A stretch of DNA of 64,000 nucleotides, taken from assembly GCF_901538265.1 (NCBI RefSeq), contig NZ_LR593886.1:62001-126000 (forward strand), given 5' to 3'. Below, piece after piece: positions 1 to 64,000 of the stretch; within the stretch, counting starts at the first letter, position 1, and each line of letters starts with the position of its first letter. A program made the position numbers and the translations under genes. Under the pieces are notes generated by a model, which was not told the origin of the DNA, did not search any database, and worked only from the letters and a program-made list of their open reading frames with translations. The stretch is from Gemmata massiliana. GTDB lineage: Bacteria > Planctomycetota > Planctomycetia > Gemmatales > Gemmataceae.

Positions 1-1
1 G

Positions 2-760
2 AAGCTCCCAGCTCTAGTCGCGGACTCAGACATCCGCGGTGTGTTCCACAACCACACGACCTACAGCGATGGCACCGCGTCCCTCGAAGAGATGGCGCTC
101 GCGGCAAAGAAACTCGGCTTCGAGTATTTCGGTGTCGGCGACCACTCCCAATCCCTCACGATCGCGCGCGGGCTTCCGTCTAACGTGGTGCGCAAGCAGT
201 GGGCCGAGATCGATCGCGTGAACGCGAAGCTCGACGGCGTGCGCATCCTGAAAGGCAGCGAGGTGGACATCCTCGAAGACGGGTCACTCGATTACACCGA
301 TGAACTGCTCGCAGGGTTCGAGTACGTCGTCGCCAGCGTTCACTCGCATTTCGGGATGACGGAAGCCGAAATGACTGCCCGCGTGTGCAAGGCGCTCTCG
401 CACCCCGCGGTGACGATGCTCGGGCACGCGACCGGGCGCCTGCTACTCAAGCGCGAGGGGTACAAAATCAACCTCGACGAAGTGCTGAAGGTCGCCGCGA
501 AGCACGGCAAGATGATCGAGATCAACGCCCAACCATCGCGCCTCGATCTCGACTGGAAGTACGTGAAGCAGGCCAAGGCGATGGGGATTCCGATCGTTAT
601 CAATCCGGACGCTCACAGCACTGGCGAACTGGCGCTCTACACGTTCGGCGTTCAGGTCGCGCGCCGCGGGTGGCTGACGAAGGACGATGTGTTTAACACG
701 CGCGGGCTCGCCGATGTGATGAAGGAACTCGCGCGCCGAAAGCAGAATCCAATCGTTTGA
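2..760 (+). CDS. polX: DNA polymerase/3'-5' exonuclease PolX, C-terminal PHP part (5' truncated)
   Basis: The frame is open from base 2 with no start in view, so these 252 residues are the C-terminal part of a gene that begins outside the window. They match the PHP phosphoesterase domain that follows the family-X polymerase domain in bacterial PolX, a DNA repair enzyme with 3'-5' exonuclease activity. Metal-binding motifs are visible in order: FHNHTTYSDG (His-x-His, bases 44-73), GVGDHS, VASVHSHFG, MLGHATGR and NPDAHSTG. The end (LARRKQNPIV) is natural. The ATG/GTG codons near base 41 lie inside the domain and are not starts. PolX proteins are usually about 570-580 aa, so a little under half is present. 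A convergent small gene follows 42 bases later. The family assignment is firm; the symbol rests on the PHP part only. Confidence 0.93.
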   Translation, partial: KLPALVADSDIRGVFHNHTTYSDGTASLEEMALAAKKLGFEYFGVGDHSQSLTIARGLPSNVVRKQWAEIDRVNAKLDGVRILKGSEVDILEDGSLDYTDELLAGFEYVVASVHSHFGMTEAEMTARVCKALSHPAVTMLGHATGRLLLKREGYKINLDEVLKVAAKHGKMIEINAQPSRLDLDWKYVKQAKAMGIPIVINPDAHSTGELALYTFGVQVARRGWLTKDDVFNTRGLADVMKELARRKQNPIV

Positions 761-802
761 GGCAGATACCCGGAACCGGATATTTGGGGCTGATGGCACG
801 CA

Positions 803-1039
803 TCACGTGATCGTAACCACAAGGTCCGGTTTCCAATCAAAGAGCCTCTGCGAGAAGTCTTCTCCAAAACCGATACTGAGGCGTGGGCTGATGTAACCTT
901 CGAGTGGGTAGACTACTTTAAGTTGGCCGTCATTACGAACGAGGGCGATCACGCGGTTTCGATGCGGTTCGATGCAGTACAACTCTTCAATTTTCTGCTG
1001 GTTGCAGAACCTCACCATCGTGGTTGTATCCGCGCTCAT
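803..1039 (-). CDS. small hypothetical protein
   Basis: A 78-residue protein of balanced composition (MSADTTTMVRFCNQQKIEEL...) with no low-complexity or frame-shadow look and natural codon choice. No domain is recognised. There is no signal peptide or membrane segment; the C-terminal half alternates hydrophobic and charged residues, like a small beta-rich fold (VIALVRNDGQLKVVYPLEGY). It is convergent with polX and divergent from the DedA gene starting at 1174. The ATG at 1039 has only a weak purine stretch (agaggcg) upstream. It could still be a chance frame, hence the modest confidence. Confidence 0.5.
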   Translation of the reverse strand: MSADTTTMVRFCNQQKIEELYCIEPHRNRVIALVRNDGQLKVVYPLEGYISPRLSIGFGEDFSQRLFDWKPDLVVTIT

Positions 1040-1173
1040 CGTGGCGCCTCTGCGTTAGTGGACGTTGCAGTTTACTGGCGCAACAGCGTTCACTTCCAGC
1101 CCGGCTGAAACTCAATTGGAACAGGAAGTGCATTCCTTGTGCGAGGCGGTTCACCGCGCACAGGAGCCGGCAC

Positions 1174-1875
1174 ATGACCGACGCCATTTACTGGTATGTT
1201 TCAATTTTCTTCTGGCTGTTTCTCACTGGCATCGGCATCCCGCCCGCGCCCGAGGAAGCCGGCATCCTGTACGCTGCGAGCGTGAACGCACTCCACTCGG
1301 AAGTCTGGTGGTCGCTGGCTTGGGCCTCGTGCGGGCTTGGGATCATTGCAGCGGACTGCGTGCTTTATGGCGTCGGGTGGAGGTGGGGAGCGAAGTTGTT
1401 CGAGTACCGTTGGGTGCAGAAGGTTCTAAGCAACGAACGGCGCCAGAGACTTGAAGGGCACTTCACACAACACGGGATGAAACTGCTCATCCTGGCGCGC
1501 TTTCTCCCCCCTTTAAGAACGGGCGTGTTCCTCATCGCGGGGGCAACGCGATACTCGTTCGTGAAGTTCCTGATTGCGGACTTGGTCTACGCGGTCGTCG
1601 GAGTTGGTCTGTTCTTCTTTTGTGGAACGTGGATTCTCGCTCTCATTCACCGGTTCGAGAGCACCGCGCTAATTGTCGGAGCGCTGCTGGTGATGGGCTA
1701 CGGCTTGTACATGTACTACCGACTGCTGCGGCGCCGGGAACTGAGAGGCGCATCGGAGGCACCGATTTCTGTCCTTCAAGGACCAGAAGGATCAGTGCCT
1801 CCAGGCGAGCCGGCCAAGAACCCGGCCGCTGCTGTTGCTGCACAACGAGAAGCGCAAACCGTACTCGAAGGGTGA
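1174..1875 (+). CDS. DedA-family (SNARE-associated) membrane protein
   Basis: A 233-aa polytopic membrane protein of the DedA/VTT family, inner-membrane proteins linked to lipid (undecaprenyl phosphate or phospholipid) translocation and envelope homeostasis. The family hallmark is visible in the second half: ILARFLPPLRTGVFLIAGATRYS, the conserved R-F-x-P-x-x-R re-entrant loop that precedes G-A. The N-terminus carries the other half-loop (GIGIPPAPEEAGILYAAS). About five hydrophobic segments are seen, followed by a 50-residue polar tail rich in Pro, Ala and Glu that is longer than usual. I chose the ATG at 1174 because AGGAG lies 7 bases upstream; the frame is open to 1024 but that extension has no membrane-protein character. 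The stop sits 2 bases from the end of the convergent aminotransferase gene. The exact substrate cannot be told. Confidence 0.88.
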   Translation: MTDAIYWYVSIFFWLFLTGIGIPPAPEEAGILYAASVNALHSEVWWSLAWASCGLGIIAADCVLYGVGWRWGAKLFEYRWVQKVLSNERRQRLEGHFTQHGMKLLILARFLPPLRTGVFLIAGATRYSFVKFLIADLVYAVVGVGLFFFCGTWILALIHRFESTALIVGALLVMGYGLYMYYRLLRRRELRGASEAPISVLQGPEGSVPPGEPAKNPAAAVAAQREAQTVLEG

Positions 1876-1877
1876 GG

Positions 1878-3134
1878 TTACTTGGCGCGATACTTTGGGT
1901 TTGCGTCCAGGTAGGCCTTCACGCGGTCGGTGCGAGTGATGGCATCGGCGAAGAACGCGACCGCTTGCACGAGCCGGTCATCCGGCTCTGCACAACTGAA
2001 TCGCAGGAACCCTTGCCCGGCCGCACCAAAGCACTCCCCACCGAGGCACGCGACCCCGCGCTTGTCGTCCGCCCCTTCTAAAAGGTACATTGCGAGGCCG
2101 TGCGATGTGATGCCGAGTCGTTGGCAGATTGGGGCGACTTGCGGAAACACGTAGAACGTGCCTTCTGGCATCAGCACGGTCACGTCGGGCACCTTCCGCA
2201 ACTCGTTGACGAGCAACTCAACCTTCGCGTGGAATTTCTTCATCACGTCATCGCGCTCGGCCGCATCGTGTTCGAGCGCGGCCTTACCTGCCATTTGCAC
2301 AATGGGCGGCACACACGAGAGCGACGTGTTAATCATCTTGCTCACGATCTGTGCGATCGAAGGCGCTGCGATCATGTACCCGCAGCGCCATCCACTCATG
2401 CTGTAGCTCTTCGAGAACGTGTACGAACCCACGCACTGATCGAGCATTCCCGGCTCCGCCAAGATGCTACTGTGTTTGCCCCCCCACACCATGTGGCAAT
2501 ACGGTTCGTCGCTGAATACCGCGATGTTCGTTCCGCGGACAATGTTCGCGATCGCTTTCAGGTCTTCTGGGGTCGCGACCCCGCCGGTCGGGTTGTGGGG
2601 GAAGTTGAGGAACAGTGCGCGGGCACGGGGTTCGGTCTTCACGAACCTTTCGATCGCCGCGACATCGGGCCGGAACTGGTTCTCTTGCTTGAGGGGAACG
2701 TACACCGGCTTCGCGCCGCGTCGGAGAATATTCGGCTCGAACGTGGGGAACGCCGGCTGGAACACGAGGACCGCGTCGCCTGGCTCGAGGAACGCTTCAC
2801 AGAAGTACGTCTCGAACACTTTCGCGCCGGGACCAACAACCACATTGTCTGCGGTCGCGGGGATGTTGAACTCGGACTTCACCGTGCGAGCAATAGTCTC
2901 ACGAAACTCGGGTAATCCCGCCGACGGGCAGTATCGCGTAAGGCCCGCATCGATGGCCGCGTGCGCTGCTTTGATCGCACTGGCTGTCGTCGGGAACGGT
3001 GAATCGCCGATCTGAAGCGCGATCACGTCTTTCCCGCCGGCCATCAGTTTTCGCGCAACCGCAAGTACATCGAACGCGGTTTCGGTGGTCAGCCCGCTAG
3101 CAAAAGAAGATAAAGTGGGAGCGCTGGTACTCAT
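1878..3134 (-). CDS. pyridoxal-phosphate aminotransferase, class I/II
   Basis: A 418-aa fold-type I aminotransferase, cytosolic, transferring an amino group between an amino acid and a 2-oxo acid. Landmarks: NPTG (substrate/cofactor Asn, in LNFPHNPTGG), the SDEPY motif (Asp that contacts the PLP ring nitrogen), TFSKSYSMSGWRCGY containing the Schiff-base lysine at about residue 245, and a C-terminal FLRFSCAEPDDR with the carboxylate-binding Arg. Length fits aspartate-type aminotransferases. The substrate cannot be decided from sequence; aspartate or an aromatic or branched-chain amino acid are all possible. The start is uncertain: the frame is open to 3215, but the extra 27 residues are Thr/Ser-rich, so I use the ATG at 3134 (MSTSAPTLSSFASGL). 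No good Shine-Dalgarno is seen at either position. Confidence 0.88.
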   Translation of the reverse strand: MSTSAPTLSSFASGLTTETAFDVLAVARKLMAGGKDVIALQIGDSPFPTTASAIKAAHAAIDAGLTRYCPSAGLPEFRETIARTVKSEFNIPATADNVVVGPGAKVFETYFCEAFLEPGDAVLVFQPAFPTFEPNILRRGAKPVYVPLKQENQFRPDVAAIERFVKTEPRARALFLNFPHNPTGGVATPEDLKAIANIVRGTNIAVFSDEPYCHMVWGGKHSSILAEPGMLDQCVGSYTFSKSYSMSGWRCGYMIAAPSIAQIVSKMINTSLSCVPPIVQMAGKAALEHDAAERDDVMKKFHAKVELLVNELRKVPDVTVLMPEGTFYVFPQVAPICQRLGITSHGLAMYLLEGADDKRGVACLGGECFGAAGQGFLRFSCAEPDDRLVQAVAFFADAITRTDRVKAYLDANPKYRAK

Positions 3135-3298
3135 CGGGGTAGTACTCGTTGTGGTCGAATTATCATGGTGAGAGGTGATACGCTCATCAAACGGACGCCG
3201 ACATTCGTCGTCCACTCAACCCCGTCCATGACTCGATTTGTGAACTAGATTCGAGACAACGTCCCGAACAGTGTTCGACACTCGAAATCAGGTGAGCC

Positions 3299-3805
3299 AT
3301 GAATTACGGCGCGGACCGTGCCAACGAGGGAAGGCGGGGGCACGCGGTCGTGTCGGGTGGGGAGCCTCAACTGGCGGAGGAAGAACTCGAAACCGGCGAG
3401 CCGATCTCGGGCGAACTCGAACCCAAAGCCCCCAAAAAGATCCCAGCTCTAAAGGGGCGGTTCGACGCGAAGCCGTCCGTGGAAGTAGAAGCCAGCGAAC
3501 CATCGTCGGGTGGTCAGATGGTGCTCGCCACCGCGAAGTATCTCAAACCGGACGAGTACAACACGGACTCAGTAGCGAAGAAGAAAAAGAAGAGCGCACC
3601 ACAGCCAGGGAATACAGGGAATTCCGAGCAGAGCCTGGAAGGGCGGGTATTTCACAGTGGCTTCTGGGGCGGCCTTCTCGCGATGGTGGTCGCCGTTATT
3701 TGGTTCTTTGCTGGTTTGGCGAACGATACGCTTTACTTCTACCCACCGATCCTGTTTGTCATCGGGTTGGGAGCAATCTTCAAGGGGACGACGAGCGGTG
3801 AGTAA
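3299..3805 (+). CDS. hypothetical protein with two C-terminal membrane segments
   Basis: 168 aa. The first ~115 residues are polar and disordered-looking (acidic EEELETGEPISGELEPKAPKK, then a KKKKKSAPQ stretch). Two hydrophobic helices follow near residues 123-140 and 145-162 (GLLAMVVAVIWFFAGLA and YFYPPILFVIGLGAIF), probably a hairpin with a long cytoplasmic N-terminus. No family is recognised. The ATG at 3299 has AGGTGAG three bases upstream. The gene is divergent from the aminotransferase and followed by a strong inverted repeat before the convergent gene at 3979. Confidence 0.7.
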   Translation: MNYGADRANEGRRGHAVVSGGEPQLAEEELETGEPISGELEPKAPKKIPALKGRFDAKPSVEVEASEPSSGGQMVLATAKYLKPDEYNTDSVAKKKKKSAPQPGNTGNSEQSLEGRVFHSGFWGGLLAMVVAVIWFFAGLANDTLYFYPPILFVIGLGAIFKGTTSGE

Positions 3806-3916
3806 CTGCCCCTTAATATAAGGGCTATCGCGGGCTGTCGCGGCTACTCGCGAAGATGCTGTTTATTGTCGTTGATTGACTGACAGAGATGAATGCCCCG
3901 TCACAACGCTTTGAGA

Positions 3917-3956
3917 GATGGCGCCCGTGATGGGATCAGAGCCTACGGGCGCCATC
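3917..3956. terminator. inverted repeat between convergent genes, likely bidirectional terminator
   Basis: GATGGCGCCCGT (3917-3928) pairs perfectly with ACGGGCGCCATC (3945-3956) across a 16-base loop. It lies between the stops of two convergent genes (3805 and 3979). There is no clear T-tract, so it may stop RNA polymerase only weakly or stabilise 3' ends. Confidence 0.5.
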
Positions 3957-3978
3957 ATGCCGACTTCACACTTCTCGA

Positions 3979-4725
3979 TCACTGCTTCGCGCTGATAGCC
4001 TTCGCGAGCGGGTTGATAACCTGCGGTACGACGTAGGTGCTCACCAATTCGTCGAGCACCCGACGCTGGTTGTGGTAACTCTCCGCGAACGACTTGAACG
4101 GTTGCTTTCCCCAAAATTGCCGAACCGTGAAGTACACGGTCACGGGTGATTCCGGGAAGCTGTTCGTTCGCACCTGGTAAGCGTTGGTGCGCGTTTCGAT
4201 GCTCAACCGTGCCTGGAGCTGGCACGCATCATCAAGGGCCAACATCATGGTCGGTTGGTAGTGGAGCACTCGGGCGGCGGGCACCTGGACCAGCCCTTCG
4301 AGCGGTGTTCCGCTGGTGAGTGCTTCGGCTACCACTTCGTCGTGGTTCCCCTGATAGAGGAAGTCGAAGTAGTACAGCACGTCCATCGACTCGGTCTGCA
4401 TCCCGTTCAGGTCGAGGTGGTAGGGCGCGATTTCGAGGACGCGCTCGTTGTGCTGGTCCGCGTCCTCGAGCGTCGGCGGGTTCACGAAGCCGGCACTCAA
4501 TCGCCGGTGGTCCAACGAGGTCCAACGGTAGCTACCCGACTCGCGGTCTTCTTCGAGCATGTATTCGGTATCACTGCGCTTCTCGAACTCGGTCATCTTC
4601 GGGGCCACCTTTTGGACGGCCTCGAAGAAGTGCAACACGGTTTCGCGACCCGTCGGCATTTCGAGTTTGCCGTGGACGTAGGTCGAGACACCGAAGTCGT
4701 CGCACAGCGAAGCGTAAGAGTTCAT
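3979..4725 (-). CDS. conserved-looking hypothetical protein (248 aa)
   Basis: A soluble 248-aa protein with no signal peptide. Start at ATG 4725 is supported by GAGAGGA 7 bases upstream. The sequence is well-behaved: alternating helical and strand segments, a motif-like YFDFLYQGNHDEV near the middle and RQFWGKQPFKSF near the end, suggesting a compact alpha/beta or START/antigen-like beta fold (TVYFTVRQFWG). I do not recognise the family and assign no function. It stands alone: a convergent gene lies downstream and a gene-free 429-bp stretch upstream. Confidence 0.7.
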   Translation of the reverse strand: MNSYASLCDDFGVSTYVHGKLEMPTGRETVLHFFEAVQKVAPKMTEFEKRSDTEYMLEEDRESGSYRWTSLDHRRLSAGFVNPPTLEDADQHNERVLEIAPYHLDLNGMQTESMDVLYYFDFLYQGNHDEVVAEALTSGTPLEGLVQVPAARVLHYQPTMMLALDDACQLQARLSIETRTNAYQVRTNSFPESPVTVYFTVRQFWGKQPFKSFAESYHNQRRVLDELVSTYVVPQVINPLAKAISAKQ

Positions 4726-5154
4726 CTACGGTTCCTCTCGTCTGGGCCGGCGCGCGGGAGAGGGCTCCTGCGTTAATCAGGGCGCAACCGACAAGGTGAC
4801 TGCTCTATTGTTCGACGCGGGATGTCCGGTTGCAAGCCCGGTAAGTGAGCCAGATTGTGTCGACCGCACCGACCGCGCGAACGGGGCAATTCAAAGTGAC
4901 GTAGGGACAAGAAGCGGGGTTCGGGCGCGAGAAACGAATCGGCCGTCGCAAAACACTAGAACGCATTCGGATTAGAACGATGGCTTCGGAGCAGATTGAT
5001 TGCCGCAATGCTTTACGATCGTGATGAATGACTGAATCGAGACGGAAATGAACTCGGCCGCTCTCGGGTCGCGGTAGATTCCACGAGGCGAGAGCGGCCG
5101 GGTACGGATCACATTCTGTGTTGAGTGCTACTATCGAAATTCGTCGAGCACCAA
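4726..5154. other. gene-free 429-bp stretch with one long hairpin
   Basis: No convincing gene. A minus-strand frame of 117 codons (4805-5158) has no ribosome site and overlaps nothing recognisable. The stretch should hold the promoter of the gene ending at 3979 and the 3' end of the gene ending at 5155. The only clear structure is the inverted repeat at 5055-5100. Confidence 0.6.
5055..5100. terminator. 12-bp perfect inverted repeat downstream of the 5155-5427 gene
   Basis: CGGCCGCTCTCG (5055-5066) and CGAGAGCGGCCG (5089-5100) form a perfect 12-bp stem with a 22-base loop. Its place just past the stop of the minus-strand gene suggests transcript termination, though no T-tract follows. Confidence 0.4.
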
Positions 5155-5427
5155 TCAAGCAACGAGGCGGAGTTTAGCCGGAGCCGGAACCTTCAGCGTG
5201 CCCTTCAGCGTCCAGCGGCCCGCGTCCGGGGCGCCGCTCCACTGTTGGAGTTGGACGGTGGTGACGTGTTCGCGTTCTTCGTCGTCGAGGACTTCTGCGA
5301 ACGCTTCGGCGTACTGCTGGCGGACCTGAGTGGACGAGCGGCCAACGAAAACGAGTGCATCGGCGCGGTCATCGAAAACCGCAACCGCGCGCCAACCTTG
5401 AGCCTTGGATTCGGTGGTAATGAGCAT
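5155..5427 (-). CDS. small hypothetical protein (90 aa)
   Basis: 90 aa starting at ATG 5427 (MLITTESKAQGWRAVAVFDD), with GGGAGGG eight bases upstream; the frame continues to 5550, but the upstream residues have no ribosome site and look non-coding. Pattern: two beta strands (WRAVAVFDDRADALVFVGRS), one amphipathic helix (TQVRQQYAEAFAEVLDDEERE) and two more strands (VTTVQLQQWSGA, WTLKGTLKVP), a small mixed alpha/beta fold. No family recognised. It lies upstream of infA on the same strand order but is separated by a terminator-like region; no operon link is evident. Confidence 0.68.
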   Translation of the reverse strand: MLITTESKAQGWRAVAVFDDRADALVFVGRSSTQVRQQYAEAFAEVLDDEEREHVTTVQLQQWSGAPDAGRWTLKGTLKVPAPAKLRLVA

Positions 5428-5599
5428 GGTGTAACCCTCCCTGGCTTGAGTGATGGGCGTCGCTGATCCATCGAGCGACGTGCAGATAACTTGACAATTG
5501 GAGGGTTTGAGGTCAAGGAAAAAGTGCTCAATATGTAAACTTTGCCTCAAGTCCGAGATCTGGATCGCGATGCGTCGAGTGTGAAGTGTGTGGGCGCGC

Positions 5600-5821
5600 T
5601 CAACCCCGAACGCGGAACGTGATTCGCCCGCGGGTAAGATCGTAAGGGGAAATTTCCACCTTTACCCGGTCGCCCGGGATGATGCGGATGAAGTTCTTGC
5701 GCATCTTGCCCGAAACGTGGGCGATAACTTCGCCGCCAATGTCCAGTTCCACACGGAACTGCGTGTTCGCAAGGGCTTCTTTGACCCGACCTTCGACTTC
5801 AATGGCTTCTTCTTTTGCCAT
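5600..5821 (-). CDS. infA: translation initiation factor IF-1
   Basis: 73 aa, the normal length of IF-1, the S1/OB-fold protein that binds the 30S A-site and helps IF-2 and IF-3 during initiation. The family signature is clear: [13 protein letters not shown] at the start, then [22 protein letters not shown] and [16 protein letters not shown] at the end. The usual E-x-G-x-V-x-E-x-L-P is here [13 protein letters not shown] 5821 has GGAG five bases upstream. The gene stands alone, not in an S10/spc-type ribosomal operon (usual partners rpmJ, rpsM). Transcription enters from the terminator region at 5882-5937, so it needs its own promoter around 5830-5880. Confidence 0.97.
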
Positions 5822-5881
5822 AGGGACTCCGGTTAAAGGGCTACGGTCGTTCGTGGCTTCCGGCCCGGAACGACAGCAGCA

Positions 5882-5937
5882 TAAAAATAAAACAAATACG
5901 CACCCGACTGAGGTTTGTTGTAACCTCATAAGTCGGG
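5882..5937 (-). terminator. intrinsic terminator of the RRM protein gene
   Basis: Read on the minus strand: AGTCGGG-type outer stem (5931-5937 with 5903-5909), inner stem AACCTC/GAGGTT (5922-5927 with 5910-5915), a 6-base loop, then a T-rich run (complement of aaaaataaaacaaat, 5882-5897). This is a classical Rho-independent terminator for the gene ending at 5989. Confidence 0.85.
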
Positions 5938-5988
5938 CGCGTTGGTTAATATACGCGCAATGCAAATAAACGGGAGTAGGAAAGCAGC

Positions 5989-6393
5989 TTAGTAACGGTC
6001 GCCGCCGTACCCGCCGCCACCTCCACCACCGTAGCCACCGCCGTACCCGCCGCCTCCACCACCGTAGCCACCGCCGCCTCCGCGTCGGCCGCCCCCACCA
6101 CCACCGCCATACCCCCCACGCCCGCCGCCACCGCCGCCACCGCCCTCACGCGGCTTCGCGATGTTCACAGTAAGCGGGCGGCCGTTGATCGCTTGGTTAT
6201 TAAGCGCGGCGATGGCAGCCTGGGCCTCATTTTCGTTGGCCATCTCCACGAAACCGAACCCGCGCGAGCGGCCGGTTTCGCGATCCATGACTACCTGAGC
6301 GCGGGTTACCGCGCCGAACTGTTGGAACATTGCGGACAGTTCTTCGTCCGTAGTGGACCAAGGCAAGTTACCGACGTAGATGTTCGTAGCCAT
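5989..6393 (-). CDS. glycine-rich RRM RNA-binding protein
   Basis: 134 aa. Residues 1-80 form one RNA-recognition motif with RNP2 (IYVGNL, residues 4-9) and RNP1 (RGFGFVEM); residues 84-134 are nearly pure Gly/Tyr/Arg repeats (GGGYGG, RGG). This is the layout of bacterial and plant glycine-rich RNA-binding proteins that bind single-stranded RNA and often respond to cold. Start at ATG 6393 ([12 protein letters not shown]) is set by the domain edge; the frame continues to 6501 but that part is not RRM-like. The ribosome site is weak. A ~130-bp leader precedes it, and a strong intrinsic terminator follows. The gene is monocistronic. The Gly-rich DNA makes many overlapping shadow frames. Confidence 0.93.
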
Positions 6394-6574
6394 GCGGAAC
6401 CGCAGCCACCGTGCGCCCGTGTCGGGGACACCTCTGACCCCGCTCACACACGGAGCGGGTACATGTCGCGAGGGAGACCAACACGCAAACACCCGGCCCA
6501 TGCCGGAATATTCGTCACACTATAATCGGCGCAAATCCCACCGCAAGAAATTTTCGCACAATCAGTGAAGAAAT

Positions 6575-6627
6575 ACGAAACGCAGCCGTTGAGAGGACTC
6601 GGATCAATGTCCGAACCTTTCAACGGC
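6575..6627 (-). terminator. intrinsic terminator of groES
   Basis: Stem GCCGTTGAGAGG (6585-6596) with CCTTTCAACGGC (6616-6627), one mismatch, plus an inner TCGGA/TCCGA stem. On the minus strand it is followed by a T-rich stretch near 6566-6580. It sits 31 bases past the groES stop. Confidence 0.7.
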
Positions 6628-6657
6628 CGCGTTTTGCGTTCCGCGTTTGAATCGCGC

Positions 6658-6954
6658 TTAATCCACAACGGCGAGGAGGTCGTCCTCGGTTACGATGAGG
6701 TATTCCTTGTTGTCAATGGTCACTTCGCTGCCCGCGTAGCTCGTGAAGAGCACGCGGTCACCGACCTTCACCTGAAACTTAGCGCGACCGCCGTCTTCAA
6801 GCGGCTTGCCTTCACCAACCGCGAGCACTTTGCCCTGCTTCGGCTTTTCCTTGGCGCTGTCCGGCAGGATGATCCCGCCCACCGTCTTGTCATCGGCCTC
6901 GAGGCGCTCGACCACGATCTTGTCGTTCAGCGGGACGATCTTCAACGCTGCCAT
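6658..6954 (-). CDS. groES: co-chaperonin GroES (Hsp10)
   Basis: 98 aa, full family length. GroES forms the heptameric lid of the GroEL chaperonin in the cytoplasm. Signature features: LNDKIVVERLEADDKTVGGIILPDSAKEKP (N-terminal strand, mobile loop with GGIILP), GKVLAVGEG, VGDRVLFTSYAGSEV and a C-terminal EYLIVTEDDLLAVV. ATG 6954 has AGGAGAGG seven bases upstream. No groEL lies next to it; upstream is a response regulator gene (28-bp gap) and downstream a terminator. No CIRCE-type inverted repeat was seen in the short upstream gap, so it may be read from the response regulator promoter. Confidence 0.96.
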   Translation of the reverse strand: MAALKIVPLNDKIVVERLEADDKTVGGIILPDSAKEKPKQGKVLAVGEGKPLEDGGRAKFQVKVGDRVLFTSYAGSEVTIDNKEYLIVTEDDLLAVVD

Positions 6955-6982
6955 GAGTTACCTCTCCTGGGGAATCAATCAG

Positions 6983-7474
6983 TTACTCGTCGGTCGCCGG
7001 GCGCGGCGCCTCGACCTTGTCTTGTGGTTCCGGGCGCGGGCCATAAACCCTCGCAAGCGCCCGTTCCAGGGTGTGTAATACGACGTTCCCGTTCACCGGC
7101 TTCGGAATCACACTGTACACTTGCGCCGCGAACGCCTGGCGGATCAGGTCGTTGTTCGCGTCCGCGGTCATGAGCACGGCCGGCAGAATGCGGTCGAGCG
7201 TTTGGCGGATCACCGCGAACGCTTCCAGACCCGTGAGTCGGGGCATGTGCATGTCGAACAGCACGAGGTGAACGAGGTCCACCTGAACCAGTTCGACAGC
7301 CTCGCTCCCGTCCGCGGCCAGCATCGTCCGGAACCCGCGGGCGTCCAGCATCTCACCGAGCGTCTCGCGCGTTCCGCGATCATCGTCGGCAATGAGAATC
7401 GAGAACCGCCAGGGGGCGTTCGCGGGAACGGCGTTTGTGGGTTCGCCCTCTGCGGGGCGCGGTGCAGGGATCAT
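6983..7474 (-). CDS. single-domain response regulator
   Basis: 163 aa with one receiver domain at about residues 24-150 and no output domain, so it probably acts by protein contact or as a phosphate relay. Conserved residues are present: acidic pair in LIADDD, phospho-acceptor Asp in VLFDMHMP, Thr in VLMTAD, and Lys in VIPKPV. Flanking tails are Pro/Ala-rich. ATG 7474 has GGGGAGG seven bases upstream. The gene lies 28 bp upstream of groES on the same strand, which suggests co-transcription. No histidine kinase is found nearby. Confidence 0.92.
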   Translation of the reverse strand: MIPAPRPAEGEPTNAVPANAPWRFSILIADDDRGTRETLGEMLDARGFRTMLAADGSEAVELVQVDLVHLVLFDMHMPRLTGLEAFAVIRQTLDRILPAVLMTADANNDLIRQAFAAQVYSVIPKPVNGNVVLHTLERALARVYGPRPEPQDKVEAPRPATDE

Positions 7475-7813
7475 CGTTTAACCTCCCCGGACGCGCGACT
7501 GTCGGGAAGGACCGACTGGGCAACATCGCGTGGAAGGAGTCTGGGAAACAGGTTGGAGCAAACGGGGTGCCGAAGGCCGCTGAGAGGATTGCGGGACAGC
7601 ACTAACCCCTGCAAGATACGTTAGATGCGGATATCACGTCAAGTCGGTCCGTGCCATTCTCCGAACCATTCGGCTGCCACGTCCATCATTCCCGCTGACA
7701 CGATGACAGGGTGCCGGATTTGACTGGCTTCATTCACTCGTTTAGTATGCGACGATAGTCTCGCGCTGGCTCAAGCGAAATCGTGGTAGTGCGCCCTTAA
7801 CCCGAAGGGTCCG
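7475..7813. other. divergent intergenic region, no gene seen
   Basis: 339 bp between two divergent genes. It should contain promoters for both the response regulator/groES unit and the gene at 7814. I see no repeats, no long hairpin and no RNA gene signature. Confidence 0.6.
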
Positions 7814-8365
7814 ATGCCCGCCCCTCCGAATACCGCTCCGTTCGCCGAGGTGCTCGCCGATCTCGCCACGGACCTGCGCCGCGGATCGTGCTGTCTCGTG
7901 GTGTGCGACAAAGGGTGGACGCTTCCGCTTTACGTTGGCTTGAAGGAACGGCTTCATGCAGCAAACGCAAAATGCGGTTATTTAGATGGTCGTGTCAAAG
8001 ACGCAACTGCGAACGGCGAAGCCGGAATCATGCTCGCGGCGGTAGCCCAAATGCGCTGGGCGGTACGCGCAGCGGAAGCCGAAGGAGTGATCTTCGCAAT
8101 ACCACACTTAGACGTGATGACCGCGGTCGAAGGTGGGTGGACGTCGGTGTCGCGTGAAGTGATTCCGCTCCTCTACGAGAACGCTGCGACAGTTTGGCTC
8201 GGGTTCCAAGACCCGTCGCTGCAACTTCCCCAATTAGTTGAGAAGGTGTTCACGCGGCTGTACGTCATCGAAACACCATACCGCACGCTCGAAACGGTCC
8301 GGCCAACGGTATCGGCCGAACCTCCAGCGACTCCGACTATTTCTTCCCCAACCGATCCGGGTTGA
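7814..8365 (+). CDS. hypothetical protein resembling a degenerate AAA-type ATPase domain
   Basis: 183 aa, soluble. The order of elements recalls an AAA ATPase: a strand-loop-helix near residues 25-45 (SCCLVVCDKGWTLPLYVGL) where a Walker A would sit but without GxxxxGK, a hydrophobic strand ending in Asp like Walker B (GVIFAIPHLDVM), and a later ATVWLGFQDPSLQLPQLVEKVFTR that resembles the sensor-1/second-region segment. The lack of a P-loop means it is unlikely to hydrolyse ATP. This fold reading is my inference and I know no named family. ATG 7814 follows GAAGGG. The tail (TVSAEPPATPTISSPTDPG) overlaps the 3' end of the convergent gene by 29 bp. Confidence 0.65.
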   Translation: MPAPPNTAPFAEVLADLATDLRRGSCCLVVCDKGWTLPLYVGLKERLHAANAKCGYLDGRVKDATANGEAGIMLAAVAQMRWAVRAAEAEGVIFAIPHLDVMTAVEGGWTSVSREVIPLLYENAATVWLGFQDPSLQLPQLVEKVFTRLYVIETPYRTLETVRPTVSAEPPATPTISSPTDPG

Positions 8366-9437
8366 AGTCCGCATCCGTGAGGTTGGCCGGGAGCTTCACC
8401 TTTTCGAGCAGGTAGTATTCGGCTTCTTTCCCCATCGAGTCGGCCGCGACAATCAGCACCGGCAGTCCATACGAGGGCGACTTCTCCTTTAAGTCGAAGA
8501 AGTACGTGCGACTTCCACCCTTCGGAAACAGGGGATCGTCACCCGCACGGAATTGCTGCGTAACGGCTGTAAGCGGGTACGGGTACTCGTCGCGCTTGAC
8601 CGGCCCGTGCAGGACGAGGGCATCGGCCGGCACTTTACCCGCTTCGATCCTCGTGACCGTGTCCGCAAGCCTGGTGAGAGCTTTCTCGAATCCGGCGTCG
8701 CGGATACTGTTTCGGGCTTTTTCTTTCACGCGCGGATCATCGGGGGAAACGGGCGGCACGATGAACCCGGCCTTAAACAGTTTATGGTCCCCCTGGCCGA
8801 GCATCAGGTACAGTTTGTCGTCATGCTTCTTGGGGTTGTACAGCATCTCGCGCCCCTTACCGTTCTCGCCGATCGTGCGCGTGAACACGCTCATCGGTTC
8901 GCGGCGGAACTGGAACAGCACGAGTTCACTGGTTTGGGCGCCTTGAGGATTGATCTCCCGGCGCGTCACCGTGGCCTCGAACGTATCCACTGCCTTCCAC
9001 GCGGTGTTCGCTGTTGTGATGACCGTCTTCAGTTCAGCAAGAGATTTCGCGGCCGGAGTCGGGGTACTAGGTGTAATTTCTATATTGGGTTGTTTCGGCG
9101 CGAACGGTGAGGGCATGGATTTCGGATCGGGTCGCTTACGGAACGGTGGGAACGCGCTCGCGTCCGCATCACCCTCGGACGGAGTCGACGCACCAACCGG
9201 TGCGAGATTATCGGTTCGCGGGGGAACGAGTTGTCGTTCGTCGGCCGCAGCCGCACGCGGGGTATCAGCCGCAGCAATCCCCAACGAGGGTTGATTCCCT
9301 AGAGGCTTAGGTACGTTCGCCCCAGGAAGTGTCGGTGACTCGGATTTCGCGAACGGTCCCTGAGCACGCGAGTGGTACCGCGTACAGCCCGCAAGTAGAG
9401 CGACGAGCGAACAGAACGCCAACGTGCGGATCATCAT
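8337..9437 (-). CDS. DUF1571-type lipoprotein
   Basis: 366 aa. The start MMIRTLAFCSLVALLAGC ends in a lipobox (LAGC, Cys at residue 18), so it is a predicted lipoprotein, probably periplasm-facing. A Pro/Ser/Thr-rich linker of about 110 residues follows, then from about residue 130 a domain reading like DUF1571 (AWKAVDTFEATVTRREINPQ, ELVLFQFRREPMSVFTRTIG, GREMLYNPKKHDDKLYLMLGQ, PYPLTAVTQQFRAGD, RTYFFDLKEKSPSYGLPVLIVAAD). Planctomycetes carry many such LolA-like beta proteins; the role is unknown. Two consecutive ATG codons (9437 and 9434) compete; there is no strong ribosome site. The much longer open frame to 9701 has no signal-peptide logic and is discarded. Confidence 0.75.
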   Translation of the reverse strand: MMIRTLAFCSLVALLAGCTRYHSRAQGPFAKSESPTLPGANVPKPLGNQPSLGIAAADTPRAAAADERQLVPPRTDNLAPVGASTPSEGDADASAFPPFRKRPDPKSMPSPFAPKQPNIEITPSTPTPAAKSLAELKTVITTANTAWKAVDTFEATVTRREINPQGAQTSELVLFQFRREPMSVFTRTIGENGKGREMLYNPKKHDDKLYLMLGQGDHKLFKAGFIVPPVSPDDPRVKEKARNSIRDAGFEKALTRLADTVTRIEAGKVPADALVLHGPVKRDEYPYPLTAVTQQFRAGDDPLFPKGGSRTYFFDLKEKSPSYGLPVLIVAADSMGKEAEYYLLEKVKLPANLTDADFNPDRLGKK

Positions 9438-9657
9438 GATGTGCGTCCGTGCGAAGTCGGGGCAACAACCTCCACCCGGCACAATACCCCGGGCAAGTGT
9501 CCGCAGGCAAGATGAGAAGATGAGGGGCCGGGCGCTGGGCCGAAAGCTGGAAAAGACAGGGGGAATTGGACAGAAAGCCAAGAACAGAGAGTGGGGAAAG
9601 CAGGGCGGGTGAGCGCCCTTGTTACCTTTTCTCTCTGTTCTCTGCGGTTTACGAAAT

Positions 9658-10038
9658 TTACTTCTTGTACACAGCTTTCGGGTCGAAGATGCGTTCCGCA
9701 ACGACCTTCAATTCGCCTTCGTTGAGTTGGCGAAAGAAGCAACTCTTGTATCCCTCGTGACACGCCGCGCCACCGATTTGCTTGACCTTCAGAAGCACAG
9801 TGTCGGCGTCGCAATCAACGAACACGCCGCGCACTTCCTGGAAGTGCCCGCTCTCTTCTCCCTTGCGCCACAATTTGTTACGGCTCCGACTAAAGTACAC
9901 GGCGCGACCGGTACGCACTGTCTCATCGAACGCTTCGCGATTCATCCACGCAAGCATCAGCACTTCGCCCGTGTCCGCGTCCTGTGCAACTGCGGGAACC
10001 AGTCCGCCGGCTTTGTCAAAATCGAGTGTGGTGTTCAT
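9658..10038 (-). CDS. hisI: phosphoribosyl-AMP cyclohydrolase
   Basis: 126 aa, the size of monofunctional HisI, which opens the purine ring of phosphoribosyl-AMP in histidine biosynthesis step 3. The zinc- and magnesium-binding signatures are intact: [12 protein letters not shown] (DxDxD) and [12 protein letters not shown] (Cys...Cys). [26 protein letters not shown] and the FDPKAVY end also fit. Other his genes are not adjacent, and the HisE pyrophosphohydrolase domain is not fused. ATG 10038 has only a moderate ribosome site (aacgaacc). It is a single gene between two unrelated minus-strand genes. Confidence 0.96.
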
Positions 10039-10114
10039 CGGTTCGTTGATTCTGCTAATTCGTATGGTGCCGTTCCTGCAATTCTACACAGAACGGCCGC
10101 TGAATCAGCGAGAA

Positions 10115-10792
10115 TCAATTGTCCCACCCGCGGGAATACTCACGAACGCGCCCGTTACTGTTTCTGTCGATGGCGCGACTGACGACGGGGTTGTTCAGCG
10201 TGACCATACCCCAAATGCCGAACCCGACAGGGATAAACGCACAGAAGCACATGAAACACGGCAGAAAGAACGACACGATTCCCACAACGGACGCGGTCAT
10301 GGCCCAACCGTAACTGGATAGCGCGCGCAACTTCCGCCCACCAACGACCATGACAACTGTGTACGGCACCACACACACAGCCGAGAACACCCCGAACAGA
10401 ACCGCAGTTACTTCGTCGTCGTTGCGGTTGTTCCCCGCATCTGCGGCGATGATGAACCAATAGACCGCGCCGCCGGCCAACAGAAGCCCACCGATCCAAC
10501 CGCAGACCTCCAACCACGTACCCGGACCGTGGGCCAAACGGCTCGCTTCGTGGAACTCCCACTCGTCGCGCTCGGGATCTCGCTCACGTCGACGGCGCGG
10601 GCGCTCGTAGCCGTCGTACTCGTCACGCGGGCGCTCGTCGCGCCGCCGGCGCGACGAGCGCTCGAACGGGGCCGGCGCGACCTCGGCCGGGACGAACTCG
10701 GTGGCGCAGTGCGGGCACCGAACCGTCCAGTCGCGGTAGTCGTCGTCTACATCCAGCGCGCGGGCACACGACGGGCAACTAACCGTGGGCAT
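10115..10792 (-). CDS. zinc-ribbon protein with four membrane segments
   Basis: 225 aa. It begins with a zinc ribbon: CPSCARALDVDDDYRDWTVRCPHC (two CxxC pairs, residues ~6-29). A basic, disordered stretch rich in Arg, Asp and Glu follows (residues ~45-85), then four hydrophobic helices (about 98-115, 130-152, 165-185, 188-205). N-terminal zinc ribbon plus a small C-terminal membrane bundle is common in planctomycete genomes and resembles DUF4190-like proteins, but no function is known. ATG 10792 has ACAGGAC upstream. The next gene upstream (10812-11408) shows a similar four-helix C-terminal end, ending 20 bp away, so the two look like a co-transcribed pair. Confidence 0.75.
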   Translation of the reverse strand: MPTVSCPSCARALDVDDDYRDWTVRCPHCATEFVPAEVAPAPFERSSRRRRDERPRDEYDGYERPRRRRERDPERDEWEFHEASRLAHGPGTWLEVCGWIGGLLLAGGAVYWFIIAADAGNNRNDDEVTAVLFGVFSAVCVVPYTVVMVVGGRKLRALSSYGWAMTASVVGIVSFFLPCFMCFCAFIPVGFGIWGMVTLNNPVVSRAIDRNSNGRVREYSRGWDN

Positions 10793-10811
10793 TCAAGTGT
10801 CCTGTCGGCGT

Positions 10812-11408
10812 TTAGTACCGATCGGGGGAGTACGCGGCCCGGCGGCGCGCGGCGAACCCGGCCTTAACGTCCGGTTGCAAGAGCACAATCAAAGACCACA
10901 GACCGAACACGGTACCAGTACAACAGCAGCCCGTTAGTATCGGAATCAAAGATGCAATGGCCCCGGCCATACTCAAGCCGTAGCTGCCGAGCCCTCGCAT
11001 ACGGAACCCGCCCACAATCGCGAGCAAGTTACCGAGTGCCAGAATCCCCAACTGAACCAGGTTTTTAATTTGCAGCGCAGTACGGTTCTGTTGAATCTCC
11101 TTCTCCGCCTCATCCATTTGTTGTTCGAGGTTCTGCCGATCCGGTCCGGGTGGCTGCTGGACCGCAAGATCGCGTCCAGCTTTGACGACCATTTCAGGCT
11201 GAAACACTAGCGGGACCGACAACACCGCCACAACGACGAGGCCGAACAAACCGTTCAAGATGAGGAACATGCCCGGAGCACCGACCTTTGCACGAGCCTT
11301 TTCAACAACCCGTGAGTCGCGCTCACTTCGACCGTCATCGGAACCGCGCTCCCGCTCCGCGCGGTCCGGATCGTTGTCGTAGTAATCGTCGCGTGGGTCG
11401 CGGGACAT
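10812..11408 (-). CDS. hypothetical membrane protein, probable partner of the 10115-10792 gene
   Basis: 198 aa. The first 45 residues are highly charged (RDPRDDYYDNDPDRAERERGSDDGRSERDSR). One hydrophobic helix follows (GMFLILNGLFGLVVVAVLSVPLVF), a coiled-coil-like stretch (QNLEQQMDEAEKEIQQNR), and three more helices; FRMRGLGSYGLSMAGAIASLIP parallels the GRKLRALSSYGWAMTASVVGIV stretch of the next gene, so the two are probably paralogous in their membrane parts. The start at ATG 11408 is chosen for the GAGGCGC upstream; the frame to 11516 runs into apt. It lies 23 bp past the apt stop on the same strand, so apt and these two genes may form one unit. Confidence 0.72.
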   Translation of the reverse strand: MSRDPRDDYYDNDPDRAERERGSDDGRSERDSRVVEKARAKVGAPGMFLILNGLFGLVVVAVLSVPLVFQPEMVVKAGRDLAVQQPPGPDRQNLEQQMDEAEKEIQQNRTALQIKNLVQLGILALGNLLAIVGGFRMRGLGSYGLSMAGAIASLIPILTGCCCTGTVFGLWSLIVLLQPDVKAGFAARRRAAYSPDRY

Positions 11409-11431
11409 GAGCGCCTCAAATGTGAAAGAGG

Positions 11432-11944
11432 TCAGTAGGTCAGAAGGCTGAAAACGTCGTAGCCGGTCAACGGCGCGCGGCCGTTCAGGAACGCCAGTTC
11501 GAGGAGGAACGCGCACCCGACAACGGTGCCTCCGGCATATTCAATCAGCTTACACGCAGCGGCCATTGTGCCGCCGGTCGCCAGCACGTCGTCGACGACC
11601 AGTACCCGTGCGCCCGGACGAATCGCGTCCGCATGAACGTGCAATTCGGCCGAGCCGTATTCGAGGTCGTATTTGAAACTGTGGGTCGCCCCGGGCAGTT
11701 TACCCGGCTTGCGGAGCGGCACGAGCGGCTTCTTGAGCGTGAGCGCCATCGGCGCGGCGAACAGGAACCCGCGGGCCTCGGCCGCAGCGATCACGTCGAT
11801 ACTACCGGCCGGGTAATGGCCCGCGAGTTGGGCGACCGCGGCCGCGAACGCCTCGGGGCTGCCGAGTAGCGGCATAATGTCTTTGAACAGGACGCCGGGT
11901 TTGGGAAAGTCCGGCACGTCGCGAATGTACGATCTGAGATCCAC
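11432..11944 (-). CDS. apt: adenine phosphoribosyltransferase
   Basis: 170 aa, the normal length for APRT, the cytosolic purine-salvage enzyme that makes AMP from adenine and PRPP. Signatures: N-terminal IRDVPDFPKPGVLFKDIMPLL, the dipeptide-containing loop RKPGKLPG, the flexible-loop region SFKYDLEYGSAELHVHADAI, and the PRPP-binding motif VLVVDDVLATGGTM. The C-terminal LLELAFLNGR also fits. The gene opens a possible three-gene minus-strand unit with the two small membrane proteins that follow. No PurR-like operator was recognised upstream (11945-12036), which is shared with the divergent acetyltransferase gene. Confidence 0.97.
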   Translation of the reverse strand: MDLRSYIRDVPDFPKPGVLFKDIMPLLGSPEAFAAAVAQLAGHYPAGSIDVIAAAEARGFLFAAPMALTLKKPLVPLRKPGKLPGATHSFKYDLEYGSAELHVHADAIRPGARVLVVDDVLATGGTMAAACKLIEYAGGTVVGCAFLLELAFLNGRAPLTGYDVFSLLTY

Positions 11945-12036
11945 AGTCGGCTCCTGGCGGAACTCGGGACTCTGCGGCTTGTCTTAGCGTACCGCGCCGA
12001 AACGGGAAGAACCGCATTCTGTTAGTGGAGAGTGAT

Positions 12037-12516
12037 ATGAATCTGACCATTCGCCCCGCGACACCGGCCGACGAAGCGGTGCTCGTCGCGTTCAACACTG
12101 CGATCGCATGGGAGACAGAACACAAGCGACTCGATCCGGTGGTGCTCGCGGCCGGCGTCCGCGCGGTTCTCGCTGATCCCGCGCGCGGGTTCTACACCGT
12201 GGCCGAGCGCGACGGGGAAGTCGTCGGGCAGATGATGGTCACCTTCGAGTGGAGCGACTGGCGGAACGGCTGGTTCTGGTGGGTCCAGAGCGTGTACGTG
12301 CGCGAGGACGCACGCCGCGGGGGGGTATTCCGTGTGCTTTACCGCGCGGCCGAACAACGGGCCGCGGCCGACCCCAATGTAATCGGGCTGCGGCTCTACT
12401 TCGATCTGGAGAACGCGCGCGCCCAATCGACCTACCGCGCACTGGGCATGAGCGACACCACCTACGGCATGATGGAAGTGTACCCGCTACCGGGGCGCGA
12501 CACACACGTTGAATGA
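12037..12516 (+). CDS. GNAT-family N-acetyltransferase
   Basis: 159 aa GNAT-fold enzyme using acetyl-CoA. Visible elements: N-terminal strand LTIRPATPADEAVLVAFN, central strand VVGQMMVTFEWSDW, the acetyl-CoA loop region WWVQSVYVREDARRGGVFRVLYRAA (the usual Q/R-x-x-G-x-G/A is here R-R-G-G-V), and the C-terminal NARAQSTYRALGMSDTTYGMMEV typical of GNAT motif B. The acceptor is unknown. ATG 12037 is preceded by GTGGAGAG; a GTG four codons upstream is possible but less likely. Its stop overlaps the next start by 4 bases (ATGA), so the two genes are translationally coupled. Confidence 0.9.
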   Translation: MNLTIRPATPADEAVLVAFNTAIAWETEHKRLDPVVLAAGVRAVLADPARGFYTVAERDGEVVGQMMVTFEWSDWRNGWFWWVQSVYVREDARRGGVFRVLYRAAEQRAAADPNVIGLRLYFDLENARAQSTYRALGMSDTTYGMMEVYPLPGRDTHVE

Positions 12517-12848
12517 ATCCACCCGCGCTATTCCCGATCAGTTGGTTCGCAGCCGGAATCGTGACCCCGGAAAGCGCGCGTGATTTCGCGCGCTACGCAC
12601 AAGCTTCGCCGAACCACCCGGCGCGTCACTGGCTCTGGGCTGCGTTCCGTGATTGGTCCGAGGAACGCGAGCGGTTCACATCGGATGAGTGCCAAACGGC
12701 TTACGCACTGGGCGAAGCCGATCCGGACCACAACCTCGGCACCGCAATGATGTGCCACATACTCTTGCAACGCACATGCCCCACGGACGTGCGTGTTGCC
12801 GCTGCACAGAGTAATCGCCCCGTCGTGCGGAGAACCGCAGGGGCGTAG
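12513..12848 (+). CDS. small hypothetical protein coupled to the acetyltransferase
   Basis: 111 aa, soluble, alpha-helical and rich in Ala, Arg and Trp (HWLWAAFRDWSEERERF). The ATG overlaps the preceding stop (ATGA), so it is very likely translated by coupling and may work with the acetyltransferase. No domain is recognised. It ends 7 bp from the convergent kinase gene. Confidence 0.65.
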   Translation: MNPPALFPISWFAAGIVTPESARDFARYAQASPNHPARHWLWAAFRDWSEERERFTSDECQTAYALGEADPDHNLGTAMMCHILLQRTCPTDVRVAAAQSNRPVVRRTAGA

Positions 12849-12854
12849 ATCATT

Positions 12855-15800
12855 TCACCACGCGAGTTGGAACTGGCCGAGCTGCGCTTTCAGCGCGTCC
12901 ATATCCCATACACGAACCGCGTGCTCCTGAGCCACCAGCACTAGCAAGCGGTTATCCGCGGAATGAAACTGAAGCTCGCGCACCGGTCCACTAAGATCGG
13001 ACACCGCGAAGAGTAGCTCGAACCGATCGCCGACACGCTTCCACAAGCGCACAACACGGTCGCGCCCACCGGTCGCAAGTAGCAATCCGTCGCGACTCAC
13101 AGAGATCGCAGTCGTTCCTCCGATGTGAGCAGTAACGGCCGCCTGTTCTTTCTGATCCACGGTGCGAATAACGCGCAGTTTCCCATTCTGCGTACCTGCG
13201 ACGATAAGTGATTCGTCCGGGGTGATCGCAACAGACTGGACCGGGTCACCGAAGTTCGGAAACGAAGTGACGAGTTCACACGTCTCGGGTTTCAACCAGT
13301 AAACCGAACCATTGCGGCTGCCCACAGCGACTACCATTCGCCCCACGGCGAGCGCATCCAGACTTGCCACACCACTCGCGACGGTACTTGCGGCGTTACT
13401 CCAGGTCGCGCGCACCGCCTTCGTTGCTTGGTCGAATGCCATTACTTCGGTGGCATCCACAAGTGCCCAAAGTGTATTCCCGCTCGGGTCGAAGCGCGGG
13501 CACCAAGTGATTTTTGTTGTGAACGCGGGAGAAGGAATCGGAGCCCCGGACGACCACGCGATGAGCCCCGGCATCGCGGGAGTAACAACTAGTTTACCAT
13601 CGGGGGCCGACGCAACGCCCGCGCGCCCGTTCCCGCCACGGTCCGGGATCTGAGTCGATGTTTTGATTGTGCCGACGGGTCCCATCAGGAACTCGCGGTT
13701 CGTACCAATTTGGTCGGTGAGGGCGCCGATTCGGTCACTCGAAACGAAGGCGGCAGCGGCAATCGTTGACCCGTCAACACACGCGAACCGCTGTGCACCT
13801 GGTGCCCGGAACGACCACCGCGCCAGTTGGTCGTAGGCCGTCGCAAACAGCGTCTTCCCGTCGCCGGACCAAGCAAGCGCGATCGGTCCCGTACCCGTTA
13901 CCGAAACGGTCCCCACGAGCTTGCCGGACGCCAGTTCCCACACGCGCACGGTGCGGTCGGAGTCGCCGGACGAGGTTGCGATGTACGCGCCCGACGGGTG
14001 TTCCACAATTGTTCTGACGTAGTCTTCGTGAATTCCGCGCCGCAGCTCGGGCGTCTCAAATCGTTCGAGCGGGGTGAGTGCCTGTCGGTCATATGTATCG
14101 AGGTTGCGCTTATCGCCGACGAGCAAGCAGTTCGTCGAAGTGGCCGCGAGGCGCCACGCGCCGGGGTTCGCAACCGCTTGCGTCACACGTCGGTTCGGTC
14201 CCCATCGCCGAATTTGAGCGGCATCGCATGTAAGCACCTCATCGTTCGCGAGTACCGCAAACGATGTGATCGGAGCTTCCCCTGCGGGTTCCAGTTTGCC
14301 GAGCAACTTACCGGTATCGGTCGACCACGCATGCACCGCTTTCTCGGGCCGACAGAGGCCGTAGAGCGTCTTACCGTCTGGGCTGAGAGCAATTTGTTCG
14401 AGCGCAGTTATCGAGGCTTTCCACACTTTGGCGGGTTCTTTTCCCGGCTTATCCAGGTCGAATCGGATCACCTGGGAACTTCTCGTTCCGACATAAAGGC
14501 GCTTTCCATCGGAACTGAAAACGAGGGAAGACACGTAGTCCGGGGCTCTTTTGATGTTTCCCGCCGGATCGCGGACCAAACCCGCGGTGAAAGTCAATTC
14601 ACGAGCAATGGTTCCGGTGGATGGTTCGATCAGGTGTACCCTCATCGGTAACGAGGCCCAAATGAGGTACTGCCCGATGGCAACCATTCCCGTTTTCGGG
14701 TCGGTTGCCGCCGCCGACGCGCTGAAACCCTTAACAACTGGCGAAAGTTCTTGCAGATCCGCATTGAGAAGGGCAACGGCGGCCGCAGAGCGAAGGTCAC
14801 TGATCGCAGCCAGATCGTTTGTGGCCAGTTTCACCGCCTTGGACAAGTCCGCGTGACTGGCTAGCGTCCAGGATAGAGGGCGATCCGCGGCGCGAGTTCG
14901 GAGCTTGTTTTGGATTGCGAACAGTTCTTGCGCGTTCGCGAACTTAGCAGTAGCGGCGTGGGCCTCTTTTTCTCGGTCTTCCGCGAGTTTAGCCAGGCGC
15001 GCGGCTTCTTGCGCTGCGGTGGCATCGGCATCGCGTTGATCGAGACGCCCTTGTTCCCAGACAGCCAGTGGTGGCACAGCGAATAAAAGACCCGCGGACA
15101 GGGCTACCAGCGCCGCGGCCGTCGGGCGCCGGCGCGCCCAACGCAGAACGCGCGTGACGGGACCGATCGGGCGCACACTCACTGGCAGCCCAGCAAGAAA
15201 CCGTCGCAGATCGTCAGCCAGCGCCGCGGCACTCGGGTAGCGGTGATACGGTTCTTTTTCCAGACACTTAAGACAGATCAGTTCCAGGTCGCGCGGCAGG
15301 CTCGGGACTGCCACCCGCGGTGAGACTGGTGTGGCGTCGAGGACTTGCTGCACCGTGACCCACTGGTCCTGGTCGTCGAACGGTGGTTTCCCGGTGAGGC
15401 ACTCGTAGAGAACGACTCCCAGTGCGTACACGTCCGCTGCAGGGCCAACGAACTTGGCCTTCCCGCCGGCTTGTTCCGGGGCCATGTATGTCGGAGTTCC
15501 GGCCGGCCCTTGTGTGCGCGTGACGTCTGTGGCGAGGCGCTTGGCGAGACCGAAGTCGGATACCTGCGGAAGAAACGGGAACCGCGAAGTCGGAGACGAA
15601 CCGTTAGGTTTATGTTCCTCGCTCAGCAGAATGTTGGCGGGCTTGATGTCGCGGTGAACTACATCCGCGTCGTGTGCGGCTTGCAGACCGTCGGCGACGC
15701 GCGCAACGAGTTCGGCCGCCTGGTAAGGATCAAGTCGCTTGTGCTCTTTCAGGAACTTGGCCAAGCTCCCGTTTCCCACGAACTCCATTGTGAAGTACGG

Positions 15801-16199
15801 CCGCTCAGACTCGAACGGGCTGAGTTCGTACACGCGAACCACGTTCGTGTGCTTGATCGCCGCGACCGCTTCGGCTTCCCCTCGGAACCGCGCGATCTCA
15901 CTGGGCGAAAGTTGATCGGATGTGAGAACCATTTTGAGCGCAACGACGCGATTCAGTGGCAGGTGTCGCGCCTTATAAACGATTCCCATTCCCCCGCGCC
16001 CGAGTTCTTCGAGGATCTCGTAATCCGGAATTTGGGGCGCACCGGGAGCAGGTCGAGGAACAAACTTGGAGGCTTGTTTGAGGTGATTGAGCAGCGACTC
16101 GGCTCCCGACGTGGCGCCATCAATCATCGGGACATCGGCCGTGTGACCGATGGTCAGTTCGTTGGGAGTATCCGTCGAAATCTGGTTTTCGGGCGACAT
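12855..16199 (-). CDS. membrane Ser/Thr protein kinase with C-terminal WD40-like repeats
   Basis: 1114 aa. Hanks-type kinase domain at about residues 60-330: glycine loop GRGGMG (67-72), catalytic Lys in VALKM (89), HRDIKPANIL (catalytic Asp 184), DFGLAK (Asp 215), PTYMAPEQA (APE) and an intact activation segment, so it should be active. After a basic RWARRRP comes one membrane helix near residues 375-395, then a Glu/Ala coiled-coil-like stretch and about 600 residues of beta-propeller-type repeats (SSDGKRLYVGT, SPDGKTLYGL, VRVWELASGKLVGTV, ATGGRDRVVRLWKR), predicted extracytoplasmic. This is a typical planctomycete sensor kinase. ATG 16199 has CGGAGAG six bases upstream; the ORF extends to 16259, but only the shorter start fits. 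Substrate and signal are unknown. Confidence 0.95.
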   Translation of the reverse strand: MSPENQISTDTPNELTIGHTADVPMIDGATSGAESLLNHLKQASKFVPRPAPGAPQIPDYEILEELGRGGMGIVYKARHLPLNRVVALKMVLTSDQLSPSEIARFRGEAEAVAAIKHTNVVRVYELSPFESERPYFTMEFVGNGSLAKFLKEHKRLDPYQAAELVARVADGLQAAHDADVVHRDIKPANILLSEEHKPNGSSPTSRFPFLPQVSDFGLAKRLATDVTRTQGPAGTPTYMAPEQAGGKAKFVGPAADVYALGVVLYECLTGKPPFDDQDQWVTVQQVLDATPVSPRVAVPSLPRDLELICLKCLEKEPYHRYPSAAALADDLRRFLAGLPVSVRPIGPVTRVLRWARRRPTAAALVALSAGLLFAVPPLAVWEQGRLDQRDADATAAQEAARLAKLAEDREKEAHAATAKFANAQELFAIQNKLRTRAADRPLSWTLASHADLSKAVKLATNDLAAISDLRSAAAVALLNADLQELSPVVKGFSASAAATDPKTGMVAIGQYLIWASLPMRVHLIEPSTGTIARELTFTAGLVRDPAGNIKRAPDYVSSLVFSSDGKRLYVGTRSSQVIRFDLDKPGKEPAKVWKASITALEQIALSPDGKTLYGLCRPEKAVHAWSTDTGKLLGKLEPAGEAPITSFAVLANDEVLTCDAAQIRRWGPNRRVTQAVANPGAWRLAATSTNCLLVGDKRNLDTYDRQALTPLERFETPELRRGIHEDYVRTIVEHPSGAYIATSSGDSDRTVRVWELASGKLVGTVSVTGTGPIALAWSGDGKTLFATAYDQLARWSFRAPGAQRFACVDGSTIAAAAFVSSDRIGALTDQIGTNREFLMGPVGTIKTSTQIPDRGGNGRAGVASAPDGKLVVTPAMPGLIAWSSGAPIPSPAFTTKITWCPRFDPSGNTLWALVDATEVMAFDQATKAVRATWSNAASTVASGVASLDALAVGRMVVAVGSRNGSVYWLKPETCELVTSFPNFGDPVQSVAITPDESLIVAGTQNGKLRVIRTVDQKEQAAVTAHIGGTTAISVSRDGLLLATGGRDRVVRLWKRVGDRFELLFAVSDLSGPVRELQFHSADNRLLVLVAQEHAVRVWDMDALKAQLGQFQLAW

Positions 16200-16228
16200 G
16201 GAAACTCTCCGGAACGGGCACGCGCATT

Positions 16229-16681
16229 TTACTCGCGGTGCCGGCGGCGTAATAGCCAAAACACCGCGGAAACTCCGAGCAATCCACCCACACCAATAGT
16301 CAGGCCAACGGTCTTATTCAGCCGCTCGCCAGTGTAAGAAACGGGAGGCGCTTCTGGACTACCCGCAACCGAAAATTGCACCGTTGTAGTGTGGCCGATG
16401 CACTTGGCCGTGAGTGTGTATTCGCCCGGTACGGGTGTTGGAAATGTCCACACGCCGCGATCATCGGTCGTGCCGGTAACAACTTCCGCGCCCGCAGAGC
16501 TGGTGACGATCACCTTGGCTAGTTCGGCGGGCAGATCGTCCTCGAAGAACACTTCCACGCGCACCGATGTCGGTTCGACTTTGACCGTCGCGTTCATGTC
16601 GTGTGCGCGAGCGGAACTCGACGCGAACAGAGCGCCGGCGGTTACCGAGATCGCTAGAACGGTAGAACGCAAAACGTGCAT
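16229..16681 (-). CDS. exported protein with transthyretin/CopC-like beta domain and C-terminal anchor
   Basis: 150 aa. Signal peptide (MHVLRSTVLAISVTAGALFASSSARAHD; cleavage likely after ARA), a ~90-residue beta domain (ATVKVEPTSVRVEVFFEDDLPAELAKV, TDDRGVWTFPTPVPGEYTLTAKCIGH), and a C-terminal membrane helix followed by RRRHRE, so the domain faces outward. The start of the mature form with His-Asp after ARA, and the G-x-Y-T-L beta pattern, resemble small CopC/CbiL-type or carboxypeptidase-regulatory domains. A metal role (nickel or copper) is possible but unproven. ATG 16681 follows CGGAGCG. It lies 30 bp upstream of the kinase start on the same strand and may be co-transcribed with it. Confidence 0.75.
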   Translation of the reverse strand: MHVLRSTVLAISVTAGALFASSSARAHDMNATVKVEPTSVRVEVFFEDDLPAELAKVIVTSSAGAEVVTGTTDDRGVWTFPTPVPGEYTLTAKCIGHTTTVQFSVAGSPEAPPVSYTGERLNKTVGLTIGVGGLLGVSAVFWLLRRRHRE

Positions 16682-16730
16682 GGAACGCTCCGAATAACAG
16701 TCGAGTCATCATACCGATTGGGGAGGGCGA

Positions 16731-17645
16731 ATGCCCATCTGGGAAGCCGCGTTGCTCGGCCTCATTCAAGGACTGACCGAATTCCTCCCGATCAGCAGCA
16801 CGGCCCACTTGCTCATCGCGCGGCAACTGCTCGGGCACGAGAACCCCGAAGACGCTTTCACGGTTGTCATTCAGCTCGGCACGCTCGCTGCCGTATTCGT
16901 GTACTTCCGCGCGGACATTGCCCGGATGCTAAACGGACTTTGGGCGGATATTCGCACTCGACGATTCGCAAGCACACCCGACTCGCGCATCGGCTGGCTC
17001 ATCGTGCTCGGCACCGTACCCGTGGTGGTGATCGGATTCACTCTCAAGAAGTGGCTGAAAGCAAACTTCTTTCACCCCACGCCAATCGCTGTTGTGGCGA
17101 TTGTGTTCGCGCTGCTGATGGCCGCCTCTGAATGGTGGGTTACGAGGCGGACGAATCGCGGACTGCCCCCGCGTGAAGAAGGAAACATCAACTGGCTCGA
17201 CGCGCTGTGGGTCGGGCTGTTTCAGGCGCTTGCGCTGATGCCGGGCGGCTCACGATCCGGAACGACGATCACTGCCGGGTTGTTCGCTGGCTTCGCGCGC
17301 CCGGTCGCGGCGCGGTTCTCGTTCTTGCTCTCTCTCCCCGCCATTCTCGGCGCCGGGATGAAGGAGATGTACGACGAGCGGGCCACGCTGTTCGCGAGCG
17401 ATCAGATCGCGGCACTCGGTGTCGGGTTGCTCGTGTCGGCGGTCGTTGGGTATCTGGCTATCGCGTTTCTGTTGAGCTTCCTGAAGCGGTACAGCACGGC
17501 CACGTTCGTCGTGTATCGGCTGCTCCTGGCCGGAGTTATTTTCGGACTGATCGCACACGGCTCACTTACGAATACGAACTCCGACAAAAAACCGGATTCG
17601 AGTCATTTGCAAGGCAGTGTAGTTTTGCCAGAGCCTGCTGAGTAA
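16731..17645 (+). CDS. uppP: undecaprenyl-diphosphatase (BacA/UppP)
   Basis: 304 aa polytopic inner-membrane enzyme that recycles the cell-wall lipid carrier by converting undecaprenyl diphosphate to the monophosphate. Both signature repeats are present: LGLIQGLTEFLPISSTAHLLI (E-rich motif with SSTAH) and ALALMPGGSRSGTTITAGLFAG (PGxSRSG). About eight hydrophobic helices. The last 25 residues (TNTNSDKKPDSSHLQG...) are a polar tail beyond the family end. ATG 16731 follows GGGGAGGGCGA, a strong ribosome site. The stop is 12 bp before pxpA, so the three plus-strand genes uppP-pxpA-pxpC may be one transcript, although the functions are unrelated. Confidence 0.97.
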   Translation: MPIWEAALLGLIQGLTEFLPISSTAHLLIARQLLGHENPEDAFTVVIQLGTLAAVFVYFRADIARMLNGLWADIRTRRFASTPDSRIGWLIVLGTVPVVVIGFTLKKWLKANFFHPTPIAVVAIVFALLMAASEWWVTRRTNRGLPPREEGNINWLDALWVGLFQALALMPGGSRSGTTITAGLFAGFARPVAARFSFLLSLPAILGAGMKEMYDERATLFASDQIAALGVGLLVSAVVGYLAIAFLLSFLKRYSTATFVVYRLLLAGVIFGLIAHGSLTNTNSDKKPDSSHLQGSVVLPEPAE

Positions 17646-17657
17646 CGGGACCACCCG

Positions 17658-18353
17658 ATGGAAATCGATCTGAACGCGGACCTCGGCGAGGGAGCCGGTT
17701 TCGACGCCGAATTGATGCCGCTCATCACCTCCGCGAACGTGTGCTGCGGCGCGCACGCGGGCGGACCGAACGAGATCGCGTTCACGCTGGCGCTCGCGAA
17801 GCAATTCGGCGTTACGATCGGTGCTCACCCCGGTTACCCGGACCGCGAGAACTTTGGCCGGTGCGAACTCAATCTCACCTCGCGCGAGATCGCGCACGAG
17901 TGCCTGTACCAAGTTGGGGCACTGATGGGGTTGGCCAAAGCGTGCAGTGTCGGTGTGAAGTACATCAAGCCACACGGCGCACTCTACAACCAAGCGTGTC
18001 GCGACGAGGACGTTGCCGTCGGTGTCATTGACGCTGCCAAAGTGTTTGAGTTACCGGTGATTGGGCTTCCTCAATCCTGGCTCGGAGCCGAGGCCACGGA
18101 CCGAGTTCCGTTCTTTGCGGAAGGATTCGCGGACCGCCGGTATCGCTCAGACGGATCACTGGTGCCACGCAGTGAACCGGATGCGTTCATACACGAACCG
18201 TCCGAGGCCGTGAAGCAGATCGAATGGCTGGTGCGCGAGAAGGGCGTGCGGACGATCTGCGTTCACGGCGACAACCCGGACGCGGTCGCGTTTACGAAGG
18301 CCGTTCGCGCGTCGCTTCTGGAGCGCGGGTTCACGCTCAAGGCGTTCGTATGA
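17658..18353 (+). CDS. pxpA: 5-oxoprolinase subunit A (LamB/YcsF family)
   Basis: 231 aa. PxpA works with PxpB and PxpC to open 5-oxoproline to glutamate using ATP. Family signatures: MEIDLNADLGEGAGFD, TSANVCCGAHAGGP, IGAHPGYPDRENFGR, VKYIKPHGALYN, and EGFADRRYRSDGSLVPR. Slightly shorter than the usual ~245-255 aa. The gene starts 12 bp after uppP and its stop overlaps the pxpC start (ATGA), so A and C are translationally coupled. No pxpB gene lies between or next to them, which is unusual because pxpB normally precedes or is fused to pxpC. Confidence 0.96.
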   Translation: MEIDLNADLGEGAGFDAELMPLITSANVCCGAHAGGPNEIAFTLALAKQFGVTIGAHPGYPDRENFGRCELNLTSREIAHECLYQVGALMGLAKACSVGVKYIKPHGALYNQACRDEDVAVGVIDAAKVFELPVIGLPQSWLGAEATDRVPFFAEGFADRRYRSDGSLVPRSEPDAFIHEPSEAVKQIEWLVREKGVRTICVHGDNPDAVAFTKAVRASLLERGFTLKAFV

Positions 18354-19375
18354 GTCTGACCGTTCGTGAACCCGGGTTGCAATCGTTGCTCGTTGATTTC
18401 GGACGCGAGCGCAGTCGGGCGCTGGGCGTATCCGTTGGCGGCGCAGCCGATCGTGCAGCACTCAATTTGGGTAACGCATTGGTCGGCAATGCGCCCCACG
18501 CGGTCGCGCTGGAAGTTGCATTCGCGGGACCAACACTTGAGGCCCATCACTCAGTCGCGTGCGTCATCTTTGGTGCGCCGTTTCAGAGTACCTTGAACGG
18601 GAACCCGCTACCGACCGGCACCACATTCACACTCGAATCTGGTGACACACTGCGTGTAGGGGGGACGCGCACCGGCGCACGAGCATATTTGTGCGTCGCA
18701 GGGGGCTTTCACGCGGAAGAGATGCTCGGCAGCCGCTCGGCTTTGGAGCCAATTCGAGTCGGAAACACGCTCCGATGTGCTGTGAGTCGCACGGAGCCGC
18801 GTGGCTTGCCGTTCTGTGAGGTGAGACCTAACCCCCCAACCCCCTTCCCTAGGAAGGAAGGGGGAGCAGAACCAACCACAACGGGCATCACGCAACAAGC
18901 ACCGGTTTTAAGCCCCTCTCCGTTTAGGGGAGGGGTTGGGGAGGGGTTGCAGCAACTCCGCGTGCTCAACGGCCCCCAACGCGATTGGTTCATCGACGAC
19001 ACATTCTTCACCCAGATCTACGAAGTATCGGCCGCGAGCAATCGCATGGGGCTTCGCTTGAAGGGGATACCTCTCTCGCGTGTGCCCGGTGAACTCGTTT
19101 CAGAGGCTGTGGCCCCGGGTGCCGTGCAGGTAACGAACGACGGGCTGCCGATTGTTCTTGGGGTCGACGGTCAAACGATTGGTGGGTACCCAAAGGTCGC
19201 ACACATCATCCGCGCCGATCTCGACCTACTCGCCCAGCTCCGCCCAAACGACCGGGTGCAATTTGTGTGCGTTTCGCCCGACAAGGCTGACCGTGCGGCC
19301 CGGGCAAGGGCGGCATTCTTGAGCGAGTGGGTCACTCGACTGCGTATCGCCGAACGACAGCCCGTGATCGGTTGA
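18350..19375 (+). CDS. pxpC: 5-oxoprolinase subunit C (biotin-dependent carboxyltransferase-like), with in-frame repeat insertion
   Basis: 341 aa. PxpC/KipA-type subunit: MSLTVREPGLQSLLVDFGR, SVGGAADRAALNLGNALVGN, LEVAFAGPTL and, in the second half, LRVLNGPQRDWF, SNRMGLRLKG, and VPPGAVQV/GLPIVLGVDGQTIGGYPKVAHI-like segments. All blocks are in the right order, so the protein should fold. Between the two halves, residues ~160-200 (bases 18827-18949) are not PxpC sequence but the translation of a GC-rich intergenic-type repeat (PNPPTPFPRKEGGAEP...LSPSPFRGGVGEG). The frame is kept through both copies, so the gene appears intact with an extra ~41-residue, Pro/Gly-rich loop between domains. The ATG overlaps the pxpA stop. 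Activity without a nearby PxpB is uncertain. Confidence 0.92.
   Translation: MSLTVREPGLQSLLVDFGRERSRALGVSVGGAADRAALNLGNALVGNAPHAVALEVAFAGPTLEAHHSVACVIFGAPFQSTLNGNPLPTGTTFTLESGDTLRVGGTRTGARAYLCVAGGFHAEEMLGSRSALEPIRVGNTLRCAVSRTEPRGLPFCEVRPNPPTPFPRKEGGAEPTTTGITQQAPVLSPSPFRGGVGEGLQQLRVLNGPQRDWFIDDTFFTQIYEVSAASNRMGLRLKGIPLSRVPGELVSEAVAPGAVQVTNDGLPIVLGVDGQTIGGYPKVAHIIRADLDLLAQLRPNDRVQFVCVSPDKADRAARARAAFLSEWVTRLRIAERQPVIG
18827..18949. repeat. pair of inverted copies of a C/G-rich palindromic repeat inserted in pxpC
   Basis: Two related elements face each other. The left copy (18827-18867) reads CCTAACCCCCCAACCCCC then TTCCCTAGGAAGGAAGGGGG, itself a hairpin. The right copy (18911-18949) reads CCCCTCTCCG then TTTAGGGGAGGGGTTGGGGA and GGGGTT, the reverse complement pattern of the left copy. 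The 43 bases between them are unrelated. Such pairs normally sit between genes; here the pair is in frame inside pxpC and has no stop codon in that frame. Confidence 0.85.
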
Positions 19376-19444
19376 GCTTGCCCCAACTCCCGCGCACTGC
19401 TATTGCTCCGCGCTTGTCGTTTTCCGGCAATCTAAGGAGCCGCC

Positions 19445-19906
19445 ATGCGAATGGTCGTGGCAATTAGCGCGACGAGCGCCGTCCTGGGGTACACGATCGT
19501 TCACTTTGCGTTCTTCGCGAAGTCGACACCGGCCACGGAACCCGAAACGACTGCAGTTCAGACATCTGCGGAGCCGGTAGTGTTGGCGAACGTCGTTGAA
19601 GTAACTGACACAGACCTACTGCTTGATCCAGCCCCAAGCAAAGTGACCGGCGTTCCGTTCGACACGACCGAACCGAATGAGTTCACCGTTCCCACCTCGG
19701 CGAAACCCATCCCGCCGGCCGCGGACGAAGACGAGGACGACCCGGATACCACAGAAGTGGCACCGATGCCGCGAGCCGTGAGTGCCCGCCCCGCTCTCGA
19801 CTCACACCGGGTCGCGTGGTACGGCTCTCTACCCATTCCGCGCCAGCTTAACGAAGCTCTCATTCAACAGTATCAGCAGATACGAGCGATGGGGTTCTAC
19901 TTCTGA
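19445..19906 (+). CDS. hypothetical membrane-anchored acidic protein
   Basis: 153 aa. An N-terminal hydrophobic segment (MVVAISATSAVLGYTIVHFAFFA, residues 3-25) is probably an uncleaved anchor. The rest is Pro/Thr/Glu/Asp-rich and likely disordered (PPAADEDEDDPDTTEVAP), ending in a conserved-looking tail (WYGSLPIPRQLNEALIQQYQQIRAMGFYF). AAGGAGCC lies six bases before ATG 19445. No family recognised. It could link an envelope complex to a partner through its tail, but that is speculation. Confidence 0.65.
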   Translation: MRMVVAISATSAVLGYTIVHFAFFAKSTPATEPETTAVQTSAEPVVLANVVEVTDTDLLLDPAPSKVTGVPFDTTEPNEFTVPTSAKPIPPAADEDEDDPDTTEVAPMPRAVSARPALDSHRVAWYGSLPIPRQLNEALIQQYQQIRAMGFYF

Positions 19907-19969
19907 GCGACGGGTGTAGAATGTCCCGCGGTGTCGGAACTCGTCTGTTCCTTCCGAAGGGTCATCTCC

Positions 19970-20503
19970 ATGCGTATGCTGTTCGCTTCCGTATTGACTG
20001 CGGTCTTCGCGAGCGCCGTGGGCGCTGCCGATAAGGGCGTCGCGGTCGAGTGGGGCGGGCTAAAATCCACCACGCCAGCTGGGTGGAAAGAAGAAACCCC
20101 ATCGAACAAGATGCGATTGGCCCAATTCAAACTGGCCAAGGAAACGGGTGACTCCGAGGACGCAGAACTGGCCCTTTTTGCCTCGCCCGGGGGCGGAACG
20201 GTCGAAGCGAATCTCGATCGCCAAGTGAAAAAGTTCGAGCTGGCTGCGGACAAGAAGCCGGCCGTTTCCAAGATCAAAATCGGTAAGGAAGACGCCACCT
20301 ATCAGGACATCAGCGGCACGTTCCTGAAGAAGTTCCCGCCGTTCGATCCGAATGCGAAGATCACGAAGGTCGAAAACTACCGCCAGATCTACGTCATTTT
20401 CGAGGGGAAGGACGCGGTGTACTCGCTCACCCTCCTCGGGCCGGCGAAGACCGTCGAGAAGCACAAGAAAGAGTTCGACGAGTGGCTGAAGAACTTCAAG
20501 TAA
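19970..20503 (+). CDS. hypothetical exported protein
   Basis: 177 aa. Signal peptide MRMLFASVLTAVFASAVGAAD with probable cleavage after GAA. The mature part is a single alpha/beta domain with WGGLKSTTPAGWKEETPSNKMRLAQFKL at its start, ending in EKHKKEFDEWLKNFK. The pattern (a strand, then 'TPAGWKEE', then a mid-domain GGTVEANLDR) resembles small periplasmic PsbP/Mog1-like folds seen in planctomycetes; I infer only the fold. ATG 19970 has GAAGGG nine bases upstream. It follows the previous gene by 63 bp. Confidence 0.68.
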   Translation: MRMLFASVLTAVFASAVGAADKGVAVEWGGLKSTTPAGWKEETPSNKMRLAQFKLAKETGDSEDAELALFASPGGGTVEANLDRQVKKFELAADKKPAVSKIKIGKEDATYQDISGTFLKKFPPFDPNAKITKVENYRQIYVIFEGKDAVYSLTLLGPAKTVEKHKKEFDEWLKNFK

Positions 20504-20516
20504 GTCCCCCATTCCA

Positions 20517-20553
20517 GGTTCCGAGTTCTCATCAATTGCAGCAATTCGGAACC
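20517..20553. other. inverted repeat just upstream of queA
   Basis: GGTTCCGA (20517-20524) and TCGGAACC (20546-20553) flank a 21-base loop, 17 bases before the queA start. It may terminate the upstream transcript or form a leader hairpin affecting queA translation. No T-tract follows. Confidence 0.35.
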
Positions 20554-20570
20554 CGGCTCCGGAACATTTC

Positions 20571-21599
20571 GTGCATTTCTTCGACTACCACCTGCCCGAG
20601 CACTTAATCGCACAGCACCCGGCCGCGGAGCGTGACTCCGCCCGATTGCTCGTCGTGCGGCGATCGACAAATTCGATCACGCACCATACATTCCGCGAAC
20701 TGCCCGATCTCCTTAATCCCGGCGATCTCGTCGTACTTAACGACACACGGGTACTTCCCGCGCGCGTGGTGGGCCGGCGGGAGCAGACCGGCGGGAAGTG
20801 GGAGGGCTTGTTCCTCCGCACAACCGAAGACGGCTCGTGGGAGATGCTCGCGCAGACACGCGGGTACCCCGAAGTCGGCACCGCATTCGTGACCGACACG
20901 AACTTGCGCCTCGTGCTTTGCGGCCGAACGACCGAGCGGCACTGGCTCATGCGGCCCGACGAAGAGGGGACGCCTCCGGAACTGCTCGGGCGCTACGGAC
21001 ACATCCCGCTGCCACCGTATATTCGCAAGGGCCGTGAAGAGACCGCGGACCGTGAGCGCTACCAGACTGTTTACGCCAGTGCGAACGCGGCCGGCTCTGT
21101 CGCGGCACCAACAGCGGGATTGCACTTCACCCCGGCACTATTCGACCGGCTCACGGCGAAGGGGATTGGCACGGCTCGGGTTACCCTACACGTCGGTTTG
21201 GGCACGTTCGCACCCGTGAAAGAAGAAGACCCGACGAAGCACGTGATTCATAGCGAGTGGTGCGCCGTCACGCAGGATGTGATGGATGCCGTTCGCACGA
21301 CGAAGGAGCGCGGCGGGCGTGTAGTCGCGGTTGGCACCACCACGACCCGCACACTGGAAACGGCAGCTCGGTCCGGAACGCTTCAGCCATTTTGTGGCGA
21401 AACGAACCTGTTCATCCACGAGCCGTTCGAGTTCCGCGCAATTAGTGCTCTCGTGACGAACTTCCACCTTCCGCGAACAACTCTCTTGCTGCTCGTTGGC
21501 GCCTTTATGGGTGGCGAGTTGCTTCAACGGGCTTACGCCGAAGCCGTTGCGAACGAATACCGGTTCTTCAGTTACGGCGACGCGATGCTGGTGTTGTGA
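20571..21599 (+). CDS. queA: S-adenosylmethionine:tRNA ribosyltransferase-isomerase
   Basis: 342 aa, full length. QueA transfers the ribosyl group of SAM to 7-aminomethyl-deazaguanine in tRNA anticodons to make epoxyqueuosine. Signatures: start FFDYHLPEHLIAQHPAAERDSARLLVV, VVLNDTRVLPARVVG, GRYGHIPLPPYI, ERYQTVYASANAAGSVAAPTAGLHFTPAL, HVGLGTFAPVKEED, VGTTTTRTLETAA and TNFHLPRTTLLLLVGAF. The start is a GTG (20571), the only one consistent with the family N-terminus; the ribosome site is poor (ccggaac). A strong terminator follows. No tgt or queD/C/E genes are nearby. Confidence 0.96.
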   Translation: MHFFDYHLPEHLIAQHPAAERDSARLLVVRRSTNSITHHTFRELPDLLNPGDLVVLNDTRVLPARVVGRREQTGGKWEGLFLRTTEDGSWEMLAQTRGYPEVGTAFVTDTNLRLVLCGRTTERHWLMRPDEEGTPPELLGRYGHIPLPPYIRKGREETADRERYQTVYASANAAGSVAAPTAGLHFTPALFDRLTAKGIGTARVTLHVGLGTFAPVKEEDPTKHVIHSEWCAVTQDVMDAVRTTKERGGRVVAVGTTTTRTLETAARSGTLQPFCGETNLFIHEPFEFRAISALVTNFHLPRTTLLLLVGAFMGGELLQRAYAEAVANEYRFFSYGDAMLVL

Positions 21600-21613
21600 C
21601 GCAGATCAAATGA

Positions 21614-21650
21614 AAACCGGGAGCCACAAAGCTCCCGGTTTCGTTATTTG
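21614..21650. terminator. bidirectional intrinsic terminator between queA and the DUF1501 gene
   Basis: AAACCGGGAGC (21614-21624) pairs perfectly with GCTCCCGGTTT (21631-21641), loop CACAAA, followed on the plus strand by CGTTATTTG. The minus-strand side also has T-rich sequence (complement of ATCAAATGAAAA). It separates two convergent genes. Confidence 0.88.
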
Positions 21651-21664
21651 GCTTCGTGGCTCGC

Positions 21665-22957
21665 TCAGAGCAGTTCTTCGACCTTATCGCGGTCATCAAG
21701 GATGTACATCGGTCGCCCGGCGCCGTTCGGGAACGTGAAACTCGGATCGATGCCCATCGCGCTGTAGATCGTGCTCAACAGGTGCGGCACCTTGTACGGT
21801 CGCTCTTTTGGGTACTCGCCCTTCGCGGACGTACTCCCGATCATTTGGCCCATCTTGAGCCCGCCACCGGCAACCAGCGCGCTCATTACAGGCGCCCAGT
21901 GATCGCGGCCCGCGTCCGAACTATTGATCTTCGGTGTCCGCCCGAACTCGCCCCAGACTACAGTGACCACGTCGTCTTGCATCCCGCGATCGTGCAGGTC
22001 TTGAATCAGGTTCGCGATCCCGCGGTCGAGCGCCGGGAGCATTTGCTTTAGTTCTTTGAAGTTGCTCGTGTGCGTGTCCCACCCGCCGTAGCTCAGCGTG
22101 ACGCAGCCGACACCTGCTTCAACGAGCCGGCGTGCGGTGAGGAACTGTTCGACACCCTTATATCGGTCGCGGGTCTTGGGGTCTTCGTTCTTCAGATCGA
22201 GGGCCTTCCGCACAATCCCGGACGCGATCATGTCGAACGCGCGACCGGCGAACGAGTCCATGCCCTTCATGGTGCCGCTCGCGTCGATCTCCCGGCGCGC
22301 GGTGTCGAACTTGCCGAGGAGGTCTTTGCGGTCGTCCATTCGGCTCGCGTTCACGCCGTTGGCGAGCCGGAGGTTCTCGACCCCGGCACCGCTGGGAGTG
22401 AACGGTCGGTGCCCGACGCCGAGGTAGCCCGGTTCGGTACCAGGACTTCCACCTCCACGAAGACTGACGAACGGGGGAACGTCGTTCCCACTATCCCCGC
22501 GGAGCTTCGAGATCACGGACCCAAAGGCCGGGTGCGATGAGATACGGTTCGCGACTTCGCTGTAACCGGTGCTCACGAGCGAGTCACTGTGTTCCTCGGT
22601 GGAAATGAGCGAGCGAACGCAGGCGAGTTTGTCCCACATGCGGGCCTGGAGCGGCATGTGCTCGCAGATTTGTACACCGGGGACGTTCGTCTGGATGGGC
22701 TTGAATTCCCCGCGGAACTCCTTCGGGGCTTCGGGCTTCAGGTCGTACATGTCGATGTGCGACGGACCGCCCGGCAGGTAGATCATGATCGCCGCTTTCT
22801 GCGGCGTGGACTTTGCTGGGGTGACGGGGTTTTGTGCCGCTCGGAGTCGGAGCACGTCGGCCAGCGTGAGACCGGCCCCGAACGCGCCGATCCGCAGGAA
22901 ATTGCGCCGACTGATGTTGTCGCAGTACCTCTGACGATCGCCCCAGAAGGTCAACAT
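21665..22957 (-). CDS. DUF1501 family protein, Tat-exported (sulfatase-like fold)
   Basis: 430 aa. Twin-arginine signal (SRRNFLRIGAFGAGLTLADVL, residues 16-36) followed by the DUF1501 body: AIMIYLPGGPSHIDMYDLKPEAP, GVQICEHMPLQARMWDKLACVRSL, HPAFGSVISKLRG, GGWDTHTSNFKELKQMLP, VTVVWGEFGRTPKINSSDAGRDHWAPVMSALVAGGGLKMGQMIG. The E-F-G-R-T-P and G-R-D-H motifs are the alkaline-phosphatase-superfamily-like metal ligands of this family. Planctomycetes have large numbers of these proteins, usually paired with a DUF1549/DUF1553 cytochrome-type gene; that partner is absent here. ATG 22957 follows CGGAGCC. Function unknown; it is exported folded. Confidence 0.94.
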   Translation of the reverse strand: MLTFWGDRQRYCDNISRRNFLRIGAFGAGLTLADVLRLRAAQNPVTPAKSTPQKAAIMIYLPGGPSHIDMYDLKPEAPKEFRGEFKPIQTNVPGVQICEHMPLQARMWDKLACVRSLISTEEHSDSLVSTGYSEVANRISSHPAFGSVISKLRGDSGNDVPPFVSLRGGGSPGTEPGYLGVGHRPFTPSGAGVENLRLANGVNASRMDDRKDLLGKFDTARREIDASGTMKGMDSFAGRAFDMIASGIVRKALDLKNEDPKTRDRYKGVEQFLTARRLVEAGVGCVTLSYGGWDTHTSNFKELKQMLPALDRGIANLIQDLHDRGMQDDVVTVVWGEFGRTPKINSSDAGRDHWAPVMSALVAGGGLKMGQMIGSTSAKGEYPKERPYKVPHLLSTIYSAMGIDPSFTFPNGAGRPMYILDDRDKVEELL

Positions 22958-23160
22958 GAGAGGCTCCGATAGGAGAACAGACCGGTGGGAGAGAGGCAGG
23001 TGTGAGAATGCAGGCAGTGTGGTTTGTAGCTAACTCAAGATATTAGCTTGTGCGCACGAAGCTCGCAATCGGAAAGTTCGGAATGGTCCGAGCATCCGAT
23101 TAAGCGCTGTGTTTGTGAATGACGTGATTGGGCGGATGCGCGAAGTCTTCGCTTACAACC

Positions 23161-23685
23161 TCATTGTTTCTGCTCACGGTCGCGGTCGGCCGGCGCAACT
23201 CGGTCGGTTTTCTTCGCCGCGTCTTGTAGTCGAGGTAAGTTCCACCCGCGCCCTCCACCACCCACCGTTGTCTCGAGCGTGATCTCGTTGTGCTGCGCTC
23301 GAATCGTCGCGCGGAGTCGCGAAGTTGCGGGGTCGGCGTAAGCTCCGCAGAGCCGGTCGTGTTGTGTCGGGTCGGCACCACACGGGCAGTCGCCGCCGAA
23401 CAGCTCGTGGTTGGTCCAGATGACCGTGACAACGTACTCTCCGGCCGGCGCGCCGTCCTCGGTCGTGTGTGTCGTGAGGCGGAATCGCCCGTCCGCGCCG
23501 GTCGTACCGACCGGATGATAACTTGATGTCGGTTCACCGATCGGGTGAAGCGCAACCTGCGCGTTCACCGCCGGAATACCGCTGACGATCAATCGCCCTT
23601 CTACCGGGTATACGGCGATCGCGGGTGCGGTCGGTCGACCGCACCCGGCGAGAGCTACGAGGACAAACAACAGGACGGGGCGCAT
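23161..23685 (-). CDS. small lipoprotein with transthyretin-like domain
   Basis: 174 aa. Lipoprotein signal MRPVLLFVLVALAGC (lipobox LAGC, Cys 15). The mature part begins with a carboxypeptidase-regulatory/transthyretin-like beta domain (YPVEGRLIVSGIPAVNAQVALHPIG, TGADGRFRLTTHTTEDGAPAGEYVVTVIW), then a Cys-containing segment (GGDCPCGADPTQHDRLCGAY) and a basic tail. Lipoproteins of this pattern usually follow DUF1559 genes in planctomycetes; here it is the third gene of such a set (DUF1559 24103, lipoprotein-like 23694, this gene), all minus strand with gaps of -11 and 8 bp. Function unknown, cell-envelope location inferred. Confidence 0.72.
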   Translation of the reverse strand: MRPVLLFVLVALAGCGRPTAPAIAVYPVEGRLIVSGIPAVNAQVALHPIGEPTSSYHPVGTTGADGRFRLTTHTTEDGAPAGEYVVTVIWTNHELFGGDCPCGADPTQHDRLCGAYADPATSRLRATIRAQHNEITLETTVGGGGRGWNLPRLQDAAKKTDRVAPADRDREQKQ

Positions 23686-23693
23686 GGCAGGCG

Positions 23694-24113
23694 TCAGTCG
23701 AGTTTAAAGGTTTCGAGGGCGTTATCACCCTTCTGAACGGTTACCTTGAAGGTACTCTTTTCCGGATCAGAGTACTTCCCCTTCCACACGTCCACCTCGG
23801 TGTCCAACCCGCGCTGGTCCGCGGTCACGCGGGGCAACTCGAACGTCACCGCGTACTCGCCCGGCGGTGCGCCGTCGCCCGGCGCCGCGGTGTTCAGGGT
23901 AAACCGGCCGTCCTTGTCGGTCAGCCCGTTCGGTGTGAACTTGACGGACCCCATGTCGAACTTGGGGTGGAACGTCACCTTCACCCCGGCGGCCGGCCGG
24001 CCCTTAAACTGCACCGTACCGGACACCGGGGCAGTGGCGGGGGCCGACAGCCCCCCCCCCCCCCCCGCCCCCGCCGCGCCGATTAGTACGACCAGTGCGC
24101 GGCTAGTAATCAC
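23694..24113 (-). CDS. exported transthyretin-like protein, coupled to DUF1559 gene, contains a G16 run
   Basis: 139 aa from a GTG start at 24113 with a near-perfect ribosome site (GGAGGTGATC) just upstream, inside the end of the DUF1559 gene (11-bp overlap, so translational coupling). N-terminal hydrophobic stretch [15 protein letters not shown] is followed by five Gly encoded by a homopolymer, then SAPATAP and a beta domain ([51 protein letters not shown]) homologous in pattern to the proteins at 23161 and 33180. Those relatives have a lipobox Cys at this place; this one does not, the poly-G lies there instead. That could be natural change, slippage or an assembly error. Confidence 0.7.
24051..24066. 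repeat. 16-base C (minus-strand G) homopolymer inside a signal region
   Basis: Sixteen consecutive C on the plus strand, read as GGG codons near residue 18 of the 23694-24113 gene. A run this long inside a gene is prone to slipped-strand mispairing and to sequencing error. Confidence 0.9.
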
Positions 24114-25212
24114 CGATCACCTCCCCCCCCTTGCGGCTGCCGAGCGCCATGTAGGTGGTCATGTTGATGGACTGGGTAATGAACTTCACCGATCCGTCGC
24201 ACAACAGGAAGTTGCACCCACCGGTGTGCGTGCTCCGGAACGAGTAAATCGGGCTCTTGAAGAGGATGTCGTGCAGGGCGGCCGGGTCCGTGATGCTCCG
24301 GCTGTAGTACGGGCCGCTGAGCGTGTTCATCGGCACCGTGGTCCGGCCCTCGCTGTAGTAGTCGCCACCGCTGGCTCCCCAGGCAATCGGGCCGCCCGAC
24401 TCCACCGCCGTGGTGCCGATGGACACGCTGTTCACGGTCGTCGTGGTGTACCCCTTGAGGATGTTGTGCATGTCGCCCGCGGCGATCGTGTTGGACAGCC
24501 CGTCGCTGACGCTTTGGAGCTTGATCTTGTATGTGTTGGGGGGCTGCCACCAGGTCGGGTCGGCGACGTGCTTGGCCGCCAGCGCCACACCTCCGTCGTA
24601 ACTTAGGCCGGCGTCCATCGCTGAGATGAACACCCCGTCGGAAGGCGTGAACCCGTATGCCTGCCCCGTTTTGAAGATGTCACCCGACTGGGCGGGGGAG
24701 CGGACGTCGCTGTTGCCGCGGTTCCACCCGTAGCTCGCGTAGCCGGCGAACACGGGATTGACCGGGGCCGGCATGGACGGGCAAAGGAAGACGCTCAAGG
24801 GCTGGGAAGACAACTGGAGGTTGGTCAGGCCGCCGGCGATCCCGGGGGTGGCGTTGTCGGTCCCGGACTTGTTGAGGTTGAACTGTTTGTAGAGGTTGTC
24901 CTGCTCGACGTAGGGCAGCAGCTCGAAGGCCACCGGGTAGTGGCGGAAGCGGAAAAAGATGTTCTGCATGCCCGGGTTGGTGTCCTCACAGCCGCCGCCG
25001 CAAAAGCTCATGTTCGGCAGCACCCCCTGGGTCTGGTCGTACATGTGAACGCCGAGACCGATTTGTTTGAGGTTGTTCTGGCACTTCATGCGCGCGGCGG
25101 CCTCGCGCACCTTCTGAACAGCAGGCAACAACAGGCCGATGAGAATAGCGATGATGGCGATAACAACTAGCAACTCGATCAGCGTGAAGCCGATCCTTTT
25201 CTTCGTGGGCAC
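24103..25212 (-). CDS. DUF1559 pseudopilin-like protein
   Basis: 369 aa. Starts with a type IV prepilin-like leader and N-methylation motif: [27 protein letters not shown], then [30 protein letters not shown], the DUF1559 core, and ends with the family C-terminus [22 protein letters not shown]. Planctomycetes carry dozens to hundreds of such proteins; they are thought to be exported by a type II/IV pilus-like system and have unknown roles. ATG 25212 follows GGAGACG. The last 11 bases overlap the start of the next gene, a secreted transthyretin-like protein, and a lipoprotein gene follows, forming a three-gene unit. Confidence 0.95.
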
Positions 25213-25307
25213 GGGGCGTCTCCAAAGGTGATTATCAGCAGCGCATTGCGAGCAGTTTGGCAGATGAACGGTTCGCGCTTTGTGGGGCGTGAGAGCTTTT
25301 TGGTGAC

Positions 25308-25352
25308 GCGGTCGTCACGTCAACCGTTTGTTCCGGGTGACAAGACGACCGC
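25308..25352. other. 9-bp inverted repeat upstream of the DUF1559 unit
   Basis: GCGGTCGTC (25308-25316) and GACGACCGC (25344-25352) lie about 100 bp upstream of the DUF1559 start and 25 bp past the stop of the toroid-protein gene. It could be an operator or weak terminator. No T-tract supports termination. Confidence 0.35.
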
Positions 25353-25376
25353 ATTACAGATTGATAGGCGGAGCGA

Positions 25377-26537
25377 TTACTTTTTGGGCTTCGTGTAACT
25401 CAACGCAATCAGCGCGAAGGCGGTATCGAGGTTCGGGTCGCCTTCCATCCAGGTCGTGAAGTCGTTGCCCCAACTGCCGTCCCTGCGCTGCCGGAACGTG
25501 AGCGCGCGGGTGATCTCGGCGCGCCAGTCATGCTTCTTCCCGGCCGCGTCCACCACTTCATCGACACCGAGCGTGTGGAAGCACCGGGCCATCGCGACGA
25601 GGTAGTAGTAGTAGCCCTGCCCGCCGGCCCCTTCCGCGCGCCCCGGGTTGAGGTCCACGGAGTAGTTCTTGGCCACCCACTCCAGGGCCTTCTTGTGGCG
25701 CGGGTCGTCCTTGCTCACGCCGCAGATCGCAAGACTCTTGAGCCCCGCATACGTCATGCTGCCGTAGCCCGGGCGCGCGGCGTCCGCGGCGGCGGTTCCG
25801 CCCGGTGCGGAGCCGTTGACGTAGATGAAGCTGCCGTCGTTGATCTTCCCGGCCCACGGCAACTTGTTGGCTTCGCTTTCGAGGTTCTGGGACCGGCTCA
25901 CAAACACGAGCGTCTTCTTGTAAACCTCGTCGTCCTTCGGAACGCCGGCCGCGACGAGCGAATCGAGAACGAAGTGCGTGTTCGACATGTCGCCGCGCGT
26001 ACCCGGGCCGTACCCGAAGCCGCCGTAGTTCGAGTCGTCTTGCTTCTTGCCGTCGGCCGAACCGACCTGGCCCTTCTTGAAGTACGTGACCGCGTCCGCG
26101 ATCACCTTGTCGTACTTCTTGGAACCGGACGCCTTGAGCGCCTGGAGGTTCACGCTGGTCGTGTAGAACTTGTGGCGCAGGTTCTCGCCGGCCGCGATGT
26201 GGCCCTCTTTCTCGTCCACGAGCGTCTCGACGAACTTCAGCCCTTTCGCCGCGAACGCATCGTCCGCGGTCGCCTTGCCGCTCTTGAACAGGCCCGTCAG
26301 CACGACGGCGGTGATACCGGGGTGACTCGTCTTGCTCCACGTCCCGTCTTCGGCCTGCGTGGTCTTGAGGTACGCGACACCCGCGTCCGCGACTTCGTCC
26401 CAAGTTTTCTGCTTGGCGCCGCCCTTTTGCTTCTCTTTGGGCTGCTCTTTCTTCTCTTGCGCGCCACCGATGGTAACGGCGGACATTCCAATAACCATCA
26501 TCATGGCCGCAAGCGCGGCCTGTCGCCCGAACTTCAT
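25377..26537 (-). CDS. exported prenyltransferase/squalene-oxidase-like alpha-toroid protein
   Basis: 386 aa. Signal peptide (MKFGRQAALAAMMMVIGMSAVTIGGAQ), then a Lys/Glu/Gln-rich linker and an alpha/alpha-toroid made of repeated segments such as VAYLKTTQAEDGTWSK, GLKFVETLVDEKEGHI, QVGSADGKKQDDSNYGGFGYGP, ALEWVAKNYSVDLNPG and LTFRQRRDGSWGND. The QxxDGxW-like repeats (DGTWS, DGSWG) are the mark of the prenyltransferase/squalene-cyclase fold (terpenoid-toroid superfamily). No catalytic DXDD is visible, so it is probably a structural or binding member, common in planctomycetes. ATG 26537 follows CCAGGAGTG. It stands alone on the minus strand. Confidence 0.88.
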   Translation of the reverse strand: MKFGRQAALAAMMMVIGMSAVTIGGAQEKKEQPKEKQKGGAKQKTWDEVADAGVAYLKTTQAEDGTWSKTSHPGITAVVLTGLFKSGKATADDAFAAKGLKFVETLVDEKEGHIAAGENLRHKFYTTSVNLQALKASGSKKYDKVIADAVTYFKKGQVGSADGKKQDDSNYGGFGYGPGTRGDMSNTHFVLDSLVAAGVPKDDEVYKKTLVFVSRSQNLESEANKLPWAGKINDGSFIYVNGSAPGGTAAADAARPGYGSMTYAGLKSLAICGVSKDDPRHKKALEWVAKNYSVDLNPGRAEGAGGQGYYYYLVAMARCFHTLGVDEVVDAAGKKHDWRAEITRALTFRQRRDGSWGNDFTTWMEGDPNLDTAFALIALSYTKPKK

Positions 26538-26687
26538 CGGGTCACTCCTGGGGTAACGTAACGGGTGCAAAGAGTTGGGTAGCGTCGGACCAATAGCAAG
26601 GGACGTGCCGGGCCTTTGCCTCACCTGAACTTAATGAGAGGTGAGCAAGGTGTAGTCAGATGTGGTCGCGGCATGATCGCGAAAGGG

Positions 26688-26722
26688 GAAACGAAAACCC
26701 CAACCGAACAACCGATTGGGGT
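26688..26722 (-). terminator. intrinsic terminator of the 26746-27213 gene
   Basis: ACCCCAA (26697-26703) pairs with TTGGGGT (26716-26722), with an inner CG/CG extension, followed on the minus strand by TTTTCGTTT. It lies 24 bases past the stop. Confidence 0.65.
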
Positions 26723-26745
26723 GAGAAATCGCAGGGCCGCGGAGC

Positions 26746-27213
26746 TTACTTGGCCGGTAGTTCGCGCAACGCGGTTTCACCGCCGCAGCACTTGCACGGC
26801 CCCGGTTCGGTCGCGTCGAGCTGGCACTGTTCGCACCAGTAATCCACGTTGAAAGCTTTCCCGTTCTTGACCGTCTGTACGCGCTCGACGTGCAGAACGC
26901 GGGTGCCGGGAAGCACCTTCGCGGTGAGGCGCACGTCGCGGTTGTGGAGTTGCGGGTCGAGGAACAAAAGCCGTGTTTTCTCGTCTTTTACGAGCGTGTA
27001 GACGGTGCCATCGGCGGTCACGAGCGCCACGCCCACGGTGTCCGTGTCGGCCTTCACGCCGAGCTTTTTCAGCGCGTCCGCGAGCGGCACAACCTTCCCG
27101 TCAATCGCCTGAGCCTTGTCCGCGGAAACTTCCGCTTGGTTCGCGACGGGAGGAGCGGCGTTGGTGTGCAAGCACACGAGAAAAGCCGCGACAGCGCCAA
27201 GCACGCGGAGCAT
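26746..27213 (-). CDS. hypothetical secreted protein with C-terminal Cys cluster
   Basis: 155 aa. Signal peptide MLRVLGAVAAFLVCLHTNAAPPV. The mature domain has a short helix (VVPLADALKKLGVKAD) and five or six strands (VGVALVTADGTVYTLVKDEKTRLLFLD, VRLTAKVLPGTRVLHVERVQTV), like an OB/SH3-type small beta barrel. It ends with a Cys-rich site CEQCQLDATEPGPCKCCGGE, which could bind a metal. No family is recognised. ATG 27213 follows GAGGGTC. Confidence 0.7.
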   Translation of the reverse strand: MLRVLGAVAAFLVCLHTNAAPPVANQAEVSADKAQAIDGKVVPLADALKKLGVKADTDTVGVALVTADGTVYTLVKDEKTRLLFLDPQLHNRDVRLTAKVLPGTRVLHVERVQTVKNGKAFNVDYWCEQCQLDATEPGPCKCCGGETALRELPAK

Positions 27214-27396
27214 AGCCGACCCTCAATTCTTCGATGGCTACATTGTTACCAGAAAGAACATCGGGTGCAAGCGATACGCCAAAAGGAATACTCGCATCAA
27301 AATTTTAGCTTGAGGGGATGTCTTGGCTAAAGCATATCCAGTGGTGGTCATCGAGTGACATGGAATACGAATTATCAGATTCGGCAGTTTGTTTGT

Positions 27397-28041
27397 TCAC
27401 ATTGGAATTGCGGCATCATCTTGGCCCGCTACGAACGCAGCCTTGTTGCGGTTGAAGCGATCGATTCGCGGTGCCATGTAGTCGCGTAGCTCAGCGAGGC
27501 TAATCGGCCGGTACTCGCACGCATCGACACCTACATCTTTGACCAACATGGCGGGGTTCGCGTCGTCTTCGCGCTGGAGCCGTCCGTGGACGTGGCCGTA
27601 GAGGTGCCAGCTCCCGTGGAACGCCTTGTTCCAGCTTCGCATCGGGTAGTGGTTCAGCCAAATCTCTTGACCTTCCGCGCGGATCATCCCCTGTTCGATG
27701 GTGTCGCTGAAGACAGGGGCGATATCGCCGCGGTCGTGGTTGCCCCACACGAGGAACACGTTCTCGCACCGGATGCGGTCGCGGTAGTGTCGGGCTTCGG
27801 CGAACCCGCCCCAACAGAAGTCGCCCAAGATCCAGAGCGTGTCGTCGGGCGCAACGCGGGAGTTGATTGCATCGAGAATCGCGTCGTCGTGGCGCTTGAC
27901 CGTTTCGTTGGAGAGACGGAGCTTCGCACGGGGATCGTTTCGCATCGCGGTTTTCTCCTCACGCGACATGAACGGCCGCTGGCAATATTTGATGATGTTG
28001 CCGTGGCCGAAGTGCGTGTCCGCTGTGAACCAGAATTGCAT
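27397..28041 (-). CDS. metallophosphoesterase
   Basis: 214 aa calcineurin-like phosphoesterase. All metal-binding motifs occur in order: FTADTHFGH (D-x-H), ILGDFCWGG (GD), VWGNHD (GNHD), LNHYPM (H) and YGHVHGR (GHxH). Small stand-alone phosphoesterases of this type include phage-like and Kelch-associated nucleotidases; the substrate is unknown. ATG 28041 has CTGAGGTC upstream. The C-terminus (RFNRNKAAFVAGQDDAAIPM) is a polar tail. It is preceded by an unusual AT-richer gap of 523 bp. Confidence 0.92.
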   Translation of the reverse strand: MQFWFTADTHFGHGNIIKYCQRPFMSREEKTAMRNDPRAKLRLSNETVKRHDDAILDAINSRVAPDDTLWILGDFCWGGFAEARHYRDRIRCENVFLVWGNHDRGDIAPVFSDTIEQGMIRAEGQEIWLNHYPMRSWNKAFHGSWHLYGHVHGRLQREDDANPAMLVKDVGVDACEYRPISLAELRDYMAPRIDRFNRNKAAFVAGQDDAAIPM

Positions 28042-28564
28042 GACCTCAGAGCCTCAAAGTTCGAGTCGTGTTTCGCTTTGTTGAAGCGACACGTGGGACA
28101 CGCACGCGGTTCACCTCGTGAGGCGTTTCAGTCTCTCAGCGGCTCGCACGGAGCGCGGCTAACATTTGCTAACATTTCCGGGTCCGGTTGGTATCTAAAA
28201 TTCGTCGTAATTGCTTTGTTAATAATCGTTTGTGGAGAAATTATGTTTCGCATCGTGTCAGCTTTTCCGTATTCGCGTCGAACGCATTTCATCAACGCTC
28301 ACAGTGTGGGATTCTGTATTTTTGTACATTGTATCCTGAAACAGTGATCGTGTGTCGATTTTGTGCCGATAATTTCACCCACGCCGTGGGGGAGCGCGCT
28401 GACGAGCGAGTGCTCGTTCCTCAGAAACGAAGCAGCCGGAACGACGCACAAAACCTACCGCCCTTTCAATGCAGTTCGCGCGCGGGTAAAACTTACCTTC
28501 ATACTTTCTTCGACTTATGTCCCGCTCGACGCGGTAGTTGAAGTTACCGGGGGAAGGCCATCCG
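28042..28564. other. 523-bp gene-free gap, AT-richer than its surroundings
   Basis: Divergent intergenic region. The middle (about 28150-28380) is visibly richer in A/T than the flanking genes. It contains a 10-bp tandem repeat (GCTAACATTT twice, 28158-28177). An open frame at 28188-28541 has odd composition and no ribosome site, so I do not call it. Promoters for both flanking genes probably lie here. Confidence 0.6.
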
Positions 28565-29500
28565 ATGACGGCCCGGTTCACAGTGCTGGCGAGTGGTAGT
28601 GGTGGGAACACCAGCTTGCTCGAACTCGACGGGTTCGGCCTGCTCATTGATTGCGGGTTACACCCAAAACTCCTCACCGCGCGGCTCCAGTCAATTGGTG
28701 CATCATGGGAGCGCGTGTCGGCCGTAGTCCTCACACACACGCACACTGACCACTGGAAGGACGCCACGCTCGCGGACCTGCGCTCCCGCCGCATCCCGAT
28801 GTACGCTCACCCCAGACACTACGAACACATGGAGCGCGTCGCCTCGTCGTTCGCTACCTTCAACGCGGCGGGATTAGCGCGGGAATACTCCGACGGGCGC
28901 CTCGTCGAACTCAATAAAGGCCTCACCTGTCTGCCGATCCGCGTGTCACACGATTCCGTACCCACCTACGCCTTCCGCATCGACGGCCTCGATGACCAAC
29001 AGCCGTCGCCAGCGTGGTCGATTGGCTACGCGGCCGACCTCGGGTGCAGTTCGCCGGAGTTGATTTCCGCGTTCGCGGGCGTGGACGTGCTCGCTCTGGA
29101 GTACAACCACGACGAACTCATGGAGCGAGCTAGTCCGCGGCCCAAGTTTCTCGTGGACCGCGTGCTCGGCGATATGGGGCACCTCTCGAATAAACAGGCC
29201 GCGGAACTGACCGCGACCATTGCAGGGCGCTCGGGAGAGGGATTCCCTTCGCACCTCGTTCAGCTACACTTGAGCAAAGATTGTAATAAACCGGAACTCG
29301 CGGCGGTGGCCGGGCGCGAGGCGCTCGTCGCTCTAAACCCGACAACGGAAGTCATTACCGCGCGGCAAGATGTGGCAGCGAAAGCGATCACCCTCGTGCG
29401 GCGCCCCAACTCTGCGAACCGTGCAGTAGCTCGCGTGAACCGCCCCGCACCAAAGCGCCGAACGATTCAACCCTCTCTTTTCGACGATTCGGACTGGTGA
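28565..29500 (+). CDS. metallo-beta-lactamase-fold hydrolase (YycJ-like)
   Basis: 311 aa. Metallo-beta-lactamase fold with the zinc motif HTHTDH (residues ~61-66, HxHxDH), LLIDCGLHPK before it, then VSHDSVPTYAFRI, GYAADLGCS and ALEYNHDELM, matching YycJ/WalJ-type single-stranded-nucleic-acid or unknown hydrolases. The second half (HLSNKQAAELTATIAG, VQLHLSKDCNKPELA) is typical of that branch. A basic C-terminal tail (RRPNSANRAVARVNRPAPKRR) could bind nucleic acid. ATG 28565 follows GGGGAAGG; an upstream TTG at 28538 is less likely. Not adjacent to a WalKR system. Confidence 0.9.
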   Translation: MTARFTVLASGSGGNTSLLELDGFGLLIDCGLHPKLLTARLQSIGASWERVSAVVLTHTHTDHWKDATLADLRSRRIPMYAHPRHYEHMERVASSFATFNAAGLAREYSDGRLVELNKGLTCLPIRVSHDSVPTYAFRIDGLDDQQPSPAWSIGYAADLGCSSPELISAFAGVDVLALEYNHDELMERASPRPKFLVDRVLGDMGHLSNKQAAELTATIAGRSGEGFPSHLVQLHLSKDCNKPELAAVAGREALVALNPTTEVITARQDVAAKAITLVRRPNSANRAVARVNRPAPKRRTIQPSLFDDSDW

Positions 29501-29690
29501 TACCAGTTAGCGGCGCGTTTTCCTACTCTCTAAGTCACTCGCCTGAAACACCCGTTTGGTAATCTGTGCTGGTTGTGCCGATCGTGCGCAACTTATTCAG
29601 CTTCCCTACAACCTCTCGCACTGCACTTTCCGGCTCTGAGCGGTCGAATTTGGGGGTGTCGAATCACCTCGTCCGCACGGAGGCGGAACT

Positions 29691-30467
29691 ATGAAACGGT
29701 TTTACATCGCGGCGGTGGCTGGGGTGTGTTGCGTCGCACCTGTGGGCGCCCAAGACGGCTGGCTCGCGCCCACCTCCCCAGTCGTGCCGCCTCCGGCGCT
29801 GCAAAACGGGAACTTGGTCGCACCGGCGGGCGGGGCGTGGGGCGGTGGATCGCGCATGTTCTCGCGCACCACGTGGTCGCCGGTCCGCAGTCCAGTTGTC
29901 GCGGGGTACTCCAGCGCTCCCATCTCGGCCGCACCGGGGTATGCGGTACCGCCGCTCCCGCCTGGCGTCGGTGCGGGTTACAGTGCGTGCGGACCGGTTG
30001 GGTGTGGGCCGGTCGGCTGTGAGCGCGAGCGCCCGTGCTGGGAGCGGATGAAGTCGTGGTTGTGCTTTCAACTCACGCCGACCGAACTGCCCAAGATGCG
30101 CCCGGCCCCGTATGTCGGGCCGATCCAGGGGTTGTTTAGTTGCACGTCCGGTGGCGGGTGCGCAACCGGCTGCGGTGCGACTTACGCAGGCGGCTACAAC
30201 TCACCGGTTCAGCCGACGTACAACGTCCCCGCACCGCTGCAACAGCCGCAACCGATGCAGCCCGGGGCGGGCGCGGGTGCGGTCATGATGCCGGCTCGCG
30301 GGACGCAGGGCGCTGCGGTTCAACCGACGTGGCAGGGCCGCGTGGTCTCTACGCCGAGCGATCCGGCCCTCGCTGGGTACCGCTACACCCAGCCGGACTA
30401 CCGGACCGTCCAGCAGCCCGCGCAAGGGCCGATCGTGACCACCGGCTACTGGTCCAATCAGAAGTAA
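29691..30467 (+). CDS. hypothetical secreted Pro/Gly/Cys-rich protein
   Basis: 258 aa. Signal peptide MKRFYIAAVAGVCCVAPVGAQ. The mature protein is low-complexity, rich in Pro, Gly, Ala and Gln, with a Cys cluster (ACGPVGCGPVGCERERPCWERMKSWLCFQ) and a second one (CTSGGGCATGCG). The CxxxxxCWERMK/L block is a feature I associate with planctomycete envelope proteins, but I know no function. GGAGGCG precedes ATG 29691. A strong terminator follows. Confidence 0.7.
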   Translation: MKRFYIAAVAGVCCVAPVGAQDGWLAPTSPVVPPPALQNGNLVAPAGGAWGGGSRMFSRTTWSPVRSPVVAGYSSAPISAAPGYAVPPLPPGVGAGYSACGPVGCGPVGCERERPCWERMKSWLCFQLTPTELPKMRPAPYVGPIQGLFSCTSGGGCATGCGATYAGGYNSPVQPTYNVPAPLQQPQPMQPGAGAGAVMMPARGTQGAAVQPTWQGRVVSTPSDPALAGYRYTQPDYRTVQQPAQGPIVTTGYWSNQK

Positions 30468-30525
30468 TTGACGCCGAACGCCGTGAAGTGATACGGTGTT
30501 CGGCCGCCGCACGAGCTTCTATTTT

Positions 30526-30564
30526 GAACTCCTCGCGCCGCAAGCGCGAGGAGTTCGCGTTTTT
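30526..30564 (+). terminator. intrinsic terminator, 12-bp perfect stem
   Basis: GAACTCCTCGCG (30526-30537) pairs with CGCGAGGAGTTC (30545-30556), 7-base loop, then GCGTTTTTAT. It ends the secreted-protein gene before the MFS gene. Confidence 0.9.
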
Positions 30565-30599
30565 ATCCACACTCGACCTCGGCTCGGAGAAGCCCACCG

Positions 30600-32084
30600 A
30601 TGCACACCGGAACCGCAACCAATTCAACCGGGCCGGATCAACCGGTGCCGGGGGCGCGCTCGGCTCTGGTGCTGTTGATCGTCATCAACCTGTTCAATTA
30701 CATCGACCGCCAAGTCCTCTCGGCCGTGTTACCGCGGCTCCAACTCGACGGCACGATTATCGACCCGAACGACCCGGACCCGAACTTCAAGCTCGGGCTG
30801 TTGACCAGTGCGTTCATGGTCACGTACATGCTCGGTTCGCCGCTGTTCGGTTGGCTCGACGGGCGCGGGGTGCGCCGGTGGATGATCCTCGGCATCGGCG
30901 TGACGTTGTGGAGCCTCGCGAGCGGGTTCTCCGGTTTCGCGACCGGGTACGCGATGCTACTAGCGACGCGCTGTCTCGTGGGGATCGGTGAAGCCGCTTA
31001 CGCCCCGGTCGCTTCGGCAATGTTGTCGGACGCATATCCGGCGCGCCAGCGCGGACCGGTGCTCGCCGGGTTCAACATGGCGATCCCGGTCGGCAGCGCG
31101 CTCGGGTTCGGGATCGGCGGGTTGATCTCCGGGATCACGGGGGACTGGCGCCCGGCGTTCTGGTTCACGTTCTCGGGGCTGATCCTCGGCGCGGTTTGCT
31201 TCGCCCGGAAAGAGTTGCCGCGCCCCGCCGCGGTGAGCGAAGAGGCTCACCCCTCGTATGGGGCCGTGTTGAAAAAGCTCACGCGCATTCGCTCGTTCGT
31301 TATGTGTTGTGCCGGGATGACGGCGATCACGTTTGTGATCGGCGGCGTGGGCGTGTGGGTGCCGGTGTACTTCTTCCAGCGGGAGGCGCGGTTCGAGATC
31401 ACCGAGCCGGTCCTGAAGGAGCTCGAAAAGCAGTTACCCGCCCAGGAAGTGAATAAGCTCCGCCCGCTGGCGGACGGCACCGAACGGGCCTACCCAGAAA
31501 TGAAGAAGCTGGTTGCGGGGGCGCTCGGGGAGAACGCGAAGGCGCACGCGGAGAAGGTGTTCCTCGCGTCCGCAACACCGGCCTCACCGAACCCGGCTAC
31601 ACTGCCCATCATCTTTGGGGCGATTCTGGTACTCGGCGGGTTGGCCGCGACCGCGGCCGGTGCGTGGCTCGGCGAGAAACTTCGCGCGCGGGGGGTACGC
31701 GGGGCGTATTTCCTGGTCATTGGGGGCGGTGCCGCGTTCGCGGTTCCGTCGTTCCTCGGCATCCTCTACACGCCGCTGCCGTTGTCGTGGGTATTCACGT
31801 TTCTCACAATTTTCGGACTGTTTTTGCACGTTGGGCCGGGTAACACCATTCTGGCAAACGTTGTTCGGTCCGACATCCGCGGGACCGCGTTTGCGATCAA
31901 TGTCCTCGTGATTCACGCCCTCGGCGACGTGATCTCTCCACCTCTCATCGGCGCTATCGGGGACGCGACCAGTCTTCAGTTCGCGTTCGCACTGACCACG
32001 GTTGTGATCGCGGTCGGGGCCGTGCTGTGGTTCTGGGGGGCCAAGTACCTCGACGAAGATACCGCGAAGGCGGAAAGTCTGTGA
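30600..32084 (+). CDS. MFS transporter, Spinster-like
   Basis: 494 aa, twelve predicted membrane helices. N-terminal signature ALVLLIVINLFNYIDRQVLSAVLP with the conserved N-Y-x-D-R, then GSPLFGWLDGRGVRRWMILG (loop 2-3, D-R-x-G type) and RCLVGIGEAAYAPVASAMLSD (the E-A-A-Y of Spinster-type and related transporters). A 90-residue soluble insert lies between helices 6 and 8 (FEITEPVLKELEKQLPAQEVNKLRP...) and is longer than usual. Likely exports or imports an organic solute such as lysophospholipid, nucleoside or sugar-like molecule. ATG 30600 has a weak ribosome site. The C-terminus is short and polar. Confidence 0.9.
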   Translation: MHTGTATNSTGPDQPVPGARSALVLLIVINLFNYIDRQVLSAVLPRLQLDGTIIDPNDPDPNFKLGLLTSAFMVTYMLGSPLFGWLDGRGVRRWMILGIGVTLWSLASGFSGFATGYAMLLATRCLVGIGEAAYAPVASAMLSDAYPARQRGPVLAGFNMAIPVGSALGFGIGGLISGITGDWRPAFWFTFSGLILGAVCFARKELPRPAAVSEEAHPSYGAVLKKLTRIRSFVMCCAGMTAITFVIGGVGVWVPVYFFQREARFEITEPVLKELEKQLPAQEVNKLRPLADGTERAYPEMKKLVAGALGENAKAHAEKVFLASATPASPNPATLPIIFGAILVLGGLAATAAGAWLGEKLRARGVRGAYFLVIGGGAAFAVPSFLGILYTPLPLSWVFTFLTIFGLFLHVGPGNTILANVVRSDIRGTAFAINVLVIHALGDVISPPLIGAIGDATSLQFAFALTTVVIAVGAVLWFWGAKYLDEDTAKAESL

Positions 32085-32236
32085 GCGATTGTACTGTCGC
32101 AATGAAATTTTCTTGTTATCACGAATTTCGTACATTACGTCGAATTCGACTTGGCTATTTCTGAATTCGACGTACCATTTCTTCACAACGTCTTCAACTC
32201 TCTTTCCTCATTCCTCCATATCTCCCTGGGGGCATT

Positions 32237-33106
32237 GTGTTCGACTCTCCGTTTCGTCGGCGCCGCGCGTTCACGCTAATCGAGTTGCTGGTGGTAATCG
32301 CGATCATCGCGATTCTCATCGGGTTACTACTACCTGCTGTGCAAAAAGTGCGAGAAGCTGCCTCGCGCATGAAGTGTCAGAACAACTTCAAGCAGATGGG
32401 TCTCGCGTTCCACAACTACAACGATGTTAATGGCAAACTGCCGACCGGATGGGTGACGACCGCCGCGAACAAGCCCAGTCCCGGGTGGTCGTGGGCCGTC
32501 ATCATCCTGCCCTACATTGAGCAAGACAACTTGCTCAAGCAGATCAACCCGGACCTGACCACGCCGGGCGCGGCGTCGGTGACCACCCTCACCCAAACGA
32601 AGATCTCGGTTTACCTGTGCTCGTCGGACCCGGGCCAAGACACGAACCCCGTCTACCAGTCGTTCGGTCGGTCGAGCTACGTCGTTAACCGCGAGGTCAC
32701 TGGTCCGGACGCGAACAACAACCCGGCCGCCCTGAGCATTCAAACGATCAGCGACGGATCGAGCAACACGATCCTCGTGGGCGAACGGGACTCGGTGAAC
32801 AACACCGGGGCCGTTTGGGTCCGGTCGAGTGCGTCGTCGGCGAGCTTCGAGGGGCGCCCCGGGCGCGGGATCAACATCAAGAACCCCAGCCCCACGACTA
32901 CGGGTGACTGCACGCGCCTCGGGTTCAACAGCCTCCACACGGGCGGGGTCAACTTCCTGTTCGGCGACGGGTCCGTCCGGTTCGTCCAGAACAGCATCCC
33001 GGCCAACCAAGCGAGCGACCACTGCGCTTACCCCGCGGCCACCGGCAACTTCACGCTCCAGAACTTGATCCACCCGAACGACGGGTTCCCGATCGGGGAC
33101 TTCTAA
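32237..33106 (+). CDS. DUF1559 pseudopilin-like protein
   Basis: 289 aa. Leader [28 protein letters not shown], with Ala rather than Gly before the Phe, then [30 protein letters not shown], the DUF1559 core, and the family end SLHTGGVNFLFGDGSVRFVQNSIP. Start is GTG 32237 (ggcattGTG); the run of G before it is a weak ribosome site. It is followed 73 bp later by a lipoprotein gene with a transthyretin-like domain, the same arrangement as at 23-25 kb. Presumed exported through a pilus-like path; role unknown. Confidence 0.93.
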   Translation: MFDSPFRRRRAFTLIELLVVIAIIAILIGLLLPAVQKVREAASRMKCQNNFKQMGLAFHNYNDVNGKLPTGWVTTAANKPSPGWSWAVIILPYIEQDNLLKQINPDLTTPGAASVTTLTQTKISVYLCSSDPGQDTNPVYQSFGRSSYVVNREVTGPDANNNPAALSIQTISDGSSNTILVGERDSVNNTGAVWVRSSASSASFEGRPGRGINIKNPSPTTTGDCTRLGFNSLHTGGVNFLFGDGSVRFVQNSIPANQASDHCAYPAATGNFTLQNLIHPNDGFPIGDF

Positions 33107-33179
33107 GTCGGTAAGGCACACCCATCGCCCCGGCTGGTTGTTCGGCTGGTCGGGGCTCTCTCTATTCTCTGAGAAGACC

Positions 33180-33635
33180 ATGAGCCAAGTTTCCTACGCG
33201 CTCCGAGCGGCCGCGCTCGTTGGCGCCCTCGTTGTGCTTACCGGTTGCGGCGGCCGTGGGGCCGTGGAAGGGACCGTCACGTTCAACGGTGAACCTGTCG
33301 ACAACGGCGGGATTAATTTCGTCGCGGAAGACGGGAAGAGCACCGGCGCGGGCGGTGAGATTAAGGACGGCAAGTACACGATCACCGGCGACCGCGCCCC
33401 CGCCCCCGGCAAGTACAAAGTTCAGATCGTTTGGAACAAGAAGACCGGTCGAGTTATTACAGACACGGCCGATACCGGGGCCAAAGTGAACGAAACCCGT
33501 CAGGTGATCCCCGAACAGTTCAACACCCAGACGACGCTCACTGCGGAGATCAAGAGCGGGGCGAACACGGGTGTTAATTTTGATTTGAAGGGCACACCGG
33601 GAACACGACCGAGCGGGAAAGCGGTGGGTGACTGA
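33180..33635 (+). CDS. small lipoprotein with transthyretin-like domain
   Basis: 151 aa. Lipoprotein signal SYALRAAALVGALVVLTGC with Cys 22 (lipobox LTGC), then GGRGAVEGTVTFNGEPVDNGGINFVAEDGK, a carboxypeptidase-regulatory/transthyretin-like beta domain, ending in KGTPGTRPSGKAVGD. The same V-x-G-T-V-x-F-x-G-x-P start appears in the proteins at 23694 and 23161. I use ATG 33180 (GAGAAG upstream). It follows the DUF1559 gene on the same strand and is probably co-transcribed. Function unknown. Confidence 0.82.
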   Translation: MSQVSYALRAAALVGALVVLTGCGGRGAVEGTVTFNGEPVDNGGINFVAEDGKSTGAGGEIKDGKYTITGDRAPAPGKYKVQIVWNKKTGRVITDTADTGAKVNETRQVIPEQFNTQTTLTAEIKSGANTGVNFDLKGTPGTRPSGKAVGD

Positions 33636-33646
33636 ATCGTATTGCG

Positions 33647-34621
33647 TTACCCCTTCGCCCACACCTGCCACGCAACGAATCCTGCGAACGCGATGAGGAG
33701 AACCGCTCCCTCGCTGCGTGACACCCGAAAGCCGTTTGCCAACGGGGGAACGAGCAGCAGCGTAAACAGAACCATCACCGGCACTTCGTTCAGAATTGCC
33801 CCCTCGATCACAAGGAGGGGGCGCACCATTGCAACCACGCCAACTACCAACAACAGATTGAACAGGACTGGTCCCACGACCAGTACCAAGACGATGTCCG
33901 AGCGACCGCGCCGCGTCGCATGGATCGCGGCGATCAACACCGGCAGTGCGGTTACAGCGGCCGATACTAGTCCGAGTCGGTGCGAATCGAGCGGCACGGC
34001 GCGGACAGTCGCGTTCGCGTAGGTCGCGGTCAGCATTGCTCCACCGATCAACCCACCCAACCCAGACAGTACCAGCCCCGCCGCGGCCCACATCGGGAGT
34101 CGATTCGGCACCCACGCCGCGAATTCCGCTTTGACGACGTCGGGTTCGCGTCGTGCCTGGCGAACAAGCAGTGCGAGTGCTCCCAAACCCGCGCCAAGCA
34201 GCACACCTGCTTCAACACGGTTAATGGTGTTGTCGCGAGCTAAGAACCAAAACAGAAGCGCCGCGACGATGGCGAGTGGGATCGCGGTCGCGAATAACTT
34301 CGCCGTTCCCGCGATGGGGCGCACGAGCGCTGTGGCGCCGAGTACGAGTCCGATACTCGCGATGTTCCCACCGATCACGTTACCCATCGTGAGTCGCGGA
34401 AGGCCGATCACTTTGGCCGGGGGCGGAAGCTTGTGAAGCACCGCGGCGAGATCGAACGTGAGTCCCGCGACGCACGGTCCGAAGCCTATCGCAATAATTC
34501 CAATTGCGAACGCACTGCGACCGGTAGCCCGATCAAGGCGGGCGGCGCCGATCACAAGCCCCACCGCGCCCAGCGCGAGTAACAGCAACCCGACCGTGTA
34601 CAACGCCACGTGTACCGACAT
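33647..34621 (-). CDS. Na+/Ca2+-exchanger-family membrane protein, acidic sites missing
   Basis: 324 aa, ten predicted helices in two inverted halves, the layout of the CaCA (YrbG/NCX) superfamily. The first alpha-repeat reads GFGPCVAGLTFDLAAVLHK ... LTMGNVIGGNIASIGLVLG and the second SAAVTALPVLIAAIHATRRGRSDIVLVLVVGPVLFNLLLVVG, clearly alpha-repeat-like (GNxIGxNI, FNxLLVxG). However, the transport residues are lost: the Glu of T-S-L-P-E is replaced (ALPV in repeat two, FGPC...FDL in repeat one), and the second G-S-N-I-x-N is GPVLFN. It may be a non-transporting or altered-specificity paralog. No ATG-proximal ribosome site (34621) is strong. Monocistronic. Confidence 0.8.
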   Translation of the reverse strand: MSVHVALYTVGLLLLALGAVGLVIGAARLDRATGRSAFAIGIIAIGFGPCVAGLTFDLAAVLHKLPPPAKVIGLPRLTMGNVIGGNIASIGLVLGATALVRPIAGTAKLFATAIPLAIVAALLFWFLARDNTINRVEAGVLLGAGLGALALLVRQARREPDVVKAEFAAWVPNRLPMWAAAGLVLSGLGGLIGGAMLTATYANATVRAVPLDSHRLGLVSAAVTALPVLIAAIHATRRGRSDIVLVLVVGPVLFNLLLVVGVVAMVRPLLVIEGAILNEVPVMVLFTLLLVPPLANGFRVSRSEGAVLLIAFAGFVAWQVWAKG

Positions 34622-34821
34622 TCATCCCCCGGGTCGGAACGGAACCACTCGACGAATTTGAAACTATGAGGTGCCACCCGCGCGGGCACCGTTCACTCTT
34701 CAGTTCGCGCACGACGTCAAAAATGGCTGAAAAGGCTCACATTGTGAGGCAACCGGCGCGGTGATTCTGCCGCGTGTGGCTATCATTGGCGCAGTTAGAA
34801 CGCGGCGGACGAGGACGTTTG

Positions 34822-36285
34822 ATGGCGATTTTCGACAAGCGGATCATCGATCCTGACGAGGGCACATTGGCTGGCGCGCTCGTCAAGGCGATGAAGGCCG
34901 CGAACCGCGAGAACCGGACCCAGGCCAATTTGATGGAGCGCGACGCTCAGTTCTGGGGGCGGTTCGCACAAGACGTGCTCCGGAGCGGGCCAGAAGGCCG
35001 GCGCCGGTCGTGCCGGGGCGGGCGCGCGGTGCCGGAGGTGATCGCCGCGTGGTGGACCGACCCGGCGGGGCGCAAGCACGTTCGGGTCATCGGGCGCACG
35101 CGGCACCGGTTCGCGCGCATGCGCCGCGAGGTCGAACTGCGCTCGCTGCCCCCGTGGTGGCACGTGTACCCGGAAGCCGTACTCGGCGTGCGCGAACAGA
35201 GCGATAGCGAGCGGTACATCGCGGTGTGCCGGTGCGGGGCAATCGGCAGCCCGGAATCGCTCGGGTGGATGGGTGATACCTGCGGGCCGTGCTTCGACCG
35301 GCGCGCGGACGGCGGTACCGCACTCGGCGGGTTCGGGCAGTTCAACGAGTGGGCATCGCACCTGTCGCGGTTCGGCTTCAGTCCGGATGGGCACCAACTC
35401 CTCGGGCAACATTTGTCCGGTGCGTTCCGCGCCGTGAATCGCGCCGATGGGACGGAAGAAGTCGGGAAGCGGAAGCTCGGTAATCTCGTGATCGGGATGG
35501 CGACGACCGCGACCGGCGTGGTGGTTGTACTTCACGGCGGCATTGTGTACCAGTGGCAACCCGGTGCCCGTGATCTCCAACTTATGCTCCATACCCGGCG
35601 CATTTGGGGGAGCGCCGCGCTTGCTCCCAACGGGTCGCGGCTCACATTGCTCGAATACCAACAGGCGTACACCGCGGACCTCACCGCCGCGCACCCGCAG
35701 TACACGCGACGGGCGTTCGAGGAGTTCGCGTCGCTCCGGTACAGCTCGGACGGTTCGCACCTGTTGGGGACGAAGTACAACGGTGAGCTGAAAGTGCTAA
35801 ACCTGGAGCGCGGAACCTCAGACCCGGTTCGGCGCGACGCCTTCGGCGGGCTACCGAGAGGATTCAGTCCGACCACGGAATTCGCACTTACACCTGACGG
35901 GGCGGCTGTGCTGGTGCGGTACCAGTCGTTTTCCCCCTCCCGCGTACTGGTGCGGCACGTGCCACTGGCGGGCGGGCCGACGGTCGATCTGAGGATCCCA
36001 GATTGGCACCAACCGACGAACTTGGCGTACAGCCCGGACGGATTTTACGCGATCACGGCCGAGGCCGAACACGGGTGGATCGGGTTCTGGGACGTTTTGA
36101 GCGGGAAATCGCTGGGGTTCGTGCGGGCGGTACTGGAAGACTTGTCGTGGCGTGGTGGGCAGATTGAGTTCTCGCCCGGTGGTGAGGCGCTAGCGGTGGC
36201 GTACAACACCGGCCGCTCGGAGCACGGTACCACGATCGCGGTTTGGCCGTGGCCGGAAACACTGCGTGTTGCGGGGCAGAAGTGA
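34822..36285 (+). CDS. WD40-like propeller protein with N-terminal zinc site
   Basis: 487 aa, no signal peptide. Residues ~1-60 are an alpha-helical, charged N-terminus (ENRTQANLMERDAQFWGRFAQDVL). Residues ~140-165 contain a probable zinc site CRCGAIGSPESLGWMGDTCGPCFDRR (CxC...CxxC). The rest (about 170-487) is made of propeller-type repeats with the motif L-x-F-S-P-D-G (RFGFSPDGHQLLG, RYSSDGSHLLG, ALTPDGAAVL, AYSPDGFYAITA, FSPGGEALAVAYN). This is a common kind of planctomycete cytoplasmic protein with unknown ligand. ATG 34822 follows GAGGACG. Divergent to the exchanger-like gene. Confidence 0.78.
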   Translation: MAIFDKRIIDPDEGTLAGALVKAMKAANRENRTQANLMERDAQFWGRFAQDVLRSGPEGRRRSCRGGRAVPEVIAAWWTDPAGRKHVRVIGRTRHRFARMRREVELRSLPPWWHVYPEAVLGVREQSDSERYIAVCRCGAIGSPESLGWMGDTCGPCFDRRADGGTALGGFGQFNEWASHLSRFGFSPDGHQLLGQHLSGAFRAVNRADGTEEVGKRKLGNLVIGMATTATGVVVVLHGGIVYQWQPGARDLQLMLHTRRIWGSAALAPNGSRLTLLEYQQAYTADLTAAHPQYTRRAFEEFASLRYSSDGSHLLGTKYNGELKVLNLERGTSDPVRRDAFGGLPRGFSPTTEFALTPDGAAVLVRYQSFSPSRVLVRHVPLAGGPTVDLRIPDWHQPTNLAYSPDGFYAITAEAEHGWIGFWDVLSGKSLGFVRAVLEDLSWRGGQIEFSPGGEALAVAYNTGRSEHGTTIAVWPWPETLRVAGQK

Positions 36286-36361
36286 CTCGGGGACACAGTT
36301 CCGGGGGCCGGGACCACCCGGAACTACGCTTTTCGATACGATCGAACACTGAAGGCCGAGT

Positions 36362-37057
36362 TCATGCTTTAGGCGGGACCGGCGGCTTCGCGGCGGGCGC
36401 GGCGCTGGGAGCTGCTGCGGGCGCCTGGGGCTTGGGCGCGGGGGCTGCGGCTCCAACGGCCTGGGCCGGTGCGGGCTTCGGTTTGGGTTTGGGCGCACCC
36501 TGGTTGCCGCCCTTTTCCGGCCCGCTGCTCTTGGGGGCCAGGAGCGCGACCATGCGCTTGCCTTCCATCTTCGCCGGCATTTCGAGTTTGCAGTCGTTCT
36601 GCAGCGCTTCGAGCACCTGGTTCATCACCCGCTGGCCTTCCTCGATGTGCTGCATCTCGCGCCCGCGGAACAGCACGTTCACTTGCACTTTGTCGTTGTG
36701 CTCGAGGAACTGACGAGCCTGGTTGATCTTCGTTTGGATGTCGTGGTCGCCGGTTTTGGGGCGAACGCGAATCTCTTTGAGCTTTTGTTGGTGCGTCTTC
36801 TGGTGGCTCTTCTTGGACTGGGCGTATTTGAACTTCCCGTAGTCCATGATCTTGCACACCGGCGGCCGCTCCTTGTCGGCCACTTCGACGAGGTCCAAGC
36901 CGGCTTCGCGGGCCATTTCGAGGGCCTGCGCGGTGGGGACGATGCCATGCGCTTCGCCCTCGGCACCGATGAGGCGAATGGGGGTAATGCGGATTTGTTC
37001 GTTCATGCGCGGGCCGGCGGGGCCGCGGGGAGCATTACTACGATCGAATGGGGGGAT
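36362..37057 (-). CDS. infC: translation initiation factor IF-3 with probable AUC start
   Basis: Predicted 231 aa. IF-3 checks start-codon and initiator-tRNA pairing on the 30S subunit. The body is typical: [101 protein letters not shown]. The ATG at 37006 has no ribosome site, yet the frame upstream codes for [20 protein letters not shown]-3-like sequence. An AUC codon at 37057-37055, in frame, has AGGAG at 37066-37070 exactly 8 bases away. I therefore place the start there. infC genes of many bacteria use AUU/AUC/AUA, which IF-3 itself represses. The last ~45 residues are an Ala/Pro/Lys low-complexity tail. rpmI-rplT do not follow. Confidence 0.9.
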
Positions 37058-37065
37058 TGCCGTAA

Positions 37066-37070
37066 CTCCT
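37066..37070 (-). promoter_or_regulatory. Shine-Dalgarno AGGAG that decides the infC start
   Basis: Minus-strand AGGAG, 8 bases before the in-frame AUC and 59 bases before the first in-frame ATG. Nothing comparable precedes the ATG at 37006. Confidence 0.75.
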
Positions 37071-37094
37071 GTTACCAGTGGCGGGGTTTTGCGA

Positions 37095-37112
37095 GGGCCG
37101 CACGTGCGGCCC
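37095..37112. promoter_or_regulatory. perfect 18-bp palindrome in the infC leader
   Basis: GGGCCGCAC/GTGCGGCCC, on the minus strand 25 bases upstream of the infC Shine-Dalgarno. It could be a leader hairpin taking part in infC autoregulation, or an operator. It also lies upstream of the divergent peroxiredoxin gene (37353). Confidence 0.45.
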
Positions 37113-37352
37113 GTTCCGCATAACCCTTAACACATAACTCTTAACCCGTGGTCTTAACGTCGTCAACGGGGTTTCCGATTTCGCGGTAACTCTTTGGTAA
37201 TAGAGTCTTCCCGTTCGGGAAAGGGTTCGGGCGAATTGTCGCGCCGTGGACCCGAAACCGGAAGCCTCCTCTTGCCGCGGACGGGGAGCGTGTCGAGAAT
37301 GGCGCGGTCCCGCCGAACGCCCGTCCCCGTTTCGACCCGACCCGGAGGCACT

Positions 37353-37907
37353 ATGTCGCGTTTCGCTGCCCAGATCGTCGCCGCGGCGATCGTCTGTCTA
37401 ATGGCTGTACCCGCTATGAGCGCTGATGACACCACGCTGAAGGTGAAGGTCGGGGACCAGTTCCCCGACGTACCGCTGGCCGCGGCCCAGATCGACAAGG
37501 TGAAGAAGGACGCGAAGACCGTTTCCATCACCGACCTGAAGGGCAAGACGGTCGTCATCTTCTTCTACCCGAAGGCCCTGACCCCGGGATGCACCGTCGA
37601 GTCGTGTGGGTTCCGCGACCTCGCCAAGAGCTTCCCGGAGAACGTGGTGCTCCTCGGCGCGAGCGGCGACACCGTTGCGAAGCAGCAAGAGTTCATCGAC
37701 AAGGAAAAACTGCCGATGCCGCTCCTGGCCGACACCGACCTGAAGCTCATCAAGGACCTCGGGGTCCTCGGTAAGGCCGGCGGGACGACCCCGAAGCGGA
37801 TCACATTCGTGGTCGATAAGGACGGGAAGATCGCCAAGATCTACGAAAAAGTGACCCCGAAGGACCACCCGCAAGAAGTGCTGGAGTTCGTGAAGACGCT
37901 CAAATAA
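37353..37907 (+). CDS. exported PrxQ/BCP-type peroxiredoxin
   Basis: 184 aa. Signal peptide MSRFAAQIVAAAIVCLMAVPAMSADD, then a thioredoxin-fold peroxiredoxin domain. Catalytic site: FFYPKALTPGCTVESCGFRD, with peroxidatic Cys 80 and resolving Cys 85, the C-x4-C spacing of PrxQ/BCP. Other motifs: VGDQFPDVPL, LKGKTVVIFFYP, GASGDTVAKQQEFIDKEKLPMPLLAD, FVVDKDGKIAKIY. It should reduce peroxides at the cell surface or in the periplasm; the electron donor is unknown. GGAGGC precedes ATG 37353; the open frame to 37194 is non-coding in style. Confidence 0.95.
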   Translation: MSRFAAQIVAAAIVCLMAVPAMSADDTTLKVKVGDQFPDVPLAAAQIDKVKKDAKTVSITDLKGKTVVIFFYPKALTPGCTVESCGFRDLAKSFPENVVLLGASGDTVAKQQEFIDKEKLPMPLLADTDLKLIKDLGVLGKAGGTTPKRITFVVDKDGKIAKIYEKVTPKDHPQEVLEFVKTLK

Positions 37908-37930
37908 GCAGGCACGCATCGGGTAACGCC

Positions 37931-37967
37931 ACGGCGACCGGGGGAACCTCCGGTCGCCGTTGTTTTT
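37931..37967 (+). terminator. intrinsic terminator of the peroxiredoxin gene
   Basis: ACGGCGACCGG (37931-37941) pairs with CCGGTCGCCGT (37950-37960), 8-base loop, followed by TGTTTTT. It lies 24 bases past the stop and separates the gene from a convergent one. Confidence 0.9.
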
Positions 37968-37974
37968 AGAGTGG

Positions 37975-38925
37975 CTACCGACGCGGGCGAATGAATGCCT
38001 CTTCTACTACAGTGACGCGCGGAGGGGCGCCGAGGTTGATTTTGATCTTTTCGATTTCGTTTGCAATCGACTGACCCAGGCGTTCCGTATTCTGGATCGT
38101 GCGCCGAATATCCTCGGATTCCATTCGATACTCGTTGGATCGGCTAATTTGGTTTTGGACGGATTCGAGCCGCGTCTTCGCCACCTCGATCCGCGTGCGC
38201 ACATTTTTGGCTTCGGGGGAATCGGCCGAGAAAAGTGCGAGTTGCTCCTGAAGAGTTTGCAAGTCGCGCGTAGCGGTCCGCAGCTCGTCCCGGTGCAAGG
38301 AATCGAGCACGGCCAGAGTGGTTCTATCCTTGGCTCCGAGAGCCGCGGCAATGACGTCGAGCCGGTGATGAGATTTTTCTGTCTCGCTCCTGTAGCTCCG
38401 ATGCACGTCTTCCAATTTGGCAAGGCGCGCTCGCTGCGCTCCCCGATCTCGTTCCTCGACGTCCTGTAAATACGCTGTCGCGAGCGCCCGGAGTAGAACG
38501 ATGTATTCTCCTTCATCCTTGCCATCGATTTCCACCCGCATGAACTCTTGGGACGAATCGAACGACACGCGGAGGTTGTCGTGGAGCCAAGCCAAGGGGT
38601 CATTCTGCTTTCTGACCACAGAAAGGTTCGCGACCTTTTCGTCTTTTAGGGCCTGATTCAGGGTCAGGCGCCGGCGGATCATGGCCGCTTGAGCTTGGCG
38701 GTAGGACTCGAATTCGTTCGGGTCGGACGCGGCCTGTCCCGGAAAAATCGCGGGCGGAATGCGGCTGATGTGGAACACGACCGTGGCACCGGGGCCGTCG
38801 GGCGTCGGCTTCGGTGCGCGCATGTAGACGAAGAGGGCCGCGGCCCAGCCACTCAGCGCGAGAATCAGGAGACCAGCGACGAGCCACTTGCGCTGCGGAG
38901 CGGGCGCGACGGGGTCGGGTGTCAT
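37975..38925 (-). CDS. Wzz-like membrane protein with long coiled coil
   Basis: 316 aa. Proline-rich start, then one membrane helix (RKWLVAGLLILALSGWAAALFVYM, residues ~14-36), a ~100-residue globular part and a long coiled coil from about residue 160 (ERDRGAQRARLAKLEDVHRSYRSETEKSHHRLDVIAA, TRDLQTLQEQLALFSADSPEAKNVRTRIEVAKTRLESVQNQISRSNEY). One N-terminal helix plus extended coiled coil recalls Wzz/BYKDEN chain-length regulators, but there is no C-terminal second helix, so it may be a different scaffold. Start ATG 38925 lacks a clear ribosome site. Stop sits beside the terminator of the convergent prx gene. Confidence 0.72.
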   Translation of the reverse strand: MTPDPVAPAPQRKWLVAGLLILALSGWAAALFVYMRAPKPTPDGPGATVVFHISRIPPAIFPGQAASDPNEFESYRQAQAAMIRRRLTLNQALKDEKVANLSVVRKQNDPLAWLHDNLRVSFDSSQEFMRVEIDGKDEGEYIVLLRALATAYLQDVEERDRGAQRARLAKLEDVHRSYRSETEKSHHRLDVIAAALGAKDRTTLAVLDSLHRDELRTATRDLQTLQEQLALFSADSPEAKNVRTRIEVAKTRLESVQNQISRSNEYRMESEDIRRTIQNTERLGQSIANEIEKIKINLGAPPRVTVVEEAFIRPRR

Positions 38926-39088
38926 AGTTGGGCGCGGGTTGGGTCGGAGAGGGATATTCGTATTGTCAGTTAACCGTAATACTGCCGGCCAGTCAATCGC
39001 CGACTCACAATTCACGGCAGGGGACGTTGTGGTTCCCGCCCCGCGTACACTAAAGTGGCGTGAGGTCCGTGTGTGCGAGGGCTGCGCC

Positions 39089-39760
39089 GTGTCCGTTCCG
39101 TTTTTGGTGGAACTGTACGATCGGTTGCCGGAATTTCGCCTGGGAGACGACGAGGACTTGTGGACGGCGGGCGCTCAGGGGGCGCTGCGTGAGTTCCGCG
39201 ACGAGGCCCGCGAACACTACACCGAGGGCACGCTCCAGCGCCTTCTGATGACGGGCGCGGTGAACGCGCGCCGGGCCGCCGCGCGTGCGATCGGGCTGAT
39301 TGGTACATCCGAGTCGGTTCCGACAGCGGCGGCCGCCTTGCGGGACGAAGACCCGCTCGTGCGGCACTTTGCTACCGATTCACTCTGGGAACTCTGGTTC
39401 CGCGAGGGCACCGAGGAGCAAACGCAGCGCCTTCAGGATGCCGTTCGCGAATCCGACTCGGCGAAGGCCCGGGCGGAATTGGAGAGCCTTCTGCAAGAAG
39501 CCCCGAAGTTCGCCGAGGTTCACAACCAACGCGCGATTTGGTTCTTCAAACGCGGGGAGTTCGCACGGGCCATTGAGGACTGCGAAACGGTTCTGCGCTT
39601 GAACCCGCACCACTTCGGCGCCGCGGCCGGAATGGGGCAGTGCCTTTTGAAGCTGAATCGGCCGCGTGCAGCTCTGCGTGCATTCCGTCAGGCGCTCGAT
39701 ATTAACCCCAATCTCGACCTGCACGAAACTGTGCGGGCACTCGAAGCGCTTGGCGAATAG
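39089..39760 (+). CDS. HEAT- and TPR-repeat protein
   Basis: 223 aa, soluble. After a short acidic N-terminus (ELYDRLPEFRLGDDEDLW) comes a HEAT-like block (AVNARRAAARAIGLIGTSESVPTAAAALRDEDPLVRHFATDSLWELW) and then two TPR units (AEVHNQRAIWFFKRGEFARAIEDCETVLRLNP, FGAAAGMGQCLLKLNRPRAALRAFRQALDINP). Such a mix serves as a protein-binding scaffold. Start GTG 39089 has CGAGGG upstream and begins just before the first repeat; the longer frame to 38888 overlaps the divergent gene and is rejected. No partner is obvious. Confidence 0.83.
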   Translation: MSVPFLVELYDRLPEFRLGDDEDLWTAGAQGALREFRDEAREHYTEGTLQRLLMTGAVNARRAAARAIGLIGTSESVPTAAAALRDEDPLVRHFATDSLWELWFREGTEEQTQRLQDAVRESDSAKARAELESLLQEAPKFAEVHNQRAIWFFKRGEFARAIEDCETVLRLNPHHFGAAAGMGQCLLKLNRPRAALRAFRQALDINPNLDLHETVRALEALGE

Positions 39761-39813
39761 TGGTTTAGGTATTCAAGTCCGGTCAATTCTCGTGTAGCGA
39801 AAATTCACAAGTG

Positions 39814-39876
39814 GCACTTGAGTGCTACCTGTGATGTTGCTATCATTTCTGCGTCTACACAATTCCTACACAATTT
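39814..39876 (+). promoter_or_regulatory. repeats upstream of the HTH regulator gene, candidate operator
   Basis: GCACT-TG-AGTGC (39814-39825) is a short palindrome. An 11-bp tandem repeat, CTACACAATTC (39855-39865) then CTACACAATTT (39866-39876), ends just 13 bases before the start codon. This placement fits autoregulation by the HTH protein. Confidence 0.4.
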
Positions 39877-39889
39877 CCAGAGGCCCTTT

Positions 39890-40306
39890 ATGGGGTTGTC
39901 GAAGAACATCGCGTACCGATTGCAAACTTTGCGGGCGGCAGCGGGTTTGTCGCAGCAGCAGGTCGCGGATCAGGCCGATCTGAGCCTGTCGCTGATTACA
40001 AAAATGGAGCAGGGTCGGAAGGCCGATCCGCGTGCGAGCACGATCCTGGCTCTGGCCGGAGCGCTGGGCGTGAAGCCCGGTCAACTCATCGAAGACCTGA
40101 CCCCGCCGCCGGAGGGGGTGTTCCCGCCCAAGAAGGGGAAGAAGGGCAAGAAGAAAAAGAAGCTCCTCGCGGCCCTCGTTGGTGTGGGTGCAGCGGATAC
40201 ATCGTTGGGTGCCACCGATAGTGGTGATGCTCCCGCGGCCGAAACACTTGCACTCGCGTCCGAGAGCGCGGAAAAGCCGGTGCGAAAGAAGAAAAAGAAG
40301 AAGTAG
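39890..40306 (+). CDS. Xre-type HTH regulator with Lys-rich tail
   Basis: 138 aa. Residues 1-65 form a helix-turn-helix of the Cro/C1-Xre type (NIAYRLQTLRAAAGLSQQQVADQADLSLSLITKMEQGRKADPRASTILALAGALGV). Residues ~80-95 and 132-138 are lysine blocks (PPKKGKKGKKKKKLL, RKKKKKK) flanking an Ala-rich spacer. Histone-H1-like Lys-rich tails like this suggest non-specific DNA binding in addition to specific operator recognition. ATG 39890 follows AGAGGCC. The upstream repeats are candidate autoregulation sites. Confidence 0.9.
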   Translation: MGLSKNIAYRLQTLRAAAGLSQQQVADQADLSLSLITKMEQGRKADPRASTILALAGALGVKPGQLIEDLTPPPEGVFPPKKGKKGKKKKKLLAALVGVGAADTSLGATDSGDAPAAETLALASESAEKPVRKKKKKK

Positions 40307-40478
40307 TGACGGTTCGTGTGGGTGCGTGGGTTCGGCGAAATCCGTGATTGCGGGTCGCACGCGGGCGGCTAAAATTCGGGCACGCGCACGCGCCAAGATC
40401 GCGCGCGGTGCAACGAACACCAGGTACGCGGGCCGTAGCCCCGCCCTCACCCCGGCCGGCCGACGCAGGAGACCCACC

Positions 40479-40907
40479 ATGTCACCCGACGACACCAAGA
40501 AGCGGATCGTCAACGAGATCAAGGCCCGCGCTTACGACGACAAGTACATCGATCGGAACGAGGAGCGCGAGATCGTCCGCATTGCCATTGAACTGGGCGT
40601 CACCGTCGAGAGTGCGCTGGCCGCGCTGGGGCAGGTGTGCGACGAGTTCAGTTACGTGCTGGAGTCGCGCATCCTCAAGCAGATCGAGGACCAACTCGCG
40701 ACTGCTGCGGCCAACGACGGGAAGATCGACCAGCAAGAGTTCGACCTCATCTTCGGGAACGTCAAGCGCGCGGCCCAGGGTAAGAAGACCGACCGCGAGC
40801 TGAAGAAAATGGTGGTGCAGGTCATGGAGTCCACCGGAAACAACAAGGTGCGCACCGGCTGGTTCAGCGACTGGTACTCCTCTTTGAAGCGCGATTTGGG
40901 TGTGTGA
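40479..40907 (+). CDS. hypothetical acidic helical protein
   Basis: 142 aa, predicted all-alpha: TKKRIVNEIKARAYDDKYIDRNEEREIVRIAIELGVTVESALAALGQVC, then ESRILKQIEDQLATAAANDGKIDQQEFDLIFGNVKRAAQGKKTDRELKKMVVQVMEST. The NDGKIDQQEFDLIF segment resembles a TerB/EF-hand-like helical pair. It ends with KVRTGWFSDWYSSLKRDLGV. No family known to me. AGGAG precedes ATG 40479; the longer frame from 40179 overlaps the HTH gene and is rejected. Confidence 0.72.
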   Translation: MSPDDTKKRIVNEIKARAYDDKYIDRNEEREIVRIAIELGVTVESALAALGQVCDEFSYVLESRILKQIEDQLATAAANDGKIDQQEFDLIFGNVKRAAQGKKTDRELKKMVVQVMESTGNNKVRTGWFSDWYSSLKRDLGV

Positions 40908-41136
40908 TCGAGCGCCCTTTCTGACACCGCGCGATTCTCACGATAACGGGGATGTGAATAATCTGTTCACGTCCCCGGTGCATTTTCACGTCCGATAACG
41001 AGCGTTGTTCATTTGTTCCGAAGCGCGAGCAACGTTCTTAAGAGTTCCGTTGACAGTTGCCGGCGTCCCATCTAACCTGACTCCTTCCGAAATACCAGAA
41101 TTGCTAGCACAGTTTCACACGGGCGGGTGGAGTGGA

Positions 41137-41379
41137 ATGAATCGGAAGAAGATGGTTTGTTCGCGCAAGGGGCAGTGCCGGTTCTGTACTAAGGAAGGGA
41201 GCCCGCGCCCCGTGTTCGTTGATTACAAGGACGTGAGCGGCCTCAAGAAAATGCTGAACGGGCAGGGCAAACTGCTCGGCCGCAAGCGGAGCGGGGTGTG
41301 CGCCGCGTTCCAGCGCGAGGTCGGGACCGCCGTGAAGCGGGCACGGTTCATGGGGCTGTTGCCTTACGTCGCGGAATAG
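41137..41379 (+). CDS. rpsR: 30S ribosomal protein bS18
   Basis: 80 aa, full bS18 length. bS18 sits on the platform of the small subunit with bS6. Recognised by FVDYKDVSGLKKMLNGQGKLLGRKRSGVCAAFQREVGTAVKRARFMGLLPYV, the core of bS18. The N-terminus CSRKGQCRFCTKEG and the Cys in SGVCAAFQ give a four-Cys zinc-binding version. ATG 41137 is supported by GGTGGAGTGG just upstream; the frame to 41005 is open but not S18-like. It is a lone gene, away from the usual rpsF-rpsR-rplI operon, so it may be a second or zinc-type copy. Confidence 0.94.
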   Translation: MNRKKMVCSRKGQCRFCTKEGSPRPVFVDYKDVSGLKKMLNGQGKLLGRKRSGVCAAFQREVGTAVKRARFMGLLPYVAE

Positions 41380-41486
41380 TTGGCAAATAAGGACAGAGAA
41401 GGGTAACGCGGAACAAGCAAGGGGCGGGGCGACCATTCGCGCCCGCGGCTCTTCGCTCGCCCTTTTCCCAGCTCCCGGAGGGAGCA

Positions 41487-43520
41487 GTGGCCACAGCGGA
41501 AGATCTGTTCCAGCGCACCGTTGCCGCTCACCAGAGCGGCGCCCTCGACGAAGCCGAACAGGGGTACCGGCAGCTCCTCGACGCGCTGCCCGGGCACCCC
41601 GCGTGCCTGACCAATCTCGGTTCGATCCTCGCGCACCGCGGGGAAAACGAAGAGGCCGAGCGCCTCTACCTCGAATCGATCGCGTCCGATCCCAGTCAGC
41701 TCAACACGCTCTTTAACCTCGGGAACCTGTACCGGCGCACCGGGCGCTCCGCGCAGGCCGTGCCGCTGTACGAGGACGCGCTGCGCATATCGCCCAGCGC
41801 CCCGCTGGTGCTCGTCAACTTGGGGCTGGCGGTAAGCGACGACGGGGACTGGCCGCGTGCGGTGGAGTGCTTTTCGCGCGCCGTCAACGTAACCCCCGAC
41901 GTGGCCGACGGGCTGAACCTGCTCGGCGACGCGCTCGCCCGGTGCGGGCGCCGGGACGAGGCGATTGCCGCGTTCCGGGAGGTCGTTTCGCGGTTCCCGG
42001 ACGCGCCGCGCGGGTACTGCAACTTGGGGCTTCATCTCGCGGCCGCGGGGCAGACGGACGAAGCGATCGAGGTTCTGGAACGCGCCGTCGCGCTTCGTGC
42101 GGACTATCCCGAAGCGCACAACGCTCTGGGCGTGGCCTACGAAGCGGTCGGCCGCACGGACGACGCACAGACCGCGTACCAGAACGCAGTGCGCCTCCGG
42201 CCCGCGTTCGTGGATGCGTGGGCCAATTTGGGGACGAGCCTCGGTGAACACGGCCGCACGACGGAGGCGGTTGAAGCTCTGCGCCGGGCACTCGAACTGG
42301 CCCCCAACCCGATCGCACAAAGTTCGCTACTTAGTAACCTGCTGTACTCCTCGACGCTCATACCAGAGCAGTTGCGCGACGAACACGTGGCCTGGGCCAC
42401 CGCATTCGCGGACTCGCTCGCGCCCGCGGAGCGCCCGCACAAACGCGACCAGGGCACTCCCGGGCGGATTCGCGTGGGATACGTGTTCGGCGAGTTCCGG
42501 TCGCGTGCGTCACGCGCGTTTCTGGAAGCACTTCTCACGAACCACGACCGCACGCAGTTCCACATCACCGCGTACCCGAACACGGGGCGGCAGAGCGAAG
42601 ATTACGACCGCTTGCGTCGACTCGCGGATTCGTGGAAGCCGATCGTACACCTCCCGGACGACCGCGCCGCGGCCCTCATTCGTTCGGACGAAATCGACGT
42701 TCTCGTGGACCTGAACGGACACGGGCCGGGGAACCGGTTGCTCGTGTTCGCACGCGGCCCGGCACCGATTCAAATCAACCTCTTCGGTTACCCCGCGACG
42801 ACGGGGATGCGGGCGATGGATTTCCGCGTAACCGATTCGCAGATCGACCCGTCTGGCGCGGAATCGCTGTACACCGAGAAGCTCCTGCGATTGCCCGATC
42901 TCAGTTGGCTGTACGTCCCGCCGACCAACGCCCCCGCTCCGACCCCGCCGCCCGCGAGCCGGCGCGCGTTTACGTTCGGGTGCCTGAACCACCCCGGGAA
43001 GTTGTCCGATGCCTGTGTGGATGCGTGGGCCGAAATCCTGAAGTCCGTACCGAAGTCGCGTTTGGTGCTGCTCGTGGGGCAGTCGGTCCACTCGTCGGCC
43101 GACATCGCTGCCCGGTTCACGCAACGTGGCGTCGTTCCAGACCGCCTGGAACTCGTGTACCGGCTCTCGGGGAACGATTACTTCGAGGCGTATCAGCCGT
43201 TCGACGTGACGCTCGACCCGTTCCCATACGGCGGCGCGGTAACGACGTGCGATTCGCTGTGGATGGGTGTTCCGGTGCTGACGGCCGTGGGGCGCGACGC
43301 ACGCGGTCGGCAGGGCATGAGCTTGCTCAACGCTCTGGGGCTGCCGGAGTTCATCGCCGACACCCCCGAGCAACTCGTGACACTGGCCGCGACGTGGGCC
43401 GACCAGCGCGACGCCCTCGCCGACCTCCGCGGTAGCCTCCGGGACATGGTGTCGAACTCGCCGCTCACGGACGCTGCGACTTACGTGAAACACCTCGAAG
43501 CCGCGTACCGGAGCGTATAG
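41487..43520 (+). CDS. TPR + O-GlcNAc-transferase-like (GT41) glycosyltransferase
   Basis: 677 aa, cytoplasmic. About eight tetratricopeptide repeats (residues 1-290: EAEQGYRQLLDALPGHPACLTNLGSIL, SQLNTLFNLGNLYRRTGRSAQAVPLYEDALRISP, EAHNALGVAYEAVGRTDDAQTAYQNAVRLRP), then a GT41 catalytic part (GRIRVGYVFGEFRSRASRAFLEALL, IDVLVDLNGHGPGNRLLVFARGPAPIQINLFGYPATTGMRAMDFRVTD, FTFGCLNHPGKLSDACVDAWAEILKSVP, LDPFPYGGAVTTCDSLWMGVPVLT). The family would transfer GlcNAc or hexose to Ser/Thr or peptides. Bacterial homologues usually have H-P after R-F (R-R-H-P); here that His is missing (FRSRAS). Start GTG 41487 follows CCGGAGGGAGCA. A terminator overlaps its stop. Confidence 0.93.
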   Translation: MATAEDLFQRTVAAHQSGALDEAEQGYRQLLDALPGHPACLTNLGSILAHRGENEEAERLYLESIASDPSQLNTLFNLGNLYRRTGRSAQAVPLYEDALRISPSAPLVLVNLGLAVSDDGDWPRAVECFSRAVNVTPDVADGLNLLGDALARCGRRDEAIAAFREVVSRFPDAPRGYCNLGLHLAAAGQTDEAIEVLERAVALRADYPEAHNALGVAYEAVGRTDDAQTAYQNAVRLRPAFVDAWANLGTSLGEHGRTTEAVEALRRALELAPNPIAQSSLLSNLLYSSTLIPEQLRDEHVAWATAFADSLAPAERPHKRDQGTPGRIRVGYVFGEFRSRASRAFLEALLTNHDRTQFHITAYPNTGRQSEDYDRLRRLADSWKPIVHLPDDRAAALIRSDEIDVLVDLNGHGPGNRLLVFARGPAPIQINLFGYPATTGMRAMDFRVTDSQIDPSGAESLYTEKLLRLPDLSWLYVPPTNAPAPTPPPASRRAFTFGCLNHPGKLSDACVDAWAEILKSVPKSRLVLLVGQSVHSSADIAARFTQRGVVPDRLELVYRLSGNDYFEAYQPFDVTLDPFPYGGAVTTCDSLWMGVPVLTAVGRDARGRQGMSLLNALGLPEFIADTPEQLVTLAATWADQRDALADLRGSLRDMVSNSPLTDAATYVKHLEAAYRSV

Positions 43521-43545
43521 GGCAATTGGAATCGCTCCGGTTTTT
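43507..43545 (+). terminator. intrinsic terminator overlapping the GT41 stop codon
   Basis: ACCGGAGCG (43507-43515) pairs with CGCTCCGGT (43533-43541), then TTTTTG. The stop codon (43518-43520) lies in the loop. Confidence 0.82.
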
Positions 43546-43550
43546 GTGAC

Positions 43551-43961
43551 CTACGCCCTGGAGTGTCGGCCCATCAGTTCATGGAACTCCGGCGAACTTT
43601 GAGGTGGACAGGCTAGAACGGCAGCTATGAATTCTTCTGGCGGTAAGTAACTGTGGGACTCAATGTAGTGAGTCACCAACGCCGGCGCGACGTACACGGC
43701 TGAAACGGTTGGAATCCACACATTTGCCGAGCCGCCGATTCGTCCCTCACCACGTTTCGGTTTGGGACAGAACTCGCAGAAGTGTGGACCCGCGACCCAT
43801 ACTGGCGCCCACGCTGTGCTAACGTGTGACATTAGTACGTTCAGAAACTCCAATGAGGCCGAGCCGGTTGTGAACAGATGGTCCGCACTGAGCCAGCCAA
43901 TCGCCCTGATGTGGGTACCCCGATCTACCTGACATTCATTACTCAGATCGGGGTAGTACAT
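43551..43961 (-). CDS. small hypothetical protein with CEFC motif
   Basis: 136 aa, soluble. A coherent sequence with HFCEFCPKPKRGEGRIGGSANVWIPTVSAVYVAPALVTHYIESHSYLPPEEF: a CxxC pair, a GSANVWIP motif, and an LVTHYIESH block. A possible zinc site (CEFC plus His residues). ATG 43961 has GGGAGAA seven bases upstream. Convergent with the GT41 gene. I do not know the family; it reads like a conserved protein and not a chance frame. Confidence 0.68.
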   Translation of the reverse strand: MYYPDLSNECQVDRGTHIRAIGWLSADHLFTTGSASLEFLNVLMSHVSTAWAPVWVAGPHFCEFCPKPKRGEGRIGGSANVWIPTVSAVYVAPALVTHYIESHSYLPPEEFIAAVLACPPQSSPEFHELMGRHSRA

Positions 43962-44031
43962 TTAATTCTCCCATAAAATCGCTCAAACAGCTTCTGTGCT
44001 CGCGGCCTTGGAATCTAATGGTATTCGTAGT

Positions 44032-44988
44032 TTACCGGCCGAAGAGTTGGTTCAGTTCCGCTTCCGTGAACGCCAGGTTCGGTTCCGCGCCGGTGTCCGC
44101 GAGGATCTTCTTCGCGACCAGCTTGTTGACCGGAGCGAGGACACTGAAGTGTGTCGCTCCTTTAACCGCGAAGAACTTCGCTTTCGGGTTACTCGACGCC
44201 TGTGCCATCGCTTGAAGTGAACTCAGGTTACCGTCGACCCCTTCAAAAACGAACGTCGGTGACTGGATCGAGTGGAGCCACCGGCCGGGCGACCGGAGTC
44301 CGACCTCGCGCGCATCGGACATGTTGACCGCGGACCGGAACTGTGCAGGGTAGCCCGAAATGTCCTCGGCCGGGCCGAACGAGAAGACCGCGCGGAACTT
44401 GGGCGACAACTCCGCGACCAGCATCACGAGCGTGCCGCCGGTGCTGTGCCCGCCCAGGTAGATGCGGGTCGGGTCGACGAAATCCTGTTTCGCGAGGTAC
44501 TCCGCGGCGGCGAGTACGTCGTCGACTTCGCCGAAGAAGTTCTCCTGTGAACCGGGGTTCTTGTTCCCCCCGCGGAGTGACGGGAACATCATCACGATGC
44601 CGGCTTCGCGGTACTGACCGGCAGTCTGGTCGTTGCTGACCGGAGCGGGTTTCCACACGTCGCCGATGGTGTTGCAGTCGCCACCGGTGATCCAGATGAT
44701 CGCGGGGTGCTTTTTGCCGTCTTTTGGGTTGGGGGTGAGGTACGCGGCGCATTTGCCCACAGGTGCGTCGTACTGCACTGTGCGAAACACGTTCGCGGGC
44801 GGCTCATCGACTGCTTCGTTCGCCTTCTGTTGTCGGGCGAGTTTGGTAACGAACCCTTTGCGAGCGTCCGCGAGTGTTGTTTTGCCGTCCGGGTTGGTAA
44901 GCCCGGTTGCGGGGATGCCTTTGGGCTGGCACCCGGCGAGTAGCGCCATCGGGAGCAGTGCGAAGAGGGCGACGCGAAACTGGGGCAT
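44032..44988 (-). CDS. lipoprotein alpha/beta-hydrolase (dienelactone/prolyl-oligopeptidase type)
   Basis: 318 aa. Lipoprotein signal MPQFRVALFALLPMALLAGC (lipobox LAGC, Cys 20). A ~65-residue N-terminal segment leads into an alpha/beta-hydrolase fold: AIIWITGGDCNTIGDVW (oxyanion region), SLRGGNKNPGSQENFFGEVDDVLAAAEYLA, nucleophile elbow LGGHSTGGTL (Ser), acid likely in FVFEGVDGN, and catalytic His in GATHFSVLAP. Triad order matches prolyl-oligopeptidase-like esterases. Substrate unknown; secreted esterase or peptidase. ATG 44988 follows CGGAGCC. Confidence 0.88.
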   Translation of the reverse strand: MPQFRVALFALLPMALLAGCQPKGIPATGLTNPDGKTTLADARKGFVTKLARQQKANEAVDEPPANVFRTVQYDAPVGKCAAYLTPNPKDGKKHPAIIWITGGDCNTIGDVWKPAPVSNDQTAGQYREAGIVMMFPSLRGGNKNPGSQENFFGEVDDVLAAAEYLAKQDFVDPTRIYLGGHSTGGTLVMLVAELSPKFRAVFSFGPAEDISGYPAQFRSAVNMSDAREVGLRSPGRWLHSIQSPTFVFEGVDGNLSSLQAMAQASSNPKAKFFAVKGATHFSVLAPVNKLVAKKILADTGAEPNLAFTEAELNQLFGR

Positions 44989-45188
44989 AGAAGGCTCCGA
45001 GGTAGGGCATTTCCATCGTGAGGTGGTGGCAAAATCGGTCGCACACCACCTCACGATAGTACCAGAAAGTGTTTTAGGACGACGGGTTCGCAGGTCGGTC
45101 GGCCAGAAGTGGCAACTTACACAACTTTCACAATGTCAAACATGTCGGAAATAGCCGACCTGCGAACAACAGTTGAGTCCCATCACCC

Positions 45189-46898
45189 TTATAGCCGCGG
45201 GGTAGCCGGCTTGAACGGCTTCTCGAATGCGTTCGCGCCTTTCACCTTCACCTTGCGGCTGTAGACCTTCTCGCCGCAGGTCGCGTAGATCACGTCCATG
45301 TTCTCGCCGCCGAACGTCAGGTTCGAGACCTTGCCGTTCGGCGTGGGGATGATGCAGTTCACGCGGCCCGCCTGGTCGCACACCTGCAAGCCCGCCTTGG
45401 TCGCGACCCACAGGCGACCGTCGCGGTCCACGCGCAGCCCGTCCGCGCCGGAATCGTCGTCGCGGTCGTGGACGTAGAGGTGGTAGTATTTCTGTTTGTT
45501 TGTGAGCGTGCCGTCGGGCTGAATGGAGTAACTGTAAACCCAGTGCGTCCGGCTGTCCGCGACGTAGAGCAGTGTTTGGTCCGGCGACACCGTGATGCCG
45601 TTCGCGAACTTCAGCCCGGTATCAACGACCTTCTTTTCGCCCTTCGGCGAGACGTAGTAGATCTTGCTGTTATTTGGCGTCTCGAACGGGTCGGTGTCGT
45701 AGATCGCGCCCGTGTTCAGCACGACGAGGTCGTTCCCCTTGAAGCCGGCTGCGAACTCGGTTGCTTTGCCTTCCGCGTCCCACGCGAGAATCTTGTTCAC
45801 GCCTGCGGCGTTCGCGTAGAGCTTCCCGTCCGGGCCGAACCGCTGGCCGTCGCCGCGCTTGCTGTCGGCCAGCCATTCGACCGGCTTGCCGTCCACGACC
45901 TTGTACGTCTTCGCCGCGCCCACGTCGTTGTAGAACACTTCACCCTTCGCGTTGGTCGCCGGGCCTTCGGTGAACTTGTAGCTGTCGCCCACGAGTTTCC
46001 ATCCCTCGCCCGGGATCAGGATCTCCTTCAATTGCGACGAACCCTCCCCGGCTTTCGGCGCCTCGGGCCAGCCCTTCCACAGCCACTTTGTCGCTTCGGG
46101 GAACGGCTTTGCGGCTAGTCCGCCGTCGTGTCCGCCTTCGTTCCACTCGTGCTTCACTTCGTAGCCGCCGAACACCAGTGCGCGCTGCATCGTCTGGTTC
46201 GCCATCCACCAGTCGCCGCCGTAGATGTTGAGGTCTTTGCTGCCGTCCTGAAGGAAGACGCGGATCGGTTTCGGCTCGAACTTGCGGATCAGTGTGGGGT
46301 AGATGTCACCCCCGCGCAGCCCGACGTAAGTGCCAATGGTGCTGAACACGCGGGTGAAGGCGTCCGGGCGCTCCCACGCGACCGTAAACGCGCAAATGGC
46401 CCCACTACTCGCTCCACCGATGGCCCGGTCCGCGCCCTTCTTCGAGAGCACGATTTTGCGGTCGCCGCTCGCAGTTTTCGTTTCCACTTCCGGGAGCAGT
46501 TCGTCGAGCAGCATGCGAGCGTAGGCGTCGCCGAGTCCGTCGTATTCGTAGCTGCGGTTGAACCGCGGGAGCGCGTCCTTGTTCGCTGCCGGAACGACAC
46601 CGGGCGTGACGCCGATCGCGATTGTGACCGGCATTTCCTTCGCTGCGATCAGTTTTTCAAACGTCGGGCCAACGTAACCGGGAAGCCCGTCCTGGTTTAC
46701 GTACACGCACGCGGGCGTTTTGCCGTCGTATTGGGCCGGCACGAACACGGTCACGCGCCGTGTCGTTCCCGGGAAGACCTTGCTCTTATTGAAGTCGAAG
46801 CTAAAGGTGGTTCCCTTCGGTACGGGATCGGCTTGCTTCGGCTCGTCGGCGAACGCGATAGCCGGTGTGAGGAGCAGGAGAGGCAGCAGTCGGCGCAT
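45189..46898 (-). CDS. exported fusion of Fes-type esterase and SMP-30/gluconolactonase propeller
   Basis: 569 aa. Signal peptide MRRLLPLLLLTPAIAFADEP. The first ~290 residues are an esterase D/Fes-type alpha/beta hydrolase (TTRRVTVFVPAQYDGKTPACVYVNQDG, AIGVTPG, GGASSGAICAFTVAWERPDAF with the nucleophile Ser in GASSG, FLQDGSKDLNIYGGDWW, HEWNEGGHDGGLA with the catalytic His). The second half (about residue 300 on) is an SGL/SMP-30 propeller (FTEGPATNAKGEVFYND, FGPDGKLYANAA, KFANGITVSPDQTLLYVADSRTHWVYSY, DGLRVDRDGRLWVATKAGLQV). Sugar-ester or lactone hydrolysis is likely. Two-domain sugar-processing proteins of this order are known in planctomycetes and Bacteroidetes. ATG 46898 has a weak ribosome site (caaggct). 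Confidence 0.9.
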   Translation of the reverse strand: MRRLLPLLLLTPAIAFADEPKQADPVPKGTTFSFDFNKSKVFPGTTRRVTVFVPAQYDGKTPACVYVNQDGLPGYVGPTFEKLIAAKEMPVTIAIGVTPGVVPAANKDALPRFNRSYEYDGLGDAYARMLLDELLPEVETKTASGDRKIVLSKKGADRAIGGASSGAICAFTVAWERPDAFTRVFSTIGTYVGLRGGDIYPTLIRKFEPKPIRVFLQDGSKDLNIYGGDWWMANQTMQRALVFGGYEVKHEWNEGGHDGGLAAKPFPEATKWLWKGWPEAPKAGEGSSQLKEILIPGEGWKLVGDSYKFTEGPATNAKGEVFYNDVGAAKTYKVVDGKPVEWLADSKRGDGQRFGPDGKLYANAAGVNKILAWDAEGKATEFAAGFKGNDLVVLNTGAIYDTDPFETPNNSKIYYVSPKGEKKVVDTGLKFANGITVSPDQTLLYVADSRTHWVYSYSIQPDGTLTNKQKYYHLYVHDRDDDSGADGLRVDRDGRLWVATKAGLQVCDQAGRVNCIIPTPNGKVSNLTFGGENMDVIYATCGEKVYSRKVKVKGANAFEKPFKPATPRL

Positions 46899-47106
46899 AG
46901 ATGGAAGCCTTGTGAATTTGACGAATTCCGCCATTCTTGTGGGCGGAGTTCGTTTTTGGGGGTGGGGGAACTCCAGTCAGAGGCACAGCTTACCGCAAGT
47001 GGCCGCGCCCGACGCTGAGAAATTTCCGCGCCGAACGCGAGAATGGCGGCGCTCGTTGTCGCTATAATTGACAGAACTTCGCTCCTTGATTTTGGGACGC
47101 GACCGC

Positions 47107-47706
47107 ATGACCCGATATTTGCCCACGACACGTTCTTCACGCAACGTGATGGTAGCGATGGTGTTGGGCACCGCCCTCGCCACGTCGCCGGCGCGGGCCG
47201 CTGCTTCCACCGCGACCGCAGCGCCCAGCTCGAAAGCCGTTACCGACATCAGCAAGTACTGCCAGACGTGCTGGCGGAACGCCCGCGTACCGGCCGACCG
47301 GTGGCAGGACTGCACCCAAGCCGTTTTCGTCCGCTTACTCGAGCGCGTCGAAGCGGAGAAGTGGGGCACCGTGCTGGTGGACAGCGAAACGGACGAGCGC
47401 CGCGAGTTCCTCCGCGCCATCGACGCCGTGAAGAAACGCACCCAGCGCGCCCGCAAGTTTGCGGCGCTATCACCCGATCTACCCGACCGGCACCCCGTCG
47501 CGAACACGACACGCGACGACCGCGACGCCGTGGCAAAGGTTGCCGCCGAGCAACTCAGCCCGCGCCAGCGCCGGATTCTGGAACTGACCGCGGACGGTTG
47601 GCCGGTGCCCGAGATCGCCACAGAACTGGCCACGACCGTCGAGCGAGTGAGCGACGAGAAGTACAAGGCCATCAAGAAGTTGCAGCACCACTTCGGCAAC
47701 GTGTAG
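47107..47706 (+). CDS. ECF-sigma-like protein with signal-peptide-like N-terminus
   Basis: 199 aa. Region-2-like block: ISKYCQTCWRNARVPADRWQDCTQAVFVRLLERV (matches the core-binding helix of ECF sigma factors). Region-4-like block: LSPRQRRILELTADGWPVPEIATELATTVERVSDEKYKAIKKLQHHF (the HTH). Both are the right size and distance. What is odd is the start: MTRYLPTTRSSRNVMVAMVLGTALATSPARAAAS reads as a secretion signal or an anchor, which a sigma factor should not have. It may be a membrane-tethered sigma or the true start may lie later. No anti-sigma gene is adjacent. A terminator follows. Confidence 0.75.
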   Translation: MTRYLPTTRSSRNVMVAMVLGTALATSPARAAASTATAAPSSKAVTDISKYCQTCWRNARVPADRWQDCTQAVFVRLLERVEAEKWGTVLVDSETDERREFLRAIDAVKKRTQRARKFAALSPDLPDRHPVANTTRDDRDAVAKVAAEQLSPRQRRILELTADGWPVPEIATELATTVERVSDEKYKAIKKLQHHFGNV

Positions 47707-47731
47707 GTCACAGAACATTCGTGGTTCTCGC

Positions 47732-47764
47732 AAAGGGTCGGCTCAGCCGGCCCTTTCGCTTTTG
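47732..47764 (+). terminator. intrinsic terminator of the sigma-like gene
   Basis: AAAGGGTCGGC (47732-47742) pairs with GCCGGCCCTTT (47746-47756) with one mismatch and a TCA loop, followed by CGCTTTTG. Confidence 0.8.
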
Positions 47765-47915
47765 ATCTGCCATTTCTCCCAATCGGCACAGTCGCTATGG
47801 GCCTCACGCCGCCCCGTGCGAGTCGCAAGCCTCCCGCGCAAGACGGGCTTCTGGTTTGCGTCTGATGCACGGAGAACTCAGCTCAAGCCCCTGCCGCTTG
47901 GTTGGAGATACGGTC

Positions 47916-48212
47916 ATGAAGCTCGGTGTCCTGTCCCTCGCAGCGGCCCTCGCGCTCGCAGTTTCTGGTTCCTCGGCTTCGGCCCAACCGCCCGTCGAAC
48001 TCGTGTCCCCGCCTCCCGCGGTGGTTGTGTCCCCGGCACCGGTGATCGTTGCCGCCCCACCCGTGGTCGTTGCTCGCCCCGTGATCGTGGCGCCGGCTTA
48101 CCCCGCGGTGACTGTCGTGCGCCCGGGCTTCGGTGTGACGATCGGTAACGTGTACCCGGCTTACGGCTACTACGGCCGCCCGTACTACGGCCACTACCAC
48201 CATCACCGCTAA
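47916..48212 (+). CDS. small secreted Pro/Val and Tyr/His-rich protein
   Basis: 98 aa. Signal peptide MKLGVLSLAAALALAVSGSSASAQ. The mature part is a Val/Pro/Ala repeat (LVSPPPAVVVSPAPVIVAAPPVVVARPVIVAPAYP), then a Tyr/Gly/His tail (YPAYGYYGRPYYGHYHHHR). Low-complexity secreted proteins of this kind are frequent in planctomycetes. The next gene has a similar Tyr/Gly tail. GGAGAT precedes ATG 47916. Function unknown; possibly structural or metal-binding (His-rich end). Confidence 0.75.
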   Translation: MKLGVLSLAAALALAVSGSSASAQPPVELVSPPPAVVVSPAPVIVAAPPVVVARPVIVAPAYPAVTVVRPGFGVTIGNVYPAYGYYGRPYYGHYHHHR

Positions 48213-48239
48213 ACGAGCCGTTAAAACGTGAAAATTTCA

Positions 48240-48270
48240 GCCGCCGGGCGCAACCCCGGCGGCCGTTTGC
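48240..48270 (+). terminator. intrinsic-type hairpin after the Tyr/His-rich gene
   Basis: GCCGCCGGG (48240-48248) pairs with CCCGGCGGC (48255-48263), then CGTTTGCG. The T-tract is poor. Confidence 0.55.
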
Positions 48271-48332
48271 GTTCGTATAATGGAATGCCCTCCGCCATTG
48301 CTCTCATCGCCCGACACCTTGGGACGCACATC

Positions 48333-48665
48333 ATGAAATTCGCACTTCTGTCACTGGTTACAGCCGGTGCCCTGACGATGTCCGCGGGCTCCGCCAATGC
48401 GCGTCCGCCGCGGTATTACGGCGGATACAACGGTGGTTACTACTCGCGCCCGGTTGTTGTGTACCCGAGCATCAACACCTCGCCCTACGTGTACCCGGCC
48501 GGCGGCTTCTACAACTACGGCTCCGGGTTCAACTTGAACGTCGGCGGGATCGGTCTGAGCGTCGGGTCCGGCGTGTATCCGAGCTACGGCTACAACTACG
48601 GCAGTTACTATTCGCGGCCGTATTACAACCGCGGCTGGAACGGGTTCGGGTACCGACGCTGGTAA
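48333..48665 (+). CDS. small secreted Tyr/Gly-rich protein
   Basis: 110 aa. Signal peptide MKFALLSLVTAGALTMSAGSANA, then a Tyr/Gly/Ser/Asn-rich mature chain (YYGGYNGGYYSRPVVVYPSI, YPSYGYNYGSYYSRPYYNRGWNGFGYRRW). Its layout parallels the preceding gene, which suggests that the two are divergent copies of one type. No function known; aromatic, Gly-rich chains can form fibres or coats. A terminator follows. Confidence 0.75.
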   Translation: MKFALLSLVTAGALTMSAGSANARPPRYYGGYNGGYYSRPVVVYPSINTSPYVYPAGGFYNYGSGFNLNVGGIGLSVGSGVYPSYGYNYGSYYSRPYYNRGWNGFGYRRW

Positions 48666-48694
48666 GGCGTGAATCGAGACAAGCCGTAAGCGAC

Positions 48695-48722
48695 AAAGCC
48701 GACCCTTATGGGCCGGCTTTTT
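48695..48722 (+). terminator. intrinsic terminator, 11-bp stem
   Basis: AAAGCCGACCC (48695-48705) pairs with GGGCCGGCTTT (48710-48720) with one mismatch, loop TTAT, then TT. It ends the Tyr/Gly-rich gene. Confidence 0.82.
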
Positions 48723-48942
48723 GACTTTGAGCTTCCGACGTTGCACCCGGGGTGCGGCGCTTTACATTGATGACGCTCACCCGCGGGGTCAGCGCCACGA
48801 GCTGCGGCGATACGCCGCGGAAGGGTAATGCCCCACGAAGTTGGTCTTCGCCGCAACACCCCGGTTCGCCTCCTCCTTGCGGAGGGACCGGGAGTGTTTG
48901 CGCCTCACGGCGGGAAAGTGGCCCTGCGGGTGGGCACTTTGC

Positions 48943-49836
48943 TTATTCCTTCACTTCACGTCGCTCTTGTTTCAGCTTGTTCTCGGTCATCCGCACGTAA
49001 CGCAGGTACTCGTCGCGTGTCAGTAGGCCGTCGCCGTTGAGGTCCATTTCGGTGAACAGCGCGATGGGGCGGCTGTCCTTGCGCCACTCGAAGAGCGCGA
49101 TTTGACCGTCCTTGTCGGCGTCGAGCGTGGCGAACCACTCCGGCACCCCCGCGCCCGGTTTCGGCTTGCCTTCCGATCCGCGGGCTTGTGGGTTTTCGTT
49201 CGCTTTGGCCGCGGCCGAGAGTTGGTCCGCTTTGAACGTCACCTTACGCTGGAAGTACCCGCGGTACTCTTCTTTTGTGATGCGCCCGTTCCCGTCCGCG
49301 TCGGCGTGATCTTTTTCGTCCTTCAATCCCGAAGTCAGTTCCTCGGGTTCCAATTCACCGTTGCCGTTGCGGTCCAGCACGCGGAACACCTTGTCCGCGT
49401 CTTCGGCCGGGTCGCCCCCGGTGCCTGCCTGCGCCGCATCCTTCATGAGCCGCTTGGCGTACCGCGTGAACTCTTCGCGCGTAATCGACGGCACCGGGCC
49501 GAGTTCCAGGCGCTGAACCACCCGGTCGAACAGGTCCGCGAGCCCGGGAGAGGCCGAGTCACGGTGCCACTGTTCGCTCTTACCAATGAGTAACGCGAAC
49601 CACATCGCGTACTCTTCTTCGGTGTTCGCGTTCATCACCTTACCGGGGAACGCGGACTCCAGTTCCTTGAGCCAGACTGTGCGGTCGTTTTTGGCGTTCT
49701 TTAGTACCCGCTCGGCGCAGCGCGCGACGGTCTTTTCTTCAAACTGTTCTTGGTCCTCCGCGGCGCGGCAATCGGGCGCGCAGTACGCAAGGAAGCACAC
49801 GAGCGGTACGGAGAAAAGGTAGGCAGTGTGGGGCAT
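48943..49836 (-). CDS. secreted EF-hand protein with four calcium loops
   Basis: 297 aa. Signal peptide MPHTAYLFSVPLVCFLAYCAPDCRA. After an alpha-helical N-domain, four EF-hand loops are visible: DRNGNGELEPEE, DADGNGRITKEE, DADKDGQIALFE and DLNGDGLLTRDE, arranged as two pairs (about residues 150-185 and 230-285). Positions 1, 3, 5, 12 keep acidic or Asn ligands, so calcium binding is likely. A linker rich in Ala, Asn and Lys lies between pairs. Planctomycetes have many such EF-hand proteins outside the cytoplasm. ATG 49836 has a weak ribosome site (cgaggtc). Confidence 0.92.
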   Translation of the reverse strand: MPHTAYLFSVPLVCFLAYCAPDCRAAEDQEQFEEKTVARCAERVLKNAKNDRTVWLKELESAFPGKVMNANTEEEYAMWFALLIGKSEQWHRDSASPGLADLFDRVVQRLELGPVPSITREEFTRYAKRLMKDAAQAGTGGDPAEDADKVFRVLDRNGNGELEPEELTSGLKDEKDHADADGNGRITKEEYRGYFQRKVTFKADQLSAAAKANENPQARGSEGKPKPGAGVPEWFATLDADKDGQIALFEWRKDSRPIALFTEMDLNGDGLLTRDEYLRYVRMTENKLKQERREVKE

Positions 49837-49976
49837 ACCCGACCTCGAAACGTGACGATGCGGTGGGAGAGCAGGCGGCGGGCGGTGGTGGGCCGTTTGG
49901 CAGGATGTATGAGAAGTCTACATCTCCCCAATGGAATTGTCACGCGCCGATCGGTACGATGGCTCGATTTTGCCCG

Positions 49977-50552
49977 TTATGCAGTCGGGGACAGGCTTTG
50001 CACTTCAGAAGTCATGTTCGAGACGCACGTCGGACAGACACCGTGCGTGAGTGTCGCGTGCGAGTGCTTGGAGAGATACGATTCCAACCTGTTCCACATA
50101 CCGTCCACATCGCGGACGCACTTGCACCACGCGCAGATCGGGAGCATCCCTCGAAGCTCCTTTACCTCGGCGAGCGCGGTTTCCAGTTCGGCGTTCTTCT
50201 CGCGCAACCGGTCCTCGATCGCGCCCTGTCGGAACTCCGCGCGCCTCAACGCGGCCAGAGATGTGAGCACGACCGTGTCGGTAATGAGCACAGGCACCAG
50301 AATCGTGATCGGCGGTACGGTGGAAGTTAGCGCCTGGGTGCTGAACAGGACGAACCCGACCATGAGTTCCAGGACCAGCGCAACGATCCCGGCTCGGATG
50401 CCGAACGCCCAGGCTGCTCCAGCCACGAGTACGATGGACGCTGACATCGCGCTGGGAACGTCGGTCAGTACGGCGACGGACACGCCGCACAAGTAGAACA
50501 CGACCGCGGCGGTAAACACACGAACGCGGGTGCGGGAAGCGGCGTTTGGCAT
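49977..50552 (-). CDS. membrane protein with C-terminal Cys motif of two-component sensors
   Basis: 191 aa. Three or four hydrophobic helices fill residues 10-105, then a coiled coil (EDRLREKNAELETALAEVKELR). The C-terminus carries ELRGMLPICAWCKCVRDVDGMWNRLESYLSKHSHATLTHGVCPTC, the CxxCK-x-I/V-R-D-x2-G-x-W-x3-E-x-Y-x4-S...HG-x-C-P-x-C motif otherwise found at the ends of PAS/GAF proteins and response regulators. It likely binds a metal. There is no kinase or HTH domain here, so its partner must be elsewhere. No clear ribosome site at ATG 50552. Confidence 0.8.
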   Translation of the reverse strand: MPNAASRTRVRVFTAAVVFYLCGVSVAVLTDVPSAMSASIVLVAGAAWAFGIRAGIVALVLELMVGFVLFSTQALTSTVPPITILVPVLITDTVVLTSLAALRRAEFRQGAIEDRLREKNAELETALAEVKELRGMLPICAWCKCVRDVDGMWNRLESYLSKHSHATLTHGVCPTCVSNMTSEVQSLSPTA

Positions 50553-50587
50553 CGGAGGGTCGTGGGCTTAGCGCTCGCGCGAGAGCG

Positions 50588-50620
50588 GAAAAAGTAGGCC
50601 GGTCCCGAAATGCGGGACCG
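50588..50620 (-). terminator. intrinsic terminator at the end of the efflux operon
   Basis: CGGTCCCG (50600-50607) pairs with CGGGACCG (50613-50620), loop AAATG. On the minus strand the hairpin is followed by CTACTTTTTCC. It lies 87 bases past the stop of the TIGR02996 gene. Confidence 0.82.
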
Positions 50621-50706
50621 TTTCGGTGGCAGTGCGGGAAACATAGAACTGAATCTAATCGATCGCAACGAATTGAGATTTTACTTTCACGAACGCGGGC
50701 GCGAGA

Positions 50707-51360
50707 TCAGTTACCGAACAGCCGGCGCCACCACGCGCGCCGGTCGAGGGTCGGAGGCGGTTGGAACTGGGACTCGGGTACGACGGGTGCGATGTCGTTC
50801 GGGAATGGAGTTGGTGCCGGTCGAAGTGGGGGCAGATCTAACCACGCCCACGCAATAACGTGGGCCTGCTCGCAATACTCCTGGTGGGAAGCATCGCCTG
50901 CACCGTCACCGAAGGTGGACAAGCACATTTCGGCAATGTTGGCTGCTACGGCAGAAATGCGCGCGGGCACGGCTTCCTCGTGCGCTCGGAGCACATTTGT
51001 GTACGCCAGCCGCGAGTGCTCGTGGGGCTGTAGGCCGTGCTCAGCTACGGGAAGTATCCGCGTGGCGATTGTGGTAGCACACGACTGCAGTCGCACCGGG
51101 TCCGGCCACCGGTTCCGGGCGAGCGCTTCCGGTACCCACTCTTCCAAAATGAACCGCTCCGCCATTGGCCAATCGTGGTGTTGGTGAAACCAGTCCGCCA
51201 CTTTCGGCACGGCTTCCCAGAGCGACGATTCGACCAGAAGGCGCACGAGACCGCCTCCCGGGTCGGAGTTCTCGTCGAGCCAGTCGGCGAACACCAACCG
51301 AGCATTGACCTCGGTCGGGTTCGCGCGAATGGCTGCTCGGAGTGCTTCTCCGTCGGACAT
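50707..51360 (-). CDS. TIGR02996 (repeat-companion) domain protein, last gene of efflux operon
   Basis: 217 aa. The N-terminus reads SDGEALRAAIRANPTEVNARLVFADWLDENSDPGGGLVRLL, matching the repeat-companion domain TIGR02996, found in hundreds of copies in Gemmata-like planctomycetes. The rest is a mostly helical domain with no name (AVPKVADWFHQHHDWPMAERFILEEW, TRILPVAEHGLQPHEHSRLAYTNVL), then a Pro-rich linker and an Arg/Trp tail. The function of the domain is unknown. It starts 5 bp after the ABC permease gene on the same strand, so it is co-transcribed with the efflux genes. The start ATG 51360 lies just past the permease stop. Confidence 0.88.
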   Translation of the reverse strand: MSDGEALRAAIRANPTEVNARLVFADWLDENSDPGGGLVRLLVESSLWEAVPKVADWFHQHHDWPMAERFILEEWVPEALARNRWPDPVRLQSCATTIATRILPVAEHGLQPHEHSRLAYTNVLRAHEEAVPARISAVAANIAEMCLSTFGDGAGDASHQEYCEQAHVIAWAWLDLPPLRPAPTPFPNDIAPVVPESQFQPPPTLDRRAWWRRLFGN

Positions 51361-51364
51361 GGGA

Positions 51365-53512
51365 TCACCGGAGCGAATCGAGGATTTCCATCCGCATCGC
51401 CGAGAGCGCCGGGACGAGCCCGCCGAGCCGCCCCATCACGAGTGTGAACAGCATCCCGGTCGCGATGATCGGTAAATCGACCTGCATCGTGAGCGTGACA
51501 CTCTTCCCGCCGCCCTGCCCACCGGAGAGCGTGCTCGCGGCCTCGAAGCCGTTCGCGAGGTACCCGAGCAGGCACCCGGCCAGTCCGCCCACGAACGCGA
51601 TCGCCAGTGACTCGATCATGAACGAGATGAGGATCTGCCAGCGCTTGAAACCGAGGATGCGCAGCACGCCCACTTCCTTGATACGGGCCGCGATCGAAGC
51701 GAACATCGTGTTCATCACACCGAAGATCCCGCCCACCGCCATGATGAGCGCCATCATCACGATCGCGGTGAGGAACTGCTCGTTCGTCTTCGTGAGTTCC
51801 TTGTAGTAGTCCGGCTCCGAGAACGCTTTCAGTTTGGCCTGATCGTACACCTCGTTGAGGTGGTACGCCATTGCCCGCGCGGAGGCGTCCGTGTCGTCGG
51901 CCATACGGATGACGAGCGTGGTGTACTTGTCGCCCTTACCGGTCGCGCGCACCACGGGGTTTTCGATCCCGGTCCAGACCTCCGAACCGTAAGTGGTGCC
52001 GCGGGTGCGCATCAGTCCGATGACCTTCCACCAGCGGTCGCCCAACTCAAACGTATCTCCCAGCGCGAGTTGTGGCTTACTCACGTCCTCGCCGAGCGTG
52101 GCCGCGGCGCCTTCGCCGATGCAGCAGTGGAGGTACTCGCGCCCGTCGGGAGCTTTTGAACCGGGTTCCACGCCCGCACCCGAGAACCATTTCCCCCCCG
52201 GATCGAGTTCGATGTTGTGAACGGCGGCGCCGACACGAACGTCCTGGAACGCACGCAGTTGGAGGAACCGGCGGCGCTGGGGTTCGCCCGGTTTCGTTAC
52301 CACCGCTTGGTTCATCACGATGTAAGACTCGTAGCTCCCCAGTGGGACCGCGCCGGGTAAGTCTTTGGGCGCTTCCGGGGGCAGGCGCGTGAGCTTCCCG
52401 TCCGGGCCGAATGTCCCGCGGGCGACGCCCACGCCCTGCCCGCCGTTGATGGGGCGCCCCTTCTCGTCGGCCGTCAGGTGAACCCGCATCGTGTTGTCGA
52501 CTTCGCCGCCGCGCGCGAGGTTGCTGAACAGTTCGTCGGTGGAGCCTTCGGACATGACGAGCACGTTACCGGGCACGCCGGTCGTTTCGTTCAGCTTGTA
52601 CATGCCGTTAACGAACGCCAGCAACACGACCACGAGTGCGACGACCACGGTGAACGCAACCGCCGTGAGCGCGGTATCGCGCTTCCGCACCCACAAATAG
52701 CGGAAGTTGTACGCGAGCGGCACTTTACCAATGAGCAGCAACAGGAGCAGGTCCGTGCCGTACACAACGAGGAACACGAACGGCCAGTGGTCGACGAGCG
52801 TCGGCGGTAACAGCTTCCACAAAGGAACGGCCAGTACCGGCGCGAGATCGGGGTTCTGCAAGAGTTGGAGTTTGGGTGATTTCGGCGTGCGATCGGCGAG
52901 CTCCGCTTCCGCTTCGCGGAGGTTTGTGGTCGCTTCCGTCTTGTCGCGCGGGTTGAGGTTCGGGCGGTTCGCGGACTGGCGCAGCACGTGGACCCGCTGG
53001 AGCAGTTCGGGCGTGGTGAGCCACACTTTACCCGATGGTAGGTCGGCCGGCGGTTGGTCGTCGGGCACAAAATCCGAGATCGAGTAACTGAACACCTTGC
53101 GCGCGAGCGTACCCACTTGCCCGCCGCTCCCGAGCGGCAGGCGCGACACGACCTCAATGGCGAACGCCACGAGCGCCACGAGCACGACCAACCCGGCAAG
53201 CGCCGCGAACACCCGCCGCGCGGTGCGTTTAAGCCAGGACCGGGCGGGCCGGATCGAGTCCGTGAGCACGGCTTCGTTCGGTGACACGGCCGGTAGCGCG
53301 ATGAGGAGCGCGGAGAGCGGGAGCAGGGAGAAGCCGATGACGAACAGCGTCCCGATGAGGCTGAAAATGGTGCGGAAGAACCGAGTGACTGCCTTTACCG
53401 CGCGCACCCCGGCCCCGTCCGTTCCCCGAGCGAGGCTGAGGTTGTTGTTCGCCGGCTTCGGTTTCCCGGGGAGAAACTCGGGTGGGGGCGGGTTCGTCGA
53501 AACATCAGACAT
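51365..53512 (-). CDS. ABC transporter permease, FtsX/MacB type (large)
   Basis: 715 aa. N-terminal helices near residues 45-70 and 100-120, a large soluble region, then another helix and a wide periplasmic domain (WFSGAGVEPGSKAPDGREYLHCCIGEGAAATLGED, GDRWWKVIGLMRTRGTTYGSEVWTGI), and three C-terminal FtsX helices (TAIVMMALIMAVGGIFGVMNTMFASIAARIKEVGVLRILGFKRWQILISFMIESLAIAFVGGLAGCLLGYLANGFE). The G-V-L-R-I-L-G-F-K-x-x-x-I coupling segment is intact. Works with the ATPase at 55153. The usual partner domain organisation (MacB_PCD) is seen, although the N-terminal half is unusually long with extra helices. ATG 53512 follows GCAGGAACC. Confidence 0.94.
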   Translation of the reverse strand: MSDVSTNPPPPEFLPGKPKPANNNLSLARGTDGAGVRAVKAVTRFFRTIFSLIGTLFVIGFSLLPLSALLIALPAVSPNEAVLTDSIRPARSWLKRTARRVFAALAGLVVLVALVAFAIEVVSRLPLGSGGQVGTLARKVFSYSISDFVPDDQPPADLPSGKVWLTTPELLQRVHVLRQSANRPNLNPRDKTEATTNLREAEAELADRTPKSPKLQLLQNPDLAPVLAVPLWKLLPPTLVDHWPFVFLVVYGTDLLLLLLIGKVPLAYNFRYLWVRKRDTALTAVAFTVVVALVVVLLAFVNGMYKLNETTGVPGNVLVMSEGSTDELFSNLARGGEVDNTMRVHLTADEKGRPINGGQGVGVARGTFGPDGKLTRLPPEAPKDLPGAVPLGSYESYIVMNQAVVTKPGEPQRRRFLQLRAFQDVRVGAAVHNIELDPGGKWFSGAGVEPGSKAPDGREYLHCCIGEGAAATLGEDVSKPQLALGDTFELGDRWWKVIGLMRTRGTTYGSEVWTGIENPVVRATGKGDKYTTLVIRMADDTDASARAMAYHLNEVYDQAKLKAFSEPDYYKELTKTNEQFLTAIVMMALIMAVGGIFGVMNTMFASIAARIKEVGVLRILGFKRWQILISFMIESLAIAFVGGLAGCLLGYLANGFEAASTLSGGQGGGKSVTLTMQVDLPIIATGMLFTLVMGRLGGLVPALSAMRMEILDSLR

Positions 53513-53624
53513 CAGTGCGGTTCCTGCTTGATTTGGTGTGCGACGAACGGGTCGCGCAACCGGCGTGGTGAATGGCCGCCGGTTGCGTCCGCGGGTTGTC
53601 AGATTTCAGTCGCTGTGCCTGGGG

Positions 53625-55091
53625 CTACGCGACGCGCGCGAACACTTCGGCCACCTTCACGTTTTTCGCGGCCAGTGCGGGGCCGATGCACCCGGCGAAC
53701 GACACCGCCATACCCAGCGCCGGGCCGTAGATCAGGGCGTTGGCCGGTACGAAAAACGCGCCGAAGAACATGATCTGGAACTTCACGTTGCCGAGCATGC
53801 CCCAGGCCATCAGTGCGCTCATCCCGCCACCGAGGAACCCGACCAGCATCGCCTCGCCCAGAACGATCAGCAGTACGTGTCGCGGTTGGAACCCGAGTAC
53901 CTTCAGGACCGCCATTTCGGTCCGGCGCTCGCGTACCGAAATACTCAGCGCGTTAGCGACCACGAGGCTCATGATCCCGATCATTGCGGGGACGAGGATG
54001 TACTTGATGCCCCAGAAGATGTCCTTGAACGCGCCGAGCCAACTGCCGATGCCGCTGGACGCGGTTTCCAGTTTGATCGGCACCTTGTTGAACTTGGCCG
54101 GGTCGTTCACCTTCTGGCTCAGCGTCTCGAACGCTTCCTTCGTGGGGAGCCGCACCCAGATCAGGTTGACGCACTTGTCCATCATCGGGTGCGCTTCGCC
54201 CTTTTGGTTGTTCACCTTATCTTGGGGGTAGGCGTTGAGCTGTTTGATCAGGTACTGCTTGTTCATGAAGCTGACGCCTTCGTACTTCCCGTCCGGCAGT
54301 TCGCCGATGATTTTGAAATCGAACAGGATGTTGGCGTAGTTCATGCTGTGCAGTTTGATCGTTTGCCCGACCTGAAGGTTGAGTGACTTCAGCCGGCTCT
54401 TGCTCATCACGATCGCGCGGTCGTCTTCCTCCATCGCTGCGCAGGCCTTGTCCAGTAACTCTTTCTCCTGGCCGGTCAGGTCGTCGAGACCGTCCATCAT
54501 GGTTTGCACCTTGTCTGGCTCCAGCGCGAACAGGAACACCATCGTGTCCTTGCGCGGGTTCACCTTGTCGGTGGTGCCGAGGACGAATGACCAACTCATG
54601 ATGTCTTTTTTGCCGTTCTTCGGGCGCATGTCTGGCGGGAGTTCTTCCGTGCAGACCCGCTGGAACTCGTCGTAATACCCGGCCGGCATCTGGCTCGGAA
54701 TGGTCGTCTTGTGGGTGACGATGGCCTTGAAGTTCGCTTCCTTCTCGCTGGTCGCGTACCCGATCATGTGGAGTACGGCGTAGATGAGGCACAGCACCAG
54801 CGTGAGCACGAACAGCGCGAGGTACGTGAGCGACGTGCGCAACATGCTCCGGCGCAGCCCGCGGAACATGATGACCACGACCTTGAGCGGGAACCACCCG
54901 CTCATCGACGCGAGGGAGCCCGCGATCTTGTCGGACACGTACAGGATGAAGAAGAACGCGGGCAGCGTGAGAATGCCGAGGACAATTGCCAGGAAATTCA
55001 ACCCGACCAGCGCCCCGAACAGGTAGCCGGCCAGTTGAAACATGGACGTGTCGAACCCACCGCCGCCCATCTCCGGGGGCATACCGTACAT
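53625..55091 (-). CDS. ABC transporter permease, FtsX/MacB type
   Basis: 488 aa. Unusual N-terminus (MYGMPPEMGGGGFDTSMFQLAGYLFGALVGLNFLAIVLGILTLPAFFFILYV) with one or two helices before the normal first FtsX helix (GLRRSMLRTSLTYLALFVLTLVLCLIYAV). Periplasmic domain about residues 120-345, then the FtsX end (VPAMIGIMSLVVANALSISVRERRTEMAVLKVLGFQPRHVLLIVLGEAMLVGFLGGGMSALMAWGML). R-E-R-R-T-E-M-A-V-L-K-V-L-G-F-x-P is the classic coupling motif. It pairs with the second permease to form a heterodimeric channel. GGAGG lies nine bases before ATG 55091. Confidence 0.94.
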   Translation of the reverse strand: MYGMPPEMGGGGFDTSMFQLAGYLFGALVGLNFLAIVLGILTLPAFFFILYVSDKIAGSLASMSGWFPLKVVVIMFRGLRRSMLRTSLTYLALFVLTLVLCLIYAVLHMIGYATSEKEANFKAIVTHKTTIPSQMPAGYYDEFQRVCTEELPPDMRPKNGKKDIMSWSFVLGTTDKVNPRKDTMVFLFALEPDKVQTMMDGLDDLTGQEKELLDKACAAMEEDDRAIVMSKSRLKSLNLQVGQTIKLHSMNYANILFDFKIIGELPDGKYEGVSFMNKQYLIKQLNAYPQDKVNNQKGEAHPMMDKCVNLIWVRLPTKEAFETLSQKVNDPAKFNKVPIKLETASSGIGSWLGAFKDIFWGIKYILVPAMIGIMSLVVANALSISVRERRTEMAVLKVLGFQPRHVLLIVLGEAMLVGFLGGGMSALMAWGMLGNVKFQIMFFGAFFVPANALIYGPALGMAVSFAGCIGPALAAKNVKVAEVFARVA

Positions 55092-55152
55092 CGGGAGAAC
55101 CTCCGGTTGTAGTCTGTGTTCGCTCGTTTGGGGCCGCGCTACGGGCGCCCGG

Positions 55153-55854
55153 TTAGTGGCTCATTACCACCGCGGTGTCGTGAACCAACTGGCCCTTTTC
55201 CAAGTGCAATACGCGCTGGGCTCGGCCCGCTGCCTTCGGGTCGTGGGTCACCATAATAATGGTCTTGCCCAATTGCGCGCGGAGGATCTCCATCAAATTA
55301 AGGATCTCGTCCGCGCTCTTGGTATCGAGGTCGCCCGTCGGCTCGTCGGCGACGATGAGCGTCGGGTCGGTGACCATTGCCCGCGCGATGCCGACGCGCT
55401 GCTGCTGACCACCAGAGAGCTGCCCCGGCCGGTGGTCCATGCGGTTCGTCAGCCCCACGAGGTCGAGGGCCGTTTCCACCTGCTTGCGCCGCTGCTCTTT
55501 CGTCAGGTTGAGCAGCAGCAGCGGTAGTTCGACGTTCTCGTAAGCCGTGAGAACCGGGAGCAGGTAGTAGAACTGAAACACGAACCCCACGTGCCGCGTG
55601 CGCCAGCGCGCGAGTTCGCTCTCGGACATCTCGGAGATCACGTTCTCGCCGACGGTGATGCTCCCGTCGGTCGGCTGGTCGAGTCCGGCAATGAGGTTCA
55701 ACAGCGTCGTCTTCCCGCTACCGGACGGCCCCATCAGCGCGAGGAACTCGGCCTGACCTACATCGAGCGTCAGGTCGCGGAGCACGTGAATCGCTTCGGT
55801 ACCACGGGTGAACGACTTGTGCAGGTCGCGAACCTGAACGATGGCACGGGACAT
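55153..55854 (-). CDS. ABC transporter ATP-binding protein, MacB/LolD type
   Basis: 233 aa, full length. Walker A GPSGSGKTTLLN, Q-loop FQFYYLLPVLTAYENV, signature LSGGQQQRVGIARAM, Walker B LIVADEPTGDLD and H-switch MVTHDPKA. The Y-Y-L-L-P-x-L-T-A-x-E-N-V phrase is typical of MacB/LolD-like ATPases that drive FtsX-type permeases. Upstream gene is the HlyD adaptor (gap 123 bp, with a repeat pair), downstream the permease at 55091 (61-bp gap). So the order is adaptor, ATPase, permease, permease. Confidence 0.97.
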   Translation of the reverse strand: MSRAIVQVRDLHKSFTRGTEAIHVLRDLTLDVGQAEFLALMGPSGSGKTTLLNLIAGLDQPTDGSITVGENVISEMSESELARWRTRHVGFVFQFYYLLPVLTAYENVELPLLLLNLTKEQRRKQVETALDLVGLTNRMDHRPGQLSGGQQQRVGIARAMVTDPTLIVADEPTGDLDTKSADEILNLMEILRAQLGKTIIMVTHDPKAAGRAQRVLHLEKGQLVHDTAVVMSH

Positions 55855-55882
55855 CGGCGTTGGTTCCTCGGTTGAGTCTCGT

Positions 55883-55954
55883 GAACCCCCGCCCGTGAGG
55901 GCGGCGGGTTCAGCAGTGCGAGTCGAGCCCCCACCGCCCTCGCGGGCGGGGTTC
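55883..55954. repeat. two inverted copies of an intergenic GC-rich repeat
   Basis: Copy 1 (55883-55911) reads GAACCCCCGCCC GTGA GGGCGGCGGGTTC, a hairpin in itself. Copy 2 (55925-55954) starts GAGCCCCCACCG and ends GGGCGGGGTTC; its reverse complement matches copy 1. The pair sits between adaptor and ATPase genes within the operon. It resembles in design the pair inside pxpC. Confidence 0.75.
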
Positions 55955-55977
55955 GCTTCTGGTGACTGTTCGCGGAA

Positions 55978-57294
55978 TCACTTCCTGGTTGCTTCGTCGC
56001 CCCACGGCAGATCTTTGCTGGGGTCGAACGTGAACGGCGTGTTATACACGGTCGCAGTGATGCTCATCTTCGGCTTCAGGAACTCGCCCTGTTGTTCGCC
56101 CTTCTTCAAATAAGCGCGGATGCGAACTTTTACCACGTTCTTGGTGTCGTCGGCGATCGGCATGACGCGGTCCACCACGCCGCGGTACTCGCGGGTCGGG
56201 TCGGCATCGGCCTGGAGCTTGCACGATTGCCCCGATTTGAGGCGCGTGATCTGGCGCTCGGGCACATCAATTTCCACTTCGAGCTTCGAGAGGTCCGCGA
56301 TCAAGCAGATCCCGGCCGCGACGTTGAACGAGTTCGGGCTGACGAGCGCCCCTTTGTCTGCGGACTTCGTGAGAATGGTACCGTCGATGGGCGCGGTGAC
56401 GACACAGTTCTCGACGAGGCGCTGGGCCTCGGCACAGCGCGCTTTTGCCGCACCCAGGTCGGCGGTCGCGGCCTTTGTGCTCGCGACCGCCGTTTTTACT
56501 TCGGCTTCGGCCGCTTCGACCTCGCGCTTCGCGGCCTCAATATCAGCGGTCGCAGCGATCTTGTCCGCATCGGCCGCTTGCTTGTCCGCGTCGAACCTTT
56601 GGTAATCGAGCAGGGCGATCGAACCGCTCGCTCGCTGTTGCCGGGCCTGATCGAAGTCTTTCCCGGCGCGCTCCTGCATCGCGGTCGCGCGAGTACCGCG
56701 GGCCTCGGCTGCTGCGAGTGCGGACTTTGCTTTCGCGACTTTTGCCGCGACCGACGTTTGCGAAGCTTGAGCGCGGGTAACCTGGGCCTCGGCCGCGGCC
56801 ACCGATGCGACCTCGGTGTTGAGTCGGTTCACGTACAGGTGGTCGAGCAGGGTCGCGATCTTGTCACCCCTCTTCACCCGTTTGCCTTCGGCGAAGAAGA
56901 TCTCGGTGATCTCGGCCGCCACGTCACGCGGGCTAACGGTGATCTGGAGCGAGGGGATCACGTTCCCCTTGAGTTGCGTCACCAACTCGCCTTCGGCGAC
57001 CGCAGACGGCCCGGCCGGTTGCGGGGTGTTGGTGCTACTCGCTGCGGGCGCGGTGCCTTGCGGGGCGCTTGCGGTATCGTCTGCTTTCTGGCCCGCGTTC
57101 TTGTAAGACCGAACGCCGACACCGGCCCAGGTGACGGCCAGCAGCCCGCACAGCACCCACGGGAGCAACGCGCCCCCGCCGCCGCGCGAGTTCTTGCCCG
57201 CACCGAGCTGGCCGTCGAGCCGGAGTTGTTGCACGCGGTTGACGAGGTCGCCGTTTGTTGAGGCGCCCAACCGGGGTTCGCTCGAAATCGCCAT
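55978..57294 (-). CDS. HlyD/MFP-type periplasmic adaptor of the efflux system
   Basis: 438 aa. One N-terminal membrane helix (GGGGALLPWVLCGLLAVTWAGVGVRSY, residues ~38-64), a Pro/Thr/Ala linker, the first half of the lipoyl domain (VTVSPRDVAAEITEIFFAEGKRVKRGDKIATL), a long alpha-helical hairpin (VTRAQASQTSVAAKVAKAKSALAAAEARG..., residues ~165-290), the second lipoyl half (VTAPIDGTILTKSADKGALVSPNS) and a beta-barrel (DPTREYRGVVDRVMPIADDT). This is a MacA-like fusion protein linking the ABC permeases to the TolC-like channel. Its start is 2 bases after the tetR stop, so they are cotranscribed. Confidence 0.94.
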   Translation of the reverse strand: MAISSEPRLGASTNGDLVNRVQQLRLDGQLGAGKNSRGGGGALLPWVLCGLLAVTWAGVGVRSYKNAGQKADDTASAPQGTAPAASSTNTPQPAGPSAVAEGELVTQLKGNVIPSLQITVSPRDVAAEITEIFFAEGKRVKRGDKIATLLDHLYVNRLNTEVASVAAAEAQVTRAQASQTSVAAKVAKAKSALAAAEARGTRATAMQERAGKDFDQARQQRASGSIALLDYQRFDADKQAADADKIAATADIEAAKREVEAAEAEVKTAVASTKAATADLGAAKARCAEAQRLVENCVVTAPIDGTILTKSADKGALVSPNSFNVAAGICLIADLSKLEVEIDVPERQITRLKSGQSCKLQADADPTREYRGVVDRVMPIADDTKNVVKVRIRAYLKKGEQQGEFLKPKMSITATVYNTPFTFDPSKDLPWGDEATRK

Positions 57295-57296
57295 TA

Positions 57297-58028
57297 TTAG
57301 CCCTCATTCCCGGCGGGGCCGGGGGCGGGATCGGGTACACCGGCAGTTTGTCCGAATAGCGGGGCCAGGAGCTTCACGACCGCGCCGAACATTTCTTCGC
57401 GGTCGAACGCCTCCGGGTCCATCATCAGTTGCACGTCCAACCCGTGAAACAGAGCTTGAATCAGGGAGGCGATCACGCGGGGCGAGGTCGCGTGGGGTTC
57501 CGGGATGCTCCCGGCCACGTCTGCGGCGATGAACGACCGCCACTCCGAGTACCACTGCGAGAGCCGCTTCCGGTAGTCCTCGCGGTGCCCCATCTGCGCC
57601 AGGAACGTGAACAACAGACTGAGCAGGTCTCGCGCCGCGGGCGTCGGCCACGGCGGTTCGAGGTGCTTCTTCAGTCCGTGTTGCACGAAGTCCCACGCGC
57701 GCCCGGTCATCGGCTTCGGGCCGTCGGCGAGTCGGGCCTCGCGGATCATCCGCCGCAACATCCGGTCGTACACGGACAGGAGGATCGATTCCTTCGTCGG
57801 GAAGTAGTACGTCAGTTGCCCGCGACTCATCCCGGCGAGGTCTTCGATCTTCTTGAGCGAAAGTTCCTGAATGCCGTGACCCGCGATGATCGCTTCGGCC
57901 GCGTCCAGGATCTGTTCGCGGCGCGCGATCGCGATATCCGACAGTCCGACCGCCGGGTCGACGAGTCCGGGGATCTTGCGTTCGTGCTCCCCCTCACACG
58001 GATTCGTTGCTCGCGCTGATTCATCCAT
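57297..58028 (-). CDS. TetR-family repressor of the efflux operon
   Basis: 243 aa. N-terminal HTH: RREQILDAAEAIIAGHGIQELSLKKIEDLAGMSRGQLTYYFPTKESILLSVYDRM (about residues 33-90), the classic TetR DNA-binding domain with T/Y-Y-F-P-x-K-E. The C-terminal part is a ligand-binding all-alpha domain of ordinary length. It is the first gene of the operon and its stop is 2 bases from the adaptor start. Two TAGACC-N4-GGTCTA palindromes lie 66-114 bp upstream, so autoregulation is very likely. The start is uncertain: ATG 58028 is used, a TTG at 58052 gives eight more residues. Neither has a good ribosome site. Confidence 0.92.
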   Translation of the reverse strand: MDESARATNPCEGEHERKIPGLVDPAVGLSDIAIARREQILDAAEAIIAGHGIQELSLKKIEDLAGMSRGQLTYYFPTKESILLSVYDRMLRRMIREARLADGPKPMTGRAWDFVQHGLKKHLEPPWPTPAARDLLSLLFTFLAQMGHREDYRKRLSQWYSEWRSFIAADVAGSIPEPHATSPRVIASLIQALFHGLDVQLMMDPEAFDREEMFGAVVKLLAPLFGQTAGVPDPAPGPAGNEG

Positions 58029-58093
58029 CAGAAAATGCGAATCGCACCCCAAACAATATTGGCGCCTGAACTTCGGTCAAGAACAGGGCGTCG

Positions 58094-58142
58094 TAGACCA
58101 GTCGGTCTAGTGTTTGGGTTTGATCGTAGACCGGTCGGTCTA
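58094..58142. promoter_or_regulatory. two TetR-type operators in the divergent promoter region
   Basis: TAGACC AGTC GGTCTA (58094-58109) and TAGACC GGTC GGTCTA (58127-58142). Both have 6-bp perfect arms and 4-base centres, and they are 33 bp centre to centre, about three helical turns. They lie between tetR (58028) and the TolC-like gene (58323), fitting repression of both. Confidence 0.85.
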
Positions 58143-58322
58143 CGGCGTCAAGAGCACTCTGAGGCGAATTTTCTCCTCGCACTGATATCCACCAGCTTAC
58201 CCACGTTCCCGTCGATGAGTTTCGTGAATGGGGCAAGTAGGCGCCTTCGGGGAAATCGGCTCAAACGGCACGATCGTTCCGTCCGATGAAATCGGAACTG
58301 CCGCGGTTCGGCTGGAGGGGGC

Positions 58323-59570
58323 ATGCGAGTTGTGTGGGGAGTGTGCGTGGGTGTACTCGGCTTTTGCGCCGGGTGTCACACCCGCGCGCCTGTTCCAACG
58401 CGGCAGCCGATCCCGACCGTGGCCCCTGTTGCCGCCGAACTTCCGCACATTCAGCCGACGAGTCTCGAACCCGATTTAACGCGGCTCGCGAAAACGTCCG
58501 AGAAGCCGGTGGGTTTGCCAACAGACCGGGCTTATCGACAGGTGACGGAAGCGGCGTGTCAGGCGCTCGTCACGCAGAACGCCCCGCTCGCAAACGCGCT
58601 GGACGACGAGGGCCGCGTGCCTGCGAATTGCGCGACCGCGGTCGATCAGCTTCAGCAAGCGGCGCGGTACTTCGCAGCTCTGGAATTGCGTAACCGTGCT
58701 GCGGCCGATGGGCTGGAGCGATTCTACCAGCTCGCCGGAGCCGAAACGCAAGCCGAGCTTCTCCGTGAGTCGTTTCCCATCGTGGACGACGCGCTCAAGA
58801 GAGCAACGGCCGCTCGCGCTGCGAGTGTGCGATTCCCGCTCGATCCCGCGGATCTGGAGCGCCAGCGCACGCAGATGCTCGCGCAACTGGAGCAGGCCGA
58901 AGCCGGGAGCGAGTTACTCAACATCGATCTGAAGCGCCGACTCGGGTTATCTCCCTCACACGAGCGCCTGTGGCCGAGCGGTGATCTCGGGGTTACCGCT
59001 GACACCGTGGACACAGAACAAGCAGTGAACGCGGCTCTGGCCGACCGGCCGGAACTTCGCGGACTGCGTGCGCTTCAGGCCAGTCTGTCGCCCGACACGC
59101 TCCCCGTCGCGCGTCAGCGGTTGCGCGAGGCGAATCCGTTGCTCGGCGCTTCTCCGCCGCCCGTCCGCGGACTCGCGCGGTTCCTGCGCCACACGCGCGG
59201 TCCCGGTGCTGAAACGCTCGCGGAATTGGCCGTTCGGAAGGGGCAACTGGCGAACCTGATCGAAACTCGCGAGCGCGCTGTCGCGGACGAAGCTCGCGCC
59301 GCGGTGGTGAGTCTGAACGCCCAGACGCGCCGCGTGCAACTGGCACGCGACCGGCTCGATTCGTGGACCGCGTCCCGGGATGAGGCAATCAAGAAGCGCG
59401 ACGCGAACCAGCCGGGCGCGGAGTTCCTCGTTCCGCAGGTCACATTGGAATGGCTGAAGGCGCGAGCCGAGGTCGCCGCGGAAGTAACTGCGTGGCACCA
59501 GGCGCGTGTGCGATTGAAGGCCGCCCAGGGGTGGTTCGCGTGGGAAGGCGTGGGCGGCCCGAAAAAGTAG
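58323..59570 (+). CDS. TolC-like outer-membrane efflux lipoprotein
   Basis: 415 aa. Lipoprotein signal MRVVWGVCVGVLGFCAGC (lipobox CAGC, Cys 18). The rest is almost fully alpha-helical with heptad patterns (ERFYQLAGAETQAELLRESFPIVDDALKRATAARAAS, LERQRTQMLAQLEQAEAGSELLNIDLKRRLG, WLKARAEVAAEVTAWHQARVRLKAAQGW), the look of the TolC/OEP helical barrel. LKRRLGLSPSHERLWPSGDL resembles the TolC inter-repeat segment. It stands divergent from tetR and completes the adaptor-ABC-channel set. GGAGGGGGC precedes ATG 58323. Shorter than TolC (~470 aa) and lacking obvious outer-membrane strands at the repeat ends, so it is a diverged member. Confidence 0.82.
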   Translation: MRVVWGVCVGVLGFCAGCHTRAPVPTRQPIPTVAPVAAELPHIQPTSLEPDLTRLAKTSEKPVGLPTDRAYRQVTEAACQALVTQNAPLANALDDEGRVPANCATAVDQLQQAARYFAALELRNRAAADGLERFYQLAGAETQAELLRESFPIVDDALKRATAARAASVRFPLDPADLERQRTQMLAQLEQAEAGSELLNIDLKRRLGLSPSHERLWPSGDLGVTADTVDTEQAVNAALADRPELRGLRALQASLSPDTLPVARQRLREANPLLGASPPPVRGLARFLRHTRGPGAETLAELAVRKGQLANLIETRERAVADEARAAVVSLNAQTRRVQLARDRLDSWTASRDEAIKKRDANQPGAEFLVPQVTLEWLKARAEVAAEVTAWHQARVRLKAAQGWFAWEGVGGPKK

Positions 59571-59575
59571 TGGCG

Positions 59576-60205
59576 CTAGCGGTTCCGCCAGTAGAACTCC
59601 TCGTTCTGTTGAAAGCGACAGGGCGCGCCCGTCGTGCAGAGCCGACCGGACCGAGCCTGCTTGCTCGGGAGGTCAGATTCCTTGATGCCACTCTTATCGA
59701 GTACGCTCAGGAACTCCGTCCACTTCATGAAGCGCCCCTGGCCGCGGACGAGTTTTCGGATGTCCGCCGGGGACCAAGCCCACTTGGTGTCCACCGACCA
59801 CTTGAAGCCGTGGTACCCGCCGGCGTGAAGGACGCGGGAGACGATCGTCGAGCAGTTCTGCCGGAGCGCGTGGTACTTCGTTCCCTTCTCGGAGAACGTG
59901 TTGGAGATCTCCTTCCACGCCGCTCGCATGTTGTTTTCTTGTTGTGGGTTGGTGTCCAGTCGGATGACGTGATCCGGTAGATACTTCTCGCTCACGATGT
60001 CCTGGATGAAGAACTGCTCGGACAAGCCATCTTTGGAAAGTACCGTCGGGACGAGCGTTTTAAGGGCAATGCCGAAGCCCGAGAACTTCTGTGCCGACTG
60101 CGGCCACCAACTGACGTAACACTTCTCTCCACCGCGCTTGTCTCGGATCTGGAACTTGTCTCCGATGTTCATGGCCGCGTGGCCGGACCATGTTTTACCG
60201 CTCAC
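59576..60205 (-). CDS. papain-like (circularly permuted NlpC/P60-type) hydrolase, probable cargo of mobile element
   Basis: 209 aa with the proposed start GTG 60205 (CAAGG upstream). His precedes Cys: WSGHAAMNIGD holds a candidate catalytic His (residue 9) and HALRQNCSTIVSRVLHAGG the candidate nucleophile Cys 118 (N-C-S/T), the order of circularly permuted NlpC/P60/LRAT-like enzymes. KCYVSWWPQ is a motif that I associate with such proteins in bacterial effector and phage-linked settings. It could cut peptides, amides or thioesters. No signal peptide. A longer frame reaches 60334 but runs through a 24-bp palindrome and into the integrase promoter, so I reject it. Divergent from the integrase gene and convergent with the TolC-like gene (5-bp gap). 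Confidence 0.7.
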   Translation of the reverse strand: MSGKTWSGHAAMNIGDKFQIRDKRGGEKCYVSWWPQSAQKFSGFGIALKTLVPTVLSKDGLSEQFFIQDIVSEKYLPDHVIRLDTNPQQENNMRAAWKEISNTFSEKGTKYHALRQNCSTIVSRVLHAGGYHGFKWSVDTKWAWSPADIRKLVRGQGRFMKWTEFLSVLDKSGIKESDLPSKQARSGRLCTTGAPCRFQQNEEFYWRNR

Positions 60206-60237
60206 GGCCTTGTGACCGACCGTGTTGTTCTCCCACA

Positions 60238-60261
60238 GAAACTGTTCAATTGAACAGTTTC
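60238..60261. promoter_or_regulatory. perfect 24-bp palindrome between the papain-like and integrase genes
   Basis: Half-site GAAACTGTTCAA (60238-60249) is followed by its exact reverse complement. It sits 33 bp upstream of the 60205 start and 107 bp before the integrase start. AT-richer than its surroundings. Candidate operator for both divergent genes. Confidence 0.7.
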
Positions 60262-60367
60262 GGGGCCGCTCTCTCGAACGGCTCGAATTCCAGGCGATTT
60301 GACTCTTTCTCTCGCGTGGGGTAAATCCGGACACGTGTCACACATGATCATTATTTCGGAGAGGGAA

Positions 60368-61657
60368 ATGCCAACTGGGACGAACACATTTGTTGAGTTG
60401 CGTGGCGAGAGGATTACGCTCGCGGAGCTAGCCAAACGGACCGGTATCAACGTGGCGACCCTTCGCGCGCGGATCTTCATCTACGGGAAAACGGTCGAGG
60501 ATGCGGCCGCCGCACCGTTGCGGAGGAAGTGCAGTAACGGCGGGCGCCCGACGGCGAACGTGCCGCGGCCGGTGCCCAACCTCAAGCGGCATCCCAGCGC
60601 GCGGGCGTACTCGCGGTGGCGCTTGAACGGGAAGGTGTTCGAGCGCTATTTTGGCAAATACGGATCGCCGGAAGCGAACGCGGCTTACCGCCGGTTCGCG
60701 GCGGACTGGTTGGCCGGCAAGTACGACGTGTCGCCGGAAATGGGCATGAAGAACGGGGGCGGGCTATCCGTCGCGTACCTCGCCGAGAGGTGGATGGCAT
60801 ACGTCCGCGATTACTATCAAAAAAACGGCAATCCGACGAGCGAGGTTAAAACGTGTCTCTCGGCGGCCCGGCTGCTGAACGATGAGCGGGGCGCGATGCT
60901 CGCGGCCGACTTCGCGCCAGCCGATCTGCGCGCGTGTCGAGAAGTGTTGATCGGACGGGGCCACTCGCGCACCACGGTCAACGCCTACGTCAACCGTGTC
61001 GTGCGGATGTTCGCGTGGGGTGCCGGGCAGTCCTTCGTACCCGCCAACGTACACGGAGCGCTGAAGTTGGTCGAGAAGCTGAAGCCCGGCCGGTCGGTTG
61101 CACCGGACCTGCCGCGCAAGAGGCCCGCGACCGATTCGCAGATTGAGGCCACACTGCCGCACCTGGCGCCGAACGATCCGAAGCAGCAGGTGGTGCTCAC
61201 GACGATGATCCGCTTGCAGCGGCTGACCGGCATGCGGCCCGGCGAACTGTGCGCAATGGAGGCGGGTGATTTGGAACGCACAGCCGACGTGTGGATCTAC
61301 CGGGTTGGCAAAGCCAACAAGAATCTTCACCGAGGCAAGCTGCAGACCTACTACCTCGGACCCAGGGCAGTCGCCCTTTTGACGCCGTACTTGGCGGGAG
61401 CCACGGCCGGCCCCTTGTTCCCCTTCGACCCGAATGCTTACGCGCAGGCGGTCGCGCGCGCCTCGATCAAGGCCGGGTGCAAGTGGACTCCCCACCAACT
61501 GCGCCACGCCTTAGCGACGGAGGTTGCGGAGAAGTTCCGCAGCCTCGACTACGCGGCAGCAGCAATTGGTGACACAAAGGCAGTCGCTGAAGCAGTTTAT
61601 GTTCATATCGATCCGGATGAAAAGGCGAAAATTGAAATCGCGAAACGGATGGGCTAG
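60368..61657 (+). CDS. tyrosine recombinase/integrase
   Basis: 429 aa. N-terminal segment with a small HTH-like part (ITLAELAKRTGINVATLRARIFIYG), a middle SAM-like core-binding domain (residues ~130-245), and the catalytic domain (about 255-425). Catalytic residues: Arg 290 (TGMRPGEL), His 376, Arg 379 and His 380 (TPHQLRHAL), Tyr 411 (AEAVYVHID); the usual His/Trp is replaced in context by DTKAVAEA. A complete active site means it is probably functional. ATG 60368 has GGAGAGG upstream. Its DNA-binding N-terminus is longer than in phage lambda Int. It marks the left part of a mobile element; attachment sites have not been located. Not adjacent to a tRNA gene in this window. Confidence 0.94.
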   Translation: MPTGTNTFVELRGERITLAELAKRTGINVATLRARIFIYGKTVEDAAAAPLRRKCSNGGRPTANVPRPVPNLKRHPSARAYSRWRLNGKVFERYFGKYGSPEANAAYRRFAADWLAGKYDVSPEMGMKNGGGLSVAYLAERWMAYVRDYYQKNGNPTSEVKTCLSAARLLNDERGAMLAADFAPADLRACREVLIGRGHSRTTVNAYVNRVVRMFAWGAGQSFVPANVHGALKLVEKLKPGRSVAPDLPRKRPATDSQIEATLPHLAPNDPKQQVVLTTMIRLQRLTGMRPGELCAMEAGDLERTADVWIYRVGKANKNLHRGKLQTYYLGPRAVALLTPYLAGATAGPLFPFDPNAYAQAVARASIKAGCKWTPHQLRHALATEVAEKFRSLDYAAAAIGDTKAVAEAVYVHIDPDEKAKIEIAKRMG

Positions 61658-61739
61658 GCTGCGGGCTGGAGGGGTTGATGGCCGTAACAGCACACTCGCG
61701 CGGAAAGGTTGCGGTTCTCCGCGCAGTGTGGACATGTGT

Positions 61740-61777
61740 CACGCTCAGCGTGTGACTTCGGTCACACTCTCAGAGTG
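61740..61777. repeat. two related 13-bp palindromes
   Basis: CACGCTCAGCGTG (61740-61752) and CACTCTCAGAGTG (61765-61777), 25 bp start to start, consensus CAC(G/T)CTCAG(C/A)GTG. They look like two binding sites for one protein, or the stems of small RNA hairpins. Confidence 0.75.
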
Positions 61778-61781
61778 ACAA

Positions 61782-61833
61782 CGTCGCCAACTTGCATCTG
61801 CGCGCAGACGTAAACGGATGCAAGTTGGCGACG
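61782..61833. repeat. 17-bp perfect inverted repeat
   Basis: CGTCGCCAACTTGCATC (61782-61798) and its exact reverse complement (61817-61833), 18-base loop that itself starts with the palindrome TGCGCGCA. Confidence 0.85.
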
Positions 61834-61836
61834 CGC

Positions 61837-61887
61837 CCCTTGACCCGACCCTTGACCCGACCCTTGACCCGACCCTTAAGGGTCGGG
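61837..61887. repeat. 12-bp tandem repeats ending in a 20-bp palindrome
   Basis: CCCTTGACCCGA occurs three times in a row (61837-61848, 61849-61860, 61861-61872). It then runs into the perfect palindrome with half-site CCCGACCCTT (61868-61887). Confidence 0.85.
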
Positions 61888-62031
61888 CCGTCACTCCGGA
61901 GGTGTGACAAGGGTGTAACAGAATCCCGACACGGCAACGACGCGCGATCCGTGGTTCCCGAATCACCACATTCAACACCACACGTCAACCGCTTCTGTAG
62001 ACCCTTTGCACCCACCTTTGAGAGCGCCTTT

Positions 62032-62055
62032 GGTTCGACCTTTAAAGGTCGAACC
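62032..62055. repeat. perfect 24-bp palindrome
   Basis: Half-site GGTTCGACCTTT (62032-62043) followed by its exact reverse complement. Strong cruciform or RNA hairpin potential; may also be a dimer-protein binding site. Confidence 0.82.
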
Positions 62056-62480
62056 ACCGAAGGCCAGATCACGGCAGGTAGTGACCTTGCGGACACATTA
62101 TGGCATTGTGTACACTCGCCCCTCACATAGCCCCAGGTTGGGCAAACGTGTTGGTCCGAACGTGCCTGCGGGCATCGGATCTGTTCGCCGCTCCGCGAAC
62201 ATGAGGGCGATGAGCCAGGAGCACGGGTGGCCCGGTTGCGGGTTGCCGAACCGAGTAGCGCTGGTGCGCGTCCGACACACTGCCAGCGATCCGCCACAAC
62301 TCGGCGCGCGGGGTGAAAACCCGGGGTGCGCGAACCAAATACCCGGGCCGGTCAAACCTCCCGTCTGTGAACGGCAGTTTGATTGTACCGACTCCACAAC
62401 AGGGGTCGGTACACACCAGCCCGAACTGTCCCGGCAGATTAGTGGCCGCTGACCGCTTTCTCAACCACCTCCGAGGACCA

Positions 62481-63032
62481 ATGAATCCCTCAGCCGGAAG
62501 CGTAGAACCGACCCGCGCGCCGATCGAAGCCTCTGACGCAGACATGAAGGCTGCGTGCGAGTGGGCGATGAGCTACGCACGGAAGCGCGCTCGTGGTAGC
62601 AGCGAGGTCGAGGAGTTACTGGTCGACGCGGCTACCGACGCGCTCATGTGGGCACGGAAGAACTGCAAGGATGCAAGTACATTCGTTCCGCTGGCGAAAG
62701 CTGCGACACGGCGCTGGTTCGGTCGCGCCCTGCACCGGTTGAAATTGAGGCGTGCGAACCGTCCGCAGTTTGGTGAGCTAACGGCCGGCACTGATCGTGC
62801 GCGAGCCACGAAACCAACCCGCCCAACCCTGATTGAGGAACTCCCTGAAGATCTCGCATTTATCGCACGATTGTACACAATTGACGCCTATTCGATTCGC
62901 GAGATCGCGTTGCTAACCGGCAAGTCTCATAGCACGGTTCACATCGCGCTTCACAAGGCGGCCGAGCTACTCGCGGGCGGACGAGAGCGGCCGATCCGCA
63001 AGGCTGGAACGAAATGTTTGAGCGCGGGTTGA
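62481..63032 (+). CDS. sigma-70-like regulator with region-4-type HTH
   Basis: 183 aa. The N-terminal half is helical (ACEWAMSYARKRARGSSEVEELLVDAATDALMWARKNCKDASTFVPLAKAATRRWFGRALHRLK), the layout of a diverged sigma region 2 (the 'VEELLVDAATDALMWARKN' line recalls the core-binding helix). The C-terminal half has a region-4 HTH (LPEDLAFIARLYTIDAYSIREIALLTGKSHSTVHIALHKAAELL). Such sigma-like proteins occur in phages and integrative elements as late-gene regulators. GAGGACC precedes ATG 62481. A terminator follows directly, so it is monocistronic. Its targets are unknown; the next gene is a candidate. Confidence 0.78.
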   Translation: MNPSAGSVEPTRAPIEASDADMKAACEWAMSYARKRARGSSEVEELLVDAATDALMWARKNCKDASTFVPLAKAATRRWFGRALHRLKLRRANRPQFGELTAGTDRARATKPTRPTLIEELPEDLAFIARLYTIDAYSIREIALLTGKSHSTVHIALHKAAELLAGGRERPIRKAGTKCLSAG

Positions 63033-63053
63033 GTGCGGGAACGTTAGTGGCAC

Positions 63054-63079
63054 AGCCGCGGACATCCGCGGCTTTTTTC
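63054..63079 (+). terminator. intrinsic terminator of the sigma-like gene
   Basis: AGCCGCGG (63054-63061) pairs with CCGCGGCT (63066-63073), loop ACAT, then a TTTTTT run. It separates this gene from the HTH-protease gene. Confidence 0.9.
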
Positions 63080-63162
63080 GTTTTCAAGGATCTGACACAA
63101 ACCGGGCGAGCGGGATACAGGTGTGTGCCGGAAGCGACTCCGGTGAACACGGAGTATCACAA

Positions 63163-64000
63163 ATGAGCATCGAGCCGAACGCCGTGAACCGCATGAGGGC
63201 CGGGAAAGTCAGTGACACTCTCGACATCCGCGAAGTTGCTGACGCCTTGAAGTGCCACCCGATCACGATCCGCAGGCTGATTAAGAGCGGGCGATTCCCG
63301 CGACCGATCCGCGTAGGCAACGCGCTCCGAATTCGGCGTGATGAACTCAAATCGTGGATGGATGCGGGTGGATCGTTCGGCCCGCGTGTCGAGTGCCGCG
63401 CTGCTGTCGAAGGTGGTTCGGAAAAGCGCTACGCGGGGAACGCGATCGCCCCGACCCTGCGCGCTGACGGGACTGGTGCTGGTATCCTCACTGGTTACGC
63501 GGCCGTTTTTTACGACGGCACCGACGGCACCGAATACGAACTTTCCACGAACACCTACGAGCGCGTATCTCGCAGCGCGTTCGCCCGCGACCTGAGCGCG
63601 CGAGCCGACGTCGTCGCGAGCTTTAATCACAACGTTGATCTGCTGTTGGGTCGCACGGCTTCCGGCACACTCCGGCTCTCGGTGGACTCGCGCGGACTGC
63701 GTTACGAACTGGACATCCCCAACACTACGCTCGGGCGCGACGTGGCAGAACTGGCCCGCCGCGGGGATCTGCGCGGCAGTTCCTTTCAGTTCGTCACACG
63801 AACCGAGAAGAGATACGAGGACGGGGGCCGGACAATTCGCGAGTTGACCGACGTGCAGTTGATCGAGTTGGGGCCGGTGTGGTGTCCAGCGTACTCCGGC
63901 ACTTCAACGGGACTATCGGGTTCGGGGCATCCCTCGCGGGCGAGCGCAGACGCGGATCTGATCGCCGTGCAACTCGCGCTGATGGCGATGGACGAAAGCG
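63163..64000 (+). CDS. excisionase-type HTH fused to HK97-family prohead protease (3' truncated by window)
   Basis: 279 codons are open to the right edge with no stop, so the gene continues. Residues ~20-70 form a MerR/excisionase-like HTH (LDIREVADALKCHPITIRRLIKSGRFPRPIRVGNALRIRRDELKSWM). From about residue 107 an HK97-family prohead (capsid maturation) protease follows: GYAAVFYDGTDGTEYEL, YERVSRSAFARDL, VVASFNHNVDLLLGRTASGTLRL with candidate catalytic His 156, LRYELDIPNT, RRGDLRGSSFQF with the Ser at 206/207, and VQLIELGPVWCPAYSGTS. ATG 63163 has GGAG 8 bases upstream. Prohead proteases normally start at the protease fold, so the HTH is an unusual addition. Partner genes (capsid, portal, terminase) must lie outside the window. 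Confidence 0.88.
   Translation, partial: MSIEPNAVNRMRAGKVSDTLDIREVADALKCHPITIRRLIKSGRFPRPIRVGNALRIRRDELKSWMDAGGSFGPRVECRAAVEGGSEKRYAGNAIAPTLRADGTGAGILTGYAAVFYDGTDGTEYELSTNTYERVSRSAFARDLSARADVVASFNHNVDLLLGRTASGTLRLSVDSRGLRYELDIPNTTLGRDVAELARRGDLRGSSFQFVTRTEKRYEDGGRTIRELTDVQLIELGPVWCPAYSGTSTGLSGSGHPSRASADADLIAVQLALMAMDES

Follow-up and report, generated by a model that had tools for sequence, protein, structure and literature searches.

In extracts of the published descriptions (PMC6092414, PMC10690885, PMC11364771), phage satellites of the PICI/SaPI and P4-like types measure about 10–15 kb, carry an integrase and excisionase-type HTH genes and have no complete virion of their own; some encode a small terminase (TerS) and some redirect capsid assembly by means of a scaffold. 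In PICIs, AlpA acts as an activator (extract of PMC6092414), in PLE the formation of small capsids is driven by a scaffold (extract of PMC10945586), and scaffolds and TerS of satellites are likewise described in the extract of PMC10690885. By the definition given in the latter, a cf-PICI possesses its own capsid, portal, connectors and large terminase (TerL).

The locus described here lies in a window of 64,000 nucleotides, the whole stretch of DNA that was analysed, comprising bases 62001–126000 of the 10.1-Mb single-contig genome of Gemmata massiliana (G000). The last gene of the window encodes a helix-turn-helix (HTH) domain, a head-maturation protease and a cysteine-containing tail in one protein. 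It belongs to an island that resembles the PICI/SaPI and P4-like satellites in size, integrase, excisionase-type HTH, small terminase, lack of a complete virion and, putatively, a scaffold that redirects capsid assembly; as a small integrated element without a complete set of virion genes, it shows the general trait of a satellite. A maturation protease unaccompanied by a capsid gene, and likewise a tape-measure gene, are features that the extracts of PMC6092414, PMC10690885 and PMC11364771 do not mention for these satellites. We set the island beside PICI, P4-like elements and PLE by their published descriptions. With the cf-PICIs, as far as the extracted text describes them, it has in common the small size, the integrated state and some head genes of phages, among them those for a maturation protease and a small terminase; unlike them, it carries tape-measure-like and tail-chaperone-like genes, and no capsid, portal, connector or TerL was found. 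As we looked for the capsid, portal and TerL genes that define a cf-PICI and did not find them, the island is not one.

At the level of single domains, the protease is like the Peptidase_S78 or HK97-type proteases (PF04586, TIGR01543, phrog_80) in that it passes their cut-offs, conserves the H, S and E residues and has a predicted fold near T4 gp21. In contrast to these it is fused to an HTH and a Cys-tail domain, with no capsid or portal gene found alongside. The HTH similarly falls with the HTH_17, TIGR01764, AlpA and BldC proteins by models above cut-off and a predicted winged-HTH fold, although here it stands in a morphogenesis operon and carries a protease.

The fusion gene

The island of the window occupies the G000 locus L008, in which positions are those of the window minus 59000. 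The fusion gene and its parts, in window coordinates, are as follows.

63163..64000 (+): HTH–head-maturation protease–Cys-tail fusion gene, 346 residues, stop at window-equivalent 64203 (L008:4163-5203)
63211..63378 (+): HTH domain of the excisionase/AlpA/BldC class (HTH_17), residues 17–72
63379..63444 (+): linker, residues 73–94, modelled at low confidence
63445..63912 (+): Peptidase_S78/HK97-type protease domain, residues 95–250, with H156, S207 and E227

A single uninterrupted frame runs from the ATG at 63163 to the window end and on to the stop 203 bases beyond it, and GGAG stands 8 bases upstream of the ATG. Both the unbroken frame between the parts and the ribosome site given in a preliminary description of this DNA thus hold. 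The same is true of the Xis/AlpA-like N-terminal domain proposed there: HTH_17 matched residues 20–68 of the full protein with 43.6 bits (cut-off 27), the NCBIfam excisionase family DNA-binding model TIGR01764 scored 32.8 bits against a cut-off of 28.8, and in PHROGs the protein matched phrog_66, excisionase and transcriptional regulator (E 5.1e-10). The Phage_AlpA model reached 11.8 bits, below its cut-off of 21. Excisionase-type is hence the correct sequence class for this HTH, and an excisionase function is putative. For the protease, Peptidase_S78 (PF04586) covered residues 102–250 with 120.5 bits (cut-off 21), proheadase_HK97 (TIGR01543) scored 72.2 bits against 59, and phrog_80, head maturation protease, matched with E 1.2e-36. 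The protein truncated at the window end had given 44.3 bits for HTH_17 and 121.1 bits for Peptidase_S78. With the downstream sequence and the whole protein in the Pfam search, a check that had been suggested, both domains stood and an extra C-terminal domain came into view.

This third conserved part spans residues 285–346 and matches no Pfam family. It ends in CxxCGEDELDxCFC in L008 and in a second copy, L010; because of these cysteines we suppose that the tail may bind zinc. In a 16-row alignment, which left out four free HTH genes and the free tail genes, H156, S207 and E227 were conserved in at least 90% of rows, and we take these residues to be the catalytic triad. Of the protease motifs named earlier, His 156 is confirmed, and of the two serines then considered it is S207 and not S206. 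A sequence search of the PDB with three fusion proteins returned nothing better than E 0.34.

Predicted structure of the fusion protein

An AlphaFold model computed from the 16-row alignment (mean pLDDT 75.8, pTM 0.51) resembles beads on a string, in the order HTH, protease and C-terminal helices at residues 260–279 and 288–316. The HTH is modelled with pLDDT 85–92 in blocks 21–70; pLDDT falls below 50 at residues 74–93, and confidence is low at residues 247–266. The predicted protease part aligned with the T4 gp21 protease over 132 residues (Z 9.5, 3.0 Å) and with herpesvirus proteases (Z up to 7.9). The closest folds to the predicted HTH were the excisionases RdfS (Z 8.0, 4.1 Å, model residues 6–69) and GIsul2 (Z 7.3, 1.7 Å, model residues 17–69) and BldC (Z 7.2), with Pukovnik Xis also near. 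Values of Z below 8 can reflect a common arrangement, and the domain assignment is therefore carried by the sequence evidence. In Foldseek, no PDB entry matched the fusion model with E below 0.001 (best 3.4e-3); among predicted viral structures there were 155 hits at E up to 0.001. Among the matches listed, the named ones were prohead or head-maturation proteases and a few capsid proteins.

Copies of the fusion and selection

Of 95 family genomes, 2 contained full-length matches to the fusion, at three places in all; the best candidates of a first look, at most 21 per genome, were scored, a depth at which a weak relative could be missed. Beside L008 these are L010 in the same genome, 54% identical to L008, and L045 in G012, a second species of the genus, 55% identical to L008 and 79% to L010. 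In all three the three domains are present and the frames are open end to end.

By the Nei–Gojobori method, dN/dS for the fusion is 0.23 for L010 versus L045, and 0.29–0.33 for the more distant pairs, in which synonymous sites are near saturation. Resolved by part, pN/pS between L010 and L045 was 0.09/0.36 for the HTH, 0.05/0.36 for residues 73–104, 0.09/0.38 for the protease and 0.26/0.60 for the C-terminal domain; the per-domain ratios of L008 against L010 or L045 were noisier, up to 0.68 for HTH and linker. The fusion is a true gene under purifying selection. Three intact, selected copies in two species rule out a sequencing artefact or a read-through, and the search for homologues called for in the preliminary description, which had proposed a genuine fusion, thus returned two more proteins of the same build.

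In a phage collection 442 records matched the fusion and in a plasmid collection 89, none of which covered 80% of the query. Among the open-access literature matches listed, none describes such a fusion or such islands; in PMC5512222 the prohead protease occurs in the reference list alone.

The island of the window

The ends of the island follow from empty sites in two other species of the genus, G009 (L102) and G012 (L103). Both are colinear with G000 up to genome position 122240 and again from 137516, with 13–14 bases overlapping at the join, which places the island at about 122227–137529 (15.3 kb). It starts at window position 60227 and extends about 11.5 kb past the window end. Its features, in window coordinates unless stated otherwise, are the following.

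59576..60334 (−): open reading frame of the gene hit by the insertion (Lnb_N match below the Pfam cut-off)
60227..60240 (no strand): attL, left island end, GTTCTCCCACAGAA, from the empty-site comparison
G000:137516-137529: attR, outside the window, ATTCTCCCACAAAA, from the empty-site comparison
60368..61657 (+), L008:1368-2657: tyrosine integrase with N-terminal HTH (PF00589 E 3.9e-11; phrog_1 E 6.5e-29)
62481..63032 (+), L008:3481-4032: sigma-70 region-4-like protein (Sigma70_r4_2, 26.1 bits against 25.7)
L008:5262-6143: p290, coiled-coil protein next to the fusion
L008:6166-6474: small protein with a match to phrog_12296 'tail fiber' (E 6.2e-19)
L008:6532-7899: tape-measure-like gene, by a local model built from prophage proteins
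L008:7896-8270: tail-chaperone-like gene (phrog_344 E 0.0024; Phage_TAC_13 19.8 bits, under the cut-off of 28.8)
L008:8413-8934: small terminase, TerS (Terminase_4, 77.1 bits against 24.7)
3' of TerS: accessory end of the island, with HTH_3, ArsR-type, LuxR-type and response-regulator proteins

The insertion replaced the first codons of the target gene, whose original start codon is now at attR. Integration at a defined site is shown by this comparison, and we infer that the island is mobile at present. No direct repeats of at least 20 bases flank the four islands that were tried. A scan of eight loci for exact matches of at least 12 bases missed the att of the window's island because its core has a mismatch.

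The starts of two genes were picked by eye against L045, that of the integrase, whose longest reading frame begins at 60299, and that of the sigma-like gene. The latter is 61% identical to its counterpart in L045 and has a relative in six of the eight islands compared here (L008, L010, L011, L045, L049, L052, L053 and L054). The N-terminal HTH of the integrase lies at window 60407–60475 (HTH_24, 23.1 bits against a cut-off of 21.9), and similar N-terminal stretches can be seen by eye in the integrases of other islands. A tandem 12-base unit of the GACCCGACCCTT type occupies window 61830–61877, in the gap between the integrase and sigma-like genes. A replication gene was recognised neither in the window's island nor in L045; among other islands, DnaB occurs in L010, L011 and L122, and AAA_25 in L049 and L054.

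Sister islands and the three states of the module

Relatives of p290 were found at 16 places in 9 of the 95 family genomes, again with the best first-look candidates scored (here at most 26 per genome), so that a weak relative could be missed, and genes were called in all 16 neighbourhoods. HTH, protease and tail are fused at three of these loci (L008, L010, L045). At four more (L011, L049, L052, L053) protease, HTH and tail are three adjacent genes in that order, the tail of L052 having lost its Cys motif. L054 has the HTH and tail genes and L122 a tail gene with a weakly matching HTH (E 1.8e-4), both with no protease detected, and in L123 the HTH and tail genes are followed by the contig end. 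L125 holds protease-like stretches, one of them with a stop, and L126 and L127 show neither capsid nor protease. A capsid gene was detected at 3 of the 16 loci, L047, L121 and L124, and p290 adjoins it in each. It lies downstream of the capsid gene in L124, and in L047, which also has a free protease, the two are separated by about 770 bases with an opposite-strand reading frame between. The sister islands were studied as stretches of about 12–17 kb cut at the fetched pieces, and ends are defined for the window's island alone.

This survey makes HTH and tail the constant pair of the islands proper, with the protease absent, upstream or in between. The H, S and E residues are retained in the fused and in the four split proteases. 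The preliminary description had suggested that capsid assembly or maturation is coupled to DNA binding. A functional link between HTH and protease is indeed likely, as the same three domains adjoin as separate genes in four sister islands; a place of the gene in a phage capsid operon is not supported.

A distinct explanation for the fusion, already offered in the preliminary description, is that of a self-cleaving transcription regulator, in which the S78 protease would cut the linker and free the HTH. LexA and CI are the comparison for a regulator of this kind. The predicted low-confidence stretch at residues 74–93 between the domains would suit such a cut, and both HTH and protease have stayed intact under selection. 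On the other hand, a related HTH is a free-standing gene in sister islands, the third domain is conserved as well, and L054 and L122 keep HTH and tail genes where no protease was detected, so that the HTH in general does not depend on the protease. We thus consider self-cleaving regulation quite improbable as the function of the fusion.

In the protease tree, which contains four rows with very long branches and in which L066 and L091 are the same reading frame, the fused proteases of L008, L010 and L045 form one group, supported at 88/78 (not starred). A topology holding fused and split island proteases together was not rejected (AU p 0.151). By BLAST, the L008 protease is 45% identical to that of L046 and 48% to that of L047, both capsid-bearing loci, versus 34–41% to the split ones. 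These identities would fit a phage source of the fused protease; the tree allows either origin, a phage or a sister island.

Other island genes are selected too, with dN/dS of 0.18–0.48 for the tape-measure gene and 0.22–0.45 for TerS; p290 (0.32–0.63) and the chaperone gene (0.12–0.70) give weaker values near saturation. Between L008 and L011, TerS is 94% identical and the tape-measure gene 53%, and such uneven divergence within one island pair is as expected of exchanging mobile elements. The predicted model of p290 (mean pLDDT 74.6) features an 80-residue helix, and its fold search against the PDB gave no match with E below 0.001.

Several observations concern individual loci. Near its integrase, L010 has a further HTH_17-like gene, which at 26.7 bits narrowly misses the cut-off of 27. 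The islands L011 and L045 stand beside the same gene in two species (L011:1566-2620 and L045:13238-14325, 74% identical DNA), suggesting that different islands, split in G000 and fused in G012, have repeatedly occupied one site; the flanking gene has no close copy in a third species, the next best being 40% identical. L011 also contains a CRISPR array between its TerS gene and accessory-type genes (L011:13845-15188, G000:C1:1373844-1375187), with 19 repeats of 36 bases and spacers of 34–42 bases. The genome contains 17 exact copies of the repeat, all inside the array, and against the loci compared here the spacers gave short, chance-like matches alone. A stretch of other layout in the same genome, L014:4114-13705, encodes an integrase, an HTH-like gene, an AAA_25 protein, a diverged S78-like protease (283 residues) and a protein matching the tape-measure model of the islands; its called genes include no capsid, portal or TerL match. 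The integrase-bearing stretches L047:1802-12546, which also has a sigma-factor gene, and L121:3101-11061 have p290 beside a major capsid gene and no portal or TerL match among their called genes, and may be capsid-bearing relatives of the islands.

Capsid, portal and large terminase genes were not found in the islands

The preliminary description proposed to look for major capsid, portal and terminase genes next door. The island yielded no match to a major capsid, a portal or a large terminase, and an ordinary capsid operon past the window end is ruled out, since the L008 downstream region contains no capsid, portal or TerL. The two genomes with fusions do contain such genes elsewhere: the capsid family PF05065 and the portal family PF04860 each occur at three places in G000 and five in G012, and the large terminase family phrog_9 at three places in each genome, with none of these within their six islands. 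The family phrog_2, a poor terminase family for these prophages, had no place in the islands either; the prophage TerL that was tested is phrog_9 by PHROGs. In G000, capsid, portal and TerL occur together at three loci, at 3.97 Mb (L013), 5.36 Mb (L012) and 10.0 Mb, which presumably are prophages and might act as helpers. Two stops lie within the terminase match at 3.97 Mb.

We also searched with models built from local prophage genes, most of which were labelled from gene order and size. Their detection in 8 of 8 prophage loci is by construction, as those loci supplied the models. The capsid model, however, also finds capsids outside its training set, in L047, L121 and L124, and the L121 protein is a major head protein by phrog_10 (E 1.4e-60). 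With a single example tested per gene, PHROGs confirmed the prophage TerL, adaptor, chaperone and TerS, and gave no match for the tail-tube gene. Two of four tested prophage tape measures (L012, L048) were named by PHROGs, and the other two, L013 and L050, match nothing. The tape-measure model, made from five prophage proteins, recognised seven of the eight islands (E 4e-12 to 0.0016; L053 was missed) and the TerS model three of eight; the tape-measure-like proteins of the islands themselves found no counterpart among the named tape-measure families of Pfam, NCBIfam or PHROGs.

Could the islands be remnants of decayed prophages that lost capsid, portal and terminase, with the fusion as a by-product of decay? 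Their recognisable parts are phage genes, the tape-measure gene of L052 is split into two frames, a protease-like stretch in G071 has a stop, and L008 and L045 are without a recognised replication gene, all of which would agree with decay. Stops reported at the third locus of G000 are, going by their coordinates, ends of separate genes and no sign of breakage. Yet no match to the local capsid, portal, TerL and connector models turned up in any of the eight islands, whereas all eight have retained the integrase, p290, the HTH and the tail gene. The dN/dS of 0.23–0.33 for the fusion, with selection on the tape-measure gene and TerS, likewise speaks against decay, as do the mosaic exchange between islands and the precise empty site. 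We hence regard a prophage remnant as unlikely.

Since the island yielded no capsid genes in our searches, its protease may act on the particles of another virus. Our best reading is of a satellite-like island whose protease would mature or subvert the heads of another phage, with the HTH/Cys-tail protein as its partner.

A possible mechanism

We see an even chance that the fusion is a morphogenesis gene of a phage-satellite-like island, with late genes driven by a helper, p290 as scaffold and heads matured by the protease. During growth of a helper phage, the sigma-like factor and the HTH protein of the island might switch on the island's late genes. p290 might then substitute as a scaffold for the helper's capsid protein, a role that its place beside a capsid gene in three loci and the 80-residue helix of its predicted model lead us to propose. 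The protease would cut away the p290 scaffold, or the capsid's own N-terminal part, and so allow the particles to mature, and the island's small terminase would fill the matured particles with island DNA. In this lineage, where the HTH protein and its Cys-tail partner flank the protease within one chain, the protease would be made together with them and located with them. As a guess, the HTH may tether the protease to island DNA or to a promoter before assembly sets in, and the protein could later free the protease by cutting itself in the flexible linkers.

More tentatively, the islands could form a kind of satellite that carries modifiers of the virion and none of its bricks. A scaffold-like protein, a maturation protease, a tail tape measure, a tail chaperone and a packaging selector, all encoded by the satellite, would then work on capsid and tail proteins supplied by a helper. 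In one branch the protease would be tied to a DNA-binding protein, which would couple head maturation to island DNA. We hold this wider reading to be possible, with doubt prevailing.

The same gene set might alternatively serve as an anti-phage interference cassette, in which the protease, p290 and the tape-measure-like and chaperone-like proteins would be decoys that spoil assembly and the HTH a regulator. Tail assembly blockers encoded by satellites or prophages offer a precedent, Tai in the extract of PMC11364771 and Tab, which acts on the tape measure, in that of PMC10884400, and the scaffold of a small-capsid satellite inhibits its phage (extract of PMC10945586). The integrase and the small terminase, however, point to transfer, beyond defence alone, and a pure decoy would not need the conserved active-site residues. 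Interference as the role of these genes thus seems rather improbable to us, although interference and satellite transfer are not exclusive and both can hold.

Implications for satellite biology

As far as the extracted descriptions go, the published capsid-remodelling satellites either alter the helper's head, by means of a scaffold or of a variant capsid, or assemble complete heads themselves. If our reading of a satellite-like island is true, an island that itself supplies the maturation protease, the tape measure and the small terminase, and has no capsid, portal or TerL, would parasitise virion assembly in a further way. The fusion offers a direct test of whether DNA recognition can be tied to head maturation. 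With free, fused and absent protease within one genus, the evolution of a fused phage enzyme becomes traceable in Gemmata.
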